In this document: piece by piece, positions 1-64,000 of the stretch | How the letters are laid out: each line of letters begins with the position of its first letter | Numbering within the stretch: position 1 is the first letter of the stretch | Origin: Cytobacillus sp. NCCP-133 | GTDB taxonomy: Bacteria; Bacillota; Bacilli; Bacillales; Cytobacillaceae | Reading direction: 5' to 3' | DNA length: 64,000 nucleotides | NCBI RefSeq assembly: GCF_026011715.1 | Contig: NZ_BRVM01000005.1 | Span: forward strand, 124,001-188,000 | The notes under the pieces: model-generated | What the model saw: only the letters and a program-made list of their open reading frames with translations | What the model was told of the DNA's origin: nothing | The model's database searches: none | Translations under genes and position numbers: made by a program

Positions 1-1
1 C

Positions 2-166
2 GAAAGATGGCTGGAAGTTTTAAAAGCAGGAGGAACATTAAAGCCTCTTGAACTAATAAGAAAGGCCGGCGTAGATATGTCCAAACAGGATCCAATCCGA
101 GAGGCAGTTGCTCATGTCGGCAGCCTGATTGATGAGCTTGAAGAAAGTTACAGCAGCAATAATTGA
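2..166 (+). CDS. pepF: Oligoendopeptidase F, C-terminal end (partial)
   Basis: Only the last 54 codons are inside the window. They read ERWLEVLKAGG, then KPLELIRKAGVDMS, then an acidic end that stops at TGA 164-166. The 'LKAGG..KPLEL...AGVDM' pattern is typical of the C-terminus of M3-family oligoendopeptidase F, a cytosolic zinc peptidase that degrades oligopeptides. The catalytic HExxH lies outside the window, so the assignment rests on this tail alone. A GC-rich hairpin follows 20 bases later, so pepF probably ends its transcript here. Confidence 0.75.
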   Translation, partial: ERWLEVLKAGGTLKPLELIRKAGVDMSKQDPIREAVAHVGSLIDELEESYSSNN

Positions 167-186
167 ATTAAGAAGGCATTACCATT

Positions 187-223
187 CCCTCCCGTATGGT
201 ATTTTCGGGCAGGGGATTTTCAT
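187..223 (+). terminator. Rho-independent terminator after pepF
   Basis: CCCT-CCCG pairs with CGGG-C-AGGG across an 11-nt loop, with one bulged C, and a T-rich stretch follows. Confidence 0.6.
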
Positions 224-368
224 TTAGTTTAAAGGTTATTATTTCATGAAATTTTTTTAGAAATAAAGATGTCTTTTACTTATGCACACTTTTGTTTGAG
301 AATCTTATAATAACTAGGGAAAATTTTAAAAATAGCTTTATAGATTTACAGAAACACAGTGTTTTTCA

Positions 369-397
369 TTGCATTTCGTTTGCCTTGGAGATAAAAT
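369..397 (+). promoter_or_regulatory. Sigma-A promoter of the ZIP transporter gene
   Basis: A TTGCAT -35 (369-374) and a TAAAAT -10 (392-397) are separated by 17 bp. The inverted repeat at 398-413 begins immediately after the -10, where a repressor would block initiation. Confidence 0.5.
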
Positions 398-413
398 GTT
401 TACCAAAGTAAAC
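398..413. promoter_or_regulatory. Operator-like inverted repeat 1 (MntR-like)
   Basis: GTTTAC-CAAA-GTAAAC is a perfect 6-bp inverted repeat just downstream of the -10. With its flanks it resembles the AGTTT..TT..AAACT shape of Bacillus MntR boxes. Calling it MntR is inference; the repeat itself is seen directly. Confidence 0.45.
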
Positions 414-470
414 TTTTTCAGTTAGGCGCATATACTTTTATAAAAAATGAATATATATTTTTTTAGCACA

Positions 471-492
471 AAAGTTTCTCTAGGGAAACTTT
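471..492. promoter_or_regulatory. Operator-like inverted repeat 2 (MntR-like)
   Basis: AAAGTTTC-TCTAGG-GAAACTTT is a perfect 8-bp inverted repeat in the 5' leader, 30 bp before the start codon. The core AGTTTC..TAGGGAAACT is close to the Bacillus manganese-regulator consensus. It is unlike a Zur box. Confidence 0.5.
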
Positions 493-521
493 TTGGCGGC
501 AATAAAAAAGGAGAGAAGAAA

Positions 522-1331
522 ATGTCGCAGGAAGTATTATTTGCGTTTAGTTTAACGTTGTTTGCGGGATTAGCGACAGGGATAGGCAGTTTAATGGCAT
601 TTTTTACTTCTAGAACCAATACAAAGTTTTTGTCATTAGCTCTTGGTTTTTCTGCAGGGGTCATGATATATGTTTCCATGGTTGAAATATTTGTTAAAGC
701 GAAGGATGCACTTGTAGGGGCAATGGGTGTAGTAAACGGGAACTGGGCAACCGTCGGCGGCTTTTTTGGCGGTATGATCCTGATTGCATTAATTGATCGA
801 TTTATTCCTAAAGGAGAAAATCCGCATGAAGTGAGAACAGTGGAAGAAATGAATGATCATGGCAAGGTTGTGGAGAATCAGGGACTATTAAAAATGGGGA
901 CATTTGCAGCGCTTGCTATTGGCATTCACAACTTTCCTGAAGGAATTGCGACTTTTACATCAGCACTGCAGGACCCAGGCTTAGGGATTGCCATAGCAAC
1001 AGCGATCGCCATTCATAACATTCCAGAAGGAATTGCTGTATCTGTACCGGTTTATTTTGCAACCGGAAGCAAAAAGAAAGCTTTTAAGCTATCTTTTTTA
1101 TCTGGACTATCGGAACCAATAGGCGCATTGGTGGCTTATTTGATTTTAATGCCTTATTTAAACGATATCATGTTTGGTGTCATTTTTGCTGCGGTTGCCG
1201 GTATTATGGTATTCATCTCACTTGATGAGTTATTGCCGGCAGCGAAAAAATATGATGAAGCACATACCTCCATTTATGGCCTTGTTGCCGGGATGGCGGT
1301 TATGGCGCTTAGTTTGCTTCTTTTTATCTAA
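522..1331 (+). CDS. ZIP family divalent metal transporter (ZupT-like)
   Basis: The 269-residue membrane protein has the two ZIP signatures HNFPEG (about 136-141) and HNIPEG (165-170), whose His and Glu form the metal site in helices IV and V. It should import divalent metal (Zn, Mn or Fe) across the cytoplasmic membrane. I chose ATG 522 over the upstream in-frame ATG 447 because AAAAGGAGAG lies just before it and because the upstream stretch contains an operator-like repeat. The gene is monocistronic, with a promoter at 369-397, two operator-like repeats and a terminator after it. The operators suggest manganese-linked control; the metal specificity cannot be read from the sequence. Confidence 0.9.
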   Translation: MSQEVLFAFSLTLFAGLATGIGSLMAFFTSRTNTKFLSLALGFSAGVMIYVSMVEIFVKAKDALVGAMGVVNGNWATVGGFFGGMILIALIDRFIPKGENPHEVRTVEEMNDHGKVVENQGLLKMGTFAALAIGIHNFPEGIATFTSALQDPGLGIAIATAIAIHNIPEGIAVSVPVYFATGSKKKAFKLSFLSGLSEPIGALVAYLILMPYLNDIMFGVIFAAVAGIMVFISLDELLPAAKKYDEAHTSIYGLVAGMAVMALSLLLFI

Positions 1332-1343
1332 ACATGTTAAACA

Positions 1344-1384
1344 AAAGGCAGCCACTTTTCACAAGAAGGGACTGCCTTTTTTCG
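1344..1384 (+). terminator. Terminator between zupT-like gene and yitT
   Basis: AAAGGCAG and CTGCCTTTTTT arms surround a loop of about 20 nt. The structure can serve both convergent genes. Confidence 0.7.
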
Positions 1385-1395
1385 TTTGAGAATTC

Positions 1396-2262
1396 CTAAT
1401 GTGCTCCGCCTTTATCAAAATTGCTTCCGCTAACGTCTGCAATATTCTCAATAGCCACTAAAGCATTTGGATCAATGTCATACACAATGGAACGAAGCGC
1501 TGATAATTCAATCCGGGTAACAATGGTATAAATAATTTTCTTTGGCTCGCCCGTAAATACACCCTGGCCTTGAATATAAGTCATTCCGCGCCCTAATTGC
1601 TTAATTAGTGCATCTGATATTTCCTCTGGCACATCCGAAATGATCGTTACTGATTTTAATTCTTCTAAACCTTCCACGACAATATCAATCATCTTATAAG
1701 CGATATAATAGGTGATAATCGAATACATCGCCGTTTCCCAGCTGAAAACGAGAAAAGCTGCCAGAATAAAGATGAATACATTGACAATCATAATAAACTG
1801 TCCGACAGATACAGGACGTTTTTTGCTGACGAGGATGGCGATAATTTCGGTTCCATCCAATGAGCCGCCTGTTCTGATCACAAGACCCACACCCGTTCCC
1901 AGAATGACAGCGCCGATTACTGTTGCTAAAAATAAGTCGTCCGTAACCGGTTGGAAATGATGTAAGTAAGCAGTACTTGCTGATAAAACAATTACCCCAT
2001 ATAAAGTATGTACTGTAAATTTCGTCCCAAGTTTTCGATAGCCGATATAAAGAAATGGCAAGTTCAAAATAATCAGGAATAAACTCATGGTAATCCCCGT
2101 TAATTCGGCGGCAATAATGGAAAGGCCAATCACTCCACCATCCAGAATTTTATTAGGTACCAGGAAAAACTCTAGTCCAGCTGCCGCAATCATGGCGCCA
2201 ATCGTGATCATGAACAGCTGTCTTACTTCTTTTAAAATACGTTTATTCTTCCTCAATGCCAC
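1396..2262 (-). CDS. YitT family membrane protein
   Basis: The protein has about five transmembrane segments (PF02588/YitT) and then a soluble C-terminal DUF2179 domain of about 80 residues beginning near LKSVTIISDVPEE. The family is common in Bacillus, usually in several copies, and its substrate is unknown. Alternative starts are TTG 2271 and GTG 2262; AAGGG lies 8 bases before the GTG but almost touches the TTG, so I prefer GTG. The gene is convergent with the ZIP transporter and stands alone. Confidence 0.85.
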   Translation of the reverse strand: MALRKNKRILKEVRQLFMITIGAMIAAAGLEFFLVPNKILDGGVIGLSIIAAELTGITMSLFLIILNLPFLYIGYRKLGTKFTVHTLYGVIVLSASTAYLHHFQPVTDDLFLATVIGAVILGTGVGLVIRTGGSLDGTEIIAILVSKKRPVSVGQFIMIVNVFIFILAAFLVFSWETAMYSIITYYIAYKMIDIVVEGLEELKSVTIISDVPEEISDALIKQLGRGMTYIQGQGVFTGEPKKIIYTIVTRIELSALRSIVYDIDPNALVAIENIADVSGSNFDKGGAH

Positions 2263-2418
2263 ACGCCTCAAGCCCTTCTTTTGCTAAATACCTTCATATT
2301 ATAGCATTTTTAGAGAAAAACCTTTAAAAATAAGCTTTCCAAAAAATAAAGTAAGGCATGTATAAGCCATTGCAGAATGTGATAAATTGGAAAAATCAAC
2401 TAAAGCGAGGAAAGGAAG

Positions 2419-2469
2419 ATGACTGCTATCTATGTGTACCGGGGGAAGGCAAGAGTCAAGCTAATATGA
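2419..2469 (+). CDS. Possible 16-residue peptide
   Basis: A short ORF (MTAIYVYRGKARVKLI) starts 2 bases after a strong GAGGAAAGGAAG. The spacing is tight, no family is recognised and the length is marginal. The rest of 2287-2508 shows nothing else I can support. It may be chance. Confidence 0.2.
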   Translation: MTAIYVYRGKARVKLI

Positions 2470-2507
2470 AAAAAGAGACATAAGCTGCCGTGCGATGAAA
2501 AAAGTTT

Positions 2508-2537
2508 TTAAAAAAAGAGCGCAGGAGCTCTTTTTTT
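2508..2537 (-). terminator. Bidirectional terminator
   Basis: AAAAAGAGC-gcagga-GCTCTTTTT is flanked by A- and T-runs. It ends the DUF3231 gene on the minus strand. Confidence 0.75.
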
Positions 2538-2548
2538 GTGGCTGTATC

Positions 2549-3568
2549 TTAGGAACCACTTTTATTTGCAGCGAGTTTTTTCCGGTCTTTTGTGCCAGGA
2601 GGCTTTTCCATCCAGCGGTGCTTGATCATAATATCAGCACCGGTTTTCGCATATTTGGCAATTTCTATTGACAGCCGTTCGTAATTCATGGCCAAATCGC
2701 TTCGCTGGCTCGCGGCAGCTGCTGTTGCATAATTTCCTGTTCCGGCAGCGCTTATTAAGCTCATATGAAACATCATTAGCTTATCAGAAAAGGTTTGCGT
2801 GACTGAATTGCTTACACTGACATCAGGCAAGCGAGGAGTAGGTATGTCATTTTGCAGCAAAATGTCTGTAAAGATTTTTATATGTTTATTGGCGATTTCA
2901 GCTCCTCTAAGCATAAAGTCCGACACTTCTTTTACTGGCGATGTCTGAGCAAAGCTGAGGCATAAATTAACACCCATAGCGTTGGTCAAGACATTCATGT
3001 ATAAATGGGATATCTCAATGGCATTTAATGGCCTTTTATTAGAAAGCGGATTGAGGCCGCTTAAATAATTCTTGCTTTCAATATATTCAGTTACATTCGG
3101 AGTTTCTATGTAGGGATGCCTCGCAAGCAGTCCTTTTTTGAGAGCAAGCCTATTGGACTTATTATATAGCACAGAGGTTTCATAAAGCCCTTTTGTATAG
3201 TAATCGCAAATGTCTTCTCTTGAACTCATGGACAGGAGGCCGCCATAAGAGATTAATCCTGTTCTGGCCATATGATTAGTATACGTCAAACAAAAGATAT
3301 CAGAAAAAAGCCATGGTGCGTCCATATTCACGTCATTGTCAGAAAAGCCATCCGGAATGGCAAGCTTATCCTGTTTGAAGATCTTTTCCAATTTTTTTAG
3401 ATGGGTGGAAGATAAGTCGTATGCATATTGGACGATTCCTTTTGTTTCTTTATCTTCAAGATGTTTAAGCATAAATCCCAAAATGCACTTTGCCATACTG
3501 TCATTCATATATGAAGTCCACAGGGAAGCGATTTCCGCTGCTGTTAAACGCGTTTTGTTCTGTTGCAT
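2549..3568 (-). CDS. DUF3231 family protein, two-domain form
   Basis: The 339-residue protein is built of two similar halves (about 1-165 and 170-330). Each half begins with a 'L-T-x-x-E-I-x-x-L-W/Y' helix and contains a ferritin-like helical pattern, as in the Bacillaceae DUF3231 family (coat-associated or spore-expressed in some species, function unknown). The start is ATG 3568, preceded by AGGAGG with 7-bp spacing; an in-frame ATG at 3610 lacks a ribosome site. A single-domain relative lies at 37990-38544. Its divergent neighbour is the decayed P-loop gene. Confidence 0.85.
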   Translation of the reverse strand: MQQNKTRLTAAEIASLWTSYMNDSMAKCILGFMLKHLEDKETKGIVQYAYDLSSTHLKKLEKIFKQDKLAIPDGFSDNDVNMDAPWLFSDIFCLTYTNHMARTGLISYGGLLSMSSREDICDYYTKGLYETSVLYNKSNRLALKKGLLARHPYIETPNVTEYIESKNYLSGLNPLSNKRPLNAIEISHLYMNVLTNAMGVNLCLSFAQTSPVKEVSDFMLRGAEIANKHIKIFTDILLQNDIPTPRLPDVSVSNSVTQTFSDKLMMFHMSLISAAGTGNYATAAAASQRSDLAMNYERLSIEIAKYAKTGADIMIKHRWMEKPPGTKDRKKLAANKSGS

Positions 3569-3649
3569 TCCAAAGCCTCCTGAAAAAGCAGATATGGATA
3601 TTCTCTCCAAGGATTGGATTATTATTCATCGAAAGGGGGATGATGTTAT

Positions 3650-4149
3650 GTGAATCGGATTATGGTAATCGGAATTTCAGCAGGGGTAGGCAAATCAACA
3701 TTTTCGCGGTATTTAGACGAAGCCTACAAGCCTGTCATTTGGACGCGCTCTATTGGAAGCCTGGCTGGGTCGAGAGCGAACTTGATGATTTTTCGGCAAG
3801 TCAGCTTGAAGTTGTGAAAAGGAAACAGTGGATTATAGAGGGGAGTTACAGCAGCACTTTTAACATTAGGGGCGAAAAATGCGACACCGTTATTTATCTG
3901 GAGCTTCCATTATATCTGCCTGTACAGAGTATTGAGAAGGTGGATCACGAACCTCGGCAAACCCGGCCGGACATGGCTGAAGGCTGTCAGGAAAAAATGG
4001 ACTGGGCGTTTTTAAAGTTCATTATTACAACGTACGGACCCAGGAAAAAGAAAATGGAAAAGCGATTGCTGAAATTTGAAGACGCAGGGAAAAAGTTATC
4101 GTGCTGAAGGGAAAAAAAGAAATCAATTTATACATAAAAGAATTATTAA
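3650..4149 (+). pseudogene. Decayed P-loop 'DNA topology modulation' kinase
   Basis: The N-terminus reads NRIMVIGISAGVGKSTFSR in one frame (GTG 3650), with the Walker A motif GxSAGVGKST. The protein then continues as CHLDALYWKPGWVE..WIIEGSYSSTF in a second frame and CLYRVLRRWITNLGK in a third. It returns as TRPDMAEGCQEKMDW and changes frame again to KVIVLKGKKEINLY. Together these give the usual order of the FlaR-like P-loop family, but no single frame encodes it. At least one break (GGCAAA-CCC, expected GGCAAAACC) is a missing A in a run. The gene is either dead or damaged by sequencing errors. It runs directly into the NUDIX remnant. Confidence 0.7.
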
Positions 4150-4507
4150 AAAAAAATGAAATTTTATTGATTAAGAGTCCGCGTAGAGGCTGGGAAATGC
4201 CTGGCGGACAGGTCGAAGAAGGCGAGTCTATTATAAATGCTGCAATTAGAGAGACGAAGGAAGAATCAGGAATTGAGATCGAGGTAACCAAGTTCTGCGG
4301 TGTTTTCCAAAATGTGAATAGCTCCATTTGCAATACGTTGTTTTTAGGTAAACCGGTCGGAGGAAAACCGGCTACAAGTCCAGAAAGTCTTGAAGTGGGA
4401 TTCTTTCCTATTAAAATGCCATGGAAATGGTGACATGGAATAACTTTAAGCAGAGGATAGAGTATTGTTTGAATAATGAACTTCAGCCGTTTTGTGTGGA
4501 ATTTTAA
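4101..4507 (+). pseudogene. Truncated, frameshifted NUDIX hydrolase
   Basis: The NUDIX box is clear: GGQVEEGES followed by RETKEESGIE (Gx5Ex7REUxEExGU pattern), and PGG precedes it. The first strand of the fold is missing; the frame is instead joined to the tail of the P-loop gene (KEINLYIKELLKK-NEILLI), which suggests a small fusing deletion. The open frame stops at 4433 after MPWKW. The expected C-terminus (NAMEMVTWNNFKQRIEYC...) continues in another frame to TAA 4507, consistent with one A lost from an A5 run near 4415. NUDIX enzymes hydrolyse nucleoside diphosphate derivatives; this copy is probably inactive unless the indel is an assembly error. Confidence 0.65.
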
Positions 4508-4556
4508 CCAATGCCTGACTCTGCCAGCAGTATGTATTTAATGATATTAGAAATGG

Positions 4557-4587
4557 CAAAAACCCTCTTTAGGCAAGAGGGTTTTTA
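4557..4587 (-). terminator. Bidirectional terminator
   Basis: AAAACCCTCTT-taggc-AAGAGGGTTTTT is a perfect 11-bp stem ending the Mn catalase gene on the minus strand. Confidence 0.85.
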
Positions 4588-4590
4588 TGT

Positions 4591-5364
4591 TTATTTTTTC
4601 GCAATAGGCCCTTCGAAGACCTCAGAGGTTTTTGCAAACTTAAATTCCTTCATTGCTTGTCCGCCAGATGAAAGATTCGGATAGAAGTTAACATGGTTTC
4701 CAGTGCTTTCATTTTTCCTGCTTCCCATTTCCTTTGCACGTTCGATTGCTTCTTCGAATAGAGTTGCATGGGCCGCTTCACGGTCAATCAGGAATTGGAA
4801 CATTTCTCTTGCTCCGGGGTCCGCAACATGGCGATAAAGTTCTTCGTATACTTTTTTTGCACGAAGCTCTGCTGCAAGGTCTGATTGAAGGTTGGCAACG
4901 AGATCACCGACATTATTAATGAAGTTTCCAGTAAAAGGAGTTCCGGAAGAATCCACAAAATCAAGCCCATGTCCGTCAAGGATGGTGCTTTTTTGTACAG
5001 TTGAATTTTGATGGATCATACTATTGACATACCCTTTTGCATCTGACAGCATATTTCCCTCTCCGGTCATTTTGCGTTCGTCACTGCCCATTTCATTCAT
5101 CATCTGGTCTTTGTCCGGTCCACCCATCAGCTGAGTAATACAAGAGCCAACCATTTCGAGATGAGAGATCTCTTCAGTAGAGATATCCATTAACAAATCG
5201 CGAATGGCAGGATCAGGAGTACTAAAGCTCTGTGCAAAATACTGTAAACAAGCCTTGAGTTCACCATTTGCCCCGCCGAACTGCTCGAGCACTGCAGCTG
5301 CATAAGCTGGATTTGGTTCTTTCACTTCAACAGGGAACAATAGCTCTTTTTTGTGGATATACAT
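4591..5364 (-). CDS. Manganese catalase (YdbD/CotJC family)
   Basis: The 257-residue protein has the dimanganese four-helix bundle ligands: E35 (NGELKAC), E65 and H68 (EEISHLE), E166 (AELRAKK) and H199 (EAAHAT). The spacing of the last pair equals that of the Lactobacillus enzyme. It disproportionates hydrogen peroxide without haem. The start is ATG 5364, with GGAGG 7 bases before it. An upstream GTTTAT-13-GGGAAT fits a sigma-B promoter, and the Bacillus relative ydbD is a general stress gene, so stress control is a reasonable inference. The gene is monocistronic with a strong terminator. Confidence 0.9.
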   Translation of the reverse strand: MYIHKKELLFPVEVKEPNPAYAAAVLEQFGGANGELKACLQYFAQSFSTPDPAIRDLLMDISTEEISHLEMVGSCITQLMGGPDKDQMMNEMGSDERKMTGEGNMLSDAKGYVNSMIHQNSTVQKSTILDGHGLDFVDSSGTPFTGNFINNVGDLVANLQSDLAAELRAKKVYEELYRHVADPGAREMFQFLIDREAAHATLFEEAIERAKEMGSRKNESTGNHVNFYPNLSSGGQAMKEFKFAKTSEVFEGPIAKK

Positions 5365-5402
5365 AGTCAGCCTCCATCCATATTTGTTTTTACATCATCC
5401 AC

Positions 5403-5427
5403 ATTCCCATCTGGTATTTGGATAAAC
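5403..5427 (-). promoter_or_regulatory. Candidate sigma-B promoter of Mn catalase
   Basis: On the minus strand GTTTAT and GGGAAT are separated by 13 bp, about 40 bp before the start codon. This matches the GTTTAA-N12-15-GGGTAT sigma-B pattern. Confidence 0.4.
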
Positions 5428-5496
5428 ATAATTTTGGAAAATTTATAAGAGCGGAATTGAATTCTTTTAAGTGGGAATCGCAAGGAAAACTGCCAT

Positions 5497-5530
5497 AAAG
5501 AAAAGACAGGAGATTGTCCCTGTCTTTAAA
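5497..5530 (-). terminator. Terminator of molybdopterin oxidoreductase
   Basis: AAAGACAGG and CCTGTCTTT arms enclose about 9 nt, and the minus strand continues T-rich. Confidence 0.7.
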
Positions 5531-5572
5531 AAAACCTACAAACATATTCAATGATGCTCAGATTTAAATCTT

Positions 5573-7615
5573 TCACAAAACGATTTCCACATTTACCCGT
5601 CCCGAAAAAAACACTGCACCGCCCCCCATATCAGAGAGCCGGTCCGGAGTCAGTGAATTGACAAGCTGCTGGGTGCCGGGCATATCTGCCCAAAGCCCTT
5701 GTGAAACGACGACCCCAGGAAGGACGAGTTCGCCAACAGCTGCTTTAAGTTCGCATTCTCCACGTTCATTCCACACGCGGACCCTATCACCATTCTTGAT
5801 TCCTGTCCTTTCCGCATCTTTGGCATTTATATGAAGCCGAGGTTCTTTTTCAAGCTGAACATGTTTCTCATTATTGGAAAAGGTAGAGTTTAAGAAATTA
5901 TGGTTTGGTGCCGGAACAAATAGGTAAGGATAGTTGCCTTGTTCCTCCAATGCTATGTATTCGGGCAAAGGAGGGTAGCCGGCATCTTTCATTCTTTGAG
6001 AATATAACTCTATTTTTCCGCTTGGTGTCAGAAGCCTTCCAGGGAATAGCGGCTTGGTTTTCGCTTTGATAAATTGTTTTTCCTTAAGGGTTTCAAGATT
6101 AATTTCCTCAATAAAAGGATTAGCAGGGAAATCAAGAGCTTTTTCAATCATTTCCTCTTCTGTTTCCTGAAAAGCTTGTTCATCATATCCCATGCCTGCA
6201 GCTAATAGACGGAATACCTCTACATTTGACTTGGACTCTCCAAAAGGCTTCATGACCGGCTGCTGGATTTGCATGTAATGATGCCAGTAGGAAGAGTAAA
6301 GGTCCATATTTTCATAGGAAGATGCTGCAGGCAATACGATGTCAGCGAATTTCGCAGTCTCTGTCAAAAATAAATCATGGACAACAAGAAATAAATCCTC
6401 CCGCATCAGCCCTTGTCTGACTTTATTGCCTTCCGGAGCTACAACAGCGGGGTTTGTCCCGTACACATACAGTGATTTAACCGGCTTTTCCAGTTCAATC
6501 AGGGAATGGCCGAGCTGATTCATATTGATGATGCGTGTATTCTTTTGTTCCTGGAGGTCTGGCCGCTGCAGGGCAGATGTATTAAAAGCAAGGTAACCTG
6601 AATTTCCTTTAATGGCACCTCCGCCTTTCAAAAGCCACTGTCCGGTGATGGCAGGAAGGCAGGAAATGGTTCGTATGCACATGCCGCCATTATCATGATG
6701 CTGCGGTCCATTGCCAATCCGGATAAAGGAAGGGGACGTGTCCCCGTATATTCGTGCAAGCTTATAAATGTCTTTAATAGGCACACCTGTAATAGCTGAA
6801 ACCGTTGCCGGATCATATTGACCCACATGATCTCGGAGCTCTTCATGGCCCACTGTGTACTTCTGAAGAAAGTCTTGATCCTCCATGTTTTCGGCAAACA
6901 ATATATGCATCATCCCAAGTGCTAGCGCAGCATCAGTTCCAGGTTTAATCGGAATGAACCAATCGGCCATTTTTCCGGTCTGATTTTTATGAACATCAAT
7001 CACAACGATTTTGGACCCATTTTTCCGCGCCTTTTGGGCAAGGACCACCTGATGCATGTTGGTGCTAACTGCATTGATGCCCCAGAAAATGATCAGTTTT
7101 GAATGAATGGTGTCTTCTGGATCGATGCCCAGGCTGCCTCCCATTGTATAGCTGTATCCGACAGTACCAGCAGATTGGCAAATTGTCCTGTCCAAATGGG
7201 ATGCGCCAAGTTTATGAAAGAAACGGCGGTCCATACCTTCTGCTGAAAGTCTGCCCATATTGCCATAGAAGCTATATGGAAGAATGCTCTCCGGCCCATA
7301 TTCTTTAATGAGACTTTTCCACTGGGAAGTTATCGTTGCAATAGCTTCCTCCCAGCTGATTCGCTCAAATTGGGCTTCACCCTTATTTCCCACTCTCTTT
7401 AAAGGAAATTGCAGCCGCTTCCCATCATATAGCCGGTTGGGCATGTTACGGACTTTGTTGCATATATTCCCATTTGTAACGGGATGATTGGGATCACCTT
7501 CTATCTTCACGATGATCCCGTCTTTTTTATGGACAAGAAGACCGCATTGATCCGGACAATCAAGCGAACAAACGGAAGGGAATATACCATTGGAAATATC
7601 CCTGTAAGAGCTCAT
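5573..7615 (-). CDS. Molybdopterin-dependent oxidoreductase, DMSO-reductase family
   Basis: The 680-residue protein has an N-terminal [4Fe-4S] motif C16-x3-C20-x3-C24-x27-C52. A molybdopterin oxidoreductase core follows (about 60-490), with the GSK..VVID and D-x-x-x-x-PxKPGTDAALA dinucleotide-binding signatures, and then the C-terminal molydopterin-binding domain (about 555-680). No Tat signal is present, so it is probably cytoplasmic. It is a stand-alone gene without the electron-transfer or membrane-anchor subunits seen in formate dehydrogenase or polysulfide reductase operons, so the substrate is unknown. The start is ATG 7615 behind GAAGGAG. Confidence 0.85.
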   Translation of the reverse strand: MSSYRDISNGIFPSVCSLDCPDQCGLLVHKKDGIIVKIEGDPNHPVTNGNICNKVRNMPNRLYDGKRLQFPLKRVGNKGEAQFERISWEEAIATITSQWKSLIKEYGPESILPYSFYGNMGRLSAEGMDRRFFHKLGASHLDRTICQSAGTVGYSYTMGGSLGIDPEDTIHSKLIIFWGINAVSTNMHQVVLAQKARKNGSKIVVIDVHKNQTGKMADWFIPIKPGTDAALALGMMHILFAENMEDQDFLQKYTVGHEELRDHVGQYDPATVSAITGVPIKDIYKLARIYGDTSPSFIRIGNGPQHHDNGGMCIRTISCLPAITGQWLLKGGGAIKGNSGYLAFNTSALQRPDLQEQKNTRIINMNQLGHSLIELEKPVKSLYVYGTNPAVVAPEGNKVRQGLMREDLFLVVHDLFLTETAKFADIVLPAASSYENMDLYSSYWHHYMQIQQPVMKPFGESKSNVEVFRLLAAGMGYDEQAFQETEEEMIEKALDFPANPFIEEINLETLKEKQFIKAKTKPLFPGRLLTPSGKIELYSQRMKDAGYPPLPEYIALEEQGNYPYLFVPAPNHNFLNSTFSNNEKHVQLEKEPRLHINAKDAERTGIKNGDRVRVWNERGECELKAAVGELVLPGVVVSQGLWADMPGTQQLVNSLTPDRLSDMGGGAVFFSGRVNVEIVL

Positions 7616-7756
7616 GACAAAACTCCTTCTCTGAATGTATTAAAATGATAATATCACAAAAAAAGAAGGAATGGTGATTGGTTGAACGGGATTTAAGCAA
7701 TAAGCAATCTGATTGAAAAAAATAAATTGCAAAGTGATTATATTATCTATACATAG

Positions 7757-7788
7757 AAAAAACCGCGGATTATATCCTCGGTCTTTAT
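7757..7788 (-). terminator. Terminator of the exporter gene
   Basis: ACCG(c)GGA and TCC(t)CGGT form a hairpin. The minus strand continues with TTTTTT. Confidence 0.65.
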
Positions 7789-7807
7789 TAGTTTGAAAAC
7801 CCAAAAT

Positions 7808-8929
7808 TTATTTGCGCAGTTCTTGTTCATTCGCCCGCATGCCTTGATAGGGGCTTGCCGCTTTAAGATTTTTTAGGAGCCTGCGGTGTTTTATTTCCAT
7901 ATTCTGAATATGATTCAGTTCCTCTATTAAATCATGAATGGACAGAATCTCATATAAGATGGCTGTTTCCGGCTGGACATGATGGTGTGTACGCGGTTTT
8001 AATCCGCCTGCGGGAACCTGCTGTTTTTGTTCAATAAACCATTGGGTAACCTCAATTATTTTTTGATGATGACTATCCGTTATAAGAAAGCCGGGATCAT
8101 ACAGGCTTGCTCTCAGATCATCGAGCACATCTTTTCTAAATTTTTGCTTTTTTTTATTTAATGTTATTTGGCTTGGTGGCAGAAAGATTAAGTTGCCAAT
8201 GTGATAAGTGATTTGCCTTAATATCGTTAGCTTTTTGTATTCATAATGAAAGTCCCGCATATCATCCCGGCTAAAACGGTGATATTTATATTCCGCTTTT
8301 TGGTAAGTACATAAGATCTCTGTTTTTTCAATGTTTTTTATCAGATTCTGGAATGCCAAACGAATTTCTTGGTCAGGAGTCTGTAAGTTAAAAATTTCTA
8401 AGCCACGCTTATGTAATAGATCCCCAGCTCTTCTGTATAGGGAGTGAATGCTGCTCATAATGGAATTAGAATAATCCGGCGGCATAACAAAAAAGTTCAC
8501 AGCAGTTGAAACGACAATGCCGGTAGAGGTTGTCCCCATTCTAATTAAAAAAGAGGATAAATAATGATCATGGACGGTAGAAATCATCGCGACACCTGTC
8601 AAGGTCGCGACCAGCATTCCGTCATGAAGCTTCAGCTTATGGCAGGCAATGATCGTAGCCAGTGAAACTGAGGCATAGGTATAAGGGCTGTCTCCGAATA
8701 AGAAAGTAAAAAGCACTGCAAATCCGGCGCCAATTGCTGCTGCAGGAAACCGGACATAAGCTTTTCGGATCGAGTCGGCAACAGTTGGTTCAATGGTAAC
8801 GATGGCTGTTATGACCGCAAACATGGCTGGCCAATTCAGCATATGGCAGATAAAAGCCGTTATAAAAACAGCCAGTCCTGTTTTAGCAATTCTTCCGCCC
8901 ATAAACTTGTAACGAATAGATAGTGTCAT
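7808..8929 (-). CDS. Aromatic acid exporter family (ArAE/FUSC-like) membrane protein
   Basis: The N-terminal half (about 10-150) has four to six hydrophobic segments with the family pattern 'KTGLAV...AVITAIVTIEPTVADS'. The C-terminal half (150-373) is soluble and helical, as in Bacillus ArAE_1 proteins. A role in export of aromatic or weak organic acids is inferred from the family only. I chose ATG 8929, six bases after AAGAAGGA, rather than TTG 8935. A larger, unrelated-length FUSC protein is at 49629-51815. Confidence 0.8.
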   Translation of the reverse strand: MTLSIRYKFMGGRIAKTGLAVFITAFICHMLNWPAMFAVITAIVTIEPTVADSIRKAYVRFPAAAIGAGFAVLFTFLFGDSPYTYASVSLATIIACHKLKLHDGMLVATLTGVAMISTVHDHYLSSFLIRMGTTSTGIVVSTAVNFFVMPPDYSNSIMSSIHSLYRRAGDLLHKRGLEIFNLQTPDQEIRLAFQNLIKNIEKTEILCTYQKAEYKYHRFSRDDMRDFHYEYKKLTILRQITYHIGNLIFLPPSQITLNKKKQKFRKDVLDDLRASLYDPGFLITDSHHQKIIEVTQWFIEQKQQVPAGGLKPRTHHHVQPETAILYEILSIHDLIEELNHIQNMEIKHRRLLKNLKAASPYQGMRANEQELRK

Positions 8930-9102
8930 AAGCAATCCTTCTTTAATGCATCTTTATTTCAAATTATATAATCTATAGTAGTGCACAAAAGCATTAAGAG
9001 CAAATGGGAATTTTCTGATAAAACGGGGGATCTTCCCTGACAGCGAAGGATAGTATGTTAAAATAAACAACTATATAGGATCAAATAGAATGGTGTACAT
9101 AG

Positions 9103-9372
9103 GGGGAAGAAGTCCTGGAGAAAACCGGCCATGCTGTAGGGGGAGTATGCCCATTCGGATTGGCTAAAGAACTTGATATTTACCTTGACGAATCGATGAA
9201 AAGGTTCGAAACACTATTCCCTGCATGCGGAAGCAGCAATTCGGCAATTGAACTGACACCAGCTGAAATAGAGGAATATTCGCCTGCAAAGGGCTGGGTG
9301 GATGTGTGCAAAGGCTGGGAAGCTGAACTAATCATTGAATGGCCGCCTGAGAAAATTACCAATAAGAATTAA
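9103..9372 (+). pseudogene. YbaK/EbsC aminoacyl-tRNA deacylase remnant, 5' truncated
   Basis: The frame encodes EEVLEKTGHAVGGVCPFGL, then a PACGSSNSAIELT-like strand and KGWVDVCKGWE. These are the middle and end of the YbaK-like deacylase that clears mischarged tRNA(Pro/Cys). The first half of the family, including the substrate-entry strands, is absent, and an in-frame TAG sits at 9100-9102. The longest open part from ATG 9160 is only 70 residues and has no ribosome site. It is most likely a deletion remnant. Confidence 0.7.
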
Positions 9373-9387
9373 AATTTTTCGATGAAT

Positions 9388-9428
9388 GACAGGCATCTAT
9401 ACCAGGTATAGGTGCCTGTCACTTTGTA
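9388..9428. terminator. Long perfect hairpin / terminator
   Basis: GACAGGCA..CTATACC and GGTATAG..TGCCTGTC form a stem of about 15 bp with an almost minimal loop. It lies between the YbaK remnant and the convergent hydrolase gene and overlaps the latter's last codons. Such palindromes recur in Bacillaceae. Confidence 0.65.
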
Positions 9429-10186
9429 GTAATAAATTGAAAAATTAGCTGGTTAAGCTCTTTCGCAGCCTTTGTGGGAATACGGTGGTCAACATCCTCG
9501 ATTACATGCAAGTCGTTTTGGGGCAATTTTTCATGCAATTGTCGGGCGTAGGGATGAAAGGGCTTATCTTTTTTACCGTAAACCAGTAAGATAGGCAGAG
9601 TGATTTCATTTAGCTGGTTGACACAATTGTATTTCAAACTATATCGATAATATTGCTCAATGTTTCGAAAATCGCCTTTTTTTGCTTCAGAAAACATTTG
9701 TTTAAATAGCTTTAGATTATCGGAATTACTCCAGGAGATAGACCAAGCCAATAAGTTTATAGCACCCTTACTTGAAAGCTTAATTCCCAATGAAATCTTC
9801 TTCCTCAAATAATCGTCATCTACATCTGGCATTGCCCCAATCACGATTCCCCCCAGAGCTCTTTCAGCAAACGTCAACATGTACTCCAAAACAATAGAAC
9901 CACCCGTTGAATATCCACACAGGAACGCTTTGTTTATATTTAAGTGGTCCAATAGGCGAATGATATCTTTAACAATAAGGGGATAGGATACAGGTTCAGG
10001 GGAGTAGGGACTTTTTCCGTGTCCGCGAATATCAAAAGCAATTACTTGAAAATTGTTCGAGAGTCCGTCTAATTGATATTTGAAGTTCACTGAAGACAAA
10101 GTAGGCGGGTGGATAAAAACAATCGGAGTACCGCTTCCTTTTACAGTATAATACAGGCTGGCACCGTCCATATTCAGCATTGGCAT
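9419..10186 (-). CDS. Alpha/beta hydrolase
   Basis: The 255-residue alpha/beta-hydrolase has an HPP oxyanion motif near residue 25 and the nucleophile elbow GYSTGG (Ser about 94). The acid Asp is in YGKKDKP (about 207) and the catalytic His in DVDHRIPT (about 234), so all triad members are present. The substrate is unknown. The start is ATG 10186 with GAGGTG eight bases upstream. It stands alone, convergent with the YbaK remnant. Confidence 0.85.
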   Translation of the reverse strand: MPMLNMDGASLYYTVKGSGTPIVFIHPPTLSSVNFKYQLDGLSNNFQVIAFDIRGHGKSPYSPEPVSYPLIVKDIIRLLDHLNINKAFLCGYSTGGSIVLEYMLTFAERALGGIVIGAMPDVDDDYLRKKISLGIKLSSKGAINLLAWSISWSNSDNLKLFKQMFSEAKKGDFRNIEQYYRYSLKYNCVNQLNEITLPILLVYGKKDKPFHPYARQLHEKLPQNDLHVIEDVDHRIPTKAAKELNQLIFQFITTK

Positions 10187-10484
10187 GGATATGACACCTC
10201 AATTTTTGAATGTTGGCTTTCATAAAAAATTTTCTGCTAATATGTCTAATCAGATACACAGGGCATCCCTCTTACGGACACAATGAATATTTTTCCTTAG
10301 TTTATTACAAAAAATACATAGAACGGATTTATGTTCACTTTAATAGGCTCGTTTCTAAAAGATTGTTTTTTTAAAAGATAAAAAACCGGTGATGAATAAG
10401 GTTGGTTGGAATGTAAGGTGCTAATCCCGCGAAAATACATTCGCATTTCCTTTGTGTGGTGTTACTCAAGAAAGCTTATTCAAA

Positions 10485-10574
10485 GTCCTGCGGGAGGAGC
10501 GGGACAGGTGAGCCCCTAAAGGTCCTGCGCACCGAGGATGCTCACTCCCGCCCCGTGGAAAGCGAGCATCCTGG
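10485..10574. repeat. Bacillaceae GC-rich dispersed palindromic repeat, copy B1
   Basis: The block starts GTCCTGCGGGAGGAGCGGGA and ends CCCCGTGGAAAGCGAGCATC. It belongs to the common Bacillaceae intergenic element (TCCTGCGGGAG...CCGCGGAAAGC). A second copy is at 40723-40832. The remainder of the 10260-10737 gap shows no gene I can support. Confidence 0.75.
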
Positions 10575-10737
10575 AATAGGAAACAACCTATGCTCACTTC
10601 CTGTTAAAAAGCACTAAAGTCTGCGAAACCAGCTTTTCATAATAAAGAAAGTATTTAATAGTGAAAAAACAGGAAGGCTGTATTATCATTGGTATTAATA
10701 AAGAACAAATCGATTTATAAGATGGGAGAGCGTTTTG

Positions 10738-11916
10738 ATGGGGAAAAAGTTAATTATTGATCAAATTGACAGTTTAAAAGCTGATTTTTATAACATAAGC
10801 AAATATATCGGTGAAAACCCCGAGCTAGGGCATGAAGAATTCAAGGCCTGCAAGGTGTTGTCGGATGAATTAGAGAAGCATGGCTTTTCAGTAGAGACAG
10901 GCACGTGCGGATTGCCAACAGCTTTTACGGCAACCTTTGATAGCGGGAAAGAAGGGCCAATTGTTGGCTATATGTCTGAATACGACGCGCTTCCGGAAGT
11001 CGGACATGCATGTGGCCATAACTTAATTGGCACGATGGGGATTGCAGCAGGAATTGGATTAAGCAAAGTCATCTATGAAACAGGCGGGAAGGTCATCGTC
11101 TTTGGAACACCGGCTGAGGAAACAAAGGGCGGCAAAGTGACAATGGCGGAAGCGGGTATTTTTGACGAACTGGATGCTGCCATTATGCTTCATCCCTTGG
11201 ATAACTACGTGAAGAGCGGTTCATCACTGGCAATGGACGCAATCCAGTTTGAGTTTTTTGGTAAATCAGCACATGCTGCTGCGAACCCGCATCTGGGAAT
11301 CAATGCACTTGACGCTGTTCTGCAAACCTTCAATAGCATTAACGCACTGCGTCAGCATATTACTCCCGATGCCAGAATTCATGGCATCATCACAGAGGGC
11401 GGAAAAGCAGCCAATGTGGTTCCAGATTATGCTGTTGCACAGTTTTACGTCCGTGCTGCAAAAAGGGAATATGTAAATGAACTTGTTGAAAAGGTGAAGA
11501 AATGCGCGGAAGGTGCTGCTCTTCAAACCGGCACCACAATGAAATGGTCATTTTATGAACTTTCTTATGATAATATGGTCACTAACAATCCATTGTCTGA
11601 TGCTTTCGCTAAAGAATTGATATCATTGGGAGTGAAAGAGGAAGAAATTATGGGACAAAAAGATGGTTCCGGTTCTCTCGACATGGGAAACGTTAGTCAG
11701 GCCGCTCCTTCTATTCATCCATACATTAAAATCTGCAGGGAGGCATATGCATGCCACACGCATGAATTCCGCGAAGCTGCCATGAGTGAGCAGGGAAGAG
11801 AAGCGATGATTCTCGGGGCAAAGGCAATGGCTCTAACGGGCTATGAAGTTCTGACGAGTAAAGAGCTATTAAAACAGATTAAACTGGAATTTGAATCCCA
11901 GAAAGCATTTGTATAA
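10738..11916 (+). CDS. M20 family amidohydrolase / aminoacylase-like peptidase
   Basis: The 392-residue protein carries HACGHNLIGT, the M20D metal-binding motif, near residue 85, then PAEETKGGK around 120 and a dimerisation insert near FFGKSAHAAANP (about 180-290). The C-terminal part of the fold includes HTHEFREAAM. It resembles AbgB-type amidohydrolases that cleave acyl- or aminobenzoyl-amino acids; the real substrate is not known. ATG 10738 is seven bases from GGGAGAG; TTG 10735 is less likely. It has its own terminator. Confidence 0.85.
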   Translation: MGKKLIIDQIDSLKADFYNISKYIGENPELGHEEFKACKVLSDELEKHGFSVETGTCGLPTAFTATFDSGKEGPIVGYMSEYDALPEVGHACGHNLIGTMGIAAGIGLSKVIYETGGKVIVFGTPAEETKGGKVTMAEAGIFDELDAAIMLHPLDNYVKSGSSLAMDAIQFEFFGKSAHAAANPHLGINALDAVLQTFNSINALRQHITPDARIHGIITEGGKAANVVPDYAVAQFYVRAAKREYVNELVEKVKKCAEGAALQTGTTMKWSFYELSYDNMVTNNPLSDAFAKELISLGVKEEEIMGQKDGSGSLDMGNVSQAAPSIHPYIKICREAYACHTHEFREAAMSEQGREAMILGAKAMALTGYEVLTSKELLKQIKLEFESQKAFV

Positions 11917-11923
11917 CATAAAG

Positions 11924-11970
11924 AAAAGCATGATCCTTTTTCGCTTTACGAGCGGGATCATGCTTTTAAT
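11924..11970 (+). terminator. Terminator after M20 peptidase
   Basis: AAAAGCATGATCC pairs with GGATCATGCTTTT, giving 13 bp. It is shared with the convergent small gene. Confidence 0.85.
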
Positions 11971-11972
11971 TT

Positions 11973-12182
11973 TTAAGAAAGGCTATTCCATTCAGAATAT
12001 AAACCGGTTCCATTGCAGCCAGGGCAGTCAAACTGGTTTGCATGATAAGCAAATTCATTGCCAGGATAAAGTGAGAAGCCTCTGCCGTAGCAGTCCGGAC
12101 ATTTATTTTCTTCCTTCATGCGGTTGACATGATTTTGATATCTCGTTTCCCGCCATTCATTAAAGGCATTCAATAATCCCAT
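11973..12182 (-). CDS. Small double CxxCxGxG zinc-finger-like protein
   Basis: The 69-residue protein has CPDCYGRG and CPGCNGTG, two DnaJ-type knuckles that could bind one zinc ion between them. The N-terminal MGLLNAFNEW helix is typical of a small Bacillaceae family sometimes misnamed methionine aminopeptidase. I chose the ATG at 12182 because GAGGTG lies six bases upstream; the open frame extends to 12296 without a ribosome site. Function unknown. Confidence 0.7.
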   Translation of the reverse strand: MGLLNAFNEWRETRYQNHVNRMKEENKCPDCYGRGFSLYPGNEFAYHANQFDCPGCNGTGLYSEWNSLS

Positions 12183-12318
12183 CTTTTTCACCTCAGCCAT
12201 TTTTTCTTTATTTTGAATAAAATGGGCAGATTTTATACATTCCTTTCCTACATCGTATGAAAAAGTGGGGACAAGTGTGAAAAAGTGTTCATCCAAATTT
12301 ATTGAATGTCATAATAAG

Positions 12319-13221
12319 TTATTTTGCTGGAATATCTTCGAGCCATTTTTTCCGTACTGCATCAATGAAAATGCTGACATTCTTTTTTTCCTGCATGATG
12401 GGGGATAGAACGTAAGACAGTGTCCGTTTAAACTCCTGGTTTTTAATCCTGATGACAGATAGATTGTTTTGTATGATATCTCTTTTTACCACACTTCCCG
12501 ATAATATGCTGATGCCCATCCCGCTTATGAGTGTTTCTTTTATCCCCTGGTTGCTGCTGATCGTGAGCAGGGATTTCACTTTTAGCCCATTTGAACGAAT
12601 AAAATGGTTAAAATATTCACGGGTGCCAGAGCCGGTTTCCCTCATGATCCACGCCTGATTCTGAAGATCTGAAATGTTGACCTCATCTTTAGGGACCAGT
12701 GGGTGATGAATAGAAGACACAATGAACAATTCATCCTGCATAAAAGGGGTAACGGCTAGCTCTTTTTCATTTGTCTGGCCCTCAATCAACCCAATGTCAA
12801 CGTGATGCGAACGGGTGGATTGAATAACTTCTTCAGTGTTTGCAATGGTTACCTGAAGGTTTAGTTCAGGATATTCCTTTTGCAAATCAAGTAATAAGGG
12901 GGGCAGAATATATTCGCCGATTGTAAAACTGGCCGCTATTTTTAGTTCGCCTTTAATTGTATTTTGCTGCTCAAGGATTTCCTGCCTTGTTTGCTCATAG
13001 ATTGTAATCATCTGCTTGGCCCTGTCATATAATATTTCACCACTAGGCGTGATCTTTAAATATTTGGGAGACCGATGAAATAGCGTAGTCTGGAACTCCT
13101 TTTCAAGGTTTTTGATGTGGAGGCTGACACTTGGCTGAGACATTAGCAGAAGCTCGGCTGTTTTTGTGAAATTTTTCACTTCTGCCAATGTGACAAAAGT
13201 TTTTAATGCATCGTAATACAT
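12319..13221 (-). CDS. cysL: LysR-type regulator CysL
   Basis: The 300-residue LysR protein has an N-terminal winged helix-turn-helix (about 1-60, with FTKTAELLLMSQPSVSLHI) and a periplasmic-binding-like effector domain (about 90-295). It is transcribed divergently from cysJ, the same arrangement as Bacillus subtilis cysL (ywfK), whose product activates the sulfite reductase operon. It should bind the AT-rich gap at 13222-13377. The name rests on family and position together. Confidence 0.85.
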   Translation of the reverse strand: MYYDALKTFVTLAEVKNFTKTAELLLMSQPSVSLHIKNLEKEFQTTLFHRSPKYLKITPSGEILYDRAKQMITIYEQTRQEILEQQNTIKGELKIAASFTIGEYILPPLLLDLQKEYPELNLQVTIANTEEVIQSTRSHHVDIGLIEGQTNEKELAVTPFMQDELFIVSSIHHPLVPKDEVNISDLQNQAWIMRETGSGTREYFNHFIRSNGLKVKSLLTISSNQGIKETLISGMGISILSGSVVKRDIIQNNLSVIRIKNQEFKRTLSYVLSPIMQEKKNVSIFIDAVRKKWLEDIPAK

Positions 13222-13377
13222 TTAATCACCACTTTATTATTAGTTTTATTAATAGCTATGATAATTAATATTTATTTTACTAATGTTAAATCATTCGGTA
13301 AAGTAATAGATATATATTTTTTACTATTAAAACCGACTTTTTTTATAGGAAAAGAGGAAATTTAAAGAAATACTATA

Positions 13378-13400
13378 AAACCAGTCATTTGTGCTGGTTT
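13378..13400 (+). promoter_or_regulatory. Small hairpin before cysJ ribosome site
   Basis: AAACCAG and CTGGTTT (7 bp) flank nine bases directly upstream of GAGGTGG. It could modulate initiation or be part of the CysL leader. The rest of the 13222-13377 gap is very AT-rich and is the likely CysL binding region. Confidence 0.35.
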
Positions 13401-13415
13401 GTGAGGTGGATCGTG

Positions 13416-15233
13416 TTGCAACTTCAGGTAATGAACAGTCCGTTTAATCAGGAGCAGGCAGAGCTCCTTAATCGTTTGCTGCCGACTTTATCAGAAACCC
13501 AAACTCTTTGGCTTAGCGGCTATCTTGCAGCTCTGCAGTCATCATCATTACAGGCTGCACCTGCAGTCGCAGTGGAGGAAGTTCCAGCTGCAGCATCTGG
13601 CAAGGCAATTTCTAAGGAAGTGACCATATTGTTTGGATCGCAGACAGGGAATGCACAAAGCCTTGCCAAAAAGGCAGGAAAAACACTTGAGGAGCGAGGC
13701 TTTAAAGCAACAGTCTCTGCAATGAGTGACTTTAAGCCAAAGGATTTGAAAAAGGTTAACAATTTATTAATTGTAGTAAGCACACATGGTGAAGGGGACC
13801 CGCCGGATAATGCATTGACTTTTCATGAGTTTGTGCATGGGAGAAGAGCGCCGAAGCTTGAGGATTTGCGTTTCTCTGTATTGGCACTTGGCGACAGTTC
13901 CTATGAATTCTTCTGTCAGACTGGTAAGGATTTTGACAAGAAGCTTGAAGAACTTGGCGGATCAAGAATCACCCCTCGGGTTGACTGCGATCTTGACTTT
14001 GAAGAGCCAGCTGCAAAATGGATGGAAGCAGTGTTAGATGGATTGAGTGTAAGTGAAGGACAGAATGTCAGCCATTCAGAAGTAACGGCTGCGTCTGTTT
14101 CCGCACCTGTCGAATCCATTTACTCCAGGACCAACCCGTTTAGAGCAGAGGTTCTTGAAAATATCAATTTAAATGGGCGTGGATCCAATAAAGAAACACG
14201 CCATCTTGAATTGTCTCTTGAAGGGTCGGGACTAACCTATAAGCCGGGTGATAGCTTAGGCGTTTATCCGGAAAATGACCCTGAGCTTGTAGATTTGCTT
14301 TTACAGGAAATGAATTGGGATCCAGAGGAAGCAGTAAAGGTTAAAGATGAAATAGTAACATTGAAAGACGCGCTTCGTTCTCATTATGAAATTACGGTTT
14401 TAACGAAACCGCTTGTGGAAAAAGCAGCAAAGCTTTCTGAAAAGGAAGAATTGCAACTGCTTGCTTCAGACAGGGATCGGTTAAAATCTTATATGGAAGG
14501 CCGGGACCTAATTGACCTGGTACGCGACTATAAACCGTGGAATGGTTCGGCACAGGAGTTTGTTTCAATCTTACGAAAGATGCCTGCCCGCTTATATTCG
14601 ATTTCCAGCAGCTATGAAGCAAACCCGGATGAGGTCCATTTAACAATCGGGGCTGTCCGGTATGATTCAAATGGCCGTGAGCGCAAAGGCGTCTGCTCGA
14701 TTCTATGTGCGGAGCGCCTGCAGTCAGGTGACACGCTCCCTGTATTTATCCAGAATAATGAAAATTTCAAGCTTCCTGAAAATCCGGATACGCCAATTAT
14801 TATGGTTGGTCCTGGAACAGGAGTTGCACCGTTTCGCTCGTTTATGCAGGAACGTGAAGAAAACGGGGCAGAAGGAAAGTCCTGGATGTTTTTTGGCGAC
14901 CAGCATTTTGTGACAGATTTTCTCTATCAGACAGAATGGCAAAAGTGGCTTAACAAAGGTGTCCTTTCGAAGATGGATGTTGCCTTTTCCCGCGATAGTG
15001 AGGAAAAAGTTTATGTCCAGCACCGTATGCAGGAGAATAGCAAGGAACTCTACCAGTGGCTGGATGAAGGTGCAGCTGTGTATATCTGTGGCGATGAGAA
15101 AAACATGGCACATGATGTCCATAACACGCTCATAGATATTATTGAAAAAGAAGGCAGCATGAGCCGCGAACAGGCTGCAGCCTATCTTAGTGACATGCAG
15201 AAAAATAAACGCTACCAGCGCGATGTATATTGA
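13416..15233 (+). CDS. cysJ: Sulfite reductase (NADPH) flavoprotein alpha subunit
   Basis: The 605-residue protein has a flavodoxin domain (about 65-205, FGSQTGNAQSLA), an FAD-binding domain (about 225-450, with RLYSISSS) and an NADP(H) domain (GPGTGVAPFRSF near 465, YICGDEKNMA near 555), ending in RDVY. It passes electrons from NADPH through FAD and FMN to CysI. The TTG at 13416 is six bases after GAGGTGG and gives MQLQVMNSPFNQEQ, matching the start of the Bacillus subtilis protein; ATG 13431 and GTG 13413 are less good. cysI follows closely, so the two form an operon under CysL. Confidence 0.93.
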   Translation: MQLQVMNSPFNQEQAELLNRLLPTLSETQTLWLSGYLAALQSSSLQAAPAVAVEEVPAAASGKAISKEVTILFGSQTGNAQSLAKKAGKTLEERGFKATVSAMSDFKPKDLKKVNNLLIVVSTHGEGDPPDNALTFHEFVHGRRAPKLEDLRFSVLALGDSSYEFFCQTGKDFDKKLEELGGSRITPRVDCDLDFEEPAAKWMEAVLDGLSVSEGQNVSHSEVTAASVSAPVESIYSRTNPFRAEVLENINLNGRGSNKETRHLELSLEGSGLTYKPGDSLGVYPENDPELVDLLLQEMNWDPEEAVKVKDEIVTLKDALRSHYEITVLTKPLVEKAAKLSEKEELQLLASDRDRLKSYMEGRDLIDLVRDYKPWNGSAQEFVSILRKMPARLYSISSSYEANPDEVHLTIGAVRYDSNGRERKGVCSILCAERLQSGDTLPVFIQNNENFKLPENPDTPIIMVGPGTGVAPFRSFMQEREENGAEGKSWMFFGDQHFVTDFLYQTEWQKWLNKGVLSKMDVAFSRDSEEKVYVQHRMQENSKELYQWLDEGAAVYICGDEKNMAHDVHNTLIDIIEKEGSMSREQAAAYLSDMQKNKRYQRDVY

Positions 15234-15257
15234 TGTGGAATGAAAGGAGTTTTCAGC

Positions 15258-16976
15258 ATGGTGAACCCCAATTTAAAAGCGCCGGACGGACCTCCGAGTG
15301 ACGTTGAAGGCATTAAAGAACGAAGCAATTATTTGCGCGGAACGCTCGCGGAAGTGATGCAGGACAGAATCAGTGCCGGAATTCCGGATGATGATAACCG
15401 GTTAATGAAGCATCACGGAAGTTACCTGCAGGATGACCGTGATCTTCGGAATGAACGACAAAAGCAAAAGCTCGAGCCGGCTTACCAGTTTATGCTTCGA
15501 TTGCGACTGCCAGGAGGGGTGGCATCACCCGGACAATGGCTTGTTATAGATGATTTGGCAGAAAAATATGGAAACGGCACTTTAAAGCTGACCACACGCC
15601 AGACCTTCCAAATGCATGGGATATTAAAATGGAATATGAAAAAGACGATCCAGGGTATACATGCCACAATGCTTGATACCATTGCCGCATGCGGAGATGT
15701 TAACCGTAATGTTATGTGTATTTCAAATCCGGACCAATCGGAAATTCATTCGGAAGTGTATAATTTGTCCAAAATGCTGAGTGATGATCTGCTGCCTCGT
15801 ACACGGGCTTATCATGAAATCTGGCTGGATGAAGAAAAAGTAGCCGGATCCCCAGAGACGGATGAAGTGGAGCCGATGTATGGCGCGCTATATTTGCCTC
15901 GTAAATTTAAGATTGGGATTGCTATTCCGCCTTCCAATGATATTGATGTCTTTTCACAAGACCTTGGTTTCATTGCGATAGTGGAAAACGGCAAGCTAGC
16001 TGGCTTTAATGTGGCAATTGGCGGTGGAATGGGCTTCTCACACGGAGACAAAGAAACCTATCCTCAGCTATCCAAAGTAATCGGATTTATTACGCCGGAT
16101 AAGATCTATGATTTAGCGGAGAAGGTCATTACCATTCAGCGTGATTATGGCAACCGCTCTGTCCGGAAAAATGCCCGTTTTAAATACACCGTGGACCGTC
16201 TTGGTTTGGAGACTGTGAAAGAAGAGCTGGAGAATCGCCTGGGATGGAAACTTGAAGAGGCTCGGACCTACAAATTTGAATCCAATGGAGACCGATATGG
16301 CTGGGTGAAGGGTGTCCGCGGGAAATGGCATTTTACGATGTTCATAGAAGGCGGCCGTGTAGCTGACTTCGAAGGCTATAAGCTGAAAACGGCATTGCGC
16401 GAGATTGCTAAGGTTCATAAGGGTGACTTTAGACTGACCGCAAATCAGAATTTGATTATCGGGAATGTGGCTACGAAAGATAAGGCACAGATTGAAGCGC
16501 TGATCGAGCAGTATCACTTAACGGATGGCAGCTGCTATAGCGCACTGCGCCGCGGATCAATGGCCTGCGTGGCTCTGCCGACATGCGGATTGGCAATGGC
16601 CGAAGCAGAGCGCTACCTTCCTGTTTTAATAGATAAAATTGAAGGGATTGTAGACGAAGCAGGATTGAGAAACGAAGAAATCACCATTCGCATGACCGGC
16701 TGCCCGAACGGATGTGCACGACATGCATTGGGTGAAATCGGCTTTATCGGGAAAGCGGTTGGCAAATACAATATGTACTTGGGCGCCGCATTCGACGGCA
16801 GCCGATTGAGCAAGATGTACCGCGAGAATATCGGGGAAGAAGAGATTCTGAGCGAGCTGCGCGACATTTTGCCGCGGTATGCCCGTGAGCGGCAGCAAGG
16901 CGAACGCTTTGGCGACTTTGTCATCCGGGCCGGGATTATTGAAGCGACTACAGATGGAACGAATTTTCATTATTGA
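15258..16976 (+). CDS. cysI: Sulfite reductase hemoprotein beta subunit
   Basis: The 572-residue protein has two ferredoxin/sulfite-reductase half-domains. The siroheme-[4Fe-4S] ligands lie in the C-terminal region: CVALPTCG (about 436 and 442) and [15 protein letters not shown] (about 481 and 485). With CysJ it reduces sulfite to sulfide in cysteine synthesis. I chose ATG 15258, eight bases after AAAGGAG, over ATG 15240. It lies 24 bases downstream of cysJ and is followed by a strong terminator. Confidence 0.95.
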
Positions 16977-16987
16977 GATTAAGTTGG

Positions 16988-17021
16988 GAAAAGACAGGGC
17001 TTGTGAGCCCTGTCTTTTTTT
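16988..17021 (+). terminator. Terminator of cysJI
   Basis: AAAAGACAGGGCT-tgtg-AGCCCTGTCTTTTTT is a perfect 13-bp stem with a T-run. Confidence 0.9.
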
Positions 17022-17039
17022 GTACGGTAAGGACTGGTG

Positions 17040-17335
17040 GCTATAAGGCGGATAAAAGTATGTATGTAAGGGATAAATTTTTTTATACGGTAGATAAAAA
17101 AATTTATAAGGTGGATAAATCCCTTTAAAAAGGAGATAACCTAGAAAGTAATCAGAAGAAAGGTTATAGCAGCAAGCTAAAGTCGGTATTGGCGGCAGAT
17201 TATTGAGAAGAAAAAGTGCTAAATAGATGTAAAGCAGGAAAAATTTTTTATGCAGTGGATTAGCTCTTTTATATGTTAGATAAAATAGGCAATAAGATGG
17301 ATAAATCCTTTTATAAAGGAGATAACCAAGAAGGA
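17040..17335. repeat. Degenerate GGATAAA repeat region
   Basis: Units of the form ATAAGG-GGATAAA-T/A-rich recur about every 15-25 bases. A longer segment (GTGGATAAATCCCTTTAAAA and the following AGGAGATAACC) at about 17111-17142 is repeated with changes at about 17297-17328. Read on the minus strand it gives a repetitive Tyr/Pro-rich open frame that I judge to be a by-product. The block fills the gap between cysI and the NERD gene. Confidence 0.55.
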
Positions 17336-17419
17336 TATCTGTTACCTCTAGCCCAAAAGAAGGAATTTGATAATTAAACAAAGAAAAATTTTATAAAATT
17401 TATAGGGAGTGAAAATAGG

Positions 17420-18394
17420 ATTATTAAAGAACGAAAAATTCCCCTTGTAATCTTAAAATTAGAAGCACTTCTTCGCAGATTACCGCCAACACATTCGAAA
17501 GTTCCACTGATAAAAGAGGAACTTGGAAAAAGAAAGGCGGGATTTAAAGGGGAAGTTTCATTGGATTTTCCACTTGACCTCATTCATAAGAAAAAATATT
17601 TTATATTGCATGATTTAAGGTTGCCTAGTGGTCCGCATTATTTACAAATTGACACACTTCTCCTTTCCGAAAAGTTTATACTTATTCTCGAGGTAAAGAA
17701 TATAAGCGGCATTTTATATTTTGATACAATTTATAAACAGCTTTTTCGAGTAAAAGATGGGGAGGAAACAGTTTTTCCATGTCCATTGATGCAAATTGAA
17801 AGACATGAAATGCTATTTAAAGAATGGGTTTTGAATAATGGGTTCCCTACTGTGCCTGTTTATTCAATGGTAATTATCAGTAACCCTCATACTGGCATCA
17901 AAACCATTCCCTCAAATATTCGCCTCAATAACAAAATTGTCCATAAAAATAATCTTCCTTCCAAAATAGATAGTATTGAAGAATACTTGAATCAAAATTC
18001 ACTCCCTGAAAAGTTTCTTAAAAAAATGATCCGTATGCTGAAAAAGCAGAATAGTGAGGCTGATCCGGATATTCTAAAAAGATTCCAAATAGAGGAAAGA
18101 GAAATATTAAGAGGAATTCACTGCCCGGACTGCAACTATTTACCGTTAAAAAGGTTAAAAAGAACATGGCATTGCCCTGAATGCAGAAAGAATAGCCATA
18201 ATGCTCATATTCAAGCTTTGAGTGATTTTTATCTGCTTATTGGAGATTCAATTACAAATAAAAGATTTAGAGAATTCCTTCTGCTTGCTTCTCCAATCAC
18301 AGCTACTAGATTAATAAAATCCCTAAACTTCCCCCATTCAGGAGCAAATAAGAGTCGAAAATATACTATAGTATTTCAGGATAGCGATAAATAA
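17420..18394 (+). CDS. NERD-domain protein with zinc ribbon
   Basis: The frame carries a nuclease-related domain (about 45-160): KAGFKGE, then DTLLLSEKFILILEVKNISG, the D..L/EVK pattern of restriction-like folds, and VYSMVIISN. A C-terminal zinc ribbon CPDC..CPEC follows (about 235-255). The conserved first NERD motif lies upstream of the only common start codons near 17561, so translation must begin earlier. The frame opens at ATT 17420 after AGGGAG, where relatives have Met-Ile-Ile-Lys. Either a rare ATT start is used or the ATG is damaged. The TTG at 17561 would cut the domain. DNA/RNA processing is inferred from the fold. Confidence 0.65.
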   Translation: MIKERKIPLVILKLEALLRRLPPTHSKVPLIKEELGKRKAGFKGEVSLDFPLDLIHKKKYFILHDLRLPSGPHYLQIDTLLLSEKFILILEVKNISGILYFDTIYKQLFRVKDGEETVFPCPLMQIERHEMLFKEWVLNNGFPTVPVYSMVIISNPHTGIKTIPSNIRLNNKIVHKNNLPSKIDSIEEYLNQNSLPEKFLKKMIRMLKKQNSEADPDILKRFQIEEREILRGIHCPDCNYLPLKRLKRTWHCPECRKNSHNAHIQALSDFYLLIGDSITNKRFREFLLLASPITATRLIKSLNFPHSGANKSRKYTIVFQDSDK

Positions 18395-18486
18395 ATGATT
18401 ATCCTGCAACCCCAAAAAGAAAAAGAGGTATTCACCTAAAAATGTCGAAACATTTAGATAGTTAAAATGGATAAGGAGGATGGATC

Positions 18487-19647
18487 ATGCGTAATGAAGA
18501 GATGCTGCTAATTCCAGGACCGACACCGGTTGTGGATTCGATTTATGATGCGATGGCACAGGAGACGAGGGGGCATACGGATCCGAGGTTTGCTGCAATT
18601 TATAAGAGTGCGATAGAAAAGACTCGGGAAATGCTTAAAACGGATGGCGAGGTGTTTGTGATCTCCGGCTCGGGAACAATTGCGATGGAAATGGCACTTG
18701 TCAATACGGTTGCTGCAGGGGAGAAGCTTTTAATTATCAGCCAGGGATTCTTTGGGGACCGTTTCATTCATTTAGCAAAAGCTTTTGGAATTGAGGCAGA
18801 AGTGATTCAGTCTGAGTGGGGGAAGCAGGCAGATCCTGCTTTGGTCGAGGAAAAGCTTGCAGGTGAAACTTTTAAGGCAGTGACGATAACGCATGCGGAT
18901 ACATCGACAGGAGTTGCTGCTGATTTGGATGCACTCGTGCCTATAATAAAAAAGCATGGGGCCCTTGTTATTTTGGATGGAGTCTGTGCAACTGCGGCAA
19001 TGGAAGAGGACATGAGCAAGTCTTATGGAGACGGAAAGATTGATATCGTTTTGACGGGTTCACAGAAAGCCATTGGGGTCCCTCCAGGTTTGGCTATTGT
19101 TGCCTTTAACCAGACTGCCCTTGCTGCTCGGAACCAAATTGAAAGAGTGCCTGCCTATTATTGTGATATTTACAATTGGCTCCCAATTATGCATGATCCT
19201 CAAAAATACTTTGCCACTCCGCCTGTCAATCTTATTTATGGATTTGATGAGGGAATGAGATTGGTGCTTGAGGAGGGAATGGAGAATCGCTATCAGCGCC
19301 ATGCAGCATACGGGAAAGCAGTACGTGCAGCGCTTGCCGTTTACGGGATGAAAGCACTAGCGGAAGAAAATGCTGCAGCTGACACTCTTAGCTGCATTCT
19401 ATATCCAGAAGGAATGAACGACGCTGAATTCCGGAAAGCTTTAGCGGAAAAAGGAGTAATTGTTGCAGGAGCACTTGCCCACCTGGCTGGGAAAGCATTC
19501 CGGGTAGGACATATGGGGAATATAAATGAAGAGATGCTAGAAAACGCGATTGTTAAGATTGGTGAAGCAGTACAGGAACTCGGTTTTGAGGCTGATCTTG
19601 AACAGGCAGTTAGACGTTTTAGAGAGCTTGCTTTGCCTGTTGCTTAG
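18487..19647 (+). CDS. Class V aminotransferase (alanine/serine-glyoxylate type)
   Basis: The 386-residue PLP enzyme begins LIPGPTPV and has ETRGHTDPRF near 27-36, a cofactor-binding Asp in VILDGVCATAA (about 165) and the PLP lysine in GSQKAIGVP (about 193). These mark the alanine-glyoxylate / serine-pyruvate / ureidoglycine aminotransferase group. No purine-degradation gene is adjacent, so the amino donor is unclear. A strong AAGGAGGATGG precedes ATG 18487. It is apparently monocistronic. Confidence 0.85.
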   Translation: MRNEEMLLIPGPTPVVDSIYDAMAQETRGHTDPRFAAIYKSAIEKTREMLKTDGEVFVISGSGTIAMEMALVNTVAAGEKLLIISQGFFGDRFIHLAKAFGIEAEVIQSEWGKQADPALVEEKLAGETFKAVTITHADTSTGVAADLDALVPIIKKHGALVILDGVCATAAMEEDMSKSYGDGKIDIVLTGSQKAIGVPPGLAIVAFNQTALAARNQIERVPAYYCDIYNWLPIMHDPQKYFATPPVNLIYGFDEGMRLVLEEGMENRYQRHAAYGKAVRAALAVYGMKALAEENAAADTLSCILYPEGMNDAEFRKALAEKGVIVAGALAHLAGKAFRVGHMGNINEEMLENAIVKIGEAVQELGFEADLEQAVRRFRELALPVA

Positions 19648-19696
19648 GAAAGAGATAGATGTCTGAACAAGCATTGGCCCATTCTGAAGTAAAAGT

Positions 19697-20112
19697 ATGG
19701 AAAAGTTGAAGCTTGTAGGATTTCGGGTTCTTTGCCCGCCTGAACAGTATTTAAAAGAAATATCGAAAGCAATCTCTTTACTATCTCTTCGCTTCGGAGA
19801 AATTAAGAACAAGGTAGGTGCTTTTTTTGCAGAGGACAAGCCGATAGAAGAAGAGGGTTATTGGATTTGTGTTGAAGTGAAGGAAATAGAGGATGTCTTA
19901 ACGGGGATGACATCTTTGGAAATCCCTGCACAAAATATGCAGCCTATAGGCATAAGGGGTCAGATCATGAAGTCCTTAATTCAAAAGGAATCTATGCAAT
20001 TGACTATGGGAAACAAGAAAGCACATGCACTTTTGAATTGATAAATAAAGAAACGATGGCTGCATCCTGTATTCTTCTATCCGCAAATAAATCGGGAATA
20101 TCCATCAAGTGA
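19697..20112 (+). pseudogene. GyrI-like (effector-binding) domain protein, frameshifted
   Basis: The first 95 codons encode KLKLVGFRVLCPP, GAFFAED and GYWICVEVKEIED..GMTSLEIPAQ, the usual order of the Bacillus GyrI-like small-molecule-binding proteins. The expected YRHKGSDHEVLNS then appears in another frame and runs to TGA 20112 with a shortened C-terminus. One base is missing or extra near 19945. The annotated-length frame would end at 20041 with an unrelated tail. It is probably non-functional, or a sequencing indel. Confidence 0.6.
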
Positions 20113-20180
20113 AAATTTCTATCCGCATACATTTTAGTGCTGTCCTCACTTAAAGGCTGTTTTTGCTTCCTTAATGGAAA

Positions 20181-20209
20181 AACACCCTCTGCCTGAGAGG
20201 GTGTCTAAT
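20181..20209 (-). terminator. Terminator of small minus-strand gene
   Basis: ACACCCTCT-gcctg-AGAGGGTGT; on the minus strand the stem is followed by TTTTT. Confidence 0.75.
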
Positions 20210-20216
20210 CTTTCAA

Positions 20217-20357
20217 TTATAAATCCGACTTCGGATTGGTATTAAATGTGCCGTTTTTGTTTTCTTTTTCATGTCCGCGTACCTGGTCGCCACCATTCCC
20301 TTTTTCATGGACTTTTTTCCCGCCGAGCTTCACATTTGGATATTCTTGTTCTGCCAT
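20217..20357 (-). CDS. Small hydrophilic protein (46 aa)
   Basis: The frame begins MAEQEYPNVKLGGKKVHEK and is rich in Gly, Asn and Lys without hydrophobic segments. A perfect GGAGGTG lies six bases before ATG 20357 and a terminator follows the stop, so it is very likely a real gene. Composition and size resemble small spore-associated or stress proteins of Bacillaceae, but I do not recognise the family. Confidence 0.65.
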   Translation of the reverse strand: MAEQEYPNVKLGGKKVHEKGNGGDQVRGHEKENKNGTFNTNPKSDL

Positions 20358-20425
20358 GGTTTTCACCTCCATGATATTTAAATTATCCAGATTGGAAGAA
20401 AATATATAAATTTTGGGGTTAATGT

Positions 20426-20989
20426 ATGGAAATCACTTTGATCAGACATGGCCGGTCCTCCCATATTAATGACAGCCCCATGACTTTTCCTGATTTTAAC
20501 GAATGGGTTAAGAAGTATGACAGCTATGGAATTTTAGAAAATGAGACGTTCCCTTCTGGATCAGCTGAAATAGTGAGATCAGCATCTATGTTGATCACAA
20601 GTGATTTGCAGCGGTCGATTGAATCAGCAAGGCTCTTGAATCCTGCTGCAAAAATTAAAGCAGAACTTCTCTTTAGAGAAGCGGAATTGCCATCAACAGG
20701 AATTGGGCCAAAAAGCTTGAAATTAAAACCAAAGTATTGGGCTGTTTTATTAAGAGTATTGTGGTTCCTAGGATATGGGAAGGGCTGTGAATCATACCCG
20801 GAAGCAAATGCCAGGGCAAAAGAAGCAGCATTAAAATTAATATCTTATGCTAAAGAGCATCAATCAGCAATCCTGGTTGGACATGGAATCTTCAATCAAA
20901 TGATTGCTAAGGAACTTCAAAAGATGGGCTGGAAAGGCCAACACAGGACTAATTCAAAACATTGGCATGAAACAACATATAAAATTTGA
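20426..20989 (+). CDS. Histidine phosphatase family protein
   Basis: The 187-residue protein begins MEITLIRHGRSS, the phosphohistidine RHG motif. A second catalytic site, VGHGIFNQM, is near 151, and SDLQRSIESA is near 53, as in phosphoglycerate-mutase-like phosphatases. The acid residue falls in LLFREAELP. The substrate is unknown. A GGGG-containing weak ribosome site precedes ATG 20426. Confidence 0.85.
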   Translation: MEITLIRHGRSSHINDSPMTFPDFNEWVKKYDSYGILENETFPSGSAEIVRSASMLITSDLQRSIESARLLNPAAKIKAELLFREAELPSTGIGPKSLKLKPKYWAVLLRVLWFLGYGKGCESYPEANARAKEAALKLISYAKEHQSAILVGHGIFNQMIAKELQKMGWKGQHRTNSKHWHETTYKI

Positions 20990-21340
20990 TAGGGGGATTG
21001 TGAAATGGATCAAAAACTTCTGTCAGTAAGGTTCAAAATTTTCGCATTAGAAGAGTGTCGGAGGTTAATCCCATAAGAGCGTTGGGCAAGCAGAGGGGTA
21101 TGTTCCATATATATAACAACATTCGGAATCGTATAATTATTTAAAAGGGAAAGAGCATAAAAAGCATGTTGGGCAGCAGAAGGGCACGGAAAATAGTTTA
21201 CTTGGGAGGCATAATTGCCTTTTGGAAATAATAAATTTCGGGCAGCTAAAATTTTGAATCTTGACAGCATCTGTTATACTTATCTAGGTAAGTATATATT
21301 GTTTTAACCTATTAACAGATATATCTTGCAAATATAAAGT
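20990..21340. other. Intergenic stretch without a recognised gene
   Basis: A 23-codon ORF (ATG 21004) follows a GGGGG ribosome-like site directly after the phosphatase and stops at a TAA. The rest shows short broken frames only. It may be a remnant of an operon partner; nothing is recognisable. Confidence 0.3.
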
Positions 21341-21359
21341 GATAGGTGGAAATAAAAAA

Positions 21360-22295
21360 ATGAGTCAAAAACCATACAGAGTTTTGCTGTATTATATGTA
21401 TGTTCCGATTGAGTCTCCAGAGGAATTCGCGAGTGAGCATAAAGCGTTCTGTAACGAGCTTGGCCTGAAGGGGCGTATACTTGTTGCGAATGAAGGGATC
21501 AACGGGACAGTCTCCGGGACAGTGGAACAGACCGAGCGTTATATGGAAGCAATGAAGCAGGATCGTCGTTTTACGGAGATGGTGTTCAAAATAGATGAGG
21601 CGGATGGCCATGCCTTCCCGAAAATGAAGGTTCGTGCCCGTCCGGAATTGGTAACTCTTCGTCTTGAAGATGATGTCAATCCGAACCAGATAACAGGCCA
21701 GTATCTTGAGCCCAAGGAATTTTATAAAAGGCTTCAGAGTGAAGATACAATTGTTTTGGATGCACGAAATGATTATGAATATGACCTTGGCCACTTTAGA
21801 GGGGCAATCAGACCAAATATTAAAAATTTCCGCGACCTGCCTGAATGGGTCCGTGAAAATAAAGAGCTTCTAGGCGATAAGAAGATTATTACTTACTGCA
21901 CAGGCGGAATCCGCTGTGAAAAATTCTCCGGCTGGCTTCTAAAAGAAGGCTTTACAGATGTTGCCCAGCTTCATGGCGGAATTGTCACCTATGGAAAAGA
22001 TCCTGAAGTGCAGGGAGATCTATGGGACGGCCAGCTGTACGTATTTGATGATCGTATAGGCGTTCCTATTAACCAGAAGGAGCATGTGGTCGTAGGGAAG
22101 GATCATTTTACTGGCGAACCATGTGAGCGCTATGTAAACTGTGCCAACCCTGCATGCAATAAAAAAATCCTTTGCTCTGAAGAAAACGAGCATAAATATA
22201 TGCGCAGCTGTTCAGATGAATGCCGCACCCATCCGAGCAACCGCTATATTGCAGAGCATGAGTTAGCAGAAGCGGAAGTTGAAGAACGACTCTAA
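21360..22295 (+). CDS. trhO: tRNA uridine(34) hydroxylase, rhodanese-related
   Basis: The 311-residue protein has an N-terminal alpha/beta domain ([10 protein letters not shown] near 43), a rhodanese domain (about 120-215) with the active-site loop [11 protein letters not shown] (Cys about 180), and a Cys-rich zinc-binding C-terminus ([21 protein letters not shown]). This is the TrhO/YceA/YbfQ family that hydroxylates U34 of some tRNAs. ATG 21360 follows AGGTGG; GTG 21339 overlaps that site and is less likely. It is monocistronic with a terminator. Confidence 0.93.
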
Positions 22296-22316
22296 AAAGT
22301 GAATGCATAATAAATG

Positions 22317-22352
22317 GAGCAGATTTTCCAAAAGAGAAATCTGCTCTTTTTG
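22317..22352 (+). terminator. Terminator of trhO
   Basis: GAGCAGATTT and AAATCTGCTC (10 bp) are followed by TTTTT. Confidence 0.85.
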
Positions 22353-22409
22353 ATGCTAATCTGCTATAATAAATTCAATATTTTGAATTTTACAAGCGGG
22401 GTGTGAAGC

Positions 22410-23030
22410 ATGGAGAATTTTCATATATTCTTAATTATGTCATTTTTATTAGTGATTCTGCCGGGACCTGATACAGGCATCTTAATACAGAACACTATTA
22501 CCTGCGGGAAAAAAAGCGGGATTAAGACCATGTTTGGTTCGGTGGCAGGATTGCTTGTTCATACGATGGCTGTTGTATTTGGCTTATCAGCGCTTATTGT
22601 AAAATCTGCCTACATCTTTTCAATCATTAAATATGCAGGCGCGGTGTATCTCATTTACTTAGGGATCGTTTCACTGAAATCACTCACATCGATACAGGTT
22701 CATTCGGAAGGGGCGAAAAAGCATAGGAAAAACAAATCCCAATTTCTGCAAGGATTTTTCACCTGTGTATCCAACCCAAAGGTTGCGGTGTTCTTTCTTA
22801 CGTTTTTCCCCCAATTTGTAAGTGCGAAAGGGAATCATTTTGTACAATTTTTAACAATGGGAATTATCTACAGCTTGATTACGATCGTTTGGTTTGTTTT
22901 CTATGTGTATCTTATTGACTTTTTCAGAAGCTGGCTGAAAAAGCCTGCAGTAAATAATGTGCTGCAAGGTGTTTCAGGTGTTGTATTAATGGGATTTGGG
23001 ATTAAACTGGCCCTGGAGAAACAGCCGTGA
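22410..23030 (+). CDS. LysE/RhtB family amino-acid exporter
   Basis: The 206-residue protein has six hydrophobic segments and the family signature LPGPDTGILIQN at about 18-29, then AYLIYLG-type helix III and SNPKVAVFFLTFFPQFV (about 120-136). It should export small amino acids or their derivatives by proton antiport. TATAAT occurs about 40 bases upstream. No local regulator gene is present. Confidence 0.88.
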   Translation: MENFHIFLIMSFLLVILPGPDTGILIQNTITCGKKSGIKTMFGSVAGLLVHTMAVVFGLSALIVKSAYIFSIIKYAGAVYLIYLGIVSLKSLTSIQVHSEGAKKHRKNKSQFLQGFFTCVSNPKVAVFFLTFFPQFVSAKGNHFVQFLTMGIIYSLITIVWFVFYVYLIDFFRSWLKKPAVNNVLQGVSGVVLMGFGIKLALEKQP

Positions 23031-23036
23031 GGAGAA

Positions 23037-23067
23037 GGACTGCTTTTAGTTAAGCAGTCCCTTCTTG
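23037..23067 (+). terminator. Terminator of LysE gene
   Basis: GGACTGCTT-ttagtt-AAGCAGTCC is followed by CTTCTT. Confidence 0.65.
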
Positions 23068-23195
23068 CTTTCCTGCCATGTCCTGCTTATTTTTTGAAAA
23101 TTGCCGTTCCTTGGCCATTTGCACCTGATAGAAGTGGGAAACCAAACTAGAATGTATGGCCATAAATAGGGTTGATATTTAGAAGATGGATCAGT

Positions 23196-23239
23196 ATGCT
23201 CTCGACAGTCTTCCCAAGCGTGGTATGAGAGCATTTTTT
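23196..23239 (+). terminator. Terminator-like hairpin in a gene-free stretch
   Basis: ATGCTCTC and GAGAGCATTTTTT flank about 23 bases. No gene is recognised between 23068 and 23195, so a short RNA could end here, but nothing else supports that. Confidence 0.4.
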
Positions 23240-23331
23240 AATCTCTTTCAATTTAATTTCCATATTGTTACCAAATAAGGAATAATAAAAGCCAGTCAAG
23301 AGACATTAACAAATAAAAAAGGATTTTACAT

Positions 23332-23799
23332 ATGATTGGACTGCTTCTTTCGATTGCCCTTTTTAATTTTGCTGCTTTCAAGTCAAACAAACTGCTGACC
23401 AAAAATCAAATTGTGCATATATGGACCTTTACGATTGCAGCTCAGCTTATATTTGACTGCATGATTGAATTTAAATACTGGGGCTATTGGTATTTCGAAA
23501 AAGAACCTAACTGGGGCGGACTGATAGCGCATATTTTTTTAGTGCCGCCGGTTAATATGATGTTTTTGAATTGGTATCCATTTAATTCAGATCTTATTAA
23601 AAAGGGAGCTTATATGGCCATTTGGGTTATGGCCATTGTGCTTTATGAAGTTTTAACTTTGCTTCCGGAACCTTGGGGATTCTTTCATTATGGCTGGTGG
23701 CGATTGTGGCATGCAGCACTTCTGGATCCGATTCTTTTATTAACTATACTTAAATATTATAAGTGGATTTATCGCCTGGAAAAACAGACTTGTATCTGA
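23332..23799 (+). CDS. CBO0543-like membrane protein
   Basis: The 155-residue protein has five predicted membrane helices and conserved aromatic motifs (EFKYWGYWYF, NWYPF, FHYGWWRLWHA). These match the Bacillaceae CBO0543 family of unknown function, often present in several copies. The gene stands alone. Confidence 0.75.
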   Translation: MIGLLLSIALFNFAAFKSNKLLTKNQIVHIWTFTIAAQLIFDCMIEFKYWGYWYFEKEPNWGGLIAHIFLVPPVNMMFLNWYPFNSDLIKKGAYMAIWVMAIVLYEVLTLLPEPWGFFHYGWWRLWHAALLDPILLLTILKYYKWIYRLEKQTCI

Positions 23800-23895
23800 A
23801 GACGTGGAGAGAGGCAAGGGTCTCTCTCCAAATAATGAATTTTCTCCCTTCCTTATGGTACAATTTTTATATCATTCCCTGGAAGGAGAAGGTGT

Positions 23896-26800
23896 GTGGA
23901 TATTAAGTTAACTCATAAAAGCATTAATGAATTATGCGGCTCGGTCTCCTTCAAAAGAGGGGACGCTTTTTTTCGGAATAATAAAGTAAGTATTCATGAA
24001 TATATGAAAGACCGCTGTGAAGCAACGGTCACTGCAGCGGAAGATTTTAATGTTACGGTTGAAAAGGGTTCAGGCAGGAGCTTTATAACTTCATGCACCT
24101 GTCCAAAGCTGGCATCCTTCGATAAAGAATGCCAGCATGTGGCGGCTGTGCTGCTGGCCATTTATGAAAGGCAGCAGCTGGGAGCAAGGGCCTCAGAAAA
24201 AAATGCCTCCCATTTACCGGAAGATATGCTTTCCAATGATTTATTTTCACTTTTCAGTGAGTCGCCTGTCCGATCAAGCGGACATCAGCTTCATTTTGAA
24301 AACAGGCAATTGCTTGATTCTGAATTCACTTGTCAGCCGGTGCATTTGGGCAAAGGGCAATATTTGTTCGCCTTAAAATTAAAATTTGGGAAAACGCCAG
24401 TGCTTGATATTCGTGATTTCCTTCTATCGGTGAAAGAGGGAAAGCCATGTTTACTATCTTTGACATTTACATATAATCAAAGTTTGCATTGTTTTTCGCC
24501 GGAATCGGATGCCGTCATTCAGCAGCTAATCCAGGTTGTACACGATGAATCCGTTTATCTGAATGCCTTGCTGGATGAATTTGATTATACTGCAAGCAAG
24601 CATATGGTGCTGATCCCGCCATCAACCTGGGAACGGTTAAAGCCCTATATCGCCCAGGCTAAAATCGTAAAGCTTGAGATAGGTGGAAAAACATTTGACA
24701 AGCTGCACTTTTCAGACGAAGGTCTGCCATTACGATTTGAATTAGTAGAAGCTGATGGGAAGTCTTTCTTGAAAATTAATGGGCTTGACCGAATGCTTGT
24801 CCTAAATTCATATACTTCGGTTGTGTATGCTGGAAAATTCATCACACTAAATAAGGAGGATTGTCAGCGGCTGTTCGACCTTACCCAAATGCTTGAAGCA
24901 TCAGGAAAAAATAGGATTCCGATTGCATCGGAACAAATGGAGCTGTTTTTGGAAAAAGTCGTACCTGGCCTTCGGAAATTAGGAGAAGTCCAAATCTCCG
25001 AGGAAATGTCCAAAAAATTTCTGAAAACTCCGCTTGCTGCCAAACTTTTTTTAGACCGTGTTCATAATCGCCTCCTTGCCGGACTGGAATTCCACTATGA
25101 AAATATTGTCATCAATCCTTTGGAAAGGCGGGAACCTCGTGGCGGTGCAAGGATTATAAGGGATGTGGCAAAGGAAGATGAAATTCTGGAGTTGATGGAG
25201 GAGAGTTCATTTGCGAAAACGGACGGTGGCTATTTTCTTCAAAATGAAGAGCTTGAATATGAGTTTCTTTATCATGCCATTCCAAAACTGCATAATCGTT
25301 TGCAAATCTATGCTACAACAGCTGTAAGAAATCGCATCTTTAAGGAAAACGCGAAGCCCCAGATTCGGATCCGAATGAAAAAGGAACGGACGAATTGGCT
25401 GGAGTTCAAGTTTGAAATGACCGGAATTGCTGATCAGGAAATACGGGATATCTTATTTGCCCTTGAGGAAAAACGGAAATATTACAGATTGCGAAATGGT
25501 TCGCTTCTATCCCTGGAAGCAAGGGAGTTTGAAGAAATTCAGCGTTTTCTTAATGCTGTTCCTAATCAGGCAGAGGATCTGGTAAGCGGATTGAATATCC
25601 CGATTGTCCAAGGACTCAAAATGATTGATCGTGTTGATGAACAGAAGATATTCTCACAAGAGGAGTCCTTCCGGTCGTTTTTAAAGTCTCTTAAAGATCC
25701 GGGCAGCCTGAAGGTGGAAGTGCCTGATTTTCTTGATTCAGTTCTGAGGGACTACCAAAAGCATGGCTACAGATGGATGAAGACACTGGCCCATTATGGC
25801 TTTGGCGGTATATTGGCAGATGACATGGGTCTTGGAAAGACGCTGCAAAGCATTGCGTTTATACAATCAGAGGTTCCGGAGATTCGGGAAAAAAAGCTTC
25901 CTGTTTTAATTGTGTGTCCATCTTCCTTAACGTATAACTGGTTGAGTGAACTGATCAAGTTTACACCTGAAATACAAGCCGTTGTTATGGATGGCAACCA
26001 GCGGGAAAGGGCAAAACTGCAGCGGGATATAACAGGGGTTGATGTGTTGATCACCTCATATCCGCTCCTGCTGAAAGATCAAAAATGGTATGAAATCCAG
26101 GAATTCCATAGCGTATTTTTTGACGAAGCCCAAGCGTTTAAAAACCCGGTAACCCAGACAGCAAGATCTGTAAAAAAGATACAGGCGAGCAACCGTTTTG
26201 CGCTGACTGGCACACCGGTTGAAAACTCACTGGAGGAACTTTGGTCAATATTCCATGTTGTTTTTCCCGAACTCTTTCAAGGTTTGAAGGATTACAGTCA
26301 TTTAACCAGAAAAACCATTGCTAGAAGAATACAGCCATTTCTATTGAGGAGACTGAAGGAGGATGTCCTTTCCGAACTTCCTGAAAAAATGGAGTCGATT
26401 GATTCTGCTGAGCTTCTCCCTGAGCAGAAAAAACTGTATGCTGCCTACTTGGCAAAGTTAAGGGAAGACACACTAAAGCACCTTAATAAGGATACAATCC
26501 GTAAAAATAGAATTAAAATACTTGCCGGGCTGACCAGACTGCGCCAAATTTGCTGTCATCCTGCTTTGTTTATAGAAGGGTATAATGGAAGTTCCGCCAA
26601 ATTTGAGCAGCTCAAAACCATTATAGAAGAATCAAGGCTATCAGGCAGAAGGGTGCTCATTTTTTCGCAGTTTACCAAAATGCTTGATCTGATAGGCAGA
26701 GAATTGGCTTTGGAAGGATTGCCATTTTTCTATCTTGATGGACAAACACCTTCTGGCGAACGGGTCGGGATTTGCCGGCGTTTTAATGAAGGAGAACGGA

Positions 26801-27105
26801 ATTTTTTCCTTATTTCGTTAAAAGCCGGGGGAACAGGTCTAAACCTGACAGGAGCCGACACTGTCATCTTATATGATCTTTGGTGGAATCCTGCTGTTGA
26901 GGAACAGGCAGCTGATCGGGCACATCGCATGGGCCAGAAAAAGGCTGTCCAAGTGATTAAGCTTTTGGCCCGTGGTACAATCGAAGAAAAAATGAATGAA
27001 TTGCAGGACAAAAAGAAAAACTTAATTGAAGAAATCATCGATTCGGATGACCGAACAGCAAAGGGTCTAACAGAAGAAGATATCCGTGAAATATTAATGA
27101 TTTAA
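23896..27105 (+). CDS. SWIM-SNF2 family helicase (YwqA-like with fused SWIM domain)
   Basis: The 1069-residue protein starts with a SWIM zinc finger (C67-x-C69...C79-x-H81). A bacterial SNF2-associated region follows (about 100-560), then the SNF2 ATPase core: DDMGLGKT (about 640), DEAQ (about 741) and LTGTPVENS (about 772). The helicase C-terminal lobe carries SLKAGGTGLNLT and QAADRAHRMGQ. It is an ATP-driven DNA translocase. In Bacillus subtilis the SWIM protein (YwqB) and the helicase (YwqA) are separate neighbours; here they are one chain. The start is GTG 23896, right after GGAAGGAGAAGG. Confidence 0.9.
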   Translation: MDIKLTHKSINELCGSVSFKRGDAFFRNNKVSIHEYMKDRCEATVTAAEDFNVTVEKGSGRSFITSCTCPKLASFDKECQHVAAVLLAIYERQQLGARASEKNASHLPEDMLSNDLFSLFSESPVRSSGHQLHFENRQLLDSEFTCQPVHLGKGQYLFALKLKFGKTPVLDIRDFLLSVKEGKPCLLSLTFTYNQSLHCFSPESDAVIQQLIQVVHDESVYLNALLDEFDYTASKHMVLIPPSTWERLKPYIAQAKIVKLEIGGKTFDKLHFSDEGLPLRFELVEADGKSFLKINGLDRMLVLNSYTSVVYAGKFITLNKEDCQRLFDLTQMLEASGKNRIPIASEQMELFLEKVVPGLRKLGEVQISEEMSKKFLKTPLAAKLFLDRVHNRLLAGLEFHYENIVINPLERREPRGGARIIRDVAKEDEILELMEESSFAKTDGGYFLQNEELEYEFLYHAIPKLHNRLQIYATTAVRNRIFKENAKPQIRIRMKKERTNWLEFKFEMTGIADQEIRDILFALEEKRKYYRLRNGSLLSLEAREFEEIQRFLNAVPNQAEDLVSGLNIPIVQGLKMIDRVDEQKIFSQEESFRSFLKSLKDPGSLKVEVPDFLDSVLRDYQKHGYRWMKTLAHYGFGGILADDMGLGKTLQSIAFIQSEVPEIREKKLPVLIVCPSSLTYNWLSELIKFTPEIQAVVMDGNQRERAKLQRDITGVDVLITSYPLLLKDQKWYEIQEFHSVFFDEAQAFKNPVTQTARSVKKIQASNRFALTGTPVENSLEELWSIFHVVFPELFQGLKDYSHLTRKTIARRIQPFLLRRLKEDVLSELPEKMESIDSAELLPEQKKLYAAYLAKLREDTLKHLNKDTIRKNRIKILAGLTRLRQICCHPALFIEGYNGSSAKFEQLKTIIEESRLSGRRVLIFSQFTKMLDLIGRELALEGLPFFYLDGQTPSGERVGICRRFNEGERNFFLISLKAGGTGLNLTGADTVILYDLWWNPAVEEQAADRAHRMGQKKAVQVIKLLARGTIEEKMNELQDKKKNLIEEIIDSDDRTAKGLTEEDIREILMI

Positions 27106-27125
27106 ATTTAAATAGGAGAATAACA

Positions 27126-27341
27126 ATGTCTGAAAAATAAATCAAAGAGAACCATTTTCCTGAAAAGCTTGCTAAACCCGCTCGGCGGGCGCTTGAAGGT
27201 GCTGGCTATTTTCATCCGGAGCAGCTTTCCGGTGCCGCTGAAGCCGAAATCATGAAGCTGCATGGAATGGGGCCGAATGCAATGGACAAACTTCGTAAGG
27301 CATGGCAAATAGGGGATTTGCATTTGCAGAAAAATAAGTAG
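27126..27341 (+). pseudogene. Small helix-hairpin-helix protein with in-frame TAA
   Basis: AATAGGAG precedes ATG 27126. The frame encodes MSEK, then TAA (27138-27140), then IKENHFPEKLAKPARRAL..LHGMGPNAMDKLRKA to TAG 27341. The LHGMGPxAxxxLR pattern is a helix-hairpin-helix like the RNA polymerase alpha C-terminal domain, as in small Bacillus DNA-binding proteins. The expected residue at the stop is probably Gln (CAA). No good internal start exists, so this is a nonsense pseudogene or a sequencing error. It lies 20 bases after the helicase gene. Confidence 0.7.
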
Positions 27342-27494
27342 GGTCGCGTCTATTTTGTTTTTACTGCCTTTAGGATAGTCAAGTGCATTTTGAAGAATCC
27401 TGTTTTCCAGGTCAAATTGTGTGTAATGTTAAATAAATTGGAATTTCAGCTTGATAAAACTCGAGACATGTTAGATAAGCACAGAAATAAATGA

Positions 27495-27526
27495 TAACCG
27501 CCCAGGGATCACTGAGCGGTTTTTTG
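27495..27526 (+). terminator. Terminator
   Basis: AACCGC(c)CAG and CTG(a)GCGGTT are followed by TTTTTT. It ends the helicase and small-protein transcript. Confidence 0.75.
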
Positions 27527-27531
27527 TCCAA

Positions 27532-27694
27532 ATATCAGAATTTATATCCTTTTGGAACTTAGATAACTGTCTAGCTCCAGGCGTCTACCCCCTCGAGGTC
27601 ACAAGCCGATCCTCCCAAAAAGCAAAGGACGTCTTTCCGTGAGGCTCGTCTTGTGCTTGTCGGGGGTGGTCAAGGCGCCTTGCGCTTTTCTTAT
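27532..27694. repeat. Dispersed intergenic repeat, family A, copy 1 (long form)
   Basis: It opens ATATCAGAATTTATATCCTT, continues AGATAACTGTCTAGCTCCAG, carries an inverted pair (CCCCCTCGAGGTCACAAG with CTTGTGCTTGTCGGGGGTGG) and ends CGCCTTGCGCTTTTCTTAT. Related copies lie at 31705, 57668 and 59167. It begins straight after a terminator and ends at the stop codon of the next gene. Confidence 0.8.
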
Positions 27695-28320
27695 CATATT
27701 TCTTTGGACGAAATGGGGAGAAACAGCTTAATGCCCCGTTTATTGAAAGGCAGCAATTTCAAATCGGCAGCCAAATGGAAGATATATCCTGCAAGGCAGG
27801 TATAGTAAACGCCATGGATTCCAAGGGACATTTCGAATCTGAATGCGATATAGCCAAAGAAAATGACACCAATGATGGAATGGGTATAACTCCGATGTGC
27901 AATAAATGAAGCGATAAACATATAAACCCCAAATAAGATCATCCACAATTCCTGAAGGGATGCACCACCTGCCAAGACACCGATTCCGGTAAGTGTAAGC
28001 ATATGTTTTTGCTTAATCCGGGAGGCTATGCTAATCATTCCAATTCCAATGGCAATCCCCATCCATTTCTCTATAGAGCTTCCCTCGCAAAAGCTGTAGA
28101 TAACCATTAATATTCCGATCAATTGTGAGACAGTACGAACCACTTCATGTGATAAGGTGATCCGGTCCCGGAGCTTTCCATCGATGTCCAAATCGGGAAT
28201 TAACCCGGAAATTACGCCTAAGCCCACCAATAATAATGTTTCAGATGTGCTGGCGTTAACAGTGTTCGCAACCACGTATCCTGCTGCTGCTCCAATCGCT
28301 GCATGAGCGGTCCCATTCAA
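27694..28320 (-). CDS. Membrane-bound metal-dependent hydrolase (YdjM family)
   Basis: The protein has the PF04307 signatures TAHAAIGAA (N-terminus), IPDLDID (about 43) and HRSYTHS (about 140), His and Asp residues that would bind metal, among four or five membrane helices. The family is related to the LexA-regulated YdjM; the reaction is unknown. I chose TTG 28320, seven bases after AAGGTGG, giving (M)NGTAHAAIG; the ATG at 28359 has a poor, too-close site. Confidence 0.75.
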   Translation of the reverse strand: MNGTAHAAIGAAAGYVVANTVNASTSETLLLVGLGVISGLIPDLDIDGKLRDRITLSHEVVRTVSQLIGILMVIYSFCEGSSIEKWMGIAIGIGMISIASRIKQKHMLTLTGIGVLAGGASLQELWMILFGVYMFIASFIAHRSYTHSIIGVIFFGYIAFRFEMSLGIHGVYYTCLAGYIFHLAADLKLLPFNKRGIKLFLPISSKEI

Positions 28321-28540
28321 ATTTTTTCCACCTTCATGAGTTATTTGCAAATTTTTCATGCTCTCTTATTTTATAACAAAACGTTTGTTCTGTTCAGTTT
28401 TTTATTGAAATTAGTACTTTATTCCCAACTAACTTGGACATTGTTAGAATCGTTCATGGTATAATGAAGAGATAAAACATATATAAGATTGTAAAATGAA
28501 TGTTTGCAAGAATTTTGTTTCTTTCAAAAGGAAGGTATTT

Positions 28541-29707
28541 ATGGCAGAGGAAAACATAACGAGGATTCACTTAGATGGCAAGGAATACATACTGATTGGA
28601 ACAGCGCACGTTTCAAAGCATAGTGCAGAACAAGTAAAAGAGGTCATAGAAGCTGAACAGCCCGATTCAGTTTGTGTAGAGCTGGATGAACAAAGATATC
28701 AATCGATTAACGAAGGCAGCAAGTGGAAGGAAATGGACATCATTCAAGTCATAAAGGAGAAAAAAGCTTCTCTATTATTAATGAATTTAGCTATTTCCTC
28801 TTTTCAAAACCGCATGGCAGATCAATTTGGCATTAAAGCGGGACAGGAAATGATACAAGGAATTGAGTCAGCGAGAGAAACGGGAGCCAAACTGGTATTG
28901 GCTGACCGAAATATCCAAATTACGTTTGCAAGAATTTGGGGAAATCTCGGTTTAAAAGGGAAGGCACTTTTACTTAGCCAGGTGATTGCCAGCATCTTCA
29001 GCAAAGATAAGATTTCAGAAGAAGAACTGGAGAAGATGAAAAATCAGGATACAATTAATGCGATTCTGAATGAATTTACGGAGAGCTTCCCGCGTCTGAA
29101 GACACCCTTAATTGATGAGCGAGACCAATATCTCGCCCAAAAAATCAAAGAAGCACCGGGAGAAAAAATAGTAGCTGTGCTGGGTGCAGCTCATGTTCCC
29201 GGAATTAAGGAAGAAATTAAGAAAGAACAGGATATGGTTCGCCTGACTGCACGCCCGCCAAAATCAAATGCCCCTAAAGTGATTGGCTGGAGCATTCCGA
29301 TCTTCATCTTAGCAATCATAGCTTATACCTTTTATGCAAATCCTTCAGCTGGTTTTGCACAGACCATTAGCTGGATTATTTGGAATGGTTCGTTATCAGC
29401 TCTTGGAGCATTGATTGCGATGGGGCATCCGCTCACGATTTTAACAGCATTTGTGGCAGCACCGATTACTTCACTAAACCCGCTGCTTGCAGCAGGCTGG
29501 TTTGCAGGGCTCACGCAAGCATATATCCGCCGTCCAAGTGTAAAAGACTTTGAAACTCTTACGGAAGATGTTTTTAGTGTGAAAGGCTTTTGGCGAAATA
29601 AAGTCAGCCGGATTTTGCTGATTGTGGTGCTTGCCAACCTGGGCAGCTCATTAGGAACATTTATTGGCGGTGCTGATGTGATCAGAGTCTTTTTTGAAAA
29701 TTTATAA
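28541..29707 (+). CDS. TraB/PrgY family protein
   Basis: The 388-residue protein begins with the TraB domain (about 5-230): LIGTAHVSKHSAEQV, VCVELDEQRY and VLGAAHVPGI, the conserved GTAH, E-D and GAAH motifs. About four C-terminal membrane helices follow (250-388). Enterococcal TraB/PrgY reduces peptide pheromone activity; the motifs suggest a metallohydrolase-like fold. ATG 28541 follows AAAGGAAGG. It has a terminator and stands alone. Confidence 0.88.
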   Translation: MAEENITRIHLDGKEYILIGTAHVSKHSAEQVKEVIEAEQPDSVCVELDEQRYQSINEGSKWKEMDIIQVIKEKKASLLLMNLAISSFQNRMADQFGIKAGQEMIQGIESARETGAKLVLADRNIQITFARIWGNLGLKGKALLLSQVIASIFSKDKISEEELEKMKNQDTINAILNEFTESFPRLKTPLIDERDQYLAQKIKEAPGEKIVAVLGAAHVPGIKEEIKKEQDMVRLTARPPKSNAPKVIGWSIPIFILAIIAYTFYANPSAGFAQTISWIIWNGSLSALGALIAMGHPLTILTAFVAAPITSLNPLLAAGWFAGLTQAYIRRPSVKDFETLTEDVFSVKGFWRNKVSRILLIVVLANLGSSLGTFIGGADVIRVFFENL

Positions 29708-29721
29708 GAACAACTTTTTTT

Positions 29722-29758
29722 AGGATAGAACCTTTTGGTTTCGTCCTTCTTTTTTTAA
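29722..29758 (+). terminator. Terminator of TraB gene
   Basis: AGGA-ta-GAACC-tttt-GGTT-tcg-TCCT is followed by CTTTTTTT. Confidence 0.65.
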
Positions 29759-29825
29759 TGCCAATTATTTATAAAAGAGGGAAGATAGGCCATACTAAAT
29801 CAGACAATTGACAGGAGGCAAAGTT

Positions 29826-30060
29826 ATGCTAGGGATTTCCCGCTCGTTCGGGGCTTGGAGTTAACGATGAATTGTGGAAAAAACGGTCAATAGATAGTAC
29901 ATTGCAGATGCAGGGATCGTTCCCGATGATCGAGGGGGGAATGAGTGTGAATCTTACAGTCTTTCTTGGGGTGGTCGCATTTTTTAAATCAGTAGCGTAT
30001 AATCAAACTATAGAAACACAATTTCCTAGTCTATTTCTAACTGATTCTACAGGAGGCTGA
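29826..30060 (+). pseudogene. Possible small gene with a frameshift
   Basis: A good ACAGGAGG precedes ATG 29826, but this frame (MLGISRSFGAWS) stops after 12 codons. A second frame continues LGVNDELWKKRSIDST... to TGA at 30058-30060 and includes a hydrophobic segment (LTVFLGVVAFFKSV). One base inserted or lost at the GGGG run near 29850 would join them into an 80-residue protein directly before the next gene. No family is recognised. Confidence 0.3.
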
Positions 30061-30067
30061 GTTTATC

Positions 30068-31486
30068 ATGAAAAGTGAACAAATGCTACCAGCACATATA
30101 ACGTTTAAATCCAAAAAAGCTGTAATAACTGGAGAAGTGGTCCGGACCGCACTTTTCGCAAGATTTAAGGTTTCAGAGGTCGAAACTGAACCTAATGAAA
30201 GATTCTATTTCGTTTTCTATAACAATAATCTTATATATGGCGAGCGTCTTGAGCATATCCAAAAAGGCACTTTCTTGGAAAAAATGATGGAAGAAGGGAT
30301 TGTATTAGAAAAAAATCATCCGTTCATCCCCGTTTTGAACCCGGATGCACCTTTAACCATTCCTGCAAAAAATAAGCTCTTCACCATACTTCAACGCAAG
30401 TATTCCCTCCTGGAAATACCCTGCATCACAGCAGCACTTGATTCTTTTTTTACAAAAGAAGAACTCAGTCGAATCATCGAAAAAATCTTTTTTCACTTCA
30501 GGAGGAATGGAAGCTTTTTAAAGGCTTTTCAATCCACTCACATATTGTCTGGTCTTTCACCTTCCCTGGTGAGTGTGGACGATATCCTCAACACCCGTGA
30601 GTTCAGCTCTTATGCAAGCTTCTACAAGAATTCACCCATTTCAGCTATCCATCAAAAAGATCCTTTATATTCAGAGTTCTTCTGCTTCGCCAATCGTAAA
30701 AATACCAACTGCATTAAATTGCTTGAATCCATTTTAAAAAGTCAGGACCGCTATGCTGAATGGCTGCTGGTATGGATGGAAGATAAAAATAATCTTACAC
30801 CTGATGCAGTAAAAAGCAGCACAGATCTAGCCGTGCATTATATACCTCTGGAAAATTGGATTCTTGCATTATCACAAGAAAAAATAAATCCATATCATGG
30901 TATCCATCAATCTCTTGGTTTTATCGAAGAATTGATTCAAGATCGCCAGTATGAGAAAGCAGCCACCTATTTGTTCCCCTTTATGGAGGACATGCCGGAT
31001 GAATATAATGAGGTTCTAAATGAGCTGCGAAAGCACCTGAATGCTCAATTTGTCGCTTCGCATTTGGATGAGTTTCTCTTCCTCCTGAAGCAGATTGATG
31101 AGGAAGATGATCCCATGCAGACTGAGCAGCGGATTCTGCAGCTTATTGCTAAACTGATGGAAGGGCATGATATAGCAGCTGTTTATGAAAAAATAAAGCC
31201 TATTTCAAAAAAGTTCCCGCACAGCCTGGCAATTAGAAAAATTAATAGAATGGCAGCAATCGTGGAGGATCCTGACAAAATGATGGAACTTGGCCAATAT
31301 TATGCAGAGTTTAGCCAATATGATCAAGCCATCGAATGCTTCTTCTGGGAAATGGAGCTAAAACCAACAGATCCATCTCCGGTTTTACAGCTTTGTAAAA
31401 TGTATCAGAAAAAAGGCATGGTGAAAGAGGCTTCAGCTTATCAGCAGATATACTCACAATTAAAGAGCAGCAGGGAGACAGGGTGA
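30068..31486 (+). CDS. Uncharacterised 472-residue protein with C-terminal TPR-like repeats
   Basis: No signal peptide or membrane helix is seen. The N-terminal 70 residues look like a beta-rich domain (VITGEVVRTALFARFKVSE). The middle is helical. The last 150 residues contain TPR-like helix pairs (YAEFSQYDQAIECFFWEMELKP then LCKMYQKKGMVKEASAY). It is probably a scaffold or binding protein, but I do not recognise a family. AGGAGG lies 11 bases upstream of ATG 30068. Confidence 0.7.
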   Translation: MKSEQMLPAHITFKSKKAVITGEVVRTALFARFKVSEVETEPNERFYFVFYNNNLIYGERLEHIQKGTFLEKMMEEGIVLEKNHPFIPVLNPDAPLTIPAKNKLFTILQRKYSLLEIPCITAALDSFFTKEELSRIIEKIFFHFRRNGSFLKAFQSTHILSGLSPSLVSVDDILNTREFSSYASFYKNSPISAIHQKDPLYSEFFCFANRKNTNCIKLLESILKSQDRYAEWLLVWMEDKNNLTPDAVKSSTDLAVHYIPLENWILALSQEKINPYHGIHQSLGFIEELIQDRQYEKAATYLFPFMEDMPDEYNEVLNELRKHLNAQFVASHLDEFLFLLKQIDEEDDPMQTEQRILQLIAKLMEGHDIAAVYEKIKPISKKFPHSLAIRKINRMAAIVEDPDKMMELGQYYAEFSQYDQAIECFFWEMELKPTDPSPVLQLCKMYQKKGMVKEASAYQQIYSQLKSSRETG

Positions 31487-31645
31487 ACACTGTAAAAGGA
31501 GCCATTTCGGTTCGATGTTCATCAAAGGGGGATTTTTCGAATCAGAGGAAGATCGAATAAAGGAAATGATGAGTTTTCTTAAAGTGCATTTTTAGAAAGT
31601 CAGCTTCCTTTAAATGAAAATGAAAAATAACAATTTTACAGCACA

Positions 31646-31680
31646 AAAATGAGCCTCTCCTGAAGGGATGGCTCATTTAC
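31646..31680 (+). terminator. Terminator
   Basis: AAATGAGCC and GGCTCATTT flank a loop of about 13 bases. Confidence 0.6.
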
Positions 31681-31704
31681 GAACTTTTATTTACAGATAA
31701 GAAA

Positions 31705-31900
31705 ATTCGAACTTAGATCATTGGATAAATCCAGCGCCTTACCCCATCGAGGTCACAAGAAGGACCTTGGAAAGAGGCAAGAAACGCCTTTCTGGAAGGG
31801 CCATCTTGTGCTTGTCTGGGGTGGGCACGAAGGAAAGCTACTTTGAAACCTCGCGGGAAGAGACGGTCTTTGCTTGTTACGAAGGCGCACTGCCTTCTTC
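31705..31900. repeat. Dispersed intergenic repeat, family A, copy 2 (diverged)
   Basis: It contains AACTTAGATC, CCAGCGCCTTACCCCATCGA, GGTCACAAG, CATCTTGTGCTTGTCTGGGG and a terminal GCGC..CTTCTTCTTGTTA, in the same order as copy 1. The end abuts the stop codon of the following minus-strand gene. Confidence 0.7.
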
Positions 31901-31903
31901 TTG

Positions 31904-32245
31904 TTAAGTCAGCCTTATCTGTGTATGTAAGTCATAAAAATCCCGATAGGATCGGTATGATACAAATTGATAGCCATTTGATGCACCATCGAGCTGTAAG
32001 ATGCGGCCGTTATTGGTTTCCATATAAAGAAAATCGTCATTTATTTTTAAATGGTAAAAAGTAAAGGTATTTCCGAGGAGCACTTTCTTTGATATTTGTG
32101 TTTCTGGGTGCTGCTGAATAAATTCAGCAAGCTGTCTTACCGATATGGAAGGTGTATCCGTCATTTCGAAGAATTTCCCTTTTATATTAGCCTTTATTTT
32201 GCTGACTGCGTTTTTAGCCTTATCCTTATATCTGTTTTTCGACAT
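31904..32245 (-). CDS. Uncharacterised 113-residue protein
   Basis: It has a basic N-terminus (MSKNRYKDKAKNAVSKIKA) followed by a mixed domain with several aromatic strands (NTFTFYHLKINDDFLYME, YQFVSYRSYRDFYDLH). AGGGGTG lies five bases before ATG 32245, so it is a likely real gene. It is soluble. Family unknown. Confidence 0.65.
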   Translation of the reverse strand: MSKNRYKDKAKNAVSKIKANIKGKFFEMTDTPSISVRQLAEFIQQHPETQISKKVLLGNTFTFYHLKINDDFLYMETNNGRILQLDGASNGYQFVSYRSYRDFYDLHTQIRLT

Positions 32246-32476
32246 ATGTTCACCCCTTTGTTAATATTATTTAACATAATTCCCATTTGTTAAAAACATA
32301 AACTAAGCTATTATTATATACCTGTTTCCAAGAAAAAAACCTTAATATTTAATCACTTGACAATAGGAAGTGAGAGGGAAAATCTGAAATATCAAATTTC
32401 ATGAAGGGAATTTGAACCTTTCTCAAACAGTCTGCAGGATGGCAAAACCTGCTGTTAGCCAGCACACATCTATAAT

Positions 32477-32522
32477 AGCATCTATCTTTAGCAAAATTCA
32501 GCTGAAGATAGGTGCTTTTTTT
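32477..32522 (+). terminator. Strong hairpin with T-run upstream of the two-component genes
   Basis: AGCATCTATCTT and AAGATAGGTGCT flank an AGC/GCT extension and are followed by TTTTTTT. The preceding 32250-32476 stretch has no recognised gene, so this may end a short untranslated RNA. The strength of the hairpin is clear; its source transcript is not. Confidence 0.6.
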
Positions 32523-32605
32523 ATGCATTTTCATTACAAGCCTGTTTTTCCATTTCCACCCATTATAAAATAATAGATGTGCTAGAACTTACGAAATAAG
32601 ATTTC

Positions 32606-32660
32606 AATCTTAAGAAATTCTTAAGATTTCTATTACGTTAATGTTAAGATTTTACGTTTA
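32606..32660. promoter_or_regulatory. Palindrome plus direct repeats upstream of response regulator
   Basis: AATCTTAAGAA-a-TTCTTAAGATT is a perfect 23-bp palindrome (32606-32628). The right arm TTAAGATTT is repeated at about 32644 with the trailing TACGTT, giving tandem TTAAGATTT units 23 bases apart, as expected for an OmpR-type dimer site. Autoregulation by the downstream regulator is inferred. Confidence 0.5.
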
Positions 32661-32702
32661 GTATAAAAATATGAAAACGGGCCGCGAGAAAGTAGGGGGA
32701 TT

Positions 32703-33395
32703 ATGGAAAACTATAATGTACTCGTTGTAGATGATGAAAAAGAAATCCGGGATGCGATTGAAATTTATCTCAAAAATGAAGGCATAACCGTATTGAAAGC
32801 AAAGGATGGTATTGAAGCACTGGAAATGTTGAATGAACAGCCGGTGCATTTGATTATTTTAGATGTGATGATGCCAAAATTGGACGGAATTTCTGCTACA
32901 TACAAAATCCGGGAGAAGAAGAATATACCGATTATTATTTTAAGTGCAAAAACGGAGGATACTGATAAGATTCTGGGATTGCAGGTTGGGGCTGATGATT
33001 ATGTCACAAAACCCTTCAATCCAATGGAATTGGTTGCCCGTGTCAAATCTCAGCTGAGACGATATGTGACATTCGGTACCTTTGAAGGAGTCAAAAAGGT
33101 CATAGATTTGAATGGCTTGCAGCTGGATAAGGAAGCAAAAGAAGTATCTGTAAATGGAGAACCGGTGAAGTTGACTCCGATTGAATATAAAATTGTGGAA
33201 CTCCTAATGACAAATGCTGGACGTGTTTTTTCAATAAATGAAATTTATGAAAGGGTTTGGAATGAGCCTTGCTATAATGCGGAAAATACGGTGGCGGTTC
33301 ACATTCGAAAAATCCGTGAAAAAATTGAAATCGATCCGAAGAATCCAAGATATTTGAAGGTGGTATGGGGAATTGGATACAAAATGGAAAAATAA
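32703..33395 (+). CDS. OmpR-family response regulator
   Basis: The 230-residue protein has a receiver domain (about 1-118) with acidic pocket DDEKE, phospho-acceptor Asp in LIILDVMMPKLDG (about 53), and the K in VTKPF (about 103). A winged-helix effector domain follows (about 135-230, LTPIEYKIVELL, VAVHIRKIREKI). The sequence is VanR-like. Its last codons overlap the kinase gene by 23 bases. Its ribosome site is GTAGGGGG. Confidence 0.9.
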   Translation: MENYNVLVVDDEKEIRDAIEIYLKNEGITVLKAKDGIEALEMLNEQPVHLIILDVMMPKLDGISATYKIREKKNIPIIILSAKTEDTDKILGLQVGADDYVTKPFNPMELVARVKSQLRRYVTFGTFEGVKKVIDLNGLQLDKEAKEVSVNGEPVKLTPIEYKIVELLMTNAGRVFSINEIYERVWNEPCYNAENTVAVHIRKIREKIEIDPKNPRYLKVVWGIGYKMEK

Positions 33396-35613
33396 ATGGA
33401 CAATCGCTATTATAACACTTCTATTTGCGTATGGGGCAAGCGGGGTTTTATCTCTATTAAGTTATGGCCAGGAATATACGAATCCTGACTATTTCCACAC
33501 CGCTCAATTTAGAAGCGATGTGGACGAATTTGCTGGATTTCTAAATGCGTTTGAGCTGAATGATGTGACACTTGAGGAAGCAAAGGAAGCCATTGAGGTT
33601 ACGGAAGAGGATATTCAGGAGCACCGCTATCGATATGGCACATTGCCTGAACAAATAGATAATATTAAAGCCCAATATGAAGATAGGATTCAGGAGGCAA
33701 AGGCCGCTGAAAATAGTGAATTTGCAAAAGCTTTAACAGATCAAATGAATAAGAAAATAAATGACATTAACAAAAACTTTGAGAGCGATGAACACGTTCG
33801 CCCTAAAGTGATAAAGGATAAAGAAAAGCGGTTAGAGGATTTTTTTAAAGAAAAGGAACAAGTAAGGGATCGGTACAGGTTTTATTCCAAATCATTTACT
33901 TACTATTTCAAAGATACGGCTACGGGCGAAGTATATACGAATTTAAAATTGTCCAATGATGAGTCGCCAGAAAAAGTGATGAAGAAGGAGAATATGTTAT
34001 TTCTCACAGATTACACAATGGACAAAGGTTACTACTTTCATTATTTGGATGGATATGAAGAGATTGCTCGGTCTTTAGTAGAATCCGAAGGCGGTTATTT
34101 TGAAGGTCAAATCGGCCTTGCTAAAAATCTTCCCGACACGAATATATTTGTAGAACAAAATAATAACTTTAAGGAAAAACAGATTGTTTTATTCGTCTAT
34201 GCTGGCTCTGCTGTTTTAGCACTGATAATCGCTTTGGTTGCAGGCAGAAAGTCAAAGGCAATACCTGCTGAAATGGAAAGATGGAGGCCATTATTCAATA
34301 AGCTGCCAATTGATTTGAGAATATACTGTTTTGGGTTTACTGCAATCGGGATGCTGCTGTCACTGTTTCTATTGAATGATCTGCTTATGTTCAATTATGA
34401 GATGTCTTCAGATGTAATGGAAATGATCATTATATTAATTGGGGCATCTGTTCTATCCGGACTGGCTTTTGTACAGGGAAAATACATTGCTGATGAATTC
34501 AAGAATTGGCAGCATGTGAAGGCTATATGGAAAAAAAGTCTGATTCTTAAATTTTGGATACTGCTTAAGGAATTGGCGAAGAAAACTACCGTTACCTTAC
34601 AGGAGGCATTTCTTAACCGAAGTACAGGCACGCAGCTGTTTATTGTGATCGGGATCATATTTGGGCATGGGATGGGCTCTGTTATCATGTTTTTTCATCC
34701 GTTCTTTGCATTATTATATCTGATGATTCTTGCTTTCGTCGGCATTCCGCTTATAATGGCACTTGTCAAACGGATAGGCTATTTCAATCGGATCATCGAG
34801 ACAACGAATGAACTGGCAACCGGACATATGGGAAAGGACCTCCCGATTACTGGTAAAAATGTACTTTCCACACTTGCTGGAAATATAAATATCCTTAAGC
34901 AGGGGGTCAAAACCTCCCTTAGCGAGCAGGCAAAAAGCGAGCGACTCAAAACAGAACTAATTACAAATGTCAGCCATGATTTAAGAACACCATTAACTTC
35001 TATTATTACGTATACAGAACTATTGAAGTCTGGAGAGGTTACGGAAGAGGACCGTTTAGCTTACCTGGAAATCATTGATCGAAAGTCCAAACGATTGAAG
35101 GTATTGATTGATGATTTATTTGAAGTTTCAAAGATGGCCAGCGGAAATATTGAACTTAGAAAGGAAAGAGTCGATCTCGTTCAGTTGCTGCAGCAGGCAC
35201 TGGGAGAACATGATAATGCGATCACAGAGTCTAATCTTCACTTCCGGGTTACAAATCCTGGCTTTCCGATCATTGCAAGTGTCGACGGTCAAAAGCTTTG
35301 GCGTGTGTTTGATAATTTAATAGGGAATATATTGAAGTACTCTTTAGAAAACTCTCGGGTATACATTGCGATTAGAGCCAATAAAGACCAGGCAGTGATT
35401 ACATTTAAAAATGTTTCCAAATATGAACTCGATGATCAGAGTGAAGAACTGTTTGAACGGTTTAAACGGGGAGATAAGTCAAGGCATACAGATGGTTCAG
35501 GGTTGGGCCTAGCCATAGCCAAATCGATTGTCGATCTTCATGAAGGTAATCTTGATATAGATACAGATGGTGATCTGTTCAAAGTGACTATTTCACTGAA
35601 TATAGAACAGTAA
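33373..35613 (+). CDS. Sensor histidine kinase with long extracytoplasmic and membrane region
   Basis: The 746-residue kinase has a first helix near 10-27 and a helical charged sensor region (30-270). About five membrane helices lie between 275 and 465, then a HAMP-like linker and a HisKA core (NVSHDLRTPLTS near 535). The N box is DNLIGN near 653 and the G box DGSGLGLAIAK near 710. It phosphorylates the upstream regulator. The multi-helix membrane part is larger than in VanS. TTG 33373 is the likely start with AAGGTGG nine bases upstream; translation is coupled to the regulator. Confidence 0.85.
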   Translation: MDTKWKNKWTIAIITLLFAYGASGVLSLLSYGQEYTNPDYFHTAQFRSDVDEFAGFLNAFELNDVTLEEAKEAIEVTEEDIQEHRYRYGTLPEQIDNIKAQYEDRIQEAKAAENSEFAKALTDQMNKKINDINKNFESDEHVRPKVIKDKEKRLEDFFKEKEQVRDRYRFYSKSFTYYFKDTATGEVYTNLKLSNDESPEKVMKKENMLFLTDYTMDKGYYFHYLDGYEEIARSLVESEGGYFEGQIGLAKNLPDTNIFVEQNNNFKEKQIVLFVYAGSAVLALIIALVAGRKSKAIPAEMERWRPLFNKLPIDLRIYCFGFTAIGMLLSLFLLNDLLMFNYEMSSDVMEMIIILIGASVLSGLAFVQGKYIADEFKNWQHVKAIWKKSLILKFWILLKELAKKTTVTLQEAFLNRSTGTQLFIVIGIIFGHGMGSVIMFFHPFFALLYLMILAFVGIPLIMALVKRIGYFNRIIETTNELATGHMGKDLPITGKNVLSTLAGNINILKQGVKTSLSEQAKSERLKTELITNVSHDLRTPLTSIITYTELLKSGEVTEEDRLAYLEIIDRKSKRLKVLIDDLFEVSKMASGNIELRKERVDLVQLLQQALGEHDNAITESNLHFRVTNPGFPIIASVDGQKLWRVFDNLIGNILKYSLENSRVYIAIRANKDQAVITFKNVSKYELDDQSEELFERFKRGDKSRHTDGSGLGLAIAKSIVDLHEGNLDIDTDGDLFKVTISLNIEQ

Positions 35614-35631
35614 GGAAAAGAGGATGAAAGA

Positions 35632-36132
35632 ATGGATTTTTCAAAGCTTTACAGACTACATTACAAACGCCTTTTTTATATAAGTTTCTCGATTACAAAA
35701 GACGCTTTTCTCGCAGAGGATGTGGTACAAGAGACTTTTATTAAGGCCATGAAAAAGGCTGAAACGATAAATAATGAAGACAAAGTTGAAGCTTGGCTGT
35801 CTGTGATTGCCCGAAGGACCGCACTGGATGTTATTAGAAGGGAAAGGAAGAAGACCGCGGTCCCGATGGAGCAGGAAATGCTAGAATGTCTTTGCTTAAT
35901 TACAAAGCATAATGTTGAACAAGAAGTAGAATCAGAGTTTGTTGCTAAGGAAATAAAGGCAGCAATTCGGCAGCTGGCAAGAACCTACCAAGATGTTCTT
36001 TTACTCAAGGTTGATGGAGGATTAAAGGAACAAGAAATTGCCACCGTCTTAAATTTAAAGCCTTCGACTGTGAAAACAAGGATTTTCAGGGCGAGAAAGC
36101 AGCTTAAGACGATGGTGCAGGTAGGGGCATAG
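35632..36132 (+). CDS. ECF sigma factor
   Basis: The 166-residue protein has sigma region 2 (LYRLHYKRLFYIS, then AEDVVQETFIKAMK) and region 4 (LKEQEIATVLNLKPSTVKTRIFRARKQL, about 130-158). No anti-sigma gene follows, which is unusual for Bacillus ECF factors. It sits 18 bases after the kinase gene in one apparent operon, so the two-component system may itself control its output. The terminator at 36143 ends the operon. Confidence 0.88.
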   Translation: MDFSKLYRLHYKRLFYISFSITKDAFLAEDVVQETFIKAMKKAETINNEDKVEAWLSVIARRTALDVIRRERKKTAVPMEQEMLECLCLITKHNVEQEVESEFVAKEIKAAIRQLARTYQDVLLLKVDGGLKEQEIATVLNLKPSTVKTRIFRARKQLKTMVQVGA

Positions 36133-36142
36133 TATAAAAAGG

Positions 36143-36178
36143 AGAGCACATAGTCCAAAATAGTCTGTGTGCTCTTTG
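36143..36178. terminator. Bidirectional terminator
   Basis: GAGCACA-tag...-TGTGCTC-TTT lies between the convergent sigma factor and lipoprotein genes. Confidence 0.7.
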
Positions 36179-36186
36179 TTGTCATT

Positions 36187-36657
36187 TTACCTTTCTGGCA
36201 TTGGCGTAGGGGTAGAAGCTGTGCCTAGTGATTCATATTTCTTGTCAATGTTTGTACGAATCGTTTTTATGTTCGTTCCTTTTTCAAATTCCTGTTTTGC
36301 CTCACGGGCAATATCTACACATATTCCTCAGCCAAAGCCCATGCTGTCGAGCTTTGCCGTGTCGCCTGCAACAGAATCAACAAAACAATGAGTATTGCTA
36401 ATATGTCCATCTTCTTCATAACATCCGCAATAGCAGGGCATATAGTCAAGCACTTCCGAATGTTCCACAGCAAATTGATAAGCTTCAAGAACTTTAGTGC
36501 TGTTAGTGAGAGAAGTAACCGCAGACCAATCATTACTGCCTATTTTGTATTCAAGCTTAGGCTTATGCAAATCGGAATCCTCAGAGCCTTGTCCATTAGC
36601 AGAACAGCCTGAGATTAAAAGAGTTCCAAGAAAAAATGGGATGACTAATTTTTGCAC
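36187..36657 (-). CDS. PCYCGC-motif lipoprotein with in-frame UGA at Cys-110 (candidate selenoprotein)
   Basis: The start is GTG 36657 behind AGGAGTGG. A lipoprotein signal ends LLISGC (lipid Cys18). The PCYCGC motif is at 74-79 and another Cys at 91. The frame meets TGA at 36328-36330 (codon 110) and then runs GICVDIAREAKQEF...SLGTASTPTPMPER to TAA 36187. The continuation is recognisable as the PCYCGC family C-terminus, where this position belongs to a GCxxC motif, so the TGA stands at the first Cys of CxxC (U-G-I-C113). A hairpin follows with its loop 21 nt after the TGA. If not recoded, the protein ends at 109 residues and loses its last third. Known role: none certain; cell-surface, possibly metal- or thiol-linked. 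Confidence 0.75.
36297..36330 (-). promoter_or_regulatory. SECIS-like stem-loop after UGA-110
   Basis: Minus strand: UGA (36330-36328), 16 nt, then TTGCC-CGTGA-GGCAA. The stem is 5 bp (3 G-C), the loop 5 nt with G at position 2, and 21 nt separate the UGA from the loop. This fits the described bacterial SECIS geometry (loop 16-37 nt away, G among the first two loop bases). Confidence 0.5.
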
Positions 36658-36860
36658 TTAAGTCCACTCCTGCTTCAATAATAACATTCAGTTCTTATTA
36701 AGATTACCATTGAAAATGAATCGGTGCAGTGACAAAAATCGCAACTTTTATTATTTTTTTACCAGGTTATAGTGGCTTATGGAATTAGTACCTGTTATTT
36801 AATTTATGTAGATATATTTACCTCTTTAAAAATTGTCCTCCTTTTTAAATGCATTTTCTT

Positions 36861-37004
36861 TCAAGGAGGTTTATGCTTTTTAGGAGAGTAACTATGCATT
36901 TCCTTTGCAATTGTTTCATTCTTTAGATGCCTTGCTGACCGGTTGCGGAAAAACTTCACTGCCTCTTTGTTCAAAGCTCTGCGGAGTTTGCCTATGATTT
37001 TCAT
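36861..37004 (-). CDS. Possible small basic protein (47 aa)
   Basis: The frame begins MKIIGKLRRALNKEAVKFF and is strongly basic. AGGGGTG lies seven bases before ATG 37004, and the stop codon leads into a CCTCCTT...AAGGAGG hairpin, terminator-like on the minus strand. No family is recognised. The rest of the 36658-37185 gap shows nothing else I can support, and no fluoride riboswitch. Confidence 0.45.
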   Translation of the reverse strand: MKIIGKLRRALNKEAVKFFRNRSARHLKNETIAKEMHSYSPKKHKPP

Positions 37005-37185
37005 TTGTCATCACCCCTATAAAAATTATGTGTCAGAGTTGGTTTTCATGTTAGGATTTATAAAGAACGAACTTGATAGATGGCAGAAGTGCGTTTATGC
37101 CGCTGGGAGACTATTCGTTCAGTAAAAAATATGGATGGGTTGCTGATCAGTTGGGAGATTTTTAGTTTTGGGAGGAAATAATCAA

Positions 37186-37560
37186 ATGATCTATTTTTTT
37201 GTCGGTTTGGCGGGAATGCTGGGAGCTTCGCTGAGATACATTGTCGGAGTAATATTATTTACGGAGAGTGTTTTTCCGTTTGCCACCTTGCTGGTTAACT
37301 TGATTGGAAGTTTTTTATTGGCATGGCTAACCACAAACATTATTAAGAAATTTTCCATCTCCCCAATTGCGGCTGCAACGATTGGAACGGGTTTTGTCGG
37401 TTCATTCACTACTTTCTCCACGTTGAGTATTGAAACTGTCACCTTGTTTCAGGATGGAAAGCTGCTAATGGGACTGAGTTATGTCCTGATAAGTGTGCTG
37501 GGAGGATTAGTGATGAGCAGGCTCGGATTTAAAATAAGCGAAGAGGTGCGGGAATCATGA
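37186..37560 (+). CDS. crcB: Fluoride channel Fluc/CrcB, first copy
   Basis: The 124-residue protein has four membrane helices, GxxGASLRY at the N-terminus, the NLIGSFLL motif (about 41-48) and GFVGSFTTFSTLSIE (about 71-85), all hallmarks of Fluc fluoride channels. ATG 37186 is preferred over TTG 37168 because GGGAGG precedes it. Its stop overlaps the next gene by four bases (ATGA). Paired crcB genes in Bacillaceae form heteromeric channels. Confidence 0.93.
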   Translation: MIYFFVGLAGMLGASLRYIVGVILFTESVFPFATLLVNLIGSFLLAWLTTNIIKKFSISPIAAATIGTGFVGSFTTFSTLSIETVTLFQDGKLLMGLSYVLISVLGGLVMSRLGFKISEEVRES

Positions 37561-37928
37561 GTGTCATAAACATTTTATTGGTGGGAATTGGAGGATTCCT
37601 GGGAGCAGTTGCCCGATTTTCTTTAAGCAAGCTGTTAAACAATAAAACGGACACTTCCTTTCCAATCGGGACACTTACTGTCAATTTATTGGGGTCTTTT
37701 TTATTGGGCGTTATAATAGGGACTGATCCTAATGAAATGGCTGTTTTGTTAATGGGAACTGGTTTTATGGGCGCGTTTACGACATTTTCCACTCTTAAGC
37801 TGGAAATGATGCACCTCCATTTAAATGAGCACAGAAAGGTTTTCATGCTGTATATTGCCATTACATATGGGGCGGGAATTACGCTTGCGTATGCGGGATT
37901 CATGCTGGGAAGAATGTTTATTGAATAA
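37557..37928 (+). CDS. crcB: Fluoride channel Fluc/CrcB, second copy
   Basis: The 123-residue partner has GGFLGAVARF, the NLLGSFLLG motif and GFMGAFTTFSTLKLE. Translation is coupled to the first copy through ATGA. The pair exports fluoride passively from the cytoplasm. It ends in a large hairpin. Confidence 0.93.
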   Translation: MSVINILLVGIGGFLGAVARFSLSKLLNNKTDTSFPIGTLTVNLLGSFLLGVIIGTDPNEMAVLLMGTGFMGAFTTFSTLKLEMMHLHLNEHRKVFMLYIAITYGAGITLAYAGFMLGRMFIE

Positions 37929-37934
37929 GTGTTC

Positions 37935-37990
37935 GGGAATCAACTGAAAAAAGAACATATTTCTGCTCTTTTTTCAGTTGGAATTCCCAT
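37935..37990. terminator. Large bidirectional terminator
   Basis: GGGAAT(c)AACTGAAAAAAGA and TCTTTTTTCAGTT(g)GAATTCCC form a stem of about 20 bp between crcB and the convergent DUF3231 gene. Confidence 0.8.
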
Positions 37991-38544
37991 TATTTACTTT
38001 TTTCTGGAATACCATGCGGATTGTAGCTTGGGGGAATTCTTAGCCAGCCTCTTTGTTTCATTAAATTCTTGAGTGGAGAAGCAAATTCCATTAAATGAAC
38101 CTGTATTGAAAAAAACAGCATCCCGACATCCATTCTTACCGTTTTGATCATAGCCTGTGCACAAAATACAATGCTTGCTGCTACTTTTACAGATATTAAG
38201 TTTGCAATTTCATCATCCGTTAATTTTACCCCTTCTGGTACAGAATCCGGATCCGAGAGCGGCTTTTCAGCATTTGTTAACGGCAAGGGAACGCCCTCCT
38301 TAAGCAGAAAATCCTCAATCATTTGGGTATCTGCCTGGCTTCCTTCGATTGCCTTCCGAATGGTGTGCAATAGTTCAGTGTCAGTGGTCATATTAAGGGC
38401 AATATAGTAGAGGGAATGAGCTTCATGAAAGGCTGTATAAAGCGTCCATAAATCCATAACCTCACCAACATGCAAAGGCGGTTTCGGTTCATTATCAGCA
38501 AAGTTCTTTATGGTTTCTGCAATGGCTTCAAACGGGTTCTTCAT
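37990..38544 (-). CDS. DUF3231 family protein, single-domain form
   Basis: The protein of about 184 residues corresponds to one half of the double-domain protein at 2549-3568: HVGEVMDLWTLY, a helical core and a Pro-rich end (IPPSYNPHG). AGGAGTG lies seven bases before the second ATG (38544). Function unknown; the family is frequent in spore formers. Confidence 0.8.
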   Translation of the reverse strand: MKNPFEAIAETIKNFADNEPKPPLHVGEVMDLWTLYTAFHEAHSLYYIALNMTTDTELLHTIRKAIEGSQADTQMIEDFLLKEGVPLPLTNAEKPLSDPDSVPEGVKLTDDEIANLISVKVAASIVFCAQAMIKTVRMDVGMLFFSIQVHLMEFASPLKNLMKQRGWLRIPPSYNPHGIPEKSK

Positions 38545-38547
38545 CAT

Positions 38548-38832
38548 TTCACTCCTGAGGATTTTGTTTGGTAGTTATTTTTACCTGCTTTATACCTTTT
38601 ATTCCATATGGCTAACGGAAGCTATATTTTCCAAAAAATACATACTGATTCAAAATGAAAATCTATTACAATAAGTACGATAAAATTGCTATAATAATTT
38701 CTTGTACAGCGGTGGTGCAAAACACACCTTGATCCTATACTCGGAGGAATTATTATCCTTATTTTTACACTAATGGTCAGTGAGCAAAGATTCAATAAAT
38801 ACGGGCCAAATCCAATAAAGGCAGCAATATAA
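38548..38832. other. Gap with a possible membrane-peptide remnant
   Basis: One frame near 38720-38832 reads LDPILGGIIILIFTLMVSEQ then RFNKYGPNP to a TAA, a plausible membrane helix with a charged tail. It has no start codon or ribosome site. No other gene is seen. Confidence 0.25.
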
Positions 38833-38835
38833 ACT

Positions 38836-38866
38836 AAAAACCCAGCCATCAATTGGCTGGGTTTAT
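38836..38866 (-). terminator. Terminator of the symporter gene
   Basis: AAACCCAGCCA-tcaat-TGGCTGGGTTT is a perfect stem of about 11 bp. Confidence 0.85.
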
Positions 38867-38874
38867 TTAATCCA

Positions 38875-40101
38875 TTAATTCGCTTTCAATCCTTCTCTTT
38901 TCGCCTCTGTTTCCGCCACAATAACAGCGCATGCGGCGTCGCCTGTAATGTTTACAGCCGTACGAGTCATATCAAGCAGTCGGTCAATTCCAATGATTAA
39001 GGCTATGCCTTCAACTGGCAGGTTCACTGAATTCAGAACCATGGCGAGCATGATTAATCCTACTCCAGGAACACCAGCAGTGCCGACACTGGCAAGAACC
39101 GCTGTCAGGACAACAGTGATCAGCTGTGTAAAAGTCAAATCAACACCGAATACTTGGGCAATAAAAATTGTAGCAACCCCCTGCATGATTGCCGTGCCAT
39201 CCATGTTAATAGTCGCTCCAAGCGGCTGAACAAAGCTGCTGATCGACTCTGGCACTTTCAAATTTTTCTGGGCTGTACTCATAGAAATTGGCAGGGTCGC
39301 ATTACTGCTCGAAGTACTGAAGGCAACACCCATTGCAGGAGCAAAGCCTTTAAAGAACCAGATTGGGCTCTTTTTAGCAAAAAACGCTACAGAAGTTCCA
39401 TATGTCAAAATGGCATGAATAAGAAGTGCAGCGACAACCACGATCATATATAGTCCCATTGCTTTAATTGCAGAAAGCCCTTGGCTGCCGACAGCAGATA
39501 CAATCAGGCCAAATGTTCCGTATGGTGCAAACTTCATAACCAGATTAACCAGGTACATCATAATGTCATTGCCTTGTTCAATGAGGTTCAATATCCCTTT
39601 TGTTTTGCTGCCAAGCATGGTTAATGCAAATCCGACAAATATGGAGAAAGCAATAATCTGCAGCATATTTCCTTCAGTGAACGCTTTCACAGGATTGGTT
39701 GGAATGATATTTAATAGTGTATCAGTTACTGGCGGAGCTTCTTTTGATTCAAACTCAGCATTTGTAATATCGAATTCTCCGATATTTCCCGGCTGAATGA
39801 CAGACGCAAGACCAAGTCCGATTGTAATGGCAACACTCGTTGTGAGCAGGAAGAATCCAATGGTTTTAATTCCAATCCGCCCAAGCTTCTTCGGATCACC
39901 AAGGCCGGCAGTTCCAAGTGTGATTGAAAAGAAAACAATCGGAACAACAAGCATATTGATAAGATTCAGAAAGATTTTTCCAAGTGGTGTAAAGATAAAT
40001 TGATCAAGTTCGGGATAAATGCTTGATGCAAATAAATTAATCAGAAGGCCGGTGATTCCGCCAGCGATCAAGGCAAGAATGATCTTAGTTGATAACTTCA
40101 T
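38875..40101 (-). CDS. Dicarboxylate/amino acid:cation symporter (DAACS, GltT/GltP-like)
   Basis: The 408-residue protein has eight helices and the family's re-entrant loop signatures: STSSSNATLPIS (the SSSxxTLP motif), NMDGTA in helix 7 and VGTAGVPG followed by IDRLLDMTRTAVNITGD in helix 8. It imports glutamate/aspartate or C4-dicarboxylates with Na+ or H+. ATG 40101 follows GGAGG; the open frame continues to 40239 but crosses the terminator hairpin of the leader. A ydaO-type c-di-AMP riboswitch precedes it, so import should be shut off when c-di-AMP is high. Confidence 0.9.
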   Translation of the reverse strand: MKLSTKIILALIAGGITGLLINLFASSIYPELDQFIFTPLGKIFLNLINMLVVPIVFFSITLGTAGLGDPKKLGRIGIKTIGFFLLTTSVAITIGLGLASVIQPGNIGEFDITNAEFESKEAPPVTDTLLNIIPTNPVKAFTEGNMLQIIAFSIFVGFALTMLGSKTKGILNLIEQGNDIMMYLVNLVMKFAPYGTFGLIVSAVGSQGLSAIKAMGLYMIVVVAALLIHAILTYGTSVAFFAKKSPIWFFKGFAPAMGVAFSTSSSNATLPISMSTAQKNLKVPESISSFVQPLGATINMDGTAIMQGVATIFIAQVFGVDLTFTQLITVVLTAVLASVGTAGVPGVGLIMLAMVLNSVNLPVEGIALIIGIDRLLDMTRTAVNITGDAACAVIVAETEAKREGLKAN

Positions 40102-40184
40102 ATTCAAATTCCTCCAGTGGTTAGAATAACAAAAAAATACTTCTTGATAATATCCATTTACAGGATATACCCCAAAAAAGGCAG

Positions 40185-40214
40185 TAAAAAAACACAGAGG
40201 CAAAAACCACTGTG
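40185..40214 (-). terminator. Riboswitch-controlled terminator
   Basis: On the minus strand CACAG-tg-G...CCTCTGTG is followed by TTTTTTT, between the ydaO aptamer and the symporter start. Confidence 0.65.
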
Positions 40215-40237
40215 CAATACGGCCGTGTTTTCCTCTC

Positions 40238-40360
40238 AATGCGCTTACGAGGTTAGCTGTCGGATTCGGGTTTTGAGAGTACCCTACCTAAAAAGGATTC
40301 ACCCCAGGTACTTACTTTATAAGTACGATTGGTTCCCCCGCTCAAAAGATTAAGCGAAAT
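40238..40360 (-). ncRNA. c-di-AMP (ydaO/yuaA) riboswitch
   Basis: The minus strand carries the conserved ydaO blocks in order: CGCTTAATC, GCGGGGGAACCAATCG, CTGGGGTGAATCC, TAGGTAGGGT, and CCCGAATCCGACAGCTAACC followed by TCGTAAGCGC. These are the nearly invariant parts of this large aptamer. It is followed by an intrinsic terminator before the symporter gene, as expected for an OFF switch. Confidence 0.9.
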
Positions 40361-40555
40361 AATTTATAAGTTTTTTTGAAGTATAACTTTAGTACTCTAA
40401 ATTATAAATTAATTTATATTCTTGCATCCTAGTTATGTCGATATAACTATCGATATGATAGTAATTTAATATGAAACGAATAATTTGTCAATTTATTAAG
40501 CAATAATTCATTCTATTGTCCCATCTGTAACTTAGAGATTAAATTTTTGTCAATT

Positions 40556-40729
40556 TTATTTAACAAATTCCATCCACCGCAAGAATGGATGTCTATTTTT
40601 ATCTTTAATTTTTACGTCTTTCATATTCAACTGATGCTCATGATCGGATAGCCATTTTCTTAATTCAGCGTTATCTTTAAAATGTGAATAATACATTTCT
40701 CCATTTTTGCCTGTGGCACTAACACTTGA
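40556..40729 (-). pseudogene. Small protein with N-terminus replaced by a repeat element
   Basis: The C-terminal 57 codons (SVSATGKNGEMYYSHFKDNAELRKWLSDHE...) are clearly paralogous to the intact small gene at 43903-44094 (AVGKGGETYHTQCKDKKELQRWIL). The first ten or so residues and the ribosome site are missing; repeat copy B2 (40723-40832) occupies that place and extends the frame with GC-rich nonsense up to 40831. It is a likely inactivated paralogue. Confidence 0.65.
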
Positions 40730-40832
40730 CTCCTGCGGGAGGAGAGGGAGCGGGAGACCCCGCAGACGCAGGGTGTCGAGGAGGCTCTCATTCCTCCCCG
40801 CGGAAAGCAAGTGTCCCGCAGCGGAAATCAAC
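40723..40832. repeat. Bacillaceae GC-rich dispersed palindromic repeat, copy B2
   Basis: It is bounded by CACTTG...CAAGTG and contains CTCCTGCGGGAGGAG, GAGACCCCGCAGACGC, CGAGGAGGCTCTCA and CCCGCGGAAAGC, the full pattern of this element. It is much more GC-rich than the flanks and overlaps the small gene at 40556. The stretch 40833-41010 shows no gene. Confidence 0.85.
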
Positions 40833-41010
40833 GGGCTGAATTATAAGCAAAAACAACAATCTATGAGAAATAAGCCTTAATAAAAGAGTATGTGACAAAA
40901 TCTTTTTCGGTATTTAGTTTCCGAATGCCTGCAATAATCAGCCACAAAGCAATAGCTTAATAGCCAAGCTGATGAAAGAATGCAGCCGCATTTATGTAAG
41001 GAATCCAATA

Positions 41011-41045
41011 AATAAAAAAATGCCCATATATTTGGGCATTTTATA
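41011..41045 (-). terminator. Terminator of cupin regulator
   Basis: AAAATGCCC and GGGCATTTT enclose about 8 bases, with A- and T-tracts on both sides. Confidence 0.75.
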
Positions 41046-41589
41046 ATACATCCGTTAATTCGGTAGCAGAATACACGGAGATCAGGACTACTGCATTTTC
41101 ATCCGTAATATTTTTGACAAAATGCGGGACACTGGCATTCCAGCTGAATGAGTCTCCTGCTTCAACAATAAAAGACTCCTCTCCTTGCTCCGCCAAAATT
41201 TTTCCTTCAAGCACCAGGTGGCATTCCTCACCTTCATGCGCATGGTACTGTCCCATGGATGCGCCAGGAGGGAATTCAACAATCATCATCCTCAGGCCGC
41301 CTTTTGATGTTAAATGTTCGACTTTAAGATTGTTAAAAGTGGAAGTCGTTCTTTCGCCTTTTCTGACGACTCTCATATGCTGTTTCTTTTCTAGCAGTAA
41401 ATAGGGAAGTGGCACGTCAAGAAAATCTGCAATCGTACTCAACGTATTAATGGAAGGAGATGTATTATTATTTTCCACATTGCTGATAAATCCTTTAGAT
41501 AAGCCTGTTCCATCAGACATTTGTGCAATGGTGATTTTTTTGCGGTTTCTTATTGCCCTTATCTTTGTTCCGATATCCAGTGTAATCAC
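41041..41589 (-). CDS. XRE family regulator with C-terminal cupin domain
   Basis: The 182-residue protein has an N-terminal helix-turn-helix (about 8-62: ITIAQMSDGTGLSKGFISNVE) and a C-terminal cupin (about 105-180) with the metal-type HAHEGEECHLVLEG motif and a second PHF strand. It is probably a repressor that senses a small ligand. The start is GTG 41589, with AGGAAA nine bases before. It is divergent from the DODA-DoxX operon, its likely target. Confidence 0.82.
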   Translation of the reverse strand: MITLDIGTKIRAIRNRKKITIAQMSDGTGLSKGFISNVENNNTSPSINTLSTIADFLDVPLPYLLLEKKQHMRVVRKGERTTSTFNNLKVEHLTSKGGLRMMIVEFPPGASMGQYHAHEGEECHLVLEGKILAEQGEESFIVEAGDSFSWNASVPHFVKNITDENAVVLISVYSATELTDVL

Positions 41590-41775
41590 CTCAAAAGTTT
41601 CCTAATAAAAAACATATTTATATATTAGCAAAAAAAGATTTGACAATCCAGAGGCTAAATTGTTATCTTATAAATAATTAATATTCATATTGCAAAACAT
41701 TTTGGCAGCCCTATTTGTTTTATTATATGAATTTTTAATTACTATAAAGATAATAAATTAAGGAGGGTCTATTTC

Positions 41776-42561
41776 ATGATGCCATCATTTTTTATTGCCC
41801 ATGGTGCACCGCTGCTGGCAATGGAAAAAAATATATATACTCAGTTTTTGCAATCATTGAGTGTTTCACTTCATAACCCAAAAGCAGTTGTTTTGTTTTC
41901 AGCTCATTGGGAGTCACCTGTCCAAATGGTGAGCAATGTAGACAACTTCAGAACGATCTATGATTTTGGCGGATTTCCTGAAGAATTGTATCAGATCGAA
42001 TACCCTGCAAAGGGAAGCGTAAAGGTAACACATGAAATTGCAGATTTATTTACAGAGCAGGAAATACCTTTTGAAATTGATGAGAAGCGGGGTCTGGACC
42101 ATGGCGCCTGGGTCGTGCTCAGAATGCTTTACCCTCAAGCGGATATCCCGGTCATTTCGATGTCTGTTAATCCAAGATTGGCACCAGAGGAACAGTACAA
42201 AATTGGAAAGTCACTTGTAGCATTAAGAGAGCAGGATATTATGATTATTGGCAGTGGAGGAACAGTTCACAATCTTGGTGCAGTTGATATGTCCAAAGAT
42301 AGTGGACCTGCTGACAGCTGGGCAATTGGATTTGAGGAGTGGCTCGAAACACAAATAACTGATTGGAATTTGGAATCACTATTCAATTATAGATCATTGG
42401 CTCCGAACGTGGATATTGCAGTGCCGCCTTATGGAAATGAGCACTTTATCCCTCTTTTTTATGCAATGGGAGCAGCTGATCAGGAGAAGTCAGCAAAGTT
42501 ATTGCATCGTAGCTTTCGATACGGAAACCTAAGCCATAGTGTTTGGCAGTTTGGAGAATAA
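41776..42561 (+). CDS. DODA-type extradiol dioxygenase (LigB superfamily)
   Basis: The protein of about 261 residues has metal ligands in IAHGAP (His about 9), SAHWES (about 44) and, further on, GLDHGAWVVL and SGGTVHNLG. This is the YgiD/DODA family, zinc- or iron-dependent enzymes that open catechol rings such as 4,5-DOPA. AAGGAGG precedes ATG 41776. It is followed five bases later by a DoxX gene, and the XRE-cupin gene diverges upstream. The physiological substrate is unknown. Confidence 0.88.
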   Translation: MMPSFFIAHGAPLLAMEKNIYTQFLQSLSVSLHNPKAVVLFSAHWESPVQMVSNVDNFRTIYDFGGFPEELYQIEYPAKGSVKVTHEIADLFTEQEIPFEIDEKRGLDHGAWVVLRMLYPQADIPVISMSVNPRLAPEEQYKIGKSLVALREQDIMIIGSGGTVHNLGAVDMSKDSGPADSWAIGFEEWLETQITDWNLESLFNYRSLAPNVDIAVPPYGNEHFIPLFYAMGAADQEKSAKLLHRSFRYGNLSHSVWQFGE

Positions 42562-42565
42562 TATT

Positions 42566-42994
42566 ATGGAAAACAAATATGAGGCAGGAACATTTTTATT
42601 GCGAGTTGTTTTAGGGTTAACATTTTTTGTGCATGGAATAGTGAAATTCCTGGGAGGCATTGAAAACATAGCTGGATGGTTTACTTCTATTGGGTTGCCT
42701 GGTTTCCTTGCTGTGGTTGTAGCAGGAGTTGAGCTGGTGGGCGGAATTGCATTAGTCCTCGGATTGTTTAGCAGAGTGGTATCTGCAGTATTCATTTTGC
42801 TGATGGCTGGTGCTATCATAAAGGTGAAATTAGCCGGAGGATTCCTTGGCAATGGAACAGCAGGGTACGAATTAGATCTCGCTCTGCTGGCTATGTCAGC
42901 GTCGATTGCCATGACCGGCTCGAAGTTATTTGCATTGGATCAGATGTTTTTAAAAGGAAGAGAAAATACCGATTCTGTTTCGATTAATAAATAA
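42566..42994 (+). CDS. DoxX family membrane protein
   Basis: The 142-residue protein has four membrane helices, with LRVVLGLTFFVHGIVKFLGG at the N-terminus and VELVGGIALVLGLF in helix 2, as in DoxX/MhqP proteins associated with quinone or catechol stress. I chose ATG 42566, after GGAG; the earlier in-frame codon at 42539 lies inside the dioxygenase gene. It forms an operon with the DODA enzyme. The stretch 42995-43203 has no recognised gene. Confidence 0.88.
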   Translation: MENKYEAGTFLLRVVLGLTFFVHGIVKFLGGIENIAGWFTSIGLPGFLAVVVAGVELVGGIALVLGLFSRVVSAVFILLMAGAIIKVKLAGGFLGNGTAGYELDLALLAMSASIAMTGSKLFALDQMFLKGRENTDSVSINK

Positions 42995-43203
42995 AATTTT
43001 ATGAGGTTTGTACTCCGTCTATAGATACAGGCCTTCTTCATGCGAAAAAAGCTGCCGAAGTTCAGAATTGACTCACGGTAAATTTTAATCGAACTTGGCA
43101 AAAGAAAAGGAGGATGCGGCCAGGAAGATATGACATGGGATGTGGGAGCCGCATTGGCAAACTAACTTAATCATCTAGAAAGAGTAAGATAAATAGAAAA
43201 AGA

Positions 43204-43234
43204 AAGGAAGCTCTGAAAATGAGCTTCCTCACAA
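43204..43234 (-). terminator. Terminator of GNAT gene
   Basis: AGGAAGCTC-tgaaaat-GAGCTTCCT. On the minus strand a T-rich stretch follows. Confidence 0.75.
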
Positions 43235-43666
43235 TAGCTTCTTCAAAAACACATAACTAACCTTGTCGTAATCCATTTTCTCCTCGTAAAAACGGTGGGC
43301 AGCTTCTCTTTGCAATCCTGATGAAAGGGAAACAGCGCTATATCCATTATCCTTGGCCCAATTCTCAACATATGAAAGGAGGGCACTGCCAAAACCCTTG
43401 AATCGCTGGTCCGGGTCTGTGACTAGATCGCATACCCAAATAAATCTGCCATTATACAAGGTGATCATCGGCATGAATCCGGTGACAGCTTTCATTTTTC
43501 CAGACTCATATAAAGCCGCTATTCTGTAGTTTTCTTTTTGGACGGCTTCTGAAACTAGTGCTAGATAACTTTCCACATCCAAATGGGTACGCAGATGCTT
43601 CATCAATGGGTAAGCTTTTTTCCATTCTTCCGGTGTGGTTAGCTCCTTGATCAATGATGACTCCAT
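43229..43666 (-). CDS. GNAT family N-acetyltransferase
   Basis: The 145-residue protein has the GNAT core: VCDLVTDPDQRFKGFGSALL (motif A, about 79-98, with R/QxxGxG/A) and RFYEEKMDY (motif B). It transfers acetyl from acetyl-CoA to an unknown amine. ATG 43666 is seven bases after GGAGAG; the ATG at 43681 lies within that site. Confidence 0.85.
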   Translation of the reverse strand: MESSLIKELTTPEEWKKAYPLMKHLRTHLDVESYLALVSEAVQKENYRIAALYESGKMKAVTGFMPMITLYNGRFIWVCDLVTDPDQRFKGFGSALLSYVENWAKDNGYSAVSLSSGLQREAAHRFYEEKMDYDKVSYVFLKKLL

Positions 43667-43752
43667 GTTTCTTCTCTCCAATTCTATTTGTTTTATTTGT
43701 AGCGTATCTATCGCTTTTTTCTTAAAACTGTAATAAAGCCATCCAAAATATC

Positions 43753-43854
43753 ATGGCTAACCTTAACTTGGTATTAATCGCGATTGCACTTGGAATCTCA
43801 TGGATTGGATCTGGAGTTATCTCTCTTGATGACTTATATAACATCAACTTTTAG
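43753..43854 (+). CDS. Possible small hydrophobic peptide (33 aa)
   Basis: The frame begins MANLNLVLIAIALGISWIGS and is one membrane helix with a short polar end. It lacks a clear ribosome site but is followed directly by a strong terminator, which argues for a transcript. Not recognised. Confidence 0.35.
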   Translation: MANLNLVLIAIALGISWIGSGVISLDDLYNINF

Positions 43855-43865
43855 TAAGCAATCAT

Positions 43866-43903
43866 TAGAAACAGGACAGAGAAGGGTCTCTATCCTGTTT
43901 TGT
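43866..43903. terminator. Bidirectional terminator
   Basis: AAACAGGA(c)AGAGA-aggg-TCTCT(a)TCCTGTTTT. Confidence 0.8.
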
Positions 43904-44094
43904 TATCTATTAATGCTTAATAATTTTAAGAAAGGGTTTTTCTTTTTGTCTGTAATTTTGATTTCGTTCTGAGAAATCCGATCTTGATTTTCCAATATCC
44001 ATCTTTGAAGTTCTTTCTTATCTTTACATTGAGTATGGTATGTTTCTCCGCCTTTGCCAACAGCGTTGACTACGAATCTGCAATTATTATCCAT
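43903..44094 (-). CDS. Small uncharacterised protein (63 aa)
   Basis: It begins MDNNCRFVVNAVGKGGETYH and has a charged helix (KDKKELQRWILENQD). It is the intact paralogue of the disrupted gene at 40556. AAGGTG lies six bases before ATG 44094. The small alpha/beta pattern is found in Bacillaceae proteins of unknown function. Confidence 0.65.
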   Translation of the reverse strand: MDNNCRFVVNAVGKGGETYHTQCKDKKELQRWILENQDRISQNEIKITDKKKNPFLKLLSINR

Positions 44095-44212
44095 AGACAT
44101 CACCTTGTTTCCTTTTAATAGAGTCTAGATGCATTATAACAGCAGAGAATTAAATTTCAATGGTTTTTATGTAAAATTACAGCCGGATTAATACCATCTT
44201 TAGGAAAGAATA

Positions 44213-44260
<48 letters not shown>

Positions 44261-44373
44261 CTCAATCCATATGAAATAGAAAATAAAATAAGAAACTAAA
44301 GACTTTCCACTCTTTTTTGAAGTAAAATGGAATTATGAAGCTAGTGAAAAATCGTATTAGGGAGAACCCATAC

Positions 44374-45165
44374 ATGGAAACTTTACTTATTTATAAAGAT
44401 GATGTATCCAATAAATTTTGGAAAATAAACGTGACAGGAAAAGTTATTACAGTTACCTATGGAAAAGTTGGATCCATAGGAGCTGTTAAAACGAAAGAAT
44501 TTGAATCGGAAGATCGGTGCCAAAAAGAGGCAAATAAACTCATCCAATCAAAGCTGAAAAAGGGTTATGCAGGGGCAGCTCTATATGCAAAAGTTATCAA
44601 AGAAAGCACCATGACTGAAGCACTTTTTTGGGAATTGCTTATGACCGCCAAGAAAAAAGGGGAAAATCCTGAAGAACAGCTTGAGTGGCTGATAAACAAT
44701 TTGTCAAAAAGGCCTTTAAAAGACATTGTGATGTTTGATTACTGGTTGAATCAGAATTATAACAAATCATATTTATCCAGTCTTTGGGCAGCAGCATACA
44801 TCATTATGGGCGGCTGTTCAGACGATTGCTTCGATTATTTCAGGGCGTGGCTTCTTTATCAAGGAAATAAAGTATATGAGTCCAGTTTAAATGATCCTGA
44901 AACATTAATCCCTTCTCTTGGCTGTCTTGAAGAAGAAAGAGATATTCCCCAGTTTGAAGACTTGCTCTATGTGGCCAGTATGGCATACGAAGAAAAGACC
45001 GGCTATGATGAGGAACATTATGATCATTTATACGAAAAGCTATCCGGGGATGTATATGTTCAGCCCGACATCAAACTGGATTGGGATGCAGATGATGAAG
45101 AAGGGCTAAAAAGAATGTATCCGAAACTATGGGAGAGATATGGAGAGAACCCTCTGGAATATTGA
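44374..45165 (+). CDS. WGR domain and DUF4240 protein
   Basis: The 263-residue protein has an N-terminal WGR-like domain (about 5-75: NKFWKINVTGKVITVTYGKVGS, where the family has W-G-R; the residues KFWKI and YGKVG mark it). A DUF4240 domain follows (about 80-250: MTEALFWELLMTAKKKGENPEEQ). WGR domains occur in PARPs and bacterial molybdate/DNA-linked proteins. ATG 44374 has AGGGAG eight bases upstream; ATG 44335 has none. A microsatellite lies upstream. Confidence 0.8.
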   Translation: METLLIYKDDVSNKFWKINVTGKVITVTYGKVGSIGAVKTKEFESEDRCQKEANKLIQSKLKKGYAGAALYAKVIKESTMTEALFWELLMTAKKKGENPEEQLEWLINNLSKRPLKDIVMFDYWLNQNYNKSYLSSLWAAAYIIMGGCSDDCFDYFRAWLLYQGNKVYESSLNDPETLIPSLGCLEEERDIPQFEDLLYVASMAYEEKTGYDEEHYDHLYEKLSGDVYVQPDIKLDWDADDEEGLKRMYPKLWERYGENPLEY

Positions 45166-45179
45166 ATTATTTAAATTCG

Positions 45180-45206
45180 GCTGCCTCATTAGGGCAGTCT
45201 TTTATT
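45180..45206 (+). terminator. Weak terminator
   Basis: CTGCC-tcatta-GGGCAG is followed by TCTTTTATTT. The following 45207-45508 stretch has no recognised gene. Confidence 0.5.
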
Positions 45207-45508
45207 TGGTTTAATAAGGGGCTTGAGGTTGAATCAGTGGCTGGTTTGTATGAAGCCGGAAAACAGTTGAGTGAGAGAAAAAGGCCGCTTTGAATCCCCT
45301 ATCTCGCCACCAAATAACTTCAAAAAGAGAAAATGATAACCACAAGGCGATCTCAAAAGCATCACAGTTTCCCACTCACAACCAACACGTAAAAATCTGA
45401 ATTTATAGGTAAATCGGTTTAGCCGCTGTCAGATAAATAGTATAATATTGATAGTAATAGAGTAAAGTGACAATGATTTCAGGGAGTCATCCTACAGGGG
45501 GAAATCAG

Positions 45509-46357
45509 ATGGCAAAGATAATGCAGATATCAGACGAACTGAAGGATTGGATTGTAAGTACTTTAAAGAATGATGTTAGCCCGATTGCGATTGCGAATGC
45601 TTTGATTAAAAAGGGCTTTGATAATCGGTTTGCTTATGAAACGCTTTTTAAAATTGTTGGAAATGAAGCGATAAAGACGACAGATGGGGAGCAAGTTCGG
45701 TATAATAATGAGGTTCCCGGGATTGGCAGGAAGGGAAATACCCTTTATACAAGCGACAGTGAAATAAAAGTTCTTTCGAAAAATGAAAAGCCGTTTGTTT
45801 TGCATTTGGATAACGTGCTAAGTCATCAAGAATGTGATGAAATCATCGGCCTTTCGAAGAGCCGCCTGGAGCCATCCCGTGTTGTAGACACAGCTTCCGG
45901 GGAGGAGCGCGCTGCAACTGGGAGGACAAGCAAAGGGATGGCTTTTCATATTAGAGAGAATGAGCTTGTAGCCAGGATCGAGAGAAGAATCTCGGAATTA
46001 ACAGGTTTCCCGACTGAAAATGGGGAAGGCTTGCAAGTGCTAAATTACGGGATTGGTGAAGAATACAAATCCCATTTTGATTTTTTTCCACCTAATATGG
46101 CGGATGTCAAAAAAGGCGGTCAGCGTGTAGGTACCTTTTTAATCTATTTAAATGATGTGGCAGCAGGCGGGGAAACGGTTTTTCCTAAGGCTGGTTTATC
46201 TATTGTTCCAAAAAAGGGGACGGGTATTTATTTTCACTATGCAAATGAAGATGGCCAGTTTGACCGTTTATCTGTACATTGCAGCCTACCTGTCACAGTG
46301 GGCGAGAAATGGGTAGCGACCAAATGGATTCGGCAAAACAAAATTAATCATGAATAG
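45509..46357 (+). CDS. 2OG-Fe(II) oxygenase, prolyl 4-hydroxylase-like
   Basis: The 282-residue protein has a C-terminal double-stranded beta-helix (about 100-278). Its iron ligands are in YKSHFDFF (HxD, about 190) and SVHCSLPV (distal His, about 257), with Lys for 2-oxoglutarate in GEKWVATKWIR. This matches the P4Hc family present in Bacillus, which hydroxylates proline in a protein or free form. ATG 45509 follows GGGGG by seven bases. Confidence 0.9.
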   Translation: MAKIMQISDELKDWIVSTLKNDVSPIAIANALIKKGFDNRFAYETLFKIVGNEAIKTTDGEQVRYNNEVPGIGRKGNTLYTSDSEIKVLSKNEKPFVLHLDNVLSHQECDEIIGLSKSRLEPSRVVDTASGEERAATGRTSKGMAFHIRENELVARIERRISELTGFPTENGEGLQVLNYGIGEEYKSHFDFFPPNMADVKKGGQRVGTFLIYLNDVAAGGETVFPKAGLSIVPKKGTGIYFHYANEDGQFDRLSVHCSLPVTVGEKWVATKWIRQNKINHE

Positions 46358-46381
46358 AAAAAGCAAAAGGATGTTTTCCAG

Positions 46382-46654
46382 GTGAAGCTGATTAATAAAC
46401 TATTCTCAAAGCAAAAACCAGTTATGATTGAATTTTGCCAGCGAAATCTTGACCAGTTTTTAAAAGAAGAAAATTATTCTGATTTTAACCGTTTTCTAAA
46501 TCAGAAATATATCAATTATAAAGAATATGAATGCCAAAGCAAATGCAAGGAATGCAGGCAGTCTCCATATGCTGTGGTGGACGGCAAGTTCATCTCTGCG
46601 GAGAATTCCGATGAATTATTGGCGAAGCTGAAGGCACAGGCAGAAGAAAAGTAA
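46382..46654 (+). CDS. DUF1450 (YuzB-like) protein
   Basis: The 90-residue protein has IEFCQRNL near the start and a CxxxCKEC-type Cys cluster (ECQSKCKECRQSPYAVVDG), as in the DUF1450 family of Bacillus, which may bind metal or act as a thioredoxin-like protein. The start is GTG 46382. It is 24 bases after the oxygenase gene and probably co-transcribed with it. Confidence 0.8.
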   Translation: MKLINKLFSKQKPVMIEFCQRNLDQFLKEENYSDFNRFLNQKYINYKEYECQSKCKECRQSPYAVVDGKFISAENSDELLAKLKAQAEEK

Positions 46655-46662
46655 ATAATGTA

Positions 46663-46694
46663 AAAGGAATTGGAGCAATCCAGTTCCTTTTTTC
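46663..46694 (+). terminator. Terminator
   Basis: AAAGGAA(t)TGG-agcaat-CCA(g)TTCCTTTTTT. Confidence 0.7.
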
Positions 46695-46699
46695 ATATT

Positions 46700-46744
46700 A
46701 TTATTCAAATAAATATTTGAATAATTTTTCTCAAGAGGTATAAT
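46700..46744 (+). promoter_or_regulatory. cad operator/promoter
   Basis: ATTATTCAAAT-aaat-ATTTGAATAAT is a perfect 11-bp inverted repeat, the classic CadC/SmtB-type site with TTCAAATA half-sites. A TTGAAT -35 (46717-46722) lies inside it and a TATAAT -10 (46739-46744) follows after 16 bp, so bound CadC would block the polymerase. Confidence 0.85.
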
Positions 46745-46783
46745 ATACTCAAGTGAAGGTTTGAATATAGAGGGGGAATCAAC

Positions 46784-47152
46784 TTGGGGTCTAAAGATAC
46801 TTGTGATATTTATTGTTATGACAAAGAAAAGGTGACTCGGATACAATGGGAACTGCAGAAGGAAGACCTTTCTAGTGTAGCACAATTGTTTAAGGCGCTT
46901 GCAGATGAAAATAGAGCAAAGATTTCCTATGCACTTTGTCAGGATGAAGAACTGTGCGTCTGTGACATTGCCAATATAATTGGTTCCACTATCGCAACAG
47001 CATCCCACCATTTACGCACCCTTCATAAGCAAGGAATCGTAAAGTTTCGAAAAGAAGGCAAATTGGCTTTTTATTCGTTGGATGATGCTCATATTAAGCA
47101 ATTATTGCTTATTGCTATGGAACATAGAAATGAGGTGAAATCCAATGTCTGA
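46784..47152 (+). CDS. cadC: CadC, ArsR/SmtB-family metal-sensing repressor
   Basis: The 122-residue protein has N-terminal Cys7 and Cys11 and the ELCVCD motif (Cys about 58 and 60), which form the four-thiolate Cd/Pb/Zn site of CadC. A winged helix follows (ATASHHLRTLHKQGIV). It represses the cad operator until metal binds. The start is TTG 46784 after AGGGGG. Its stop overlaps the cadA start by 8 bases, so expression is coupled. Confidence 0.9.
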   Translation: MGSKDTCDIYCYDKEKVTRIQWELQKEDLSSVAQLFKALADENRAKISYALCQDEELCVCDIANIIGSTIATASHHLRTLHKQGIVKFRKEGKLAFYSLDDAHIKQLLLIAMEHRNEVKSNV

Positions 47153-49277
47153 ACAAGCGAGATTAGCTGAACAGCAAACGAAAACCTATCGTGTTCAGGG
47201 CTTTTCCTGAGCAGGCTGTGCCAAAACGTTCGAAGAGAACGTGAAGCGCCTGGATGGCGTTTTAGATGCGAATGTTAATTTTGGTGCATCCAAAATTACG
47301 GTTACCGGAACAGCTGCAATGGAAGCTATTGAAAAGGCCGGAGCCTTTGAAAAGCTGAAGCTGCGCACTGAAAATGAAAGAACAGCTGAGCGTGAGCCTT
47401 TTTGGAAGCAAAAAGAAAACTACAAAGTATATTTTTCTGCCGTGCTCCTGATGATCAGCTGGATTTTAAGCAAGCAGTATGGTGAGGACCATATCTATCC
47501 GATCATCGGATATGCAGCAGCCATTTTAATTGGTGGATACACCTTATTCCTTAAAGGCTTTAAAAATCTGTTCCGATTGAATTTTGATATGAGTACTCTG
47601 ATGACCATCGCCATTATCGGTGCAGCAATTATTGGCGAATGGGGAGAAGGCGCCATGGTTGTCATATTGTTTGCAATTAGTGAGGCACTTGAACGCTATT
47701 CGATCGATAAAGCTCGTCAATCAATTGAATCATTGATGGATATTGCTCCAAAAGAAGCGTTAATTCGCCGCGGTACAGAAGAAATGATCATTCATGTTAA
47801 TGAGATTCAAATCGGGGATGTCATGATTGTGAAACCTGGGCAAAAGCTTGCTATGGACGGAATCGTTATTAAAGGGACATCGACTCTGAACCAGGCAGCG
47901 ATAACGGGGGAAAGTGTTCCCGCCACCAAATCGGCTGATGATGAGGTGTTCGCAGGAACCTTAAATGAAGAAGGTCTGCTCGAAGTGAAAGTAACGAAAC
48001 GGGTGGAAGATACGACAATTTCGAAAATCATTCATTTAGTGGAAGAAGCGCAGGCGGAAAAAGCGCCTTCCCAGCAATTTGTTGATAAATTTGCAAAGTA
48101 TTACACACCGGCCATTATTCTTTTAGCGCTGTTAATCGCCCTCGTCCCGCCATTACTCGGAGGGGATTGGAGCGAGTGGATTTATCAGGGTTTGGCAGCT
48201 TTGGTTGTAGGCTGTCCTTGTGCACTGGTTGTTTCAACGCCAGTTGCTGTGGTGACAGCGATCGGCAACGCAGCGAGGAATGGAGTGCTGATAAAAGGCG
48301 GCATACACCTGGAAGAGGCTGGATCGCTAAAAGCGATTGCCTTTGATAAAACAGGTACGTTAACCAAGGGTGTCCCTGCAGTTACGGATGTAGTCGCTTA
48401 TGATGGTGATGAAACTGAATTATTAAAAGTTACAGCCGCGATTGAAAAAGGTTCACAGCATCCTTTGGCTTCAGCCATCATGCGAAAGGCAGAGGGAAAT
48501 GGAGCAGATTTTAACTCTGTGACAGTTGAGGATTTCCAATCCCTCACCGGGAGAGGGGTAAAGGCGCTCCTGAATGAAAAGCTTTATTACGTAGGAAGCC
48601 CTAAGCTGTTTGAAGAACTCCATGGAACAGTGGAAAGGGATACTAGTCAGAAGATTACAGAACTTCAGGCGCAGGGAAAAACAGTTATGGTGTTAGGAAC
48701 GGAACAAGAGATTCTTTCATTGATTGCAGTAGCAGATGAAATGAGGGAAAGTTCCAGATTGGTCATCAGTAAGCTGAACAGCATGGGAATCAGTACCGTT
48801 ATGCTGACAGGTGATAATCAGCTTACAGCTGATGCAATCGGAAAGCAAGCGGGGGTTGCTGATATTAAAGCAGATTTGCTTCCACAAGATAAACTGACTT
48901 TTATAAAAGAACTGCGCGCTCATCATAAAAACGTGGCAATGGTTGGAGATGGCGTAAATGATGCACCAGCTCTTGCAGCCTCGACTGTGGGAATTGCCAT
49001 GGGCGGAGCTGGAACGGATACCGCCCTCGAAACAGCCGATATTGCCTTGATGTCAGATGATCTAACAAATCTGCCATATACGATTAGGCTGAGCCGTAAA
49101 GCATTGGGGATTATTAAGCAAAATATCACATTTTCCCTAGCGATAAAACTATTGGCATTGCTGCTTGTGATTCCGGGTTGGCTGACGTTATGGCTGGCGA
49201 TCTTTGCAGACATGGGGGCAACTTTGCTGGTTACCTTGAACAGTTTACGATTATTAAAGGTAAAAAAGAATAATTAA
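47145..49277 (+). CDS. cadA: Cd/Zn/Pb-exporting P1B-ATPase CadA with in-frame UGA at Cys-22 (candidate selenoprotein)
   Basis: The frame starts at ATG 47145 behind GAGGTG and encodes an HMA domain, YRVQGFS-[TGA][12 protein letters not shown], where the TGA (47208-47210) replaces the first Cys of GFxCxxC. It then runs without interruption to TAA 49277: six to eight helices, TGES phosphatase loop, GCPCALV metal site in the membrane, DKTGTLT phosphorylation site, MLTGDN and [11 protein letters not shown]. If the TGA is recoded the product has 710 residues with a UxxC metal site. If it is a stop, only re-initiation at GTG 47241 gives a 678-residue pump lacking the CxxC. A hairpin follows the TGA (47226-47242). 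It exports soft divalent metals at ATP cost. Confidence 0.85.
47208..47242 (+). promoter_or_regulatory. SECIS-like stem-loop after UGA-22 of cadA
   Basis: TGA (47208-47210) is followed by 15 nt and then ACGTTC-GAAGA-GAACGT. The stem is a perfect 6 bp, the loop 5 nt with G first, and 21 nt separate the TGA from the loop, identical spacing to the PCYCGC gene. It fits the general form of bacterial SECIS elements. Confidence 0.5.
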
Positions 49278-49401
49278 GGATGATTCTTAAAAATTTCCGC
49301 TTTTTTGTGCATTGAAAATGTTACCGAGCTCATTTATATTAAAAGTGAAAGCTGCTTAAGATAATGGCAGAGCATCTAAAAAATTTTATAGGGGGCGTTA
49401 A

Positions 49402-49509
49402 ATGATGGCTACGAAAGCAGCACGCAAACGTAGAAGTATTAAGCGTTTCCTTCAAAAGGAATTAAGAAAAGGCAAAGCGAGAAGGGGTAAAGTGATTGTC
49501 GCAGTCTAA
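49402..49509 (+). CDS. Small basic protein (35 aa)
   Basis: The frame begins MMATKAARKRRSIKRFLQKE and is strongly Arg/Lys-rich. A GGGGG site lies 6-7 bases before ATG 49402 and a strong terminator follows the stop. It is probably a nucleic-acid-binding small protein; family not recognised. Confidence 0.6.
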   Translation: MMATKAARKRRSIKRFLQKELRKGKARRGKVIVAV

Positions 49510-49520
49510 GCATTATTTTT

Positions 49521-49556
49521 CAAAAGCCGGGGTTTGGCCAATGGCCCCGGCTTAGT
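49521..49556 (+). terminator. Terminator of the small basic gene
   Basis: AAGCCGGGG and CCCCGGCTT (9 bp, GC-rich) flank 12 bases. Confidence 0.75.
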
Positions 49557-49580
49557 TGTTATTATACAATAATTCAGAAG

Positions 49581-49617
49581 AAAAGCTTCCCACTATAATT
49601 TTTGCGGAAAGCTTTTT
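49581..49617 (-). terminator. Terminator of FUSC gene
   Basis: AAAAGCTTCC and GGAAAGCTTTTT flank about 15 bases; convergent side of the FUSC gene. Confidence 0.6.
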
Positions 49618-49628
49618 GTGTGATGGAG

Positions 49629-51815
49629 TTACTGATCCTTCCCCGCACCAAATTCCTCTGCTAATTCAATCAAAGCTTTATTGATTCGCCAAATATAGTA
49701 CAGGTGATGAATTAGGTCTCGCTGGGACTGTTTCCGGGTAGGGGCTAGGCGTTCGATTTGCTCCCGTTCTTTATCCAGGCTATAGACAAGAGGGCCATCC
49801 CCGTTTCCTTTTAGCAAATCCACTAATGTATCGATATTAAGCTCCAGCTTTTCTTTAATCCTCTGGAAAACATTAACCAATTCATCCGGATAGTCGAAGC
49901 CTTTTCGATAGGAGGAGGCAACTAGGTGCTTTGCATAGTAATTGATGGCTCCAAACATCGTAATCCACTTGTTTATGTCCGAATGGCAGGGAGACACAAG
50001 CTTTTGGGTAAGTGATTGGGCCTCCGTTTTGATCGTTTGAAATGTTTGTTCGAGCGTAAACGCGGTCCCCGATAGTTCTTTTATATTTATATCCTCTCTA
50101 AAACCGCGCACATACGCTGTTACATACGGCTTCAGCTCATTTAAAAAGTCTGTAAAGGCTTCAGCTACCTTATCCTTCGTTTTCTTAGGGAAAACAAAGG
50201 TAGAAACGCCGAAAGCGATCATTGCACCGGCGATTGTGTCAATAACCCGGGCACTAATAAGCGAAAATGAAATTCCTCCAAGTAAAAGGTCATACATAAA
50301 GGCGACCAGCATCGTAATAAACATACTCATTAAGGTGTAAGAAACCTCAAATAAATAGAAGGCAAAAAAGACGACGACAAAAATTAATACGACTTCAAGA
50401 GATGTATGGCCAGAAACAACTTTTGCCAGTGAAAATCCAATGACGGCTCCCATAATCGTTCCGACTGAACGCTGGAACCCTTTTGTATAAATGCGGCCGA
50501 TTGATTCAGTCCCTATCAGGACAATAAAAGCGGTTAAAAGCACCCAGTATGGCTGAGCAGGGGAAATGCTCTGTCCGGCTATGATGGATAAAGCCCCGGC
50601 AATCAAAGCTTGATAAGCCTTTTTGGTAGAAGGCTTCAGGCTAGTTTCTTTGTCTTCTGCCTTCTCTTCATTTGATTCCTTTTCAGGATCAACCTTTGTT
50701 TTAATATCTTCACTTTCAAACGCTTTTTCCCTATAAAGGGCTTGTTGCATGGTTGCAGCTCCCTCAATTACATGGTTGGCAATTGATTCAATTCTTCGAA
50801 TAAGAAAGAGCCATCCTGCGGGCTTTTCATCACGATTAAATAAATCCAAGATCAAGAGGCGCAATGCCTGCACAGCCAATTCTGCTTCCTGCAGGTTTTG
50901 CTCTTCATAATGCTGGGTAAGAACCTCTGCATCACGCAGGGACTGAATGACCCAAATAAGCAGTCTCCTTAATTCATCAATTTCAAAAGCGTCTGCATTT
51001 TTTAAACTGCGAGCGGAGTCAGTGAGCGTTTCAATCAGCATCCCTGTATCAAAAATATAAAGCCGCAGCTGGGAAGGAGACAGGCCAGTCCATAATTTTT
51101 TTACATCTTCTTCGTTTATATATTCTGAGACAGTGATGGCATATTCCTGAAGCTTATGAACATTTTTCTTTAGCTCTTTTTTTTGCTCAGGGCTCAATTT
51201 CTTATCTTGTATTCCCTGTATTAAAAGGTTAAATGTCAAGTTGCTTTGGATATGAAAGGAGCGAATGCTTCTTTTTAAGTTTTTAGCGGTATTTTGGAAA
51301 AGGATGAAATTGAAAAGGAAGGCATATGCAATTCCAATCCAAATGCCAATGTAAAACCAGGGCAGCTGGCTCCTTGCCAGCTGTAAGATGGATGAAAAGT
51401 ATAGAGTCATAAAAGCAATCATACATAAAGAAAAATACCGTATGCTGTAACGGGTTAAATAAAAGCTGCCGAAAATAATGGCAAGCATTACAGCGTCTAT
51501 GTAATAAGTATGCCCTGTAAGCAAGGAGCCGATTGTTATGCCGGCCATGGAGGAAACGCCAAGCAAAAGGGTTGTGAGCATTTTTTTCTGTCTGGCATCA
51601 TCCATGACAATCATAATTCCAAGCATCCCTGCCATGCCGGAAACAATCGCTGGAGTCAGTATATTATTACCGGCTGCGTGGATGATAAAGAGCGTTGTAA
51701 AGACGGATGCCATTAAGCTGAGTGTGGCACGGCCCGCTTTCTGAAACCGGATAAGTCCTGGATCAGCCGCCAAAAGTCTCCCAAGCCAATGGTGTTTAAT
51801 ATGCAGTTGTTTCAT
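49629..51815 (-). CDS. FUSC family transporter-like membrane protein
   Basis: The 728-residue protein has two membrane blocks of about six helices each (about 28-175 and 395-545) separated by long soluble helical segments, with a C-terminal cytoplasmic region. This is the FUSC/YccS architecture linked to export of aromatic acids or quaternary compounds. The central linker (about 360-390) is highly charged (DPEKESNEEKAEDKETS). The substrate is unknown. The start is ATG 51815 with GGTGA upstream. Confidence 0.85.
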   Translation of the reverse strand: MKQLHIKHHWLGRLLAADPGLIRFQKAGRATLSLMASVFTTLFIIHAAGNNILTPAIVSGMAGMLGIMIVMDDARQKKMLTTLLLGVSSMAGITIGSLLTGHTYYIDAVMLAIIFGSFYLTRYSIRYFSLCMIAFMTLYFSSILQLARSQLPWFYIGIWIGIAYAFLFNFILFQNTAKNLKRSIRSFHIQSNLTFNLLIQGIQDKKLSPEQKKELKKNVHKLQEYAITVSEYINEEDVKKLWTGLSPSQLRLYIFDTGMLIETLTDSARSLKNADAFEIDELRRLLIWVIQSLRDAEVLTQHYEEQNLQEAELAVQALRLLILDLFNRDEKPAGWLFLIRRIESIANHVIEGAATMQQALYREKAFESEDIKTKVDPEKESNEEKAEDKETSLKPSTKKAYQALIAGALSIIAGQSISPAQPYWVLLTAFIVLIGTESIGRIYTKGFQRSVGTIMGAVIGFSLAKVVSGHTSLEVVLIFVVVFFAFYLFEVSYTLMSMFITMLVAFMYDLLLGGISFSLISARVIDTIAGAMIAFGVSTFVFPKKTKDKVAEAFTDFLNELKPYVTAYVRGFREDINIKELSGTAFTLEQTFQTIKTEAQSLTQKLVSPCHSDINKWITMFGAINYYAKHLVASSYRKGFDYPDELVNVFQRIKEKLELNIDTLVDLLKGNGDGPLVYSLDKEREQIERLAPTRKQSQRDLIHHLYYIWRINKALIELAEEFGAGKDQ

Positions 51816-51971
51816 TGGGTCACCAATCTTTACATAAGTTTTTTCTAGAGAGAGCTAAAATTTATTCTAACACTTCATGTTTTGGTATCCAAATAAGGCC
51901 TATTAATTGGTTTTACCCGCATGCCTCCTCCTTAAGCCGATAAAAGGAAAATAATTTTAAGGTTTAAAATT

Positions 51972-51985
51972 CGAACAAATGTTCT
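51972..51985. promoter_or_regulatory. LexA/DinR SOS box
   Basis: CGAAC-AAAT-GTTCT matches the Bacillus SOS consensus CGAAC-N4-GTTCG at nine of ten positions. It lies about 26 bp before the yolD-like start. Confidence 0.75.
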
Positions 51986-52010
51986 ACAATAAAGTATGGA
52001 GGGATTTACA

Positions 52011-52223
52011 ATGCCACTTAGAGATAGAGGAATAGTAAAATGGCTTCCTGCTCACTTTATGCCGGAACATCGGGCCATGCTAAAGAAACTGAAAATTGAA
52101 CAGAATTCTCAAAACAATCCGCTTATTGATGAGTATGAATTGGAGGAATTTGAAAACAAGATTCACTATGCGATGGAGTTTGCCTATATTCTAAAAGTGA
52201 AGGTATATATAACAAGCAGGTAA
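52011..52223 (+). CDS. YolD-like protein (short form)
   Basis: The 70-residue protein matches the first two thirds of YolD: RDRGIVKWLPAHFMPEHRAML, a linker and FENKIHYAMEFAYILKVKVYI. YolD proteins normally have about 110 residues and are paired with Y-family DNA polymerases in SOS operons. Here the C-terminal strand region and the polymerase gene are both missing. GGAGGG and a LexA box precede it. It is possibly a truncated SOS remnant that is still expressed. Confidence 0.75.
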   Translation: MPLRDRGIVKWLPAHFMPEHRAMLKKLKIEQNSQNNPLIDEYELEEFENKIHYAMEFAYILKVKVYITSR

Positions 52224-52290
52224 AATAATCTTACATTGGCAGTATCATGATATAATTTAAAAAACATCATGTAAGTTTAAGGGGAAAAAA

Positions 52291-52848
52291 ATGAACGATA
52301 TTTTAGTAGATTTGATAGATGATTTGAAAAAGTCTAATGGCGGTCATATCCTTTATCAGTACGATCAATTAGATTGTTACCTTCAAAATGCAACATCTTT
52401 TATTTTGGCTGGAGTTAGAAATGGCGGACATGTAATGTATGTAGAGAATGACCGGAATCTTCTTCATATGAAGAAAAAATTGGGGAAGCATTTAAGCAGT
52501 GCTGAATTAGCCAGAGTCCATTTCGTAAATAATTTTGATTTCTACTATTCAAATGGTGATTTTAATCCAGATACCGTAATTAATTATTTTCGTAAAACGC
52601 TGCAGCCTCACCTGGATAGCGGTAAAGCCATTTATACCTGGGGGCTTGTAGAATGGGGGAATGTAGAAGAATATATTCCGAAAGTAGAAGAGTATGAGAA
52701 AAAATTAGACAAATTCAGAGCGGACAAAGGCATTATTTCTGTATGTGCTTACCATAATGGCAATACGCCCGATGATTTGAAAGAAAGATTGGTGCGCTGT
52801 CATAGTGTGCTCGTAACCGATCATGAATATAAATACCTGAAAAACTAA
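52291..52848 (+). CDS. MEDS domain protein
   Basis: The 185-residue protein has the MEDS (DcmR sensory) fold, here with HILYQYDQLDCYLQNATSFILAG, GGHVMYVENDRNLLHMKKKL, and YTWGLVEWGN. In other bacteria this domain binds organic ligands or regulates anti-sigma systems. It consists of the domain alone. AAGGGG precedes ATG 52291. A frameshifted GNAT gene follows. Confidence 0.75.
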   Translation: MNDILVDLIDDLKKSNGGHILYQYDQLDCYLQNATSFILAGVRNGGHVMYVENDRNLLHMKKKLGKHLSSAELARVHFVNNFDFYYSNGDFNPDTVINYFRKTLQPHLDSGKAIYTWGLVEWGNVEEYIPKVEEYEKKLDKFRADKGIISVCAYHNGNTPDDLKERLVRCHSVLVTDHEYKYLKN

Positions 52849-52872
52849 ATGTTTGCTTATTAGGAGAAACCG

Positions 52873-53632
52873 ATGAAACATATAACGTTCAACAATATTT
52901 ATAAGCCTGGCAAGGTCGTGCTGGAAAATGGATTTTACATCCATAATCATAATCCGGAAATGCTGCTGCAGTATGATAGCAATTTTATCCGTTTTAAAAA
53001 AATGCCGACGGTACCTGAGTTTTTGGATGCTCACGATTATTTAAGATCATATCATCAGGAGTCTGGGCAAAAGCATGTACGGTTTTATTTTCCTGAAGGG
53101 GAGGAGTTTCCCGCAGGAGCTTCTAAACTTCTTACAAAAAGACGAGGACTTTACAATCGGATTCCTGGAGCTGTATGCCATTCAGCCTAGGGAATTTCCT
53201 GATGTGGGGGAGAATCCGGATATAACCGTCACAAATGTGTCAGTCGAAACATGGGATGATTATTTGAAGTTACAGTATGAACTTGATTCGGTTTATGGGG
53301 AAAGTTATGCTGAAGAGAAACAGGATCAGCATCTAAGAAATTATCAGAGTGAATCTATACAGCAGATTCTTGCATACTACAAAGGAAAAGCAGCTGGATC
53401 AGTCGATGTCATTATTGAAAAAGGAACGGCTGAAATTGATGGTCTTATGGTCGATGAAGATTTTCAGAAAAAAGGCATTGGCAGTTGCTTGCAAAAGTAT
53501 GTGATGGATCAATTTAATGATAAGATGGTTATCCTTGTTGCCGATGGGGAAGATACGCCGAAGGAAATGTACCGGAAGCAAAATTATCGGTATCTTGGGA
53601 AGCAGTATGAACTTTTAAAAATATCCGATTGA
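52873..53632 (+). pseudogene. GNAT acetyltransferase, frameshifted
   Basis: ATG 52873 has AGGAG upstream. The first 90 codons (MKHITFNNIYKPGK...HVRFYFPEGEEFP) are in one frame. The rest (LQKDEDFTIGFLELYAIQ...GLMVDEDFQKKGIGSCLQKYV...NYRYLGKQYELLK) is in another, joining near 53130 by a single-base shift. The second part includes a complete GNAT motif A (DEDFQKKGIGSCL). Together they give a normal-sized, two-part acetyltransferase, so this is either a recent frameshift or a sequencing indel. Confidence 0.7.
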
Positions 53633-53637
53633 AATAG

Positions 53638-53668
53638 TGCCTGGTTTTTGAGAGCCAGGCATTTTTTA
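53638..53668 (+). terminator. Terminator of GNAT region
   Basis: TGCCTGG-tttttgaga-CCAGGCATTTTTT. Confidence 0.85.
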
Positions 53669-53710
53669 TGTGTATTTAAAGGGGAAATAAAAGAAAAATA
53701 TTTTTATTTC

Positions 53711-53758
53711 ATGTAAGCGCTTTAAAGGGTTGAAGTTTTCTGAAGACTTTGATAAGAT
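53711..53758 (+). promoter_or_regulatory. serA-like promoter with cre-like site
   Basis: A TTGAAG -35 (53730-53735) and a TAAGAT -10 (53753-53758) are 17 bp apart. ATGTAAGCGCTTTAAA (53711-53726) resembles a CcpA cre site except for one position, upstream of the -35. CcpA control is inference. Confidence 0.45.
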
Positions 53759-53773
53759 TTAAAAAACTGAAAA

Positions 53774-53845
53774 GGCCATGTGTAACTGGCGAAACGCGGA
53801 TTACCGCGAGGGAGCACATGGTATCAAAGCCGTTCGCCTGGGCAG
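53774..53845 (+). ncRNA. ZTP (pfl) riboswitch
   Basis: It carries the conserved blocks CATGTGTAACTGGCG, a variable GCGG..CCGC stem, GAGGGAGCACATG and the 3' domain GCCGttCGCCTGGGCA, which are the hallmark pseudoknotted core of pfl RNAs sensing ZMP/ZTP. A terminator hairpin overlaps its 3' edge, so it should act as an ON switch for the dehydrogenase when folate and purine synthesis stall. Confidence 0.88.
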
Positions 53846-53880
53846 AGGTAAGGGATTCTACCCTTGCCTCTTTCTGTTTA
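53844..53880 (+). terminator. Riboswitch-controlled terminator
   Basis: GAGG(t)AAGGG-attcta-CCCTT(g)CCTC is followed by TTTCTGTTT. Confidence 0.75.
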
Positions 53881-53925
53881 AAATCTGACAAAGTAACAAG
53901 AAAAGGGGAGAGTACATTGAGTACC

Positions 53926-55116
53926 ATGACTTTAGACAAAGTGAAGACGATTAAAACGTTAAACGCCATTGCAAAAAGCGGCCTTGAAGTATTTAACAAG
54001 GATCATTTTAAAATTGACAATGAAAGCGATAATCCGGATGCGATTGTGCTGCGTAGCTATAATATGCATTCAATGGAATTTGCCGATAATTTAAAGGCAA
54101 TAGCACGTGCCGGTGCAGGTGTCAACAATATCCCAGTCGATAAATGCACGGAGCAAGGCATTGTTGTATTTAATACACCTGGAGCCAACGCAAATGCTGT
54201 GAAGGAAATGGTACTGACATCTCTGATGGCTTCATCCCGGAATCTATTCGCCGGAATTGCCTGGACTAAAACGCTCAAAAATGAGGGCAATCAAATCCCT
54301 AAGCTTGTAGAAGCAGGAAAGAAGCAATTTGTAGGAAAAGAAATTAAAGGGAAAACACTTGGAGTGATTGGCCTTGGTGCGATTGGCGCCATTGTGGCAA
54401 ATGATGCGCTTGAACTGGATATGGATGTGGTAGGGTTTGATCCATTCATCTCCGTCGACACAGCCTGGACCTTATCCCGTAATGTCCAGCGCGCCATGAC
54501 AATTGAGCAGGTGTTTGCAGAATCTGATTATATCACGGTTCATGTTCCGTTAACCGACGACACAAGAGAAATGTTTAACGAGAATTCGTTCAATATGATG
54601 AAAGAAGGGGTTCATATTCTCAACTTCTCACGCGGCGAGCTTGTAAATGAAGCGAATATGGCTGCTGCTCTTGAAAGCGGAAAAGTGGGCAAGTATATCA
54701 CAGACTTCCCGAATGAAAATGTATTAAAAATGAAAAATGCCGTGGCGATTCCACACCTTGGCGCATCCACGACAGAATCAGAAGAAAACTGTGCTGTCAT
54801 GGCAGCAAGGCAGGTAAAGCATTTCCTTGAAACAGGTAATGTCAAAAATTCAGTAAACTTTCCAAATGCTGCACTTCCTTATACAGGCAAAAGACGTGTG
54901 ACAGCTTTTCATAAAAATATTCCGAATATGGTTGGACAGATCACACTGGCGATTTCCAGCTACCAGCTGAACATTGCGGACATGGTGAACCGCAGCCGCG
55001 GAGAATATGCATATACCATGATTGATATAGATAACAAAGTGAATGGCGATATCATTCCAGGCCTGCTAAACCAGATTCATCAAATTGAAGGCATTGTGAC
55101 TGCACGCATCATTTAA
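53926..55116 (+). CDS. D-3-phosphoglycerate dehydrogenase
   Basis: The 396-residue protein has an N-terminal substrate domain (about 1-100, RAGAGVNNIPVDK), an NAD domain with GVIGLGAIG (about 144), Arg in NFSRGEL, Glu and catalytic His in HLGAST (about 280), and a C-terminal ACT domain (about 320-396). It oxidises 3-phosphoglycerate for serine and one-carbon supply, which fits control by a ZTP riboswitch. ATG 53926 or TTG 53917 (better spaced from GGGGAG) may be the start. It differs from the longer SerA of Bacillus subtilis. Confidence 0.88.
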   Translation: MTLDKVKTIKTLNAIAKSGLEVFNKDHFKIDNESDNPDAIVLRSYNMHSMEFADNLKAIARAGAGVNNIPVDKCTEQGIVVFNTPGANANAVKEMVLTSLMASSRNLFAGIAWTKTLKNEGNQIPKLVEAGKKQFVGKEIKGKTLGVIGLGAIGAIVANDALELDMDVVGFDPFISVDTAWTLSRNVQRAMTIEQVFAESDYITVHVPLTDDTREMFNENSFNMMKEGVHILNFSRGELVNEANMAAALESGKVGKYITDFPNENVLKMKNAVAIPHLGASTTESEENCAVMAARQVKHFLETGNVKNSVNFPNAALPYTGKRRVTAFHKNIPNMVGQITLAISSYQLNIADMVNRSRGEYAYTMIDIDNKVNGDIIPGLLNQIHQIEGIVTARII

Positions 55117-55120
55117 TTAA

Positions 55121-55150
55121 GGAGCCTCCATATCAAATGGAGGCTTTTAG
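55121..55150 (+). terminator. Terminator of the dehydrogenase gene
   Basis: GCCTCCAT-atcaa-ATGGAGGCTTTT. Confidence 0.85.
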
Positions 55151-55271
55151 TTTGCGGCAGCTTCCGGGTTGACGATATTTTAATTTTGGAAGTATTATAT
55201 TGATTTGCAGCTAAATTAGAGAATTTGCATATACAGCTATTGCAAATAAAACGAAAAAAATGCAAATAAAA

Positions 55272-55300
55272 GAAAAGCAGCCTGTTATGGCTGCTTTTTG
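55272..55300 (-). terminator. Terminator of GntR gene
   Basis: AAAAGCAGCC-tgttat-GGCTGCTTTT, minus-strand T-rich end. Confidence 0.75.
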
Positions 55301-55305
55301 TCATT

Positions 55306-55968
55306 TTATAATTTTTCTTCTGAATAATACTCATCAATCGCACGAAGCCAGTTTGTTCGCGCTATCTGGCCGGCTTTTTCCTTATTCCGCTGTTCAAACG
55401 CTTTTAACATCTCTTCGTGTTCATTAATGGAGCGTTCTTTTAGAATAATCGTTTTATTATAATATAGCCGCATGACATGTGCTTGCAGCATTGAAACCGT
55501 ATTCGAGATATATGAATTTTGTGCAAGATCAATAATGATATTATGGAATTTTTCATCCTGCTTCAATGCTGTAAAAGTATCGCCGGCTTTTAAAGCCTTT
55601 GCGAATTTTTTGTTAACTTCACGAAGAAGGTCAATAGATTGCTGGTTGATATCCGGTGCAGCCAGTTCAGCGGCAAGCGCTTGCAAAACACCTAAAGGAG
55701 GGAGAATTTTGCTAATATCTTCAGGTTTGACCTCAGTAACTTGCGTCCCGACACCTGGAAACATTTCGACAAATCCATGGACATTAAGCAGCTGAAGTGC
55801 TTCCCTGATAGGGGTACGGCTAACGCCTAATGCTTTGGCAAGATCGGCATCAGTCAATTTTTCCTGAGGCTGCAAGGTGCCGTCAATAATCCATTCCTGG
55901 ATTTGTGAAAATGCACGCTCTTTTGCTGAAATGCGGGTAGGTGATGAGAAATTGGAAGGAATCGGCAT
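55306..55968 (-). CDS. GntR-family regulator, FCD type
   Basis: The protein of about 220 residues has an N-terminal winged helix (about 15-75: LTDADLAKALGVSRTPIREALQLL) and an FCD ligand domain (about 85-215, with D-x4-H-type metal residues and a final H in NEHEEML). ATG 55968 follows AGGTGG by eight bases. It is divergent from brnQ; a 13-bp inverted repeat in the gap is the likely operator. The effector is possibly a branched-chain amino or keto acid, by inference. Confidence 0.87.
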   Translation of the reverse strand: MPIPSNFSSPTRISAKERAFSQIQEWIIDGTLQPQEKLTDADLAKALGVSRTPIREALQLLNVHGFVEMFPGVGTQVTEVKPEDISKILPPLGVLQALAAELAAPDINQQSIDLLREVNKKFAKALKAGDTFTALKQDEKFHNIIIDLAQNSYISNTVSMLQAHVMRLYYNKTIILKERSINEHEEMLKAFEQRNKEKAGQIARTNWLRAIDEYYSEEKL

Positions 55969-56105
55969 AGCTGTAACCACCTTTTTCTTTATCTAAATAC
56001 TATTTATCTACCTATTTTAAAATTATTCCAATAGATATTAATTTAGTATAGAGAACTTTCTAGAAAAATTCAATATATCACATAATTCGACAAAAATTTT
56101 GTGCG

Positions 56106-56155
56106 ATATATTGCATAAGTATGCCGGGTGTGTTATCTTGAATTATGCAATATAT
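56106..56155. promoter_or_regulatory. brnQ promoter inside a 13-bp inverted repeat
   Basis: ATATATTGCATAA (56106-56118) and TTATGCAATATAT (56143-56155) are perfect inverted arms. TTGCAT (56111-56116) and TATCTT (56134-56139) form a 17-bp-spaced promoter between them, so a dimer or dimer pair bound here would control initiation. A related ATATATCACATAATTCG sequence lies just upstream at about 56072. Confidence 0.6.
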
Positions 56156-56278
56156 TACACAGTATAGAATAATAAAAAAATTACTGCGAAAAAATTATTC
56201 GGAAGATTTGGATTTAATAGATTGTTAAATTAATGGAATTCCATTGATGAAAATAGGCAGAATTCTAGGAGGATGAAT

Positions 56279-57628
56279 ATGAGCAATAAAATACCTTTTT
56301 CATACATCGTAACGGTCGGGTTTATGCTGTTTGCTTTATTCTTTGGCGCAGGAAACTTAATTTTTCCAGCAATGCTGGGCCAATCAGCAGGAACGAATAT
56401 CTGGCAAGCAAATGCAGGATTTATCCTGACAGGTGTTGGGCTGCCGCTCCTTGGCATCCTTGCCTTGGGGTTTTCAGGTAAGAGTGATTTACAATCATTG
56501 GCAAGCCGTGTAAATCCGCTTTTTGGATTAGCATTTACTGTAGCGCTTTATTTATCAATTGGTCCGCTTTTTGCGATTCCGAGAACAGCAACGGTTTCAT
56601 TCGAAATTGGAATTAAGCCATATCTTTCAGAAGGCAGCAGTGTAATAGGGATCATTATTTTTTCTATCATCTTCTTTGGAATTACAGCTTATTTTTCATT
56701 GAAATCATCCAGTATTGTTGATATCGTAGGAAAATATTTAACACCGCTTTTACTAATTGTCATTGCCATCCTGATTGGTACAGCATTTTTCAATCCAATG
56801 GGTGCTTTTCAGGCTCCAGCTGAAAATTTTCTAAGCGGTGCATTCTTTAAAGGGTTCCAGGAAGGCTACCTAACGATGGATGCTCTTGCTGCTTTTGTAT
56901 TCGGAATTATTGTGGTAAATGCAGTGAAAGAAAAAGGCGCTTCAACGAAGAAAGAAATTATGGTTTCGATTGCAAAAGCGGGCGTCATTGCAGCAGGACT
57001 TTTAGCGATTATTTATACCTCACTTTCTTTTATTGGCGCTTCTAGCGTGAGTGGCCTAGGACTATTGGAGAACGGCGGCAGTGTTTTATCAGGTGCTTCT
57101 AAGCACTATTTCGGATCATTTGGTGCGATCCTGTTAAGTGTGATTGTTTTTGGCGCATGCTTAACAACAAGCATCGGTCTGATTACAGCTTGTTCATCTT
57201 ACTTCAATAAATTGATGCCAAAGATTTCTTACAAAACTTTTGTCATTGTATTAACGACTTTCAGTGCGGTTTTAGCAAACTTTGGGCTAAGCCAATTAAT
57301 TGCTATCTCTGTTCCCGTTTTAGTCGGTATCTACCCACTGGCAATTGCGTTGATGGCACTGACTTTCCTTCATCCAATTTTTAAAGGTAAGAAGGAAGTT
57401 TATCAGGGCAGCATGCTCCTCACATTTGTCGTTAGTTTATTTGATGGTTTAAATGCAGCAGGAATTAGCTTTGCACCAATCAATGCCCTATTTAATGCAA
57501 TCCTTCCATTGTATGGGGTTGGTTTAGGGTGGATTTTCCCAGCTATTGCTGGCGGTCTGATTGGATTTGTAGTTGGATTGATGAAGAATAGCCATTCACA
57601 TTCTGCACGAGCTGAAAAAGCAGCATAA
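56279..57628 (+). CDS. brnQ: Branched-chain amino acid transport system II carrier
   Basis: The 449-residue protein has 12 membrane helices. It begins IVTVGFMLFALFFGAGNLIFPAMLGQ, the LIVCS-family signature. It takes up Leu, Ile and Val with Na+ or H+. I chose ATG 56279, six bases after AGGAGG, instead of ATG 56273. The GntR regulator is divergent and an operator repeat covers its promoter. Confidence 0.93.
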   Translation: MSNKIPFSYIVTVGFMLFALFFGAGNLIFPAMLGQSAGTNIWQANAGFILTGVGLPLLGILALGFSGKSDLQSLASRVNPLFGLAFTVALYLSIGPLFAIPRTATVSFEIGIKPYLSEGSSVIGIIIFSIIFFGITAYFSLKSSSIVDIVGKYLTPLLLIVIAILIGTAFFNPMGAFQAPAENFLSGAFFKGFQEGYLTMDALAAFVFGIIVVNAVKEKGASTKKEIMVSIAKAGVIAAGLLAIIYTSLSFIGASSVSGLGLLENGGSVLSGASKHYFGSFGAILLSVIVFGACLTTSIGLITACSSYFNKLMPKISYKTFVIVLTTFSAVLANFGLSQLIAISVPVLVGIYPLAIALMALTFLHPIFKGKKEVYQGSMLLTFVVSLFDGLNAAGISFAPINALFNAILPLYGVGLGWIFPAIAGGLIGFVVGLMKNSHSHSARAEKAA

Positions 57629-57631
57629 CGA

Positions 57632-57668
57632 TAAGGTCCCAGAGAAAAGAATCTGGGTCTTTTTTTTT
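57632..57668 (+). terminator. Terminator of brnQ
   Basis: GGTCCCAGA-gaaaagaa-TCTGGGTC is followed by eight T. Confidence 0.85.
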
Positions 57669-57737
57669 ATATCAGAATTTATGTCCTTTTGAAATTAGAC
57701 AACTGTCTAGCTCCAGTCGCCTTGCGCTTTTCTTAAT
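57668..57737. repeat. Dispersed intergenic repeat, family A, copy 3 (short)
   Basis: The left end (ATATCAGAATTTATGTCCTT, then GACAACTGTCTAGCTCCAG) is joined directly to the right end (TCGCCTTGCGCTTTTCTTA); the central inverted part of copy 1 is absent. It starts straight after the brnQ terminator. Confidence 0.75.
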
Positions 57738-58037
57738 GGGCCAGTGTATCCTTTAACAGGGAAGCTGCAGATAAAATTAAAAACCTGAAACTACAAGAAA
57801 AGTTGCAGAAATATAGGAGAATTTGCAAATATAAATCTCAAAACCTCCTAATAAAATTTGTGGTGAGGGTGGTACATTAAGAAATCCTTGCAAATTATCC
57901 AGCTAAGTAAGGAATATTTTATTATTTTTTTGATATAAACGAACCTTTTATAGTATTTTAGTAATATTATTCGTATTTTTTGTTGCGCTTCTCTTTGTTA
58001 TTTGTTATATTTGCATAGTAATATTATTTTATTTCAT
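57738..58037. other. Gap without a recognised gene before the purine riboswitch
   Basis: This AT-rich stretch includes GTGAGGGTGGTAC, which resembles part of a T-box, but the rest of the T-box signature is absent. It probably carries the riboswitch promoter near its end. Confidence 0.3.
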
Positions 58038-58110
58038 CACTCGTATATGCTCGGTAATATGGTCTGAGCGTTTCTACCTGGTTCCCAATGAAAGAACCGG
58101 ACTACGGGTT
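58038..58110 (+). ncRNA. Purine riboswitch, guanine type
   Basis: P1 ACTCGTAT pairs loosely with TACGGGTT. P2 is GCTC...GAGC with loop TAATATGG. J2/3 is GTTTCTACC. P3 is GGTTC..GAACC with loop CCAATGAAA. The key position 74 is C in GGACTACGGG, which indicates guanine/hypoxanthine specificity rather than adenine. A terminator follows, giving an OFF switch. Confidence 0.92.
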
Positions 58111-58159
58111 AAAGTATTTGGACAAGTTCTGTAATTTACGAACATTACTTTAACTCCGC

Positions 58160-58207
58160 AGGTCTGGAAGGTGGAAGTCGTCATTCTGCTTTTTCCAGGC
58201 CTTTTTC
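58160..58207 (+). terminator. Riboswitch-controlled terminator
   Basis: CTGGAA and TTCCAG with flanking pairs are followed by GCCTTTTTC, about 50 bp before the start codon. Confidence 0.7.
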
Positions 58208-58258
58208 TATGGTCCAATCCGAGTGTGTCAAATAACAAGAGAAGGGGAGAGATTATTG

Positions 58259-59131
58259 ATGAGAAAGAAATTCGCTTCATTAGCAGCAGCAGCTTTATTG
58301 TCTGTATCGATGCTTGCTGGATGCACGTCTGTACCAAAATTTGAAACAGAGGCAGAAGGTGCTCAAAGGCCGATTCTGATCCAGGGGCCTATGCCAATCG
58401 AAGCTGAAAAATTTGCTGAGCGATTAGATAAAGTAAAAATTGAAAAATCAGGAACGTTCGTGTTTTACAAAGGGAAACTGGACAAGTATCCAGTGATCGT
58501 TGCGAAGACAGGAAAAGGAATGGAAAATACAGCTGCTGCGACAGCGATAGCCATTGAAAAGTATAATCCGGCTGCTATCATTAACCAGGGTACTTCCGGA
58601 GGTCATGATCCGAGCTTAAATGTATTTGATATTGTGTTAGGAGAAAGAACGACTAATATTGGTTCATTAAAGACAGGGCATTTGGAGCAAGGCGAAGGTA
58701 TCGAACCAATGGGGTGGATTCCGATGGATTTAATGGCTTCAGAAGGCAGCGCCGGCGAAGATCCAAATGCTGAAACCATCCGTTACTATGAAGGCGATAA
58801 AGAAATTCTTGCTGCAGCTAAGGCAGTTAAAGATAAATACACAAAAGGCAAGGTTGTCGAAGGGACAATCGGATCAGCCGATGTATGGAATAATGAAGTG
58901 GACCGCATTAATTGGTTCCATGAAAAATATGAAACCTCAGTAGAAGAAATGGAAGGGGCTGCAGCTGCTCAAATCTCTAAAGCATATAACGTTCCATTTT
59001 TAGGAATTCGTGTTTTGTCCAATAACAAAACGAACGGCGGTGCATATAATCCAAATACCGCTGAAGCCAATCAGGATTATGTATATGAAGTCGTAAAGCA
59101 ATATATTACGGATATGAAGAATAAAAAATAA
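58259..59131 (+). CDS. Lipoprotein nucleoside phosphorylase/nucleosidase-like protein
   Basis: The 290-residue protein has a lipoprotein signal (MRKKFASLAAAALLSVSMLAGC) and then a PNP/UDP superfamily domain (about 45-285): VAKTGKGMENTAAATAIAI, INQGTSGG and EMEGAAAAQI, as in MTA/SAH nucleosidases. It is therefore anchored outside the cytoplasm, where it could release purine bases from nucleosides for salvage. The guanine-type riboswitch upstream agrees with a salvage role. ATG 58259 follows GGGGAGAG. Substrate (inosine, guanosine, MTA) undetermined. Confidence 0.88.
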   Translation: MRKKFASLAAAALLSVSMLAGCTSVPKFETEAEGAQRPILIQGPMPIEAEKFAERLDKVKIEKSGTFVFYKGKLDKYPVIVAKTGKGMENTAAATAIAIEKYNPAAIINQGTSGGHDPSLNVFDIVLGERTTNIGSLKTGHLEQGEGIEPMGWIPMDLMASEGSAGEDPNAETIRYYEGDKEILAAAKAVKDKYTKGKVVEGTIGSADVWNNEVDRINWFHEKYETSVEEMEGAAAAQISKAYNVPFLGIRVLSNNKTNGGAYNPNTAEANQDYVYEVVKQYITDMKNKK

Positions 59132-59135
59132 TAAA

Positions 59136-59163
59136 TGAAGCCTCCAATTTTGGAGGCTTTTTA
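59136..59163 (+). terminator. Terminator of the nucleosidase gene
   Basis: AAGCCTCCAA-ttt-TGGAGGCTTTTTA. Confidence 0.85.
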
Positions 59164-59166
59164 TTC

Positions 59167-59265
59167 ATATCAGAATTTATATCCTTTTGAACTTAGATAC
59201 TTGTCTAGCTCCGGCCGCCTCCACATTTCGGTTTGTCTCATTGCGGCGTCTTGCGTTTTCTTACG
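59167..59265. repeat. Dispersed intergenic repeat, family A, copy 4
   Basis: It opens ATATCAGAATTTATATCCTT, then AGATACTTGTCTAGCTCCGG, and ends GCGTCTTGCGTTTTCTTACG. The middle is shortened. It again starts straight after a terminator. Confidence 0.75.
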
Positions 59266-59335
59266 TTAAAAAACTCATGAACAGGGTAATACTACATCAT
59301 AGCAAAATGGAGCTTTTTAAAAGGAGCGGGTATTG

Positions 59336-60064
59336 ATGTGGGATGCGGTTATGTGGGGAGGGGTGTCCGGATCAGCGGTTTTATTAGGTGCATTGACAGC
59401 AATGTTTTTACCCATTCGGAAAAAAATGATTGGATACATAATGGCATTCGGAACGGGTGTATTAATCGGAGCGGCTGCTTATGAACTTCTTGGGGAGTCA
59501 GTCCAAAATGGCGGACTAATGCCAACGAGCATAGGATTTGTTGCAGGAGCAATCACTTTTACACTTTTTGATATGATTATCTCAAAAAAAGGTGCACAGA
59601 ACCGCAAAAGGTCTGGACAGAAAAATGATTCCACAAACGGAATCATTCTGTTCATCGGTACGGTTATGGATGCTATCCCTGAATCGATCATGATTGGTGC
59701 GAGCCTGCTTGAAAAACAGTCAGTTAGCTTCCTGTTGGTTACCGCCATCTTTATTAGCAATTTTCCTGAGGGTCTTTCAAGCACCTCAGGTATGGCAAAA
59801 AGCGGGTATTCAAAGCGGAAGATCCTAATCCTATGGGGAGTGGTATTCGTCATTTCGGGACTTGCTTCTTTGGCAGGATTCTTATTTTTGGATGGTGCTT
59901 CTATTGAGTTGGTCTCAGGGATTGCCGGCTTTGCTGGGGGAGCGATTATTGCAATGGTGGCATCCACGATGATGCCTGAAGCGTTTGAAGACAGCGGGCC
60001 AATGACAGGTTTTATTGCTGCAGCCGGATTGCTGGTTAGCCTGATCCTTGACCAATTTTCCTAA
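59336..60064 (+). CDS. ZIP family metal permease, short form
   Basis: The 242-residue membrane protein has AAAYELL near 43, VMDAIPESIMIG (about 110-121) and SNFPEGLSST (about 140-149), where the first carries the acid D..PES and the second the FPEG of ZIP proteins. A His in the usual HN is replaced in both motifs (MDAIPES, SNFPEG), so the metal site is unusual. ATG 59336 follows AAAGGAG; TTG 59333 is an alternative. The metal is unknown. Confidence 0.8.
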   Translation: MWDAVMWGGVSGSAVLLGALTAMFLPIRKKMIGYIMAFGTGVLIGAAAYELLGESVQNGGLMPTSIGFVAGAITFTLFDMIISKKGAQNRKRSGQKNDSTNGIILFIGTVMDAIPESIMIGASLLEKQSVSFLLVTAIFISNFPEGLSSTSGMAKSGYSKRKILILWGVVFVISGLASLAGFLFLDGASIELVSGIAGFAGGAIIAMVASTMMPEAFEDSGPMTGFIAAAGLLVSLILDQFS

Positions 60065-60132
60065 GAGTAGATTTTTACAGATAAAAACAGGAAGGTTTTT
60101 ATCGCGGAAAACAAAAATAGAGGTGTTATTCC

Positions 60133-60298
60133 ATGAAATTTAATCATGTCGTCCGGGAGCAGCATGAAGATATACACATCGAGGTTGGAAAATACCTGAA
60201 TGCTGCTTGGCGTTTTCTATTTAATCGGAAGTGTTTTATTTTTAACAGATGTCAGCCAGGCTTATCTATTTCGTTTTTCCCCGCTGGCAGTGTTATGA
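60133..60298 (+). pseudogene. Small YrhK-like membrane protein, frameshifted
   Basis: GAGGTG precedes ATG 60133. The frame reads MKFNHVVREQHEDIHIEVGKYLN, and another frame continues LLGVFYLIGSVLFL and TDVSQAYLFRFSPL to TGA 60298, a membrane hairpin resembling YrhK proteins. One base near 60200 must be gained or lost. The long frame to 60465 in the first register has no membrane pattern and is probably spurious. The stretch 60299-60491 has no other gene. Confidence 0.4.
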
Positions 60299-60491
60299 TG
60301 ATTATAAGAGCGGGGTTGAATAATAATTTAAAAAATCTTAATGTAAAAAGGCTTACAAAAACGATAAGGATGTCATTTCAAATTTTAAAAATTGGTTTTG
60401 TGAAACAAGGAAACGGCAATACTAGCGACATAGCGAAGACAGCTGCGGATAAAAAACAGCTGTAAATAAAAGTATTAAAAGGAGAATCGAG

Positions 60492-60695
60492 ATGGCTGAA
60501 GAAACAGTAAATAATTTGAAAAAAGCGGATGTAGGAGATACGATTAGCATCACAAGCGGTGCAGAAAAAGGAAAAAAGGGAAGAGTGGTAGTGGTACGAG
60601 ACAACTCCGTCATTGTTGATTTAGGCATCAATCCAAAGAAGGATGAGCCAATAAAAACGGTGATCAGCCATAAACGATATAAGGTGGTAAAATAA
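60492..60695 (+). CDS. DUF2187 (YkvS-like) KOW-type protein
   Basis: The 67-residue protein contains VGDTISITSGAEKGKKGRVVVV, a KOW-like beta motif, and DLGINPKKDEPIKTVISHKRYKVV. It matches the short Bacillus YkvS family of unknown function. AAAAGGAG precedes ATG 60492. A 39-residue gene follows after 22 bases. Confidence 0.85.
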   Translation: MAEETVNNLKKADVGDTISITSGAEKGKKGRVVVVRDNSVIVDLGINPKKDEPIKTVISHKRYKVVK

Positions 60696-60717
60696 AACGG
60701 CAAGGAGGCAGTTTCGG

Positions 60718-60837
60718 ATGAAAGCTCCAAAACAACCGAAAGGATCATCCTCATCTATTCCGCCCGATGTTCGAAAAAAAATCATTCAGGCGGACAAGAA
60801 TGAATTGTTAAAGCGAAAAACAAAGCGGCCGCAATAA
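60718..60837 (+). CDS. Small basic protein (39 aa)
   Basis: It begins MKAPKQPKGSSSSIPPDVRK and ends in a Lys/Arg-rich helix. AAGGAGG is nine bases before ATG 60718, and a terminator follows, so it is probably co-transcribed with the YkvS-like gene. Family not recognised. Confidence 0.55.
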   Translation: MKAPKQPKGSSSSIPPDVRKKIIQADKNELLKRKTKRPQ

Positions 60838-60845
60838 CAAAATTT

Positions 60846-60882
60846 CCATGATAGGCGAATGGGCTGTCATGGTTTTTTTTGT
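60846..60882 (+). terminator. Terminator
   Basis: CCATGA-t-AGGC-gaat-GGGCT-g-TCATGG is followed by TTTTTTTT. Confidence 0.8.
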
Positions 60883-61256
60883 GTGGAGAAATCTTCTATG
60901 TTAATTGGGCACATTAAAGAAATTGTCTGCTCTCCTGTAAAAAGCATTCACGGGGAAAGAGCAAAGAAAACAAAGGGATGGATTAGGCTTATATAGAGAT
61001 GTCAGCCATGGATTCCCAGATGATACACGGCCAGGGAAGTTTATGAAAATGTCACGATTTTTGGAAATTATTCGATAGAAGGCAAGGTTTAAACATAATG
61101 GAAATCGGGTAATAAATACTGGTTACTATCCCTCTGTGAAAAATAGCTTCGGTGTTTATGGAAGTGCAGTAAAGAGACAGGCGTAATGAAGATGGTGATG
61201 ATATTTATCTTCACGAATGAGAATGATTGTGATAACAAAATAATGGGGGGAAAGAT
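60883..61256. other. Gap without a recognised gene
   Basis: Only short broken frames are present. A GGGGGG ribosome site at its end serves the STAS gene. Confidence 0.4.
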
Positions 61257-62273
61257 GTGGAAAGGAAAAAAGAGTTAGTTGTCGGCGGAGTGAATCTGAA
61301 GTGGGACCTGAATTCCGGAGAGGTCCTGTTTGAAGGCGGAGATGTAGTATTCTTCTGGATTTCAGCCATGAAAACCTTTTTTGATACGATTCGTGAGATA
61401 TCTGGTGAGGAAGCCACAAATCTCGTTCTTGAAACAACTGGTTATCGCCAAGGCATCATAGTAGGACAAGGATTCCAGGAAATGAAACTTATCGATACAT
61501 CAAATGTGGTTGAGTGGATATCAAGTACCTATTCACCTGCAGGATGGGGAAAAGTGGAAATTGTAAAAATAGATAATGACAAAAAAGCTTTTACATTACA
61601 TATTCAGGATGACTGGGAATTTAAAATGAATCAGCTGGGCACCGGACAAACAGATGGGATTTTCGTACCATCCCATTATGCGGGAGTATTCACAGGCTTA
61701 TTTGGCCAGAGTTATTGGTATAAGATTATACGGCTGCAAAATCATGAGAACCCATATAGCGTTATTGAATATTTTCCATCTGAGGTTGATATAAAGCAAA
61801 ATATCCACGAGCAGTCCAGGCGGAAAGAAGCAGAGCAAATAAAAAAGCTGGAGCGATTAGTGGACGATAAAACCCAAATGCTGCAAAAGCTTGTGAAGGA
61901 GCTTTCATCTCCAATCATTCCAGTACTTGAAGGGATTATTGTCGTTCCTCTGATAGGAAAATATGATGAAGGGCGTGCGGAAGATTTAATCTCGCATACA
62001 TTAACGAAACTTCCCTATTATAAAGCGAACCATCTTCTTCTTGACCTTACTGGTCTTAATGATGACATCTCTCAGCATACAGCGGAGTTAATTGATAAAT
62101 TAAGTACTGCAGCAAAACTGCTTGGCACAGATGTAATTTTGGTCGGCATTTCGGCGGAGTTGGCAACTATGATTTCCCAATCCTTGACGAATCTCAAAAA
62201 GTTTGAGTGTCTGCAGAGTCTGCAGCATGGGATTTATTATGCATTGGGAAAAAGCGGCCGGAGGATCGTGTAA
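61257..62273 (+). CDS. STAS-domain protein (RsbR-like)
   Basis: The 338-residue protein has an N-terminal ligand-type domain (about 25-185; it contains ISGEEATNLVLETTGYRQG and YSVIEYFPSEVD). A coiled linker rich in Glu/Lys follows (about 188-218), then a STAS domain (about 222-335) with SSPIIPVLEGIIVVPLIG and LLLDLTGL. This is the RsbR architecture of stressosome subunits that act on the sigma-B pathway. Thr/Ser phosphosites could not be confirmed. The start is GTG 61257 after GGGGGG. Confidence 0.83.
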   Translation: MERKKELVVGGVNLKWDLNSGEVLFEGGDVVFFWISAMKTFFDTIREISGEEATNLVLETTGYRQGIIVGQGFQEMKLIDTSNVVEWISSTYSPAGWGKVEIVKIDNDKKAFTLHIQDDWEFKMNQLGTGQTDGIFVPSHYAGVFTGLFGQSYWYKIIRLQNHENPYSVIEYFPSEVDIKQNIHEQSRRKEAEQIKKLERLVDDKTQMLQKLVKELSSPIIPVLEGIIVVPLIGKYDEGRAEDLISHTLTKLPYYKANHLLLDLTGLNDDISQHTAELIDKLSTAAKLLGTDVILVGISAELATMISQSLTNLKKFECLQSLQHGIYYALGKSGRRIV

Positions 62274-62290
62274 GCTATTATGGTGAATAG

Positions 62291-62336
62291 ACTCGGGATA
62301 TAGTGCAAGGAATATACTCCCTGCTCTTTTTCTTTG
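62291..62336 (+). terminator. Possible terminator
   Basis: GGGATATA and TATACTCCC with one bulge, followed by TGCTCTTTTTC. Imperfect. Confidence 0.35.
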
Positions 62337-62380
62337 TTTATAATGAAGCAGGAACTATACATAATTAGGAAGCGGTGGTA

Positions 62381-62710
62381 ATGGTGTTTCATGCAGTTGT
62401 CCTATTTATTTTAGCTGGATTTGCTGAAATTGGCGGAGGCTATCTGATTTGGCAGTGGATTAGAGAAGGAAAGCCGTATTATTGGGGAATAGGCGGAGGG
62501 CTTATCATTGCCCTTTATGGTGTTATCGCTGCTTTTCAGGCCTTTCCTTCATTCGGCAGAGTCTATGCGGCCTATGGTGGCGTTTTTATTGTTCTATCCA
62601 TTTTATGGGGATGGGGCATTGATCGGAAAACACCTGATTTCTATGACTGGCTTGGTGCAGGAGTCTGTATTATAGGGGCTTCAATCATTTTATTTGCTCC
62701 CCGCCAGTAA
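62381..62710 (+). CDS. YnfA family membrane protein (UPF0060)
   Basis: The 109-residue protein has four membrane helices and the conserved AGFAEIGGGYLIWQWI and AFQAFPSFGRVYAAYGGVFI segments of the YnfA family, related to small multidrug-resistance transporters. ATG 62381 is preferred (AGGAAG eight bases before) over GTG 62375. Substrate uncertain. Confidence 0.9.
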   Translation: MVFHAVVLFILAGFAEIGGGYLIWQWIREGKPYYWGIGGGLIIALYGVIAAFQAFPSFGRVYAAYGGVFIVLSILWGWGIDRKTPDFYDWLGAGVCIIGASIILFAPRQ

Positions 62711-62795
62711 AAGATGCCTGGCCCTGGTACAGTTATTGTACTTGTAGCCCGGCTATTTTAATGTTTTGTTTTTGAATGTGTGGGTACTGAACTAG

Positions 62796-62899
62796 GAAGC
62801 CGAAAAATCGGTTGAGGAAGAAAGCAAGGTCGTCATGAAGTGCTCATGAAGCCGGAAAATCGGTTGAGGAAGAAAACAAGGTCGTCATGAAAGGTCCAT
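62796..62899. repeat. 52-bp tandem direct repeat, two units
   Basis: GAAGCCGAAAAATCGGTTGA and the following bases to CAT (62796-62847) are repeated with few changes at 62848-62899; the start of a third unit (GAAGCAGGAAAGCG) follows. Each unit contains an inverted CCGAAAAATCGG. No coding function is evident. Confidence 0.8.
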
Positions 62900-63361
62900 G
62901 AAGCAGGAAAGCGAATGAGCTAGATAGCTCATATTACTCATATATTCGGTGTCATTTTGACAGATGACAAATGTGGACTAAGTAAGAGTTGATGCTCAAA
63001 ACTGATTTTTTGCCCGGTTCAGAACCCCATAGTAAGCGATCAAATTTTCCCTTCTGGCTATAGGGGCTTCATCTTTTACGAAACGATTTAAAACACCAAA
63101 TCAGGAAGACTTTACGTTAGCAGGAAATGTTTCTACATAAAAGTTATTGAAGCTTGATGATAGAACACTTGAATCAGGACCTATTAATTACGTGTTTGAC
63201 GATAAAGACCTGGTCTTTCAAACTCGGTAGTATGAGAATCTGCTTAAATATTTTTTTCGAAGCTGAACCTTTAATCCCAATCAAAAAAAGATGGCTGATT
63301 CATTGCAATGACATACCCGTGCTTGCTTTTTGAGAACAGTGTTAATTTCGGCTTCTAATTC
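62900..63361. other. Gap with possible gene remnants
   Basis: One frame near 63146-63230 reads LKLDDRTLESGPINYVFDD then KDLVFQTR to TAG, which looks like a decayed protein end without a start. No intact gene is present. Confidence 0.3.
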
Positions 63362-63859
63362 TTACAATTGTAAGTTCCTATAATGCTCACTGAATACTTT
63401 AAAAAGCCTTTCATCTCCGCCTCTGTCGGGATGGAGGGCTTTCAGGAGCTTTTTAAATTCTTTTTTCATTAATTGTACATCCGGTTCACCATTAAGGCCC
63501 AGAAATTCAAACGGGCTCATTTCTTCGGATGGTGAAATGGCATTCTGTTTGTGAACCATTTTCTTTAATGAGCGCACTTTGGATTCCTCAATATTTATCC
63601 GCGTCTGCAATATTTCAATTTGCGCTTTTAAATCTTTGACTTCTTTCAGAATGCTATCCAATTTCTTTTGATGCTGATCGGCTTGTTTTTGGAAAATAAA
63701 ATCGGTCAAATCTTTTATTTTCATTTTGTAGGATGTTTTCCGTCTCTGATTTCGTTCCGCTTTTATTCTGCCTTCCTCAATCCAGCGGACAACATCCTTA
63801 TCTTCTGCTTCAATACCTGCTTCTCTTAATTGTTCTACAGCTTCGTTCACATTCAGCAT
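63362..63859 (-). CDS. J-domain protein with N-terminal helix-turn-helix-like segment
   Basis: The 165-residue protein has an N-terminal DNA-binding-like segment (about 1-50: LNVNEAVEQLREAGIEAED then WIEEGRI). A coiled coil follows (about 55-100), then a C-terminal J-domain with the HPD motif in LKALHPDRGGDERLF (about 143). The order is the reverse of normal DnaJ. It presumably stimulates Hsp70, perhaps at a specific target. The start is ATG 63859 with GAGAGTG upstream. Confidence 0.8.
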   Translation of the reverse strand: MLNVNEAVEQLREAGIEAEDKDVVRWIEEGRIKAERNQRRKTSYKMKIKDLTDFIFQKQADQHQKKLDSILKEVKDLKAQIEILQTRINIEESKVRSLKKMVHKQNAISPSEEMSPFEFLGLNGEPDVQLMKKEFKKLLKALHPDRGGDERLFKVFSEHYRNLQL

Positions 63860-64000
63860 TTTTTGTCACTCTCTTTATATATGTGTCTTAATTTACAGAT
63901 AAATTAATGATACCACTATTTAGATTCAGAAAAAGAACAGACATATAACAGAGTATTAAAGTATATTTACTCCGTTACAAAAGTATTTCAACCACCTTAC

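What the first reader, a model, noticed from the sequence alone, without database searches (positions are those of the whole stretch)
36187..36657. PCYCGC lipoprotein: in-frame UGA at Cys of a second CxxC, with a matching hairpin
Directly seen: codon 110 is TGA, followed by 46 in-frame codons that match the family's C-terminal region (GICVDIAREA...TPTPMPER). The position aligns with Cys of the GCxxC motif. Conventional gene calling would report a truncated 109-residue protein. The hairpin after the TGA has its loop at the same distance (21 nt) as in cadA and a G in loop position 2. Inference: a surface-anchored selenoprotein with U-G-I-C in a Cys-rich domain, perhaps for metal or thiol chemistry. 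I do not know of an established function for this family.
Basis: partly seen in the sequence, partly recalled or inferred. Interest (0 to 1): 0.95.

Follow-up and report, generated by a model that had tools for sequence, protein, structure and literature searches.

The report
Hidden selenium lipoprotein in Bacillus relatives
This gene, normally listed as a short protein, has a stop codon in the middle that is very likely read as the selenium amino acid selenocysteine, giving a predicted cell-surface protein that likely does thiol or metal chemistry; more than a hundred related copies show the same stop codon, nearly always with the same RNA hairpin behind it.

Summary
On the minus strand, 36657-36187 encodes a 156-residue lipoprotein (PF13798, PCYCGC) with one in-frame UGA at residue 110. 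The genome has SelA, SelB, SelD and tRNA-Sec over curated cut-offs. Among 139 distinct family genes from Bacillaceae genomes that codon is TGA in 116, Cys in 23; 0 of 116 have a stop in the next 38 codons. The hairpin stem is complete in 105 of 106 Sec sequences, 1 of 70 Cys sequences, and at most 69 of 106 in 1000 codon shuffles. A Sec form of PF13798 is already listed (OS_HP4, UxxC): a new member of a known kind. All 10 Sec members scored miss NCBI's model cut-off; 73 of 80 database hits end just before the UGA. New here: a distant relation to CcmH, the cytochrome-c thiol reductase, a sister subfamily inside Ccm operons, and the window's subfamily beside heavy-metal, zinc-type and copper transport genes. 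Mechanism (selenol redox or metal-thiolate exchange) is inferred.

The parts
36187..36657 (-). PCYCGC-family (PF13798) lipoprotein gene read through one UGA; 156 residues, GTG start, TAA stop
   Evidence: (95.9 bits, cut-off 25)
36667..36671 (-). Shine-Dalgarno-like AGGAG upstream of the GTG
   Evidence: sequence
36604..36615 (-). lipobox ISGC (residues 15-18)
   Evidence: C18 invariant in 54 rows
36421..36438 (-). PCYCGC motif (residues 74-79)
   Evidence: C75, C77, C79 invariant
36385..36405 (-). stretch from His85 to Cys91; these two residues are invariant in the alignment
36328..36330 (-). in-frame UGA, predicted selenocysteine 110, first position of U-G-I-C
36319..36330 (-). UGIC motif (residues 110-113), directly before and into the helix 111-125 of the model
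36297..36311 (-). predicted SECIS hairpin: 5-bp stem, 5-nt loop CGUGA, 21 nt between UGA and loop
37168..37928 (+). two CrcB/FluC-type genes next door (37168-37560, 37557-37928); FluC pairs also lie near the homologue in L198, L199, L201, L202
35632..36132 (+). sigma-70-family (ECF-type) sigma factor gene on the other side
47145..49277 (+). heavy-metal P-type ATPase (CadA-like) with its own in-frame UGA at 47208-47210 (GFSUAGC); relatives of the PCYCGC gene often lie beside such an ATPase

Best explanation
The gene at 36187-36657 carries an in-frame UGA that is very likely decoded as selenocysteine, giving a predicted cell-surface lipoprotein of the PCYCGC family whose U-x-x-C motif likely works as a selenol/thiol exchange site on a predicted CcmH-like helical domain. 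Shown: the open frame past the UGA, the Cys/Sec column, the conserved hairpin, the Sec machinery genes, the lipobox. Inferred: SelB delivers Sec-tRNA at the hairpin; the protein is lipidated and faces outward; Sec110, directly before helix 111-125 of the model, is the nucleophile and pairs with Cys113; the CxCxC/His85/Cys91 set is a second redox pair or a metal site, corresponding to the active-site region of CcmH. In the window's subfamily the partners are likely soft-metal handling proteins (heavy-metal P-type ATPase with ArsR regulator, ABC-3/Znu-type uptake, CopC/CopD); in the sister subfamily they are likely cytochrome c and the Ccm maturation complex.
Confidence: 0.6

Rival explanations
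1. It is a selenoprotein, but the Sec serves as a metal ligand: an outward-facing soft-metal (Zn, Cd, Cu) binding or hand-over lipoprotein with a CxCxC-His-Cys-UxxC site, not a redox enzyme.
For: Invariant C75, C77, C79, H85, C91, C/U110, C113; window-subfamily loci beside a heavy-metal P-type ATPase (11 of 27; 9 of the 11 with the DMGATL motif of the Zn/Cd type, type recalled), an ABC-3/Znu-type permease (7 of 27), CopC/CopD (6 of 27). The ATPase cluster occurs at 2 of the 44 other Cys-form loci, Fisher P 2e-4.
Against: UxxC directly before a helix is the usual redox layout (recalled); the sister subfamily sits in Ccm operons; CcmH-like fold.
Confidence: 0.3
2. UGA is a true stop: the 109-residue protein is the product and the downstream part is untranslated or decaying.
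For: 73 of 80 database hits end just before the UGA column, as gene callers would give in either case. Remnants and one frameshifted copy exist in relatives (L155, L156, L054). One UGA copy sits in a genome without Sec machinery over cut-off.
Against: 0 of 116 with a stop in the 38 codons after the UGA against 114-116 of 116 in the other frames; invariant Cys113 after the UGA; hairpin kept in TGA forms and not in Cys forms.
Confidence: 0.03
3. In this organism the protein is an apocytochrome c reductase that stands in for CcmH.
For: Fold and profile similarity to CcmH; sister subfamily in Ccm operons, one of which (L266) shows no CcmH by tblastn while another has it split over two frames (L267), so a stand-in role is conceivable in such relatives.
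Against: Own genome has no PF03918 match, and I saw no Ccm gene among the window ORFs listed; in four of six Ccm-operon loci an uninterrupted CcmH is present beside PCYCGC.
Confidence: 0.05
4. The TGA is a sequencing error for TGC or TGT.
For: Reads could not be inspected.
Against: All 19 members of the window's clade have TGA; the hairpin is present here too.
Confidence: 0.01

Closest known systems
CYCXC family (seleno)protein, OS_HP4 (NCBIfam NF041379; PF13798 with UxxC in the selenoprotein table of PMC13188914, seen as a passage; its reference 60 is Zhang and Gladyshev 2007, not held)
   Same: PF13798; one Sec in a UxxC motif
   Different: All 13 proteins scored here (10 Sec, 2 Cys, 1 with Leu) fall under NCBI's 90-bit cut-off (63.5-86.4 bits); here a lipoprotein of Bacillaceae rather than of a symbiotic deltaproteobacterium
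PCYCGC lipoprotein AOT13_14730 of Parageobacillus thermoglucosidasius (PMC13068155, passage seen)
   Same: PF13798 lipoprotein with conserved Cys beyond the PCYCGC motif; the paper cannot confidently assign a function
   Different: the paper's main text does not contain 'selen' and reports a Fe3+ binding protein as neighbour
CcmH (PF03918), cytochrome c maturation System I, structure 2hl7
   Same: best structural match of two models; C-terminal helix pair matches by profile; same operon in the sister subfamily
   Different: no PF03918 match for the window protein, no LRCxxC motif, an extra segment with His85, Cys91, a beta hairpin and UxxC
Sec-containing cation-transporting ATPase (TIGR01525, UxxC; listed in PMC13188914, passage)
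   Same: also UGA-encoded in this window (cadA)
   Different: a membrane pump, not a lipoprotein

Membership tests
PF13798 (PCYCGC) | profile match over the gathering score | tested here: met
   95.9 bits against 25; all 54 members of alignment A1 match at the E-value used
NCBIfam NF041379 (OS_HP4 CYCXC (seleno)protein, equivalog) | score over the curated cut-off of 90 bits | tested here: not met
   69.9 bits; ten other members 67.0-86.4 bits
Bacterial selenoprotein | in-frame UGA at a column where homologues have Cys | tested here: met
   116 TGA, 23 Cys codons of 139
Bacterial selenoprotein | hairpin just downstream of the UGA, kept in Sec forms and lost in Cys forms | tested here: met
   105 of 106 against 1 of 70
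Bacterial selenoprotein | SelA, SelB, SelD and tRNA-Sec in the genome | tested here: met
Bacterial selenoprotein | selenium in the purified protein | not testable with these tools
   needs 75Se or mass spectrometry
Bacterial lipoprotein | signal peptide with lipobox | tested here: met
   ISGC at 15-18; a lipobox pattern found in 132 of 139 genes; a simple pattern, no dedicated signal-peptide predictor was run
CcmH (PF03918) | profile match over the gathering score | tested here: not met
   no match for the window protein; 1 of 54 members at E 0.036
CcmH (PF03918) | CcmH fold | tested here: inconclusive
CcmH (PF03918) | reduction of apocytochrome c | not testable with these tools
   needs biochemistry

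The most novel reading that the evidence does not exclude
PCYCGC proteins are a CcmH-derived family of outward-facing selenol reductases, the most widespread hidden selenoproteins of Bacillaceae: one branch is a selenium-dependent part of cytochrome c maturation, the other (this window) protects or loads thiol sites in Zn/Cd/Cu homeostasis, and the demand for this protein helps explain why so many Bacillaceae keep the Sec machinery.
Probability: 0.3. Interest if true: 0.78.

Novelty: new member of a known kind. Interest (0 to 1): 0.6.

Why it matters
Copies of this gene are very likely cut short in public databases: 73 of 80 hits end just before the UGA, and NCBI's selenoprotein model for this family has a cut-off that every one of the 10 Sec members tested here misses. 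Reading them through gives a family of unknown function a likely fold (CcmH-like), two concrete functional settings (cytochrome c maturation; heavy-metal, zinc-type and copper transport) and an experiment for each. It also gives Bacillaceae with selA (172 of 193 genomes sampled) a frequent candidate client for their Sec machinery.

Tried and rejected
CcmH replacement in this genome: rejected, no PF03918 match in the own genome; in the sister subfamily CcmH is present in five of six Ccm-operon loci, one of them split over two frames, and not found in L266, so replacement in some relatives stays open. Sequence homologue in the PDB: none under E 0.15. Foldseek rows other than 2hl7 were low and of mixed kinds; absence of other folds proves nothing. 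Single-sequence folding energy separates Sec and Cys forms only modestly (mean z -1.39 against -0.09); the 'types' measure does not exceed the shuffles (142 of 1000 reach it), so the hairpin argument rests on completeness of the stem and its loss in Cys forms, plus the few two-sided changes. ABC ATPase neighbours (cluster 1) were not counted, since unrelated ABC ATPases may join one cluster; the P-type ATPase cluster may mix metal types too, 9 of the 11 in the window's subfamily having DMGATL. A promoter and terminator scan gave nothing clearly above the shuffles. Literature: searches for PCYCGC with selenocysteine (0 papers), PCYCGC (2), CYCXC (1), selenoprotein with Olavius algarvensis (15), four of five terms around Bacillus, lipoprotein and SECIS (68, 20 listed), PF13798 (4), OS_HP4 (5, two of them selenoprotein reviews), selenoprotein with Bacillaceae and SelB (0), CcmH with selenocysteine (2, listing only) gave no account of Sec-PCYCGC in Bacillaceae or of a CcmH relation in the listings and passages I saw; the library holds open-licence papers only. 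Dropped before counts: copies identical over the 240 bases around the codon were counted once, and the frameshifted copy in L054 and the remnants (L155, L156; fragments in G029, G045, G127 not fetched) are not in the 139; the order-wide TGA count uses listed rows only, the list being cut at its end.

Full report
WHAT IS THERE. The minus strand of the window from 36657 to 36187 reads, with UGA taken as selenocysteine, as a 156-residue protein with one UGA at residue 110 and a TAA stop. The start is GTG with AGGAG at a normal distance. A lipobox ISGC ends at Cys18. Standard ORF calling gives only 109 residues. The protein matches PF13798, PCYCGC, at 95.9 bits (cut-off 25).

IS THE UGA A SEC CODON? 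Five tests agree. (1) Machinery: the own genome has SelA (559.7 bits), SelB (388.6), SelD (422.3, itself with one in-frame TGA) and tRNA-Sec (58.3; ARAGORN anticodon tca), all over cut-off. (2) Column: in a search of 193 genomes of the taxonomic family, 114 have a match. I fetched the loci (a few short fragments excepted) and found 139 distinct genes holding both Cys motifs: 116 have TGA at the column, 16 TGT, 7 TGC. (3) Reading frame: 0 of 116 TGA genes have a stop in the 38 codons after the UGA, against 114 and 116 of 116 in the other two frames; past the hairpin (codons +13 to +37) pN/pS is 0.33 over 171 pairs of the window's clade, against 0.17 before the UGA. (4) Hairpin: a 5-bp stem, 16 nt after the UGA, with loop CGUGA or CGGGA in 103 of 106, is complete in 105 of 106 distinct Sec sequences; codon-column shuffles that keep the protein give a mean of 56.7 and a maximum of 69 in 1000; Cys forms have it in 1 of 70. 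Stem pairs change on both sides (CG/AT/TA at one pair, CG/GC at another; one sequence, L196, changes a third). The count of pair types does not exceed the shuffles. (5) Co-occurrence: in an order-wide sample, 139 of 249 genomes have PF13798, mostly without a TGA; the 23 genomes with a listed TGA copy are all among the 116 with selA over cut-off (P 6e-9; phylogeny not corrected). In the family sample 113 of 172 genomes with selA over cut-off and 1 of 21 without have a match (a few of these matches are fragments).

RESULTS THAT DO NOT FIT. G171 has a UGA copy with intact hairpin but no SelA, SelB or tRNA-Sec over cut-off; its genome is listed with 5% contamination, so contamination, recent transfer or a dead gene are open. 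The TGA copy in L258, an Actinomycetes MAG, lacks the full stem, so its Sec reading is less sure. One database protein has Leu and two have Trp at the column; the Trp entries could be translations with TGA as Trp, which I did not check.

HISTORY. A tree of the 139 proteins puts the window in a well-supported 19-member clade, all Sec. The Sec/Cys label needs 5 changes (4-5 in bootstrap trees; starred branches alone force 2); Cys forms appear in several places, the largest a clade of 13 (the root is only the midpoint, so directions are open). Among the 80 best named loci Sec forms occur in many Bacillaceae genera and in one Chloroflexota MAG and one Actinomycetes MAG (L210, L258), while the Paenibacillus, Metabacillus and Lysinibacillus loci have Cys.

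WHY IT IS HIDDEN. Of 80 protein hits, 73 are 98-127 residues long, and 73 end in MGFG, MGLG, MGFS or MGLS, the residues just before the UGA column. The other seven run on: four with Cys, two with Trp, one with Leu at the column. NCBI has a (seleno)protein model for a related group, NF041379 (OS_HP4), cut-off 90 bits; the window protein scores 69.9, nine other Sec members 67.0-86.4, two Cys members 63.5 and 73.9, the Leu entry 74.8.

NEIGHBOURS. The large sister subfamily (motif SISUDVC and similar) often lies in an operon whose order, in the five loci printed, is broadly: elongation factor P, [PCYCGC], dihaem cytochrome c, a secreted protein, CcmE, CcmF, CcmH, two small or secreted proteins, CcmA-like ABC ATPase, CcmB-like, CcmC-like, then a thioredoxin-fold protein (Pfam names on representatives for cytochrome c, CcmE, CcmF, for CcmH, CcmC-like and thioredoxin-fold; the other labels rest on position and sequence look). 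By tblastn CcmH is intact in L263, L264, L265 and L268, split over two frames in L267, and not found in L266. In the 133 loci the cytochrome c cluster occurs in 74, CcmE in 63, CcmF in 52 (short flanks limit these). The window's subfamily has other neighbours: of 27 named loci (L179-L205; two from one genome, two with Cys), a heavy-metal P-type ATPase in 11 (9 with DMGATL), an ABC-3/Znu-type permease in 7, CopC/CopD in 6, any of these in 19. The ATPase cluster lies near 2 of the 44 other Cys-form loci (P 2e-4). In the window itself the gene lies beside two CrcB/FluC genes, as near L198, L199, L201 and L202, and cadA, itself with a UGA in its GFSUAGC motif and a hairpin at the same spacing, is 10.5 kb away.

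MECHANISM. Shown: the open recoded frame, the hairpin, the Sec machinery genes, the invariant residues. Inferred: SelB-dependent Sec insertion, lipidation and outward position, a selenolate at residue 110 paired with Cys113, exchange with the CxCxC-His-Cys site, and partners in metal transport here and cytochrome c maturation in the sister subfamily. A purely metal-binding role is the main rival.

KNOWN OR NEW. Two reviews list the family: PMC9312934 (passage: OS_HP4, UxxC) and PMC13188914 (passages: CYCXC family protein, PF13798, UxxC, from Zhang and Gladyshev 2007, not held). The gene is therefore a new member of a known kind. The Bacillaceae spread, the model cut-off that hides it, the CcmH relation and the two gene-neighbourhood settings I did not find in print.

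Noticed in passing
window 47145-49277 (+), UGA at 47208-47210: CadA-like heavy-metal P-type ATPase with in-frame UGA in its metal-binding motif (GFSUAGC) and a 6-bp hairpin, read from the sequence, with its loop 21 nt after the UGA.
   Followed up: partly
L019 (G000:C18:27521-28447): The genome's own SelD has one in-frame TGA, so selenophosphate synthetase itself is likely a selenoprotein here.
   Followed up: no
window 40228-40366 (-): c-di-AMP riboswitch (97.1 bits) directly upstream of a gene that looks like a dicarboxylate/amino-acid symporter at 38875-40239 (gene label from sequence look).
   Followed up: no
window 53772-53850 (+) and 58021-58124 (+): ZTP riboswitch ahead of what looks like a phosphoglycerate dehydrogenase gene, and purine riboswitch ahead of a lipoprotein that looks like a nucleosidase (gene labels from sequence look).
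   Followed up: no
L038 / L157 / L184 (G171): UGA copy with intact hairpin in a genome without SelA, SelB or tRNA-Sec over cut-off.
   Followed up: partly
L054, L155, L156: A frameshifted copy in G051, which also has an intact one on another contig, and C-terminal remnants in G060 and G074: the gene seems to be decaying in some lineages.
   Followed up: partly
L263-L269: Bacillaceae with a System I cytochrome c maturation operon whose CcmH has a CTCGCGQD motif in place of LRCxxC; in L266 (G155) the operon has PCYCGC but no CcmH was found by tblastn, a possible natural replacement.
   Followed up: partly
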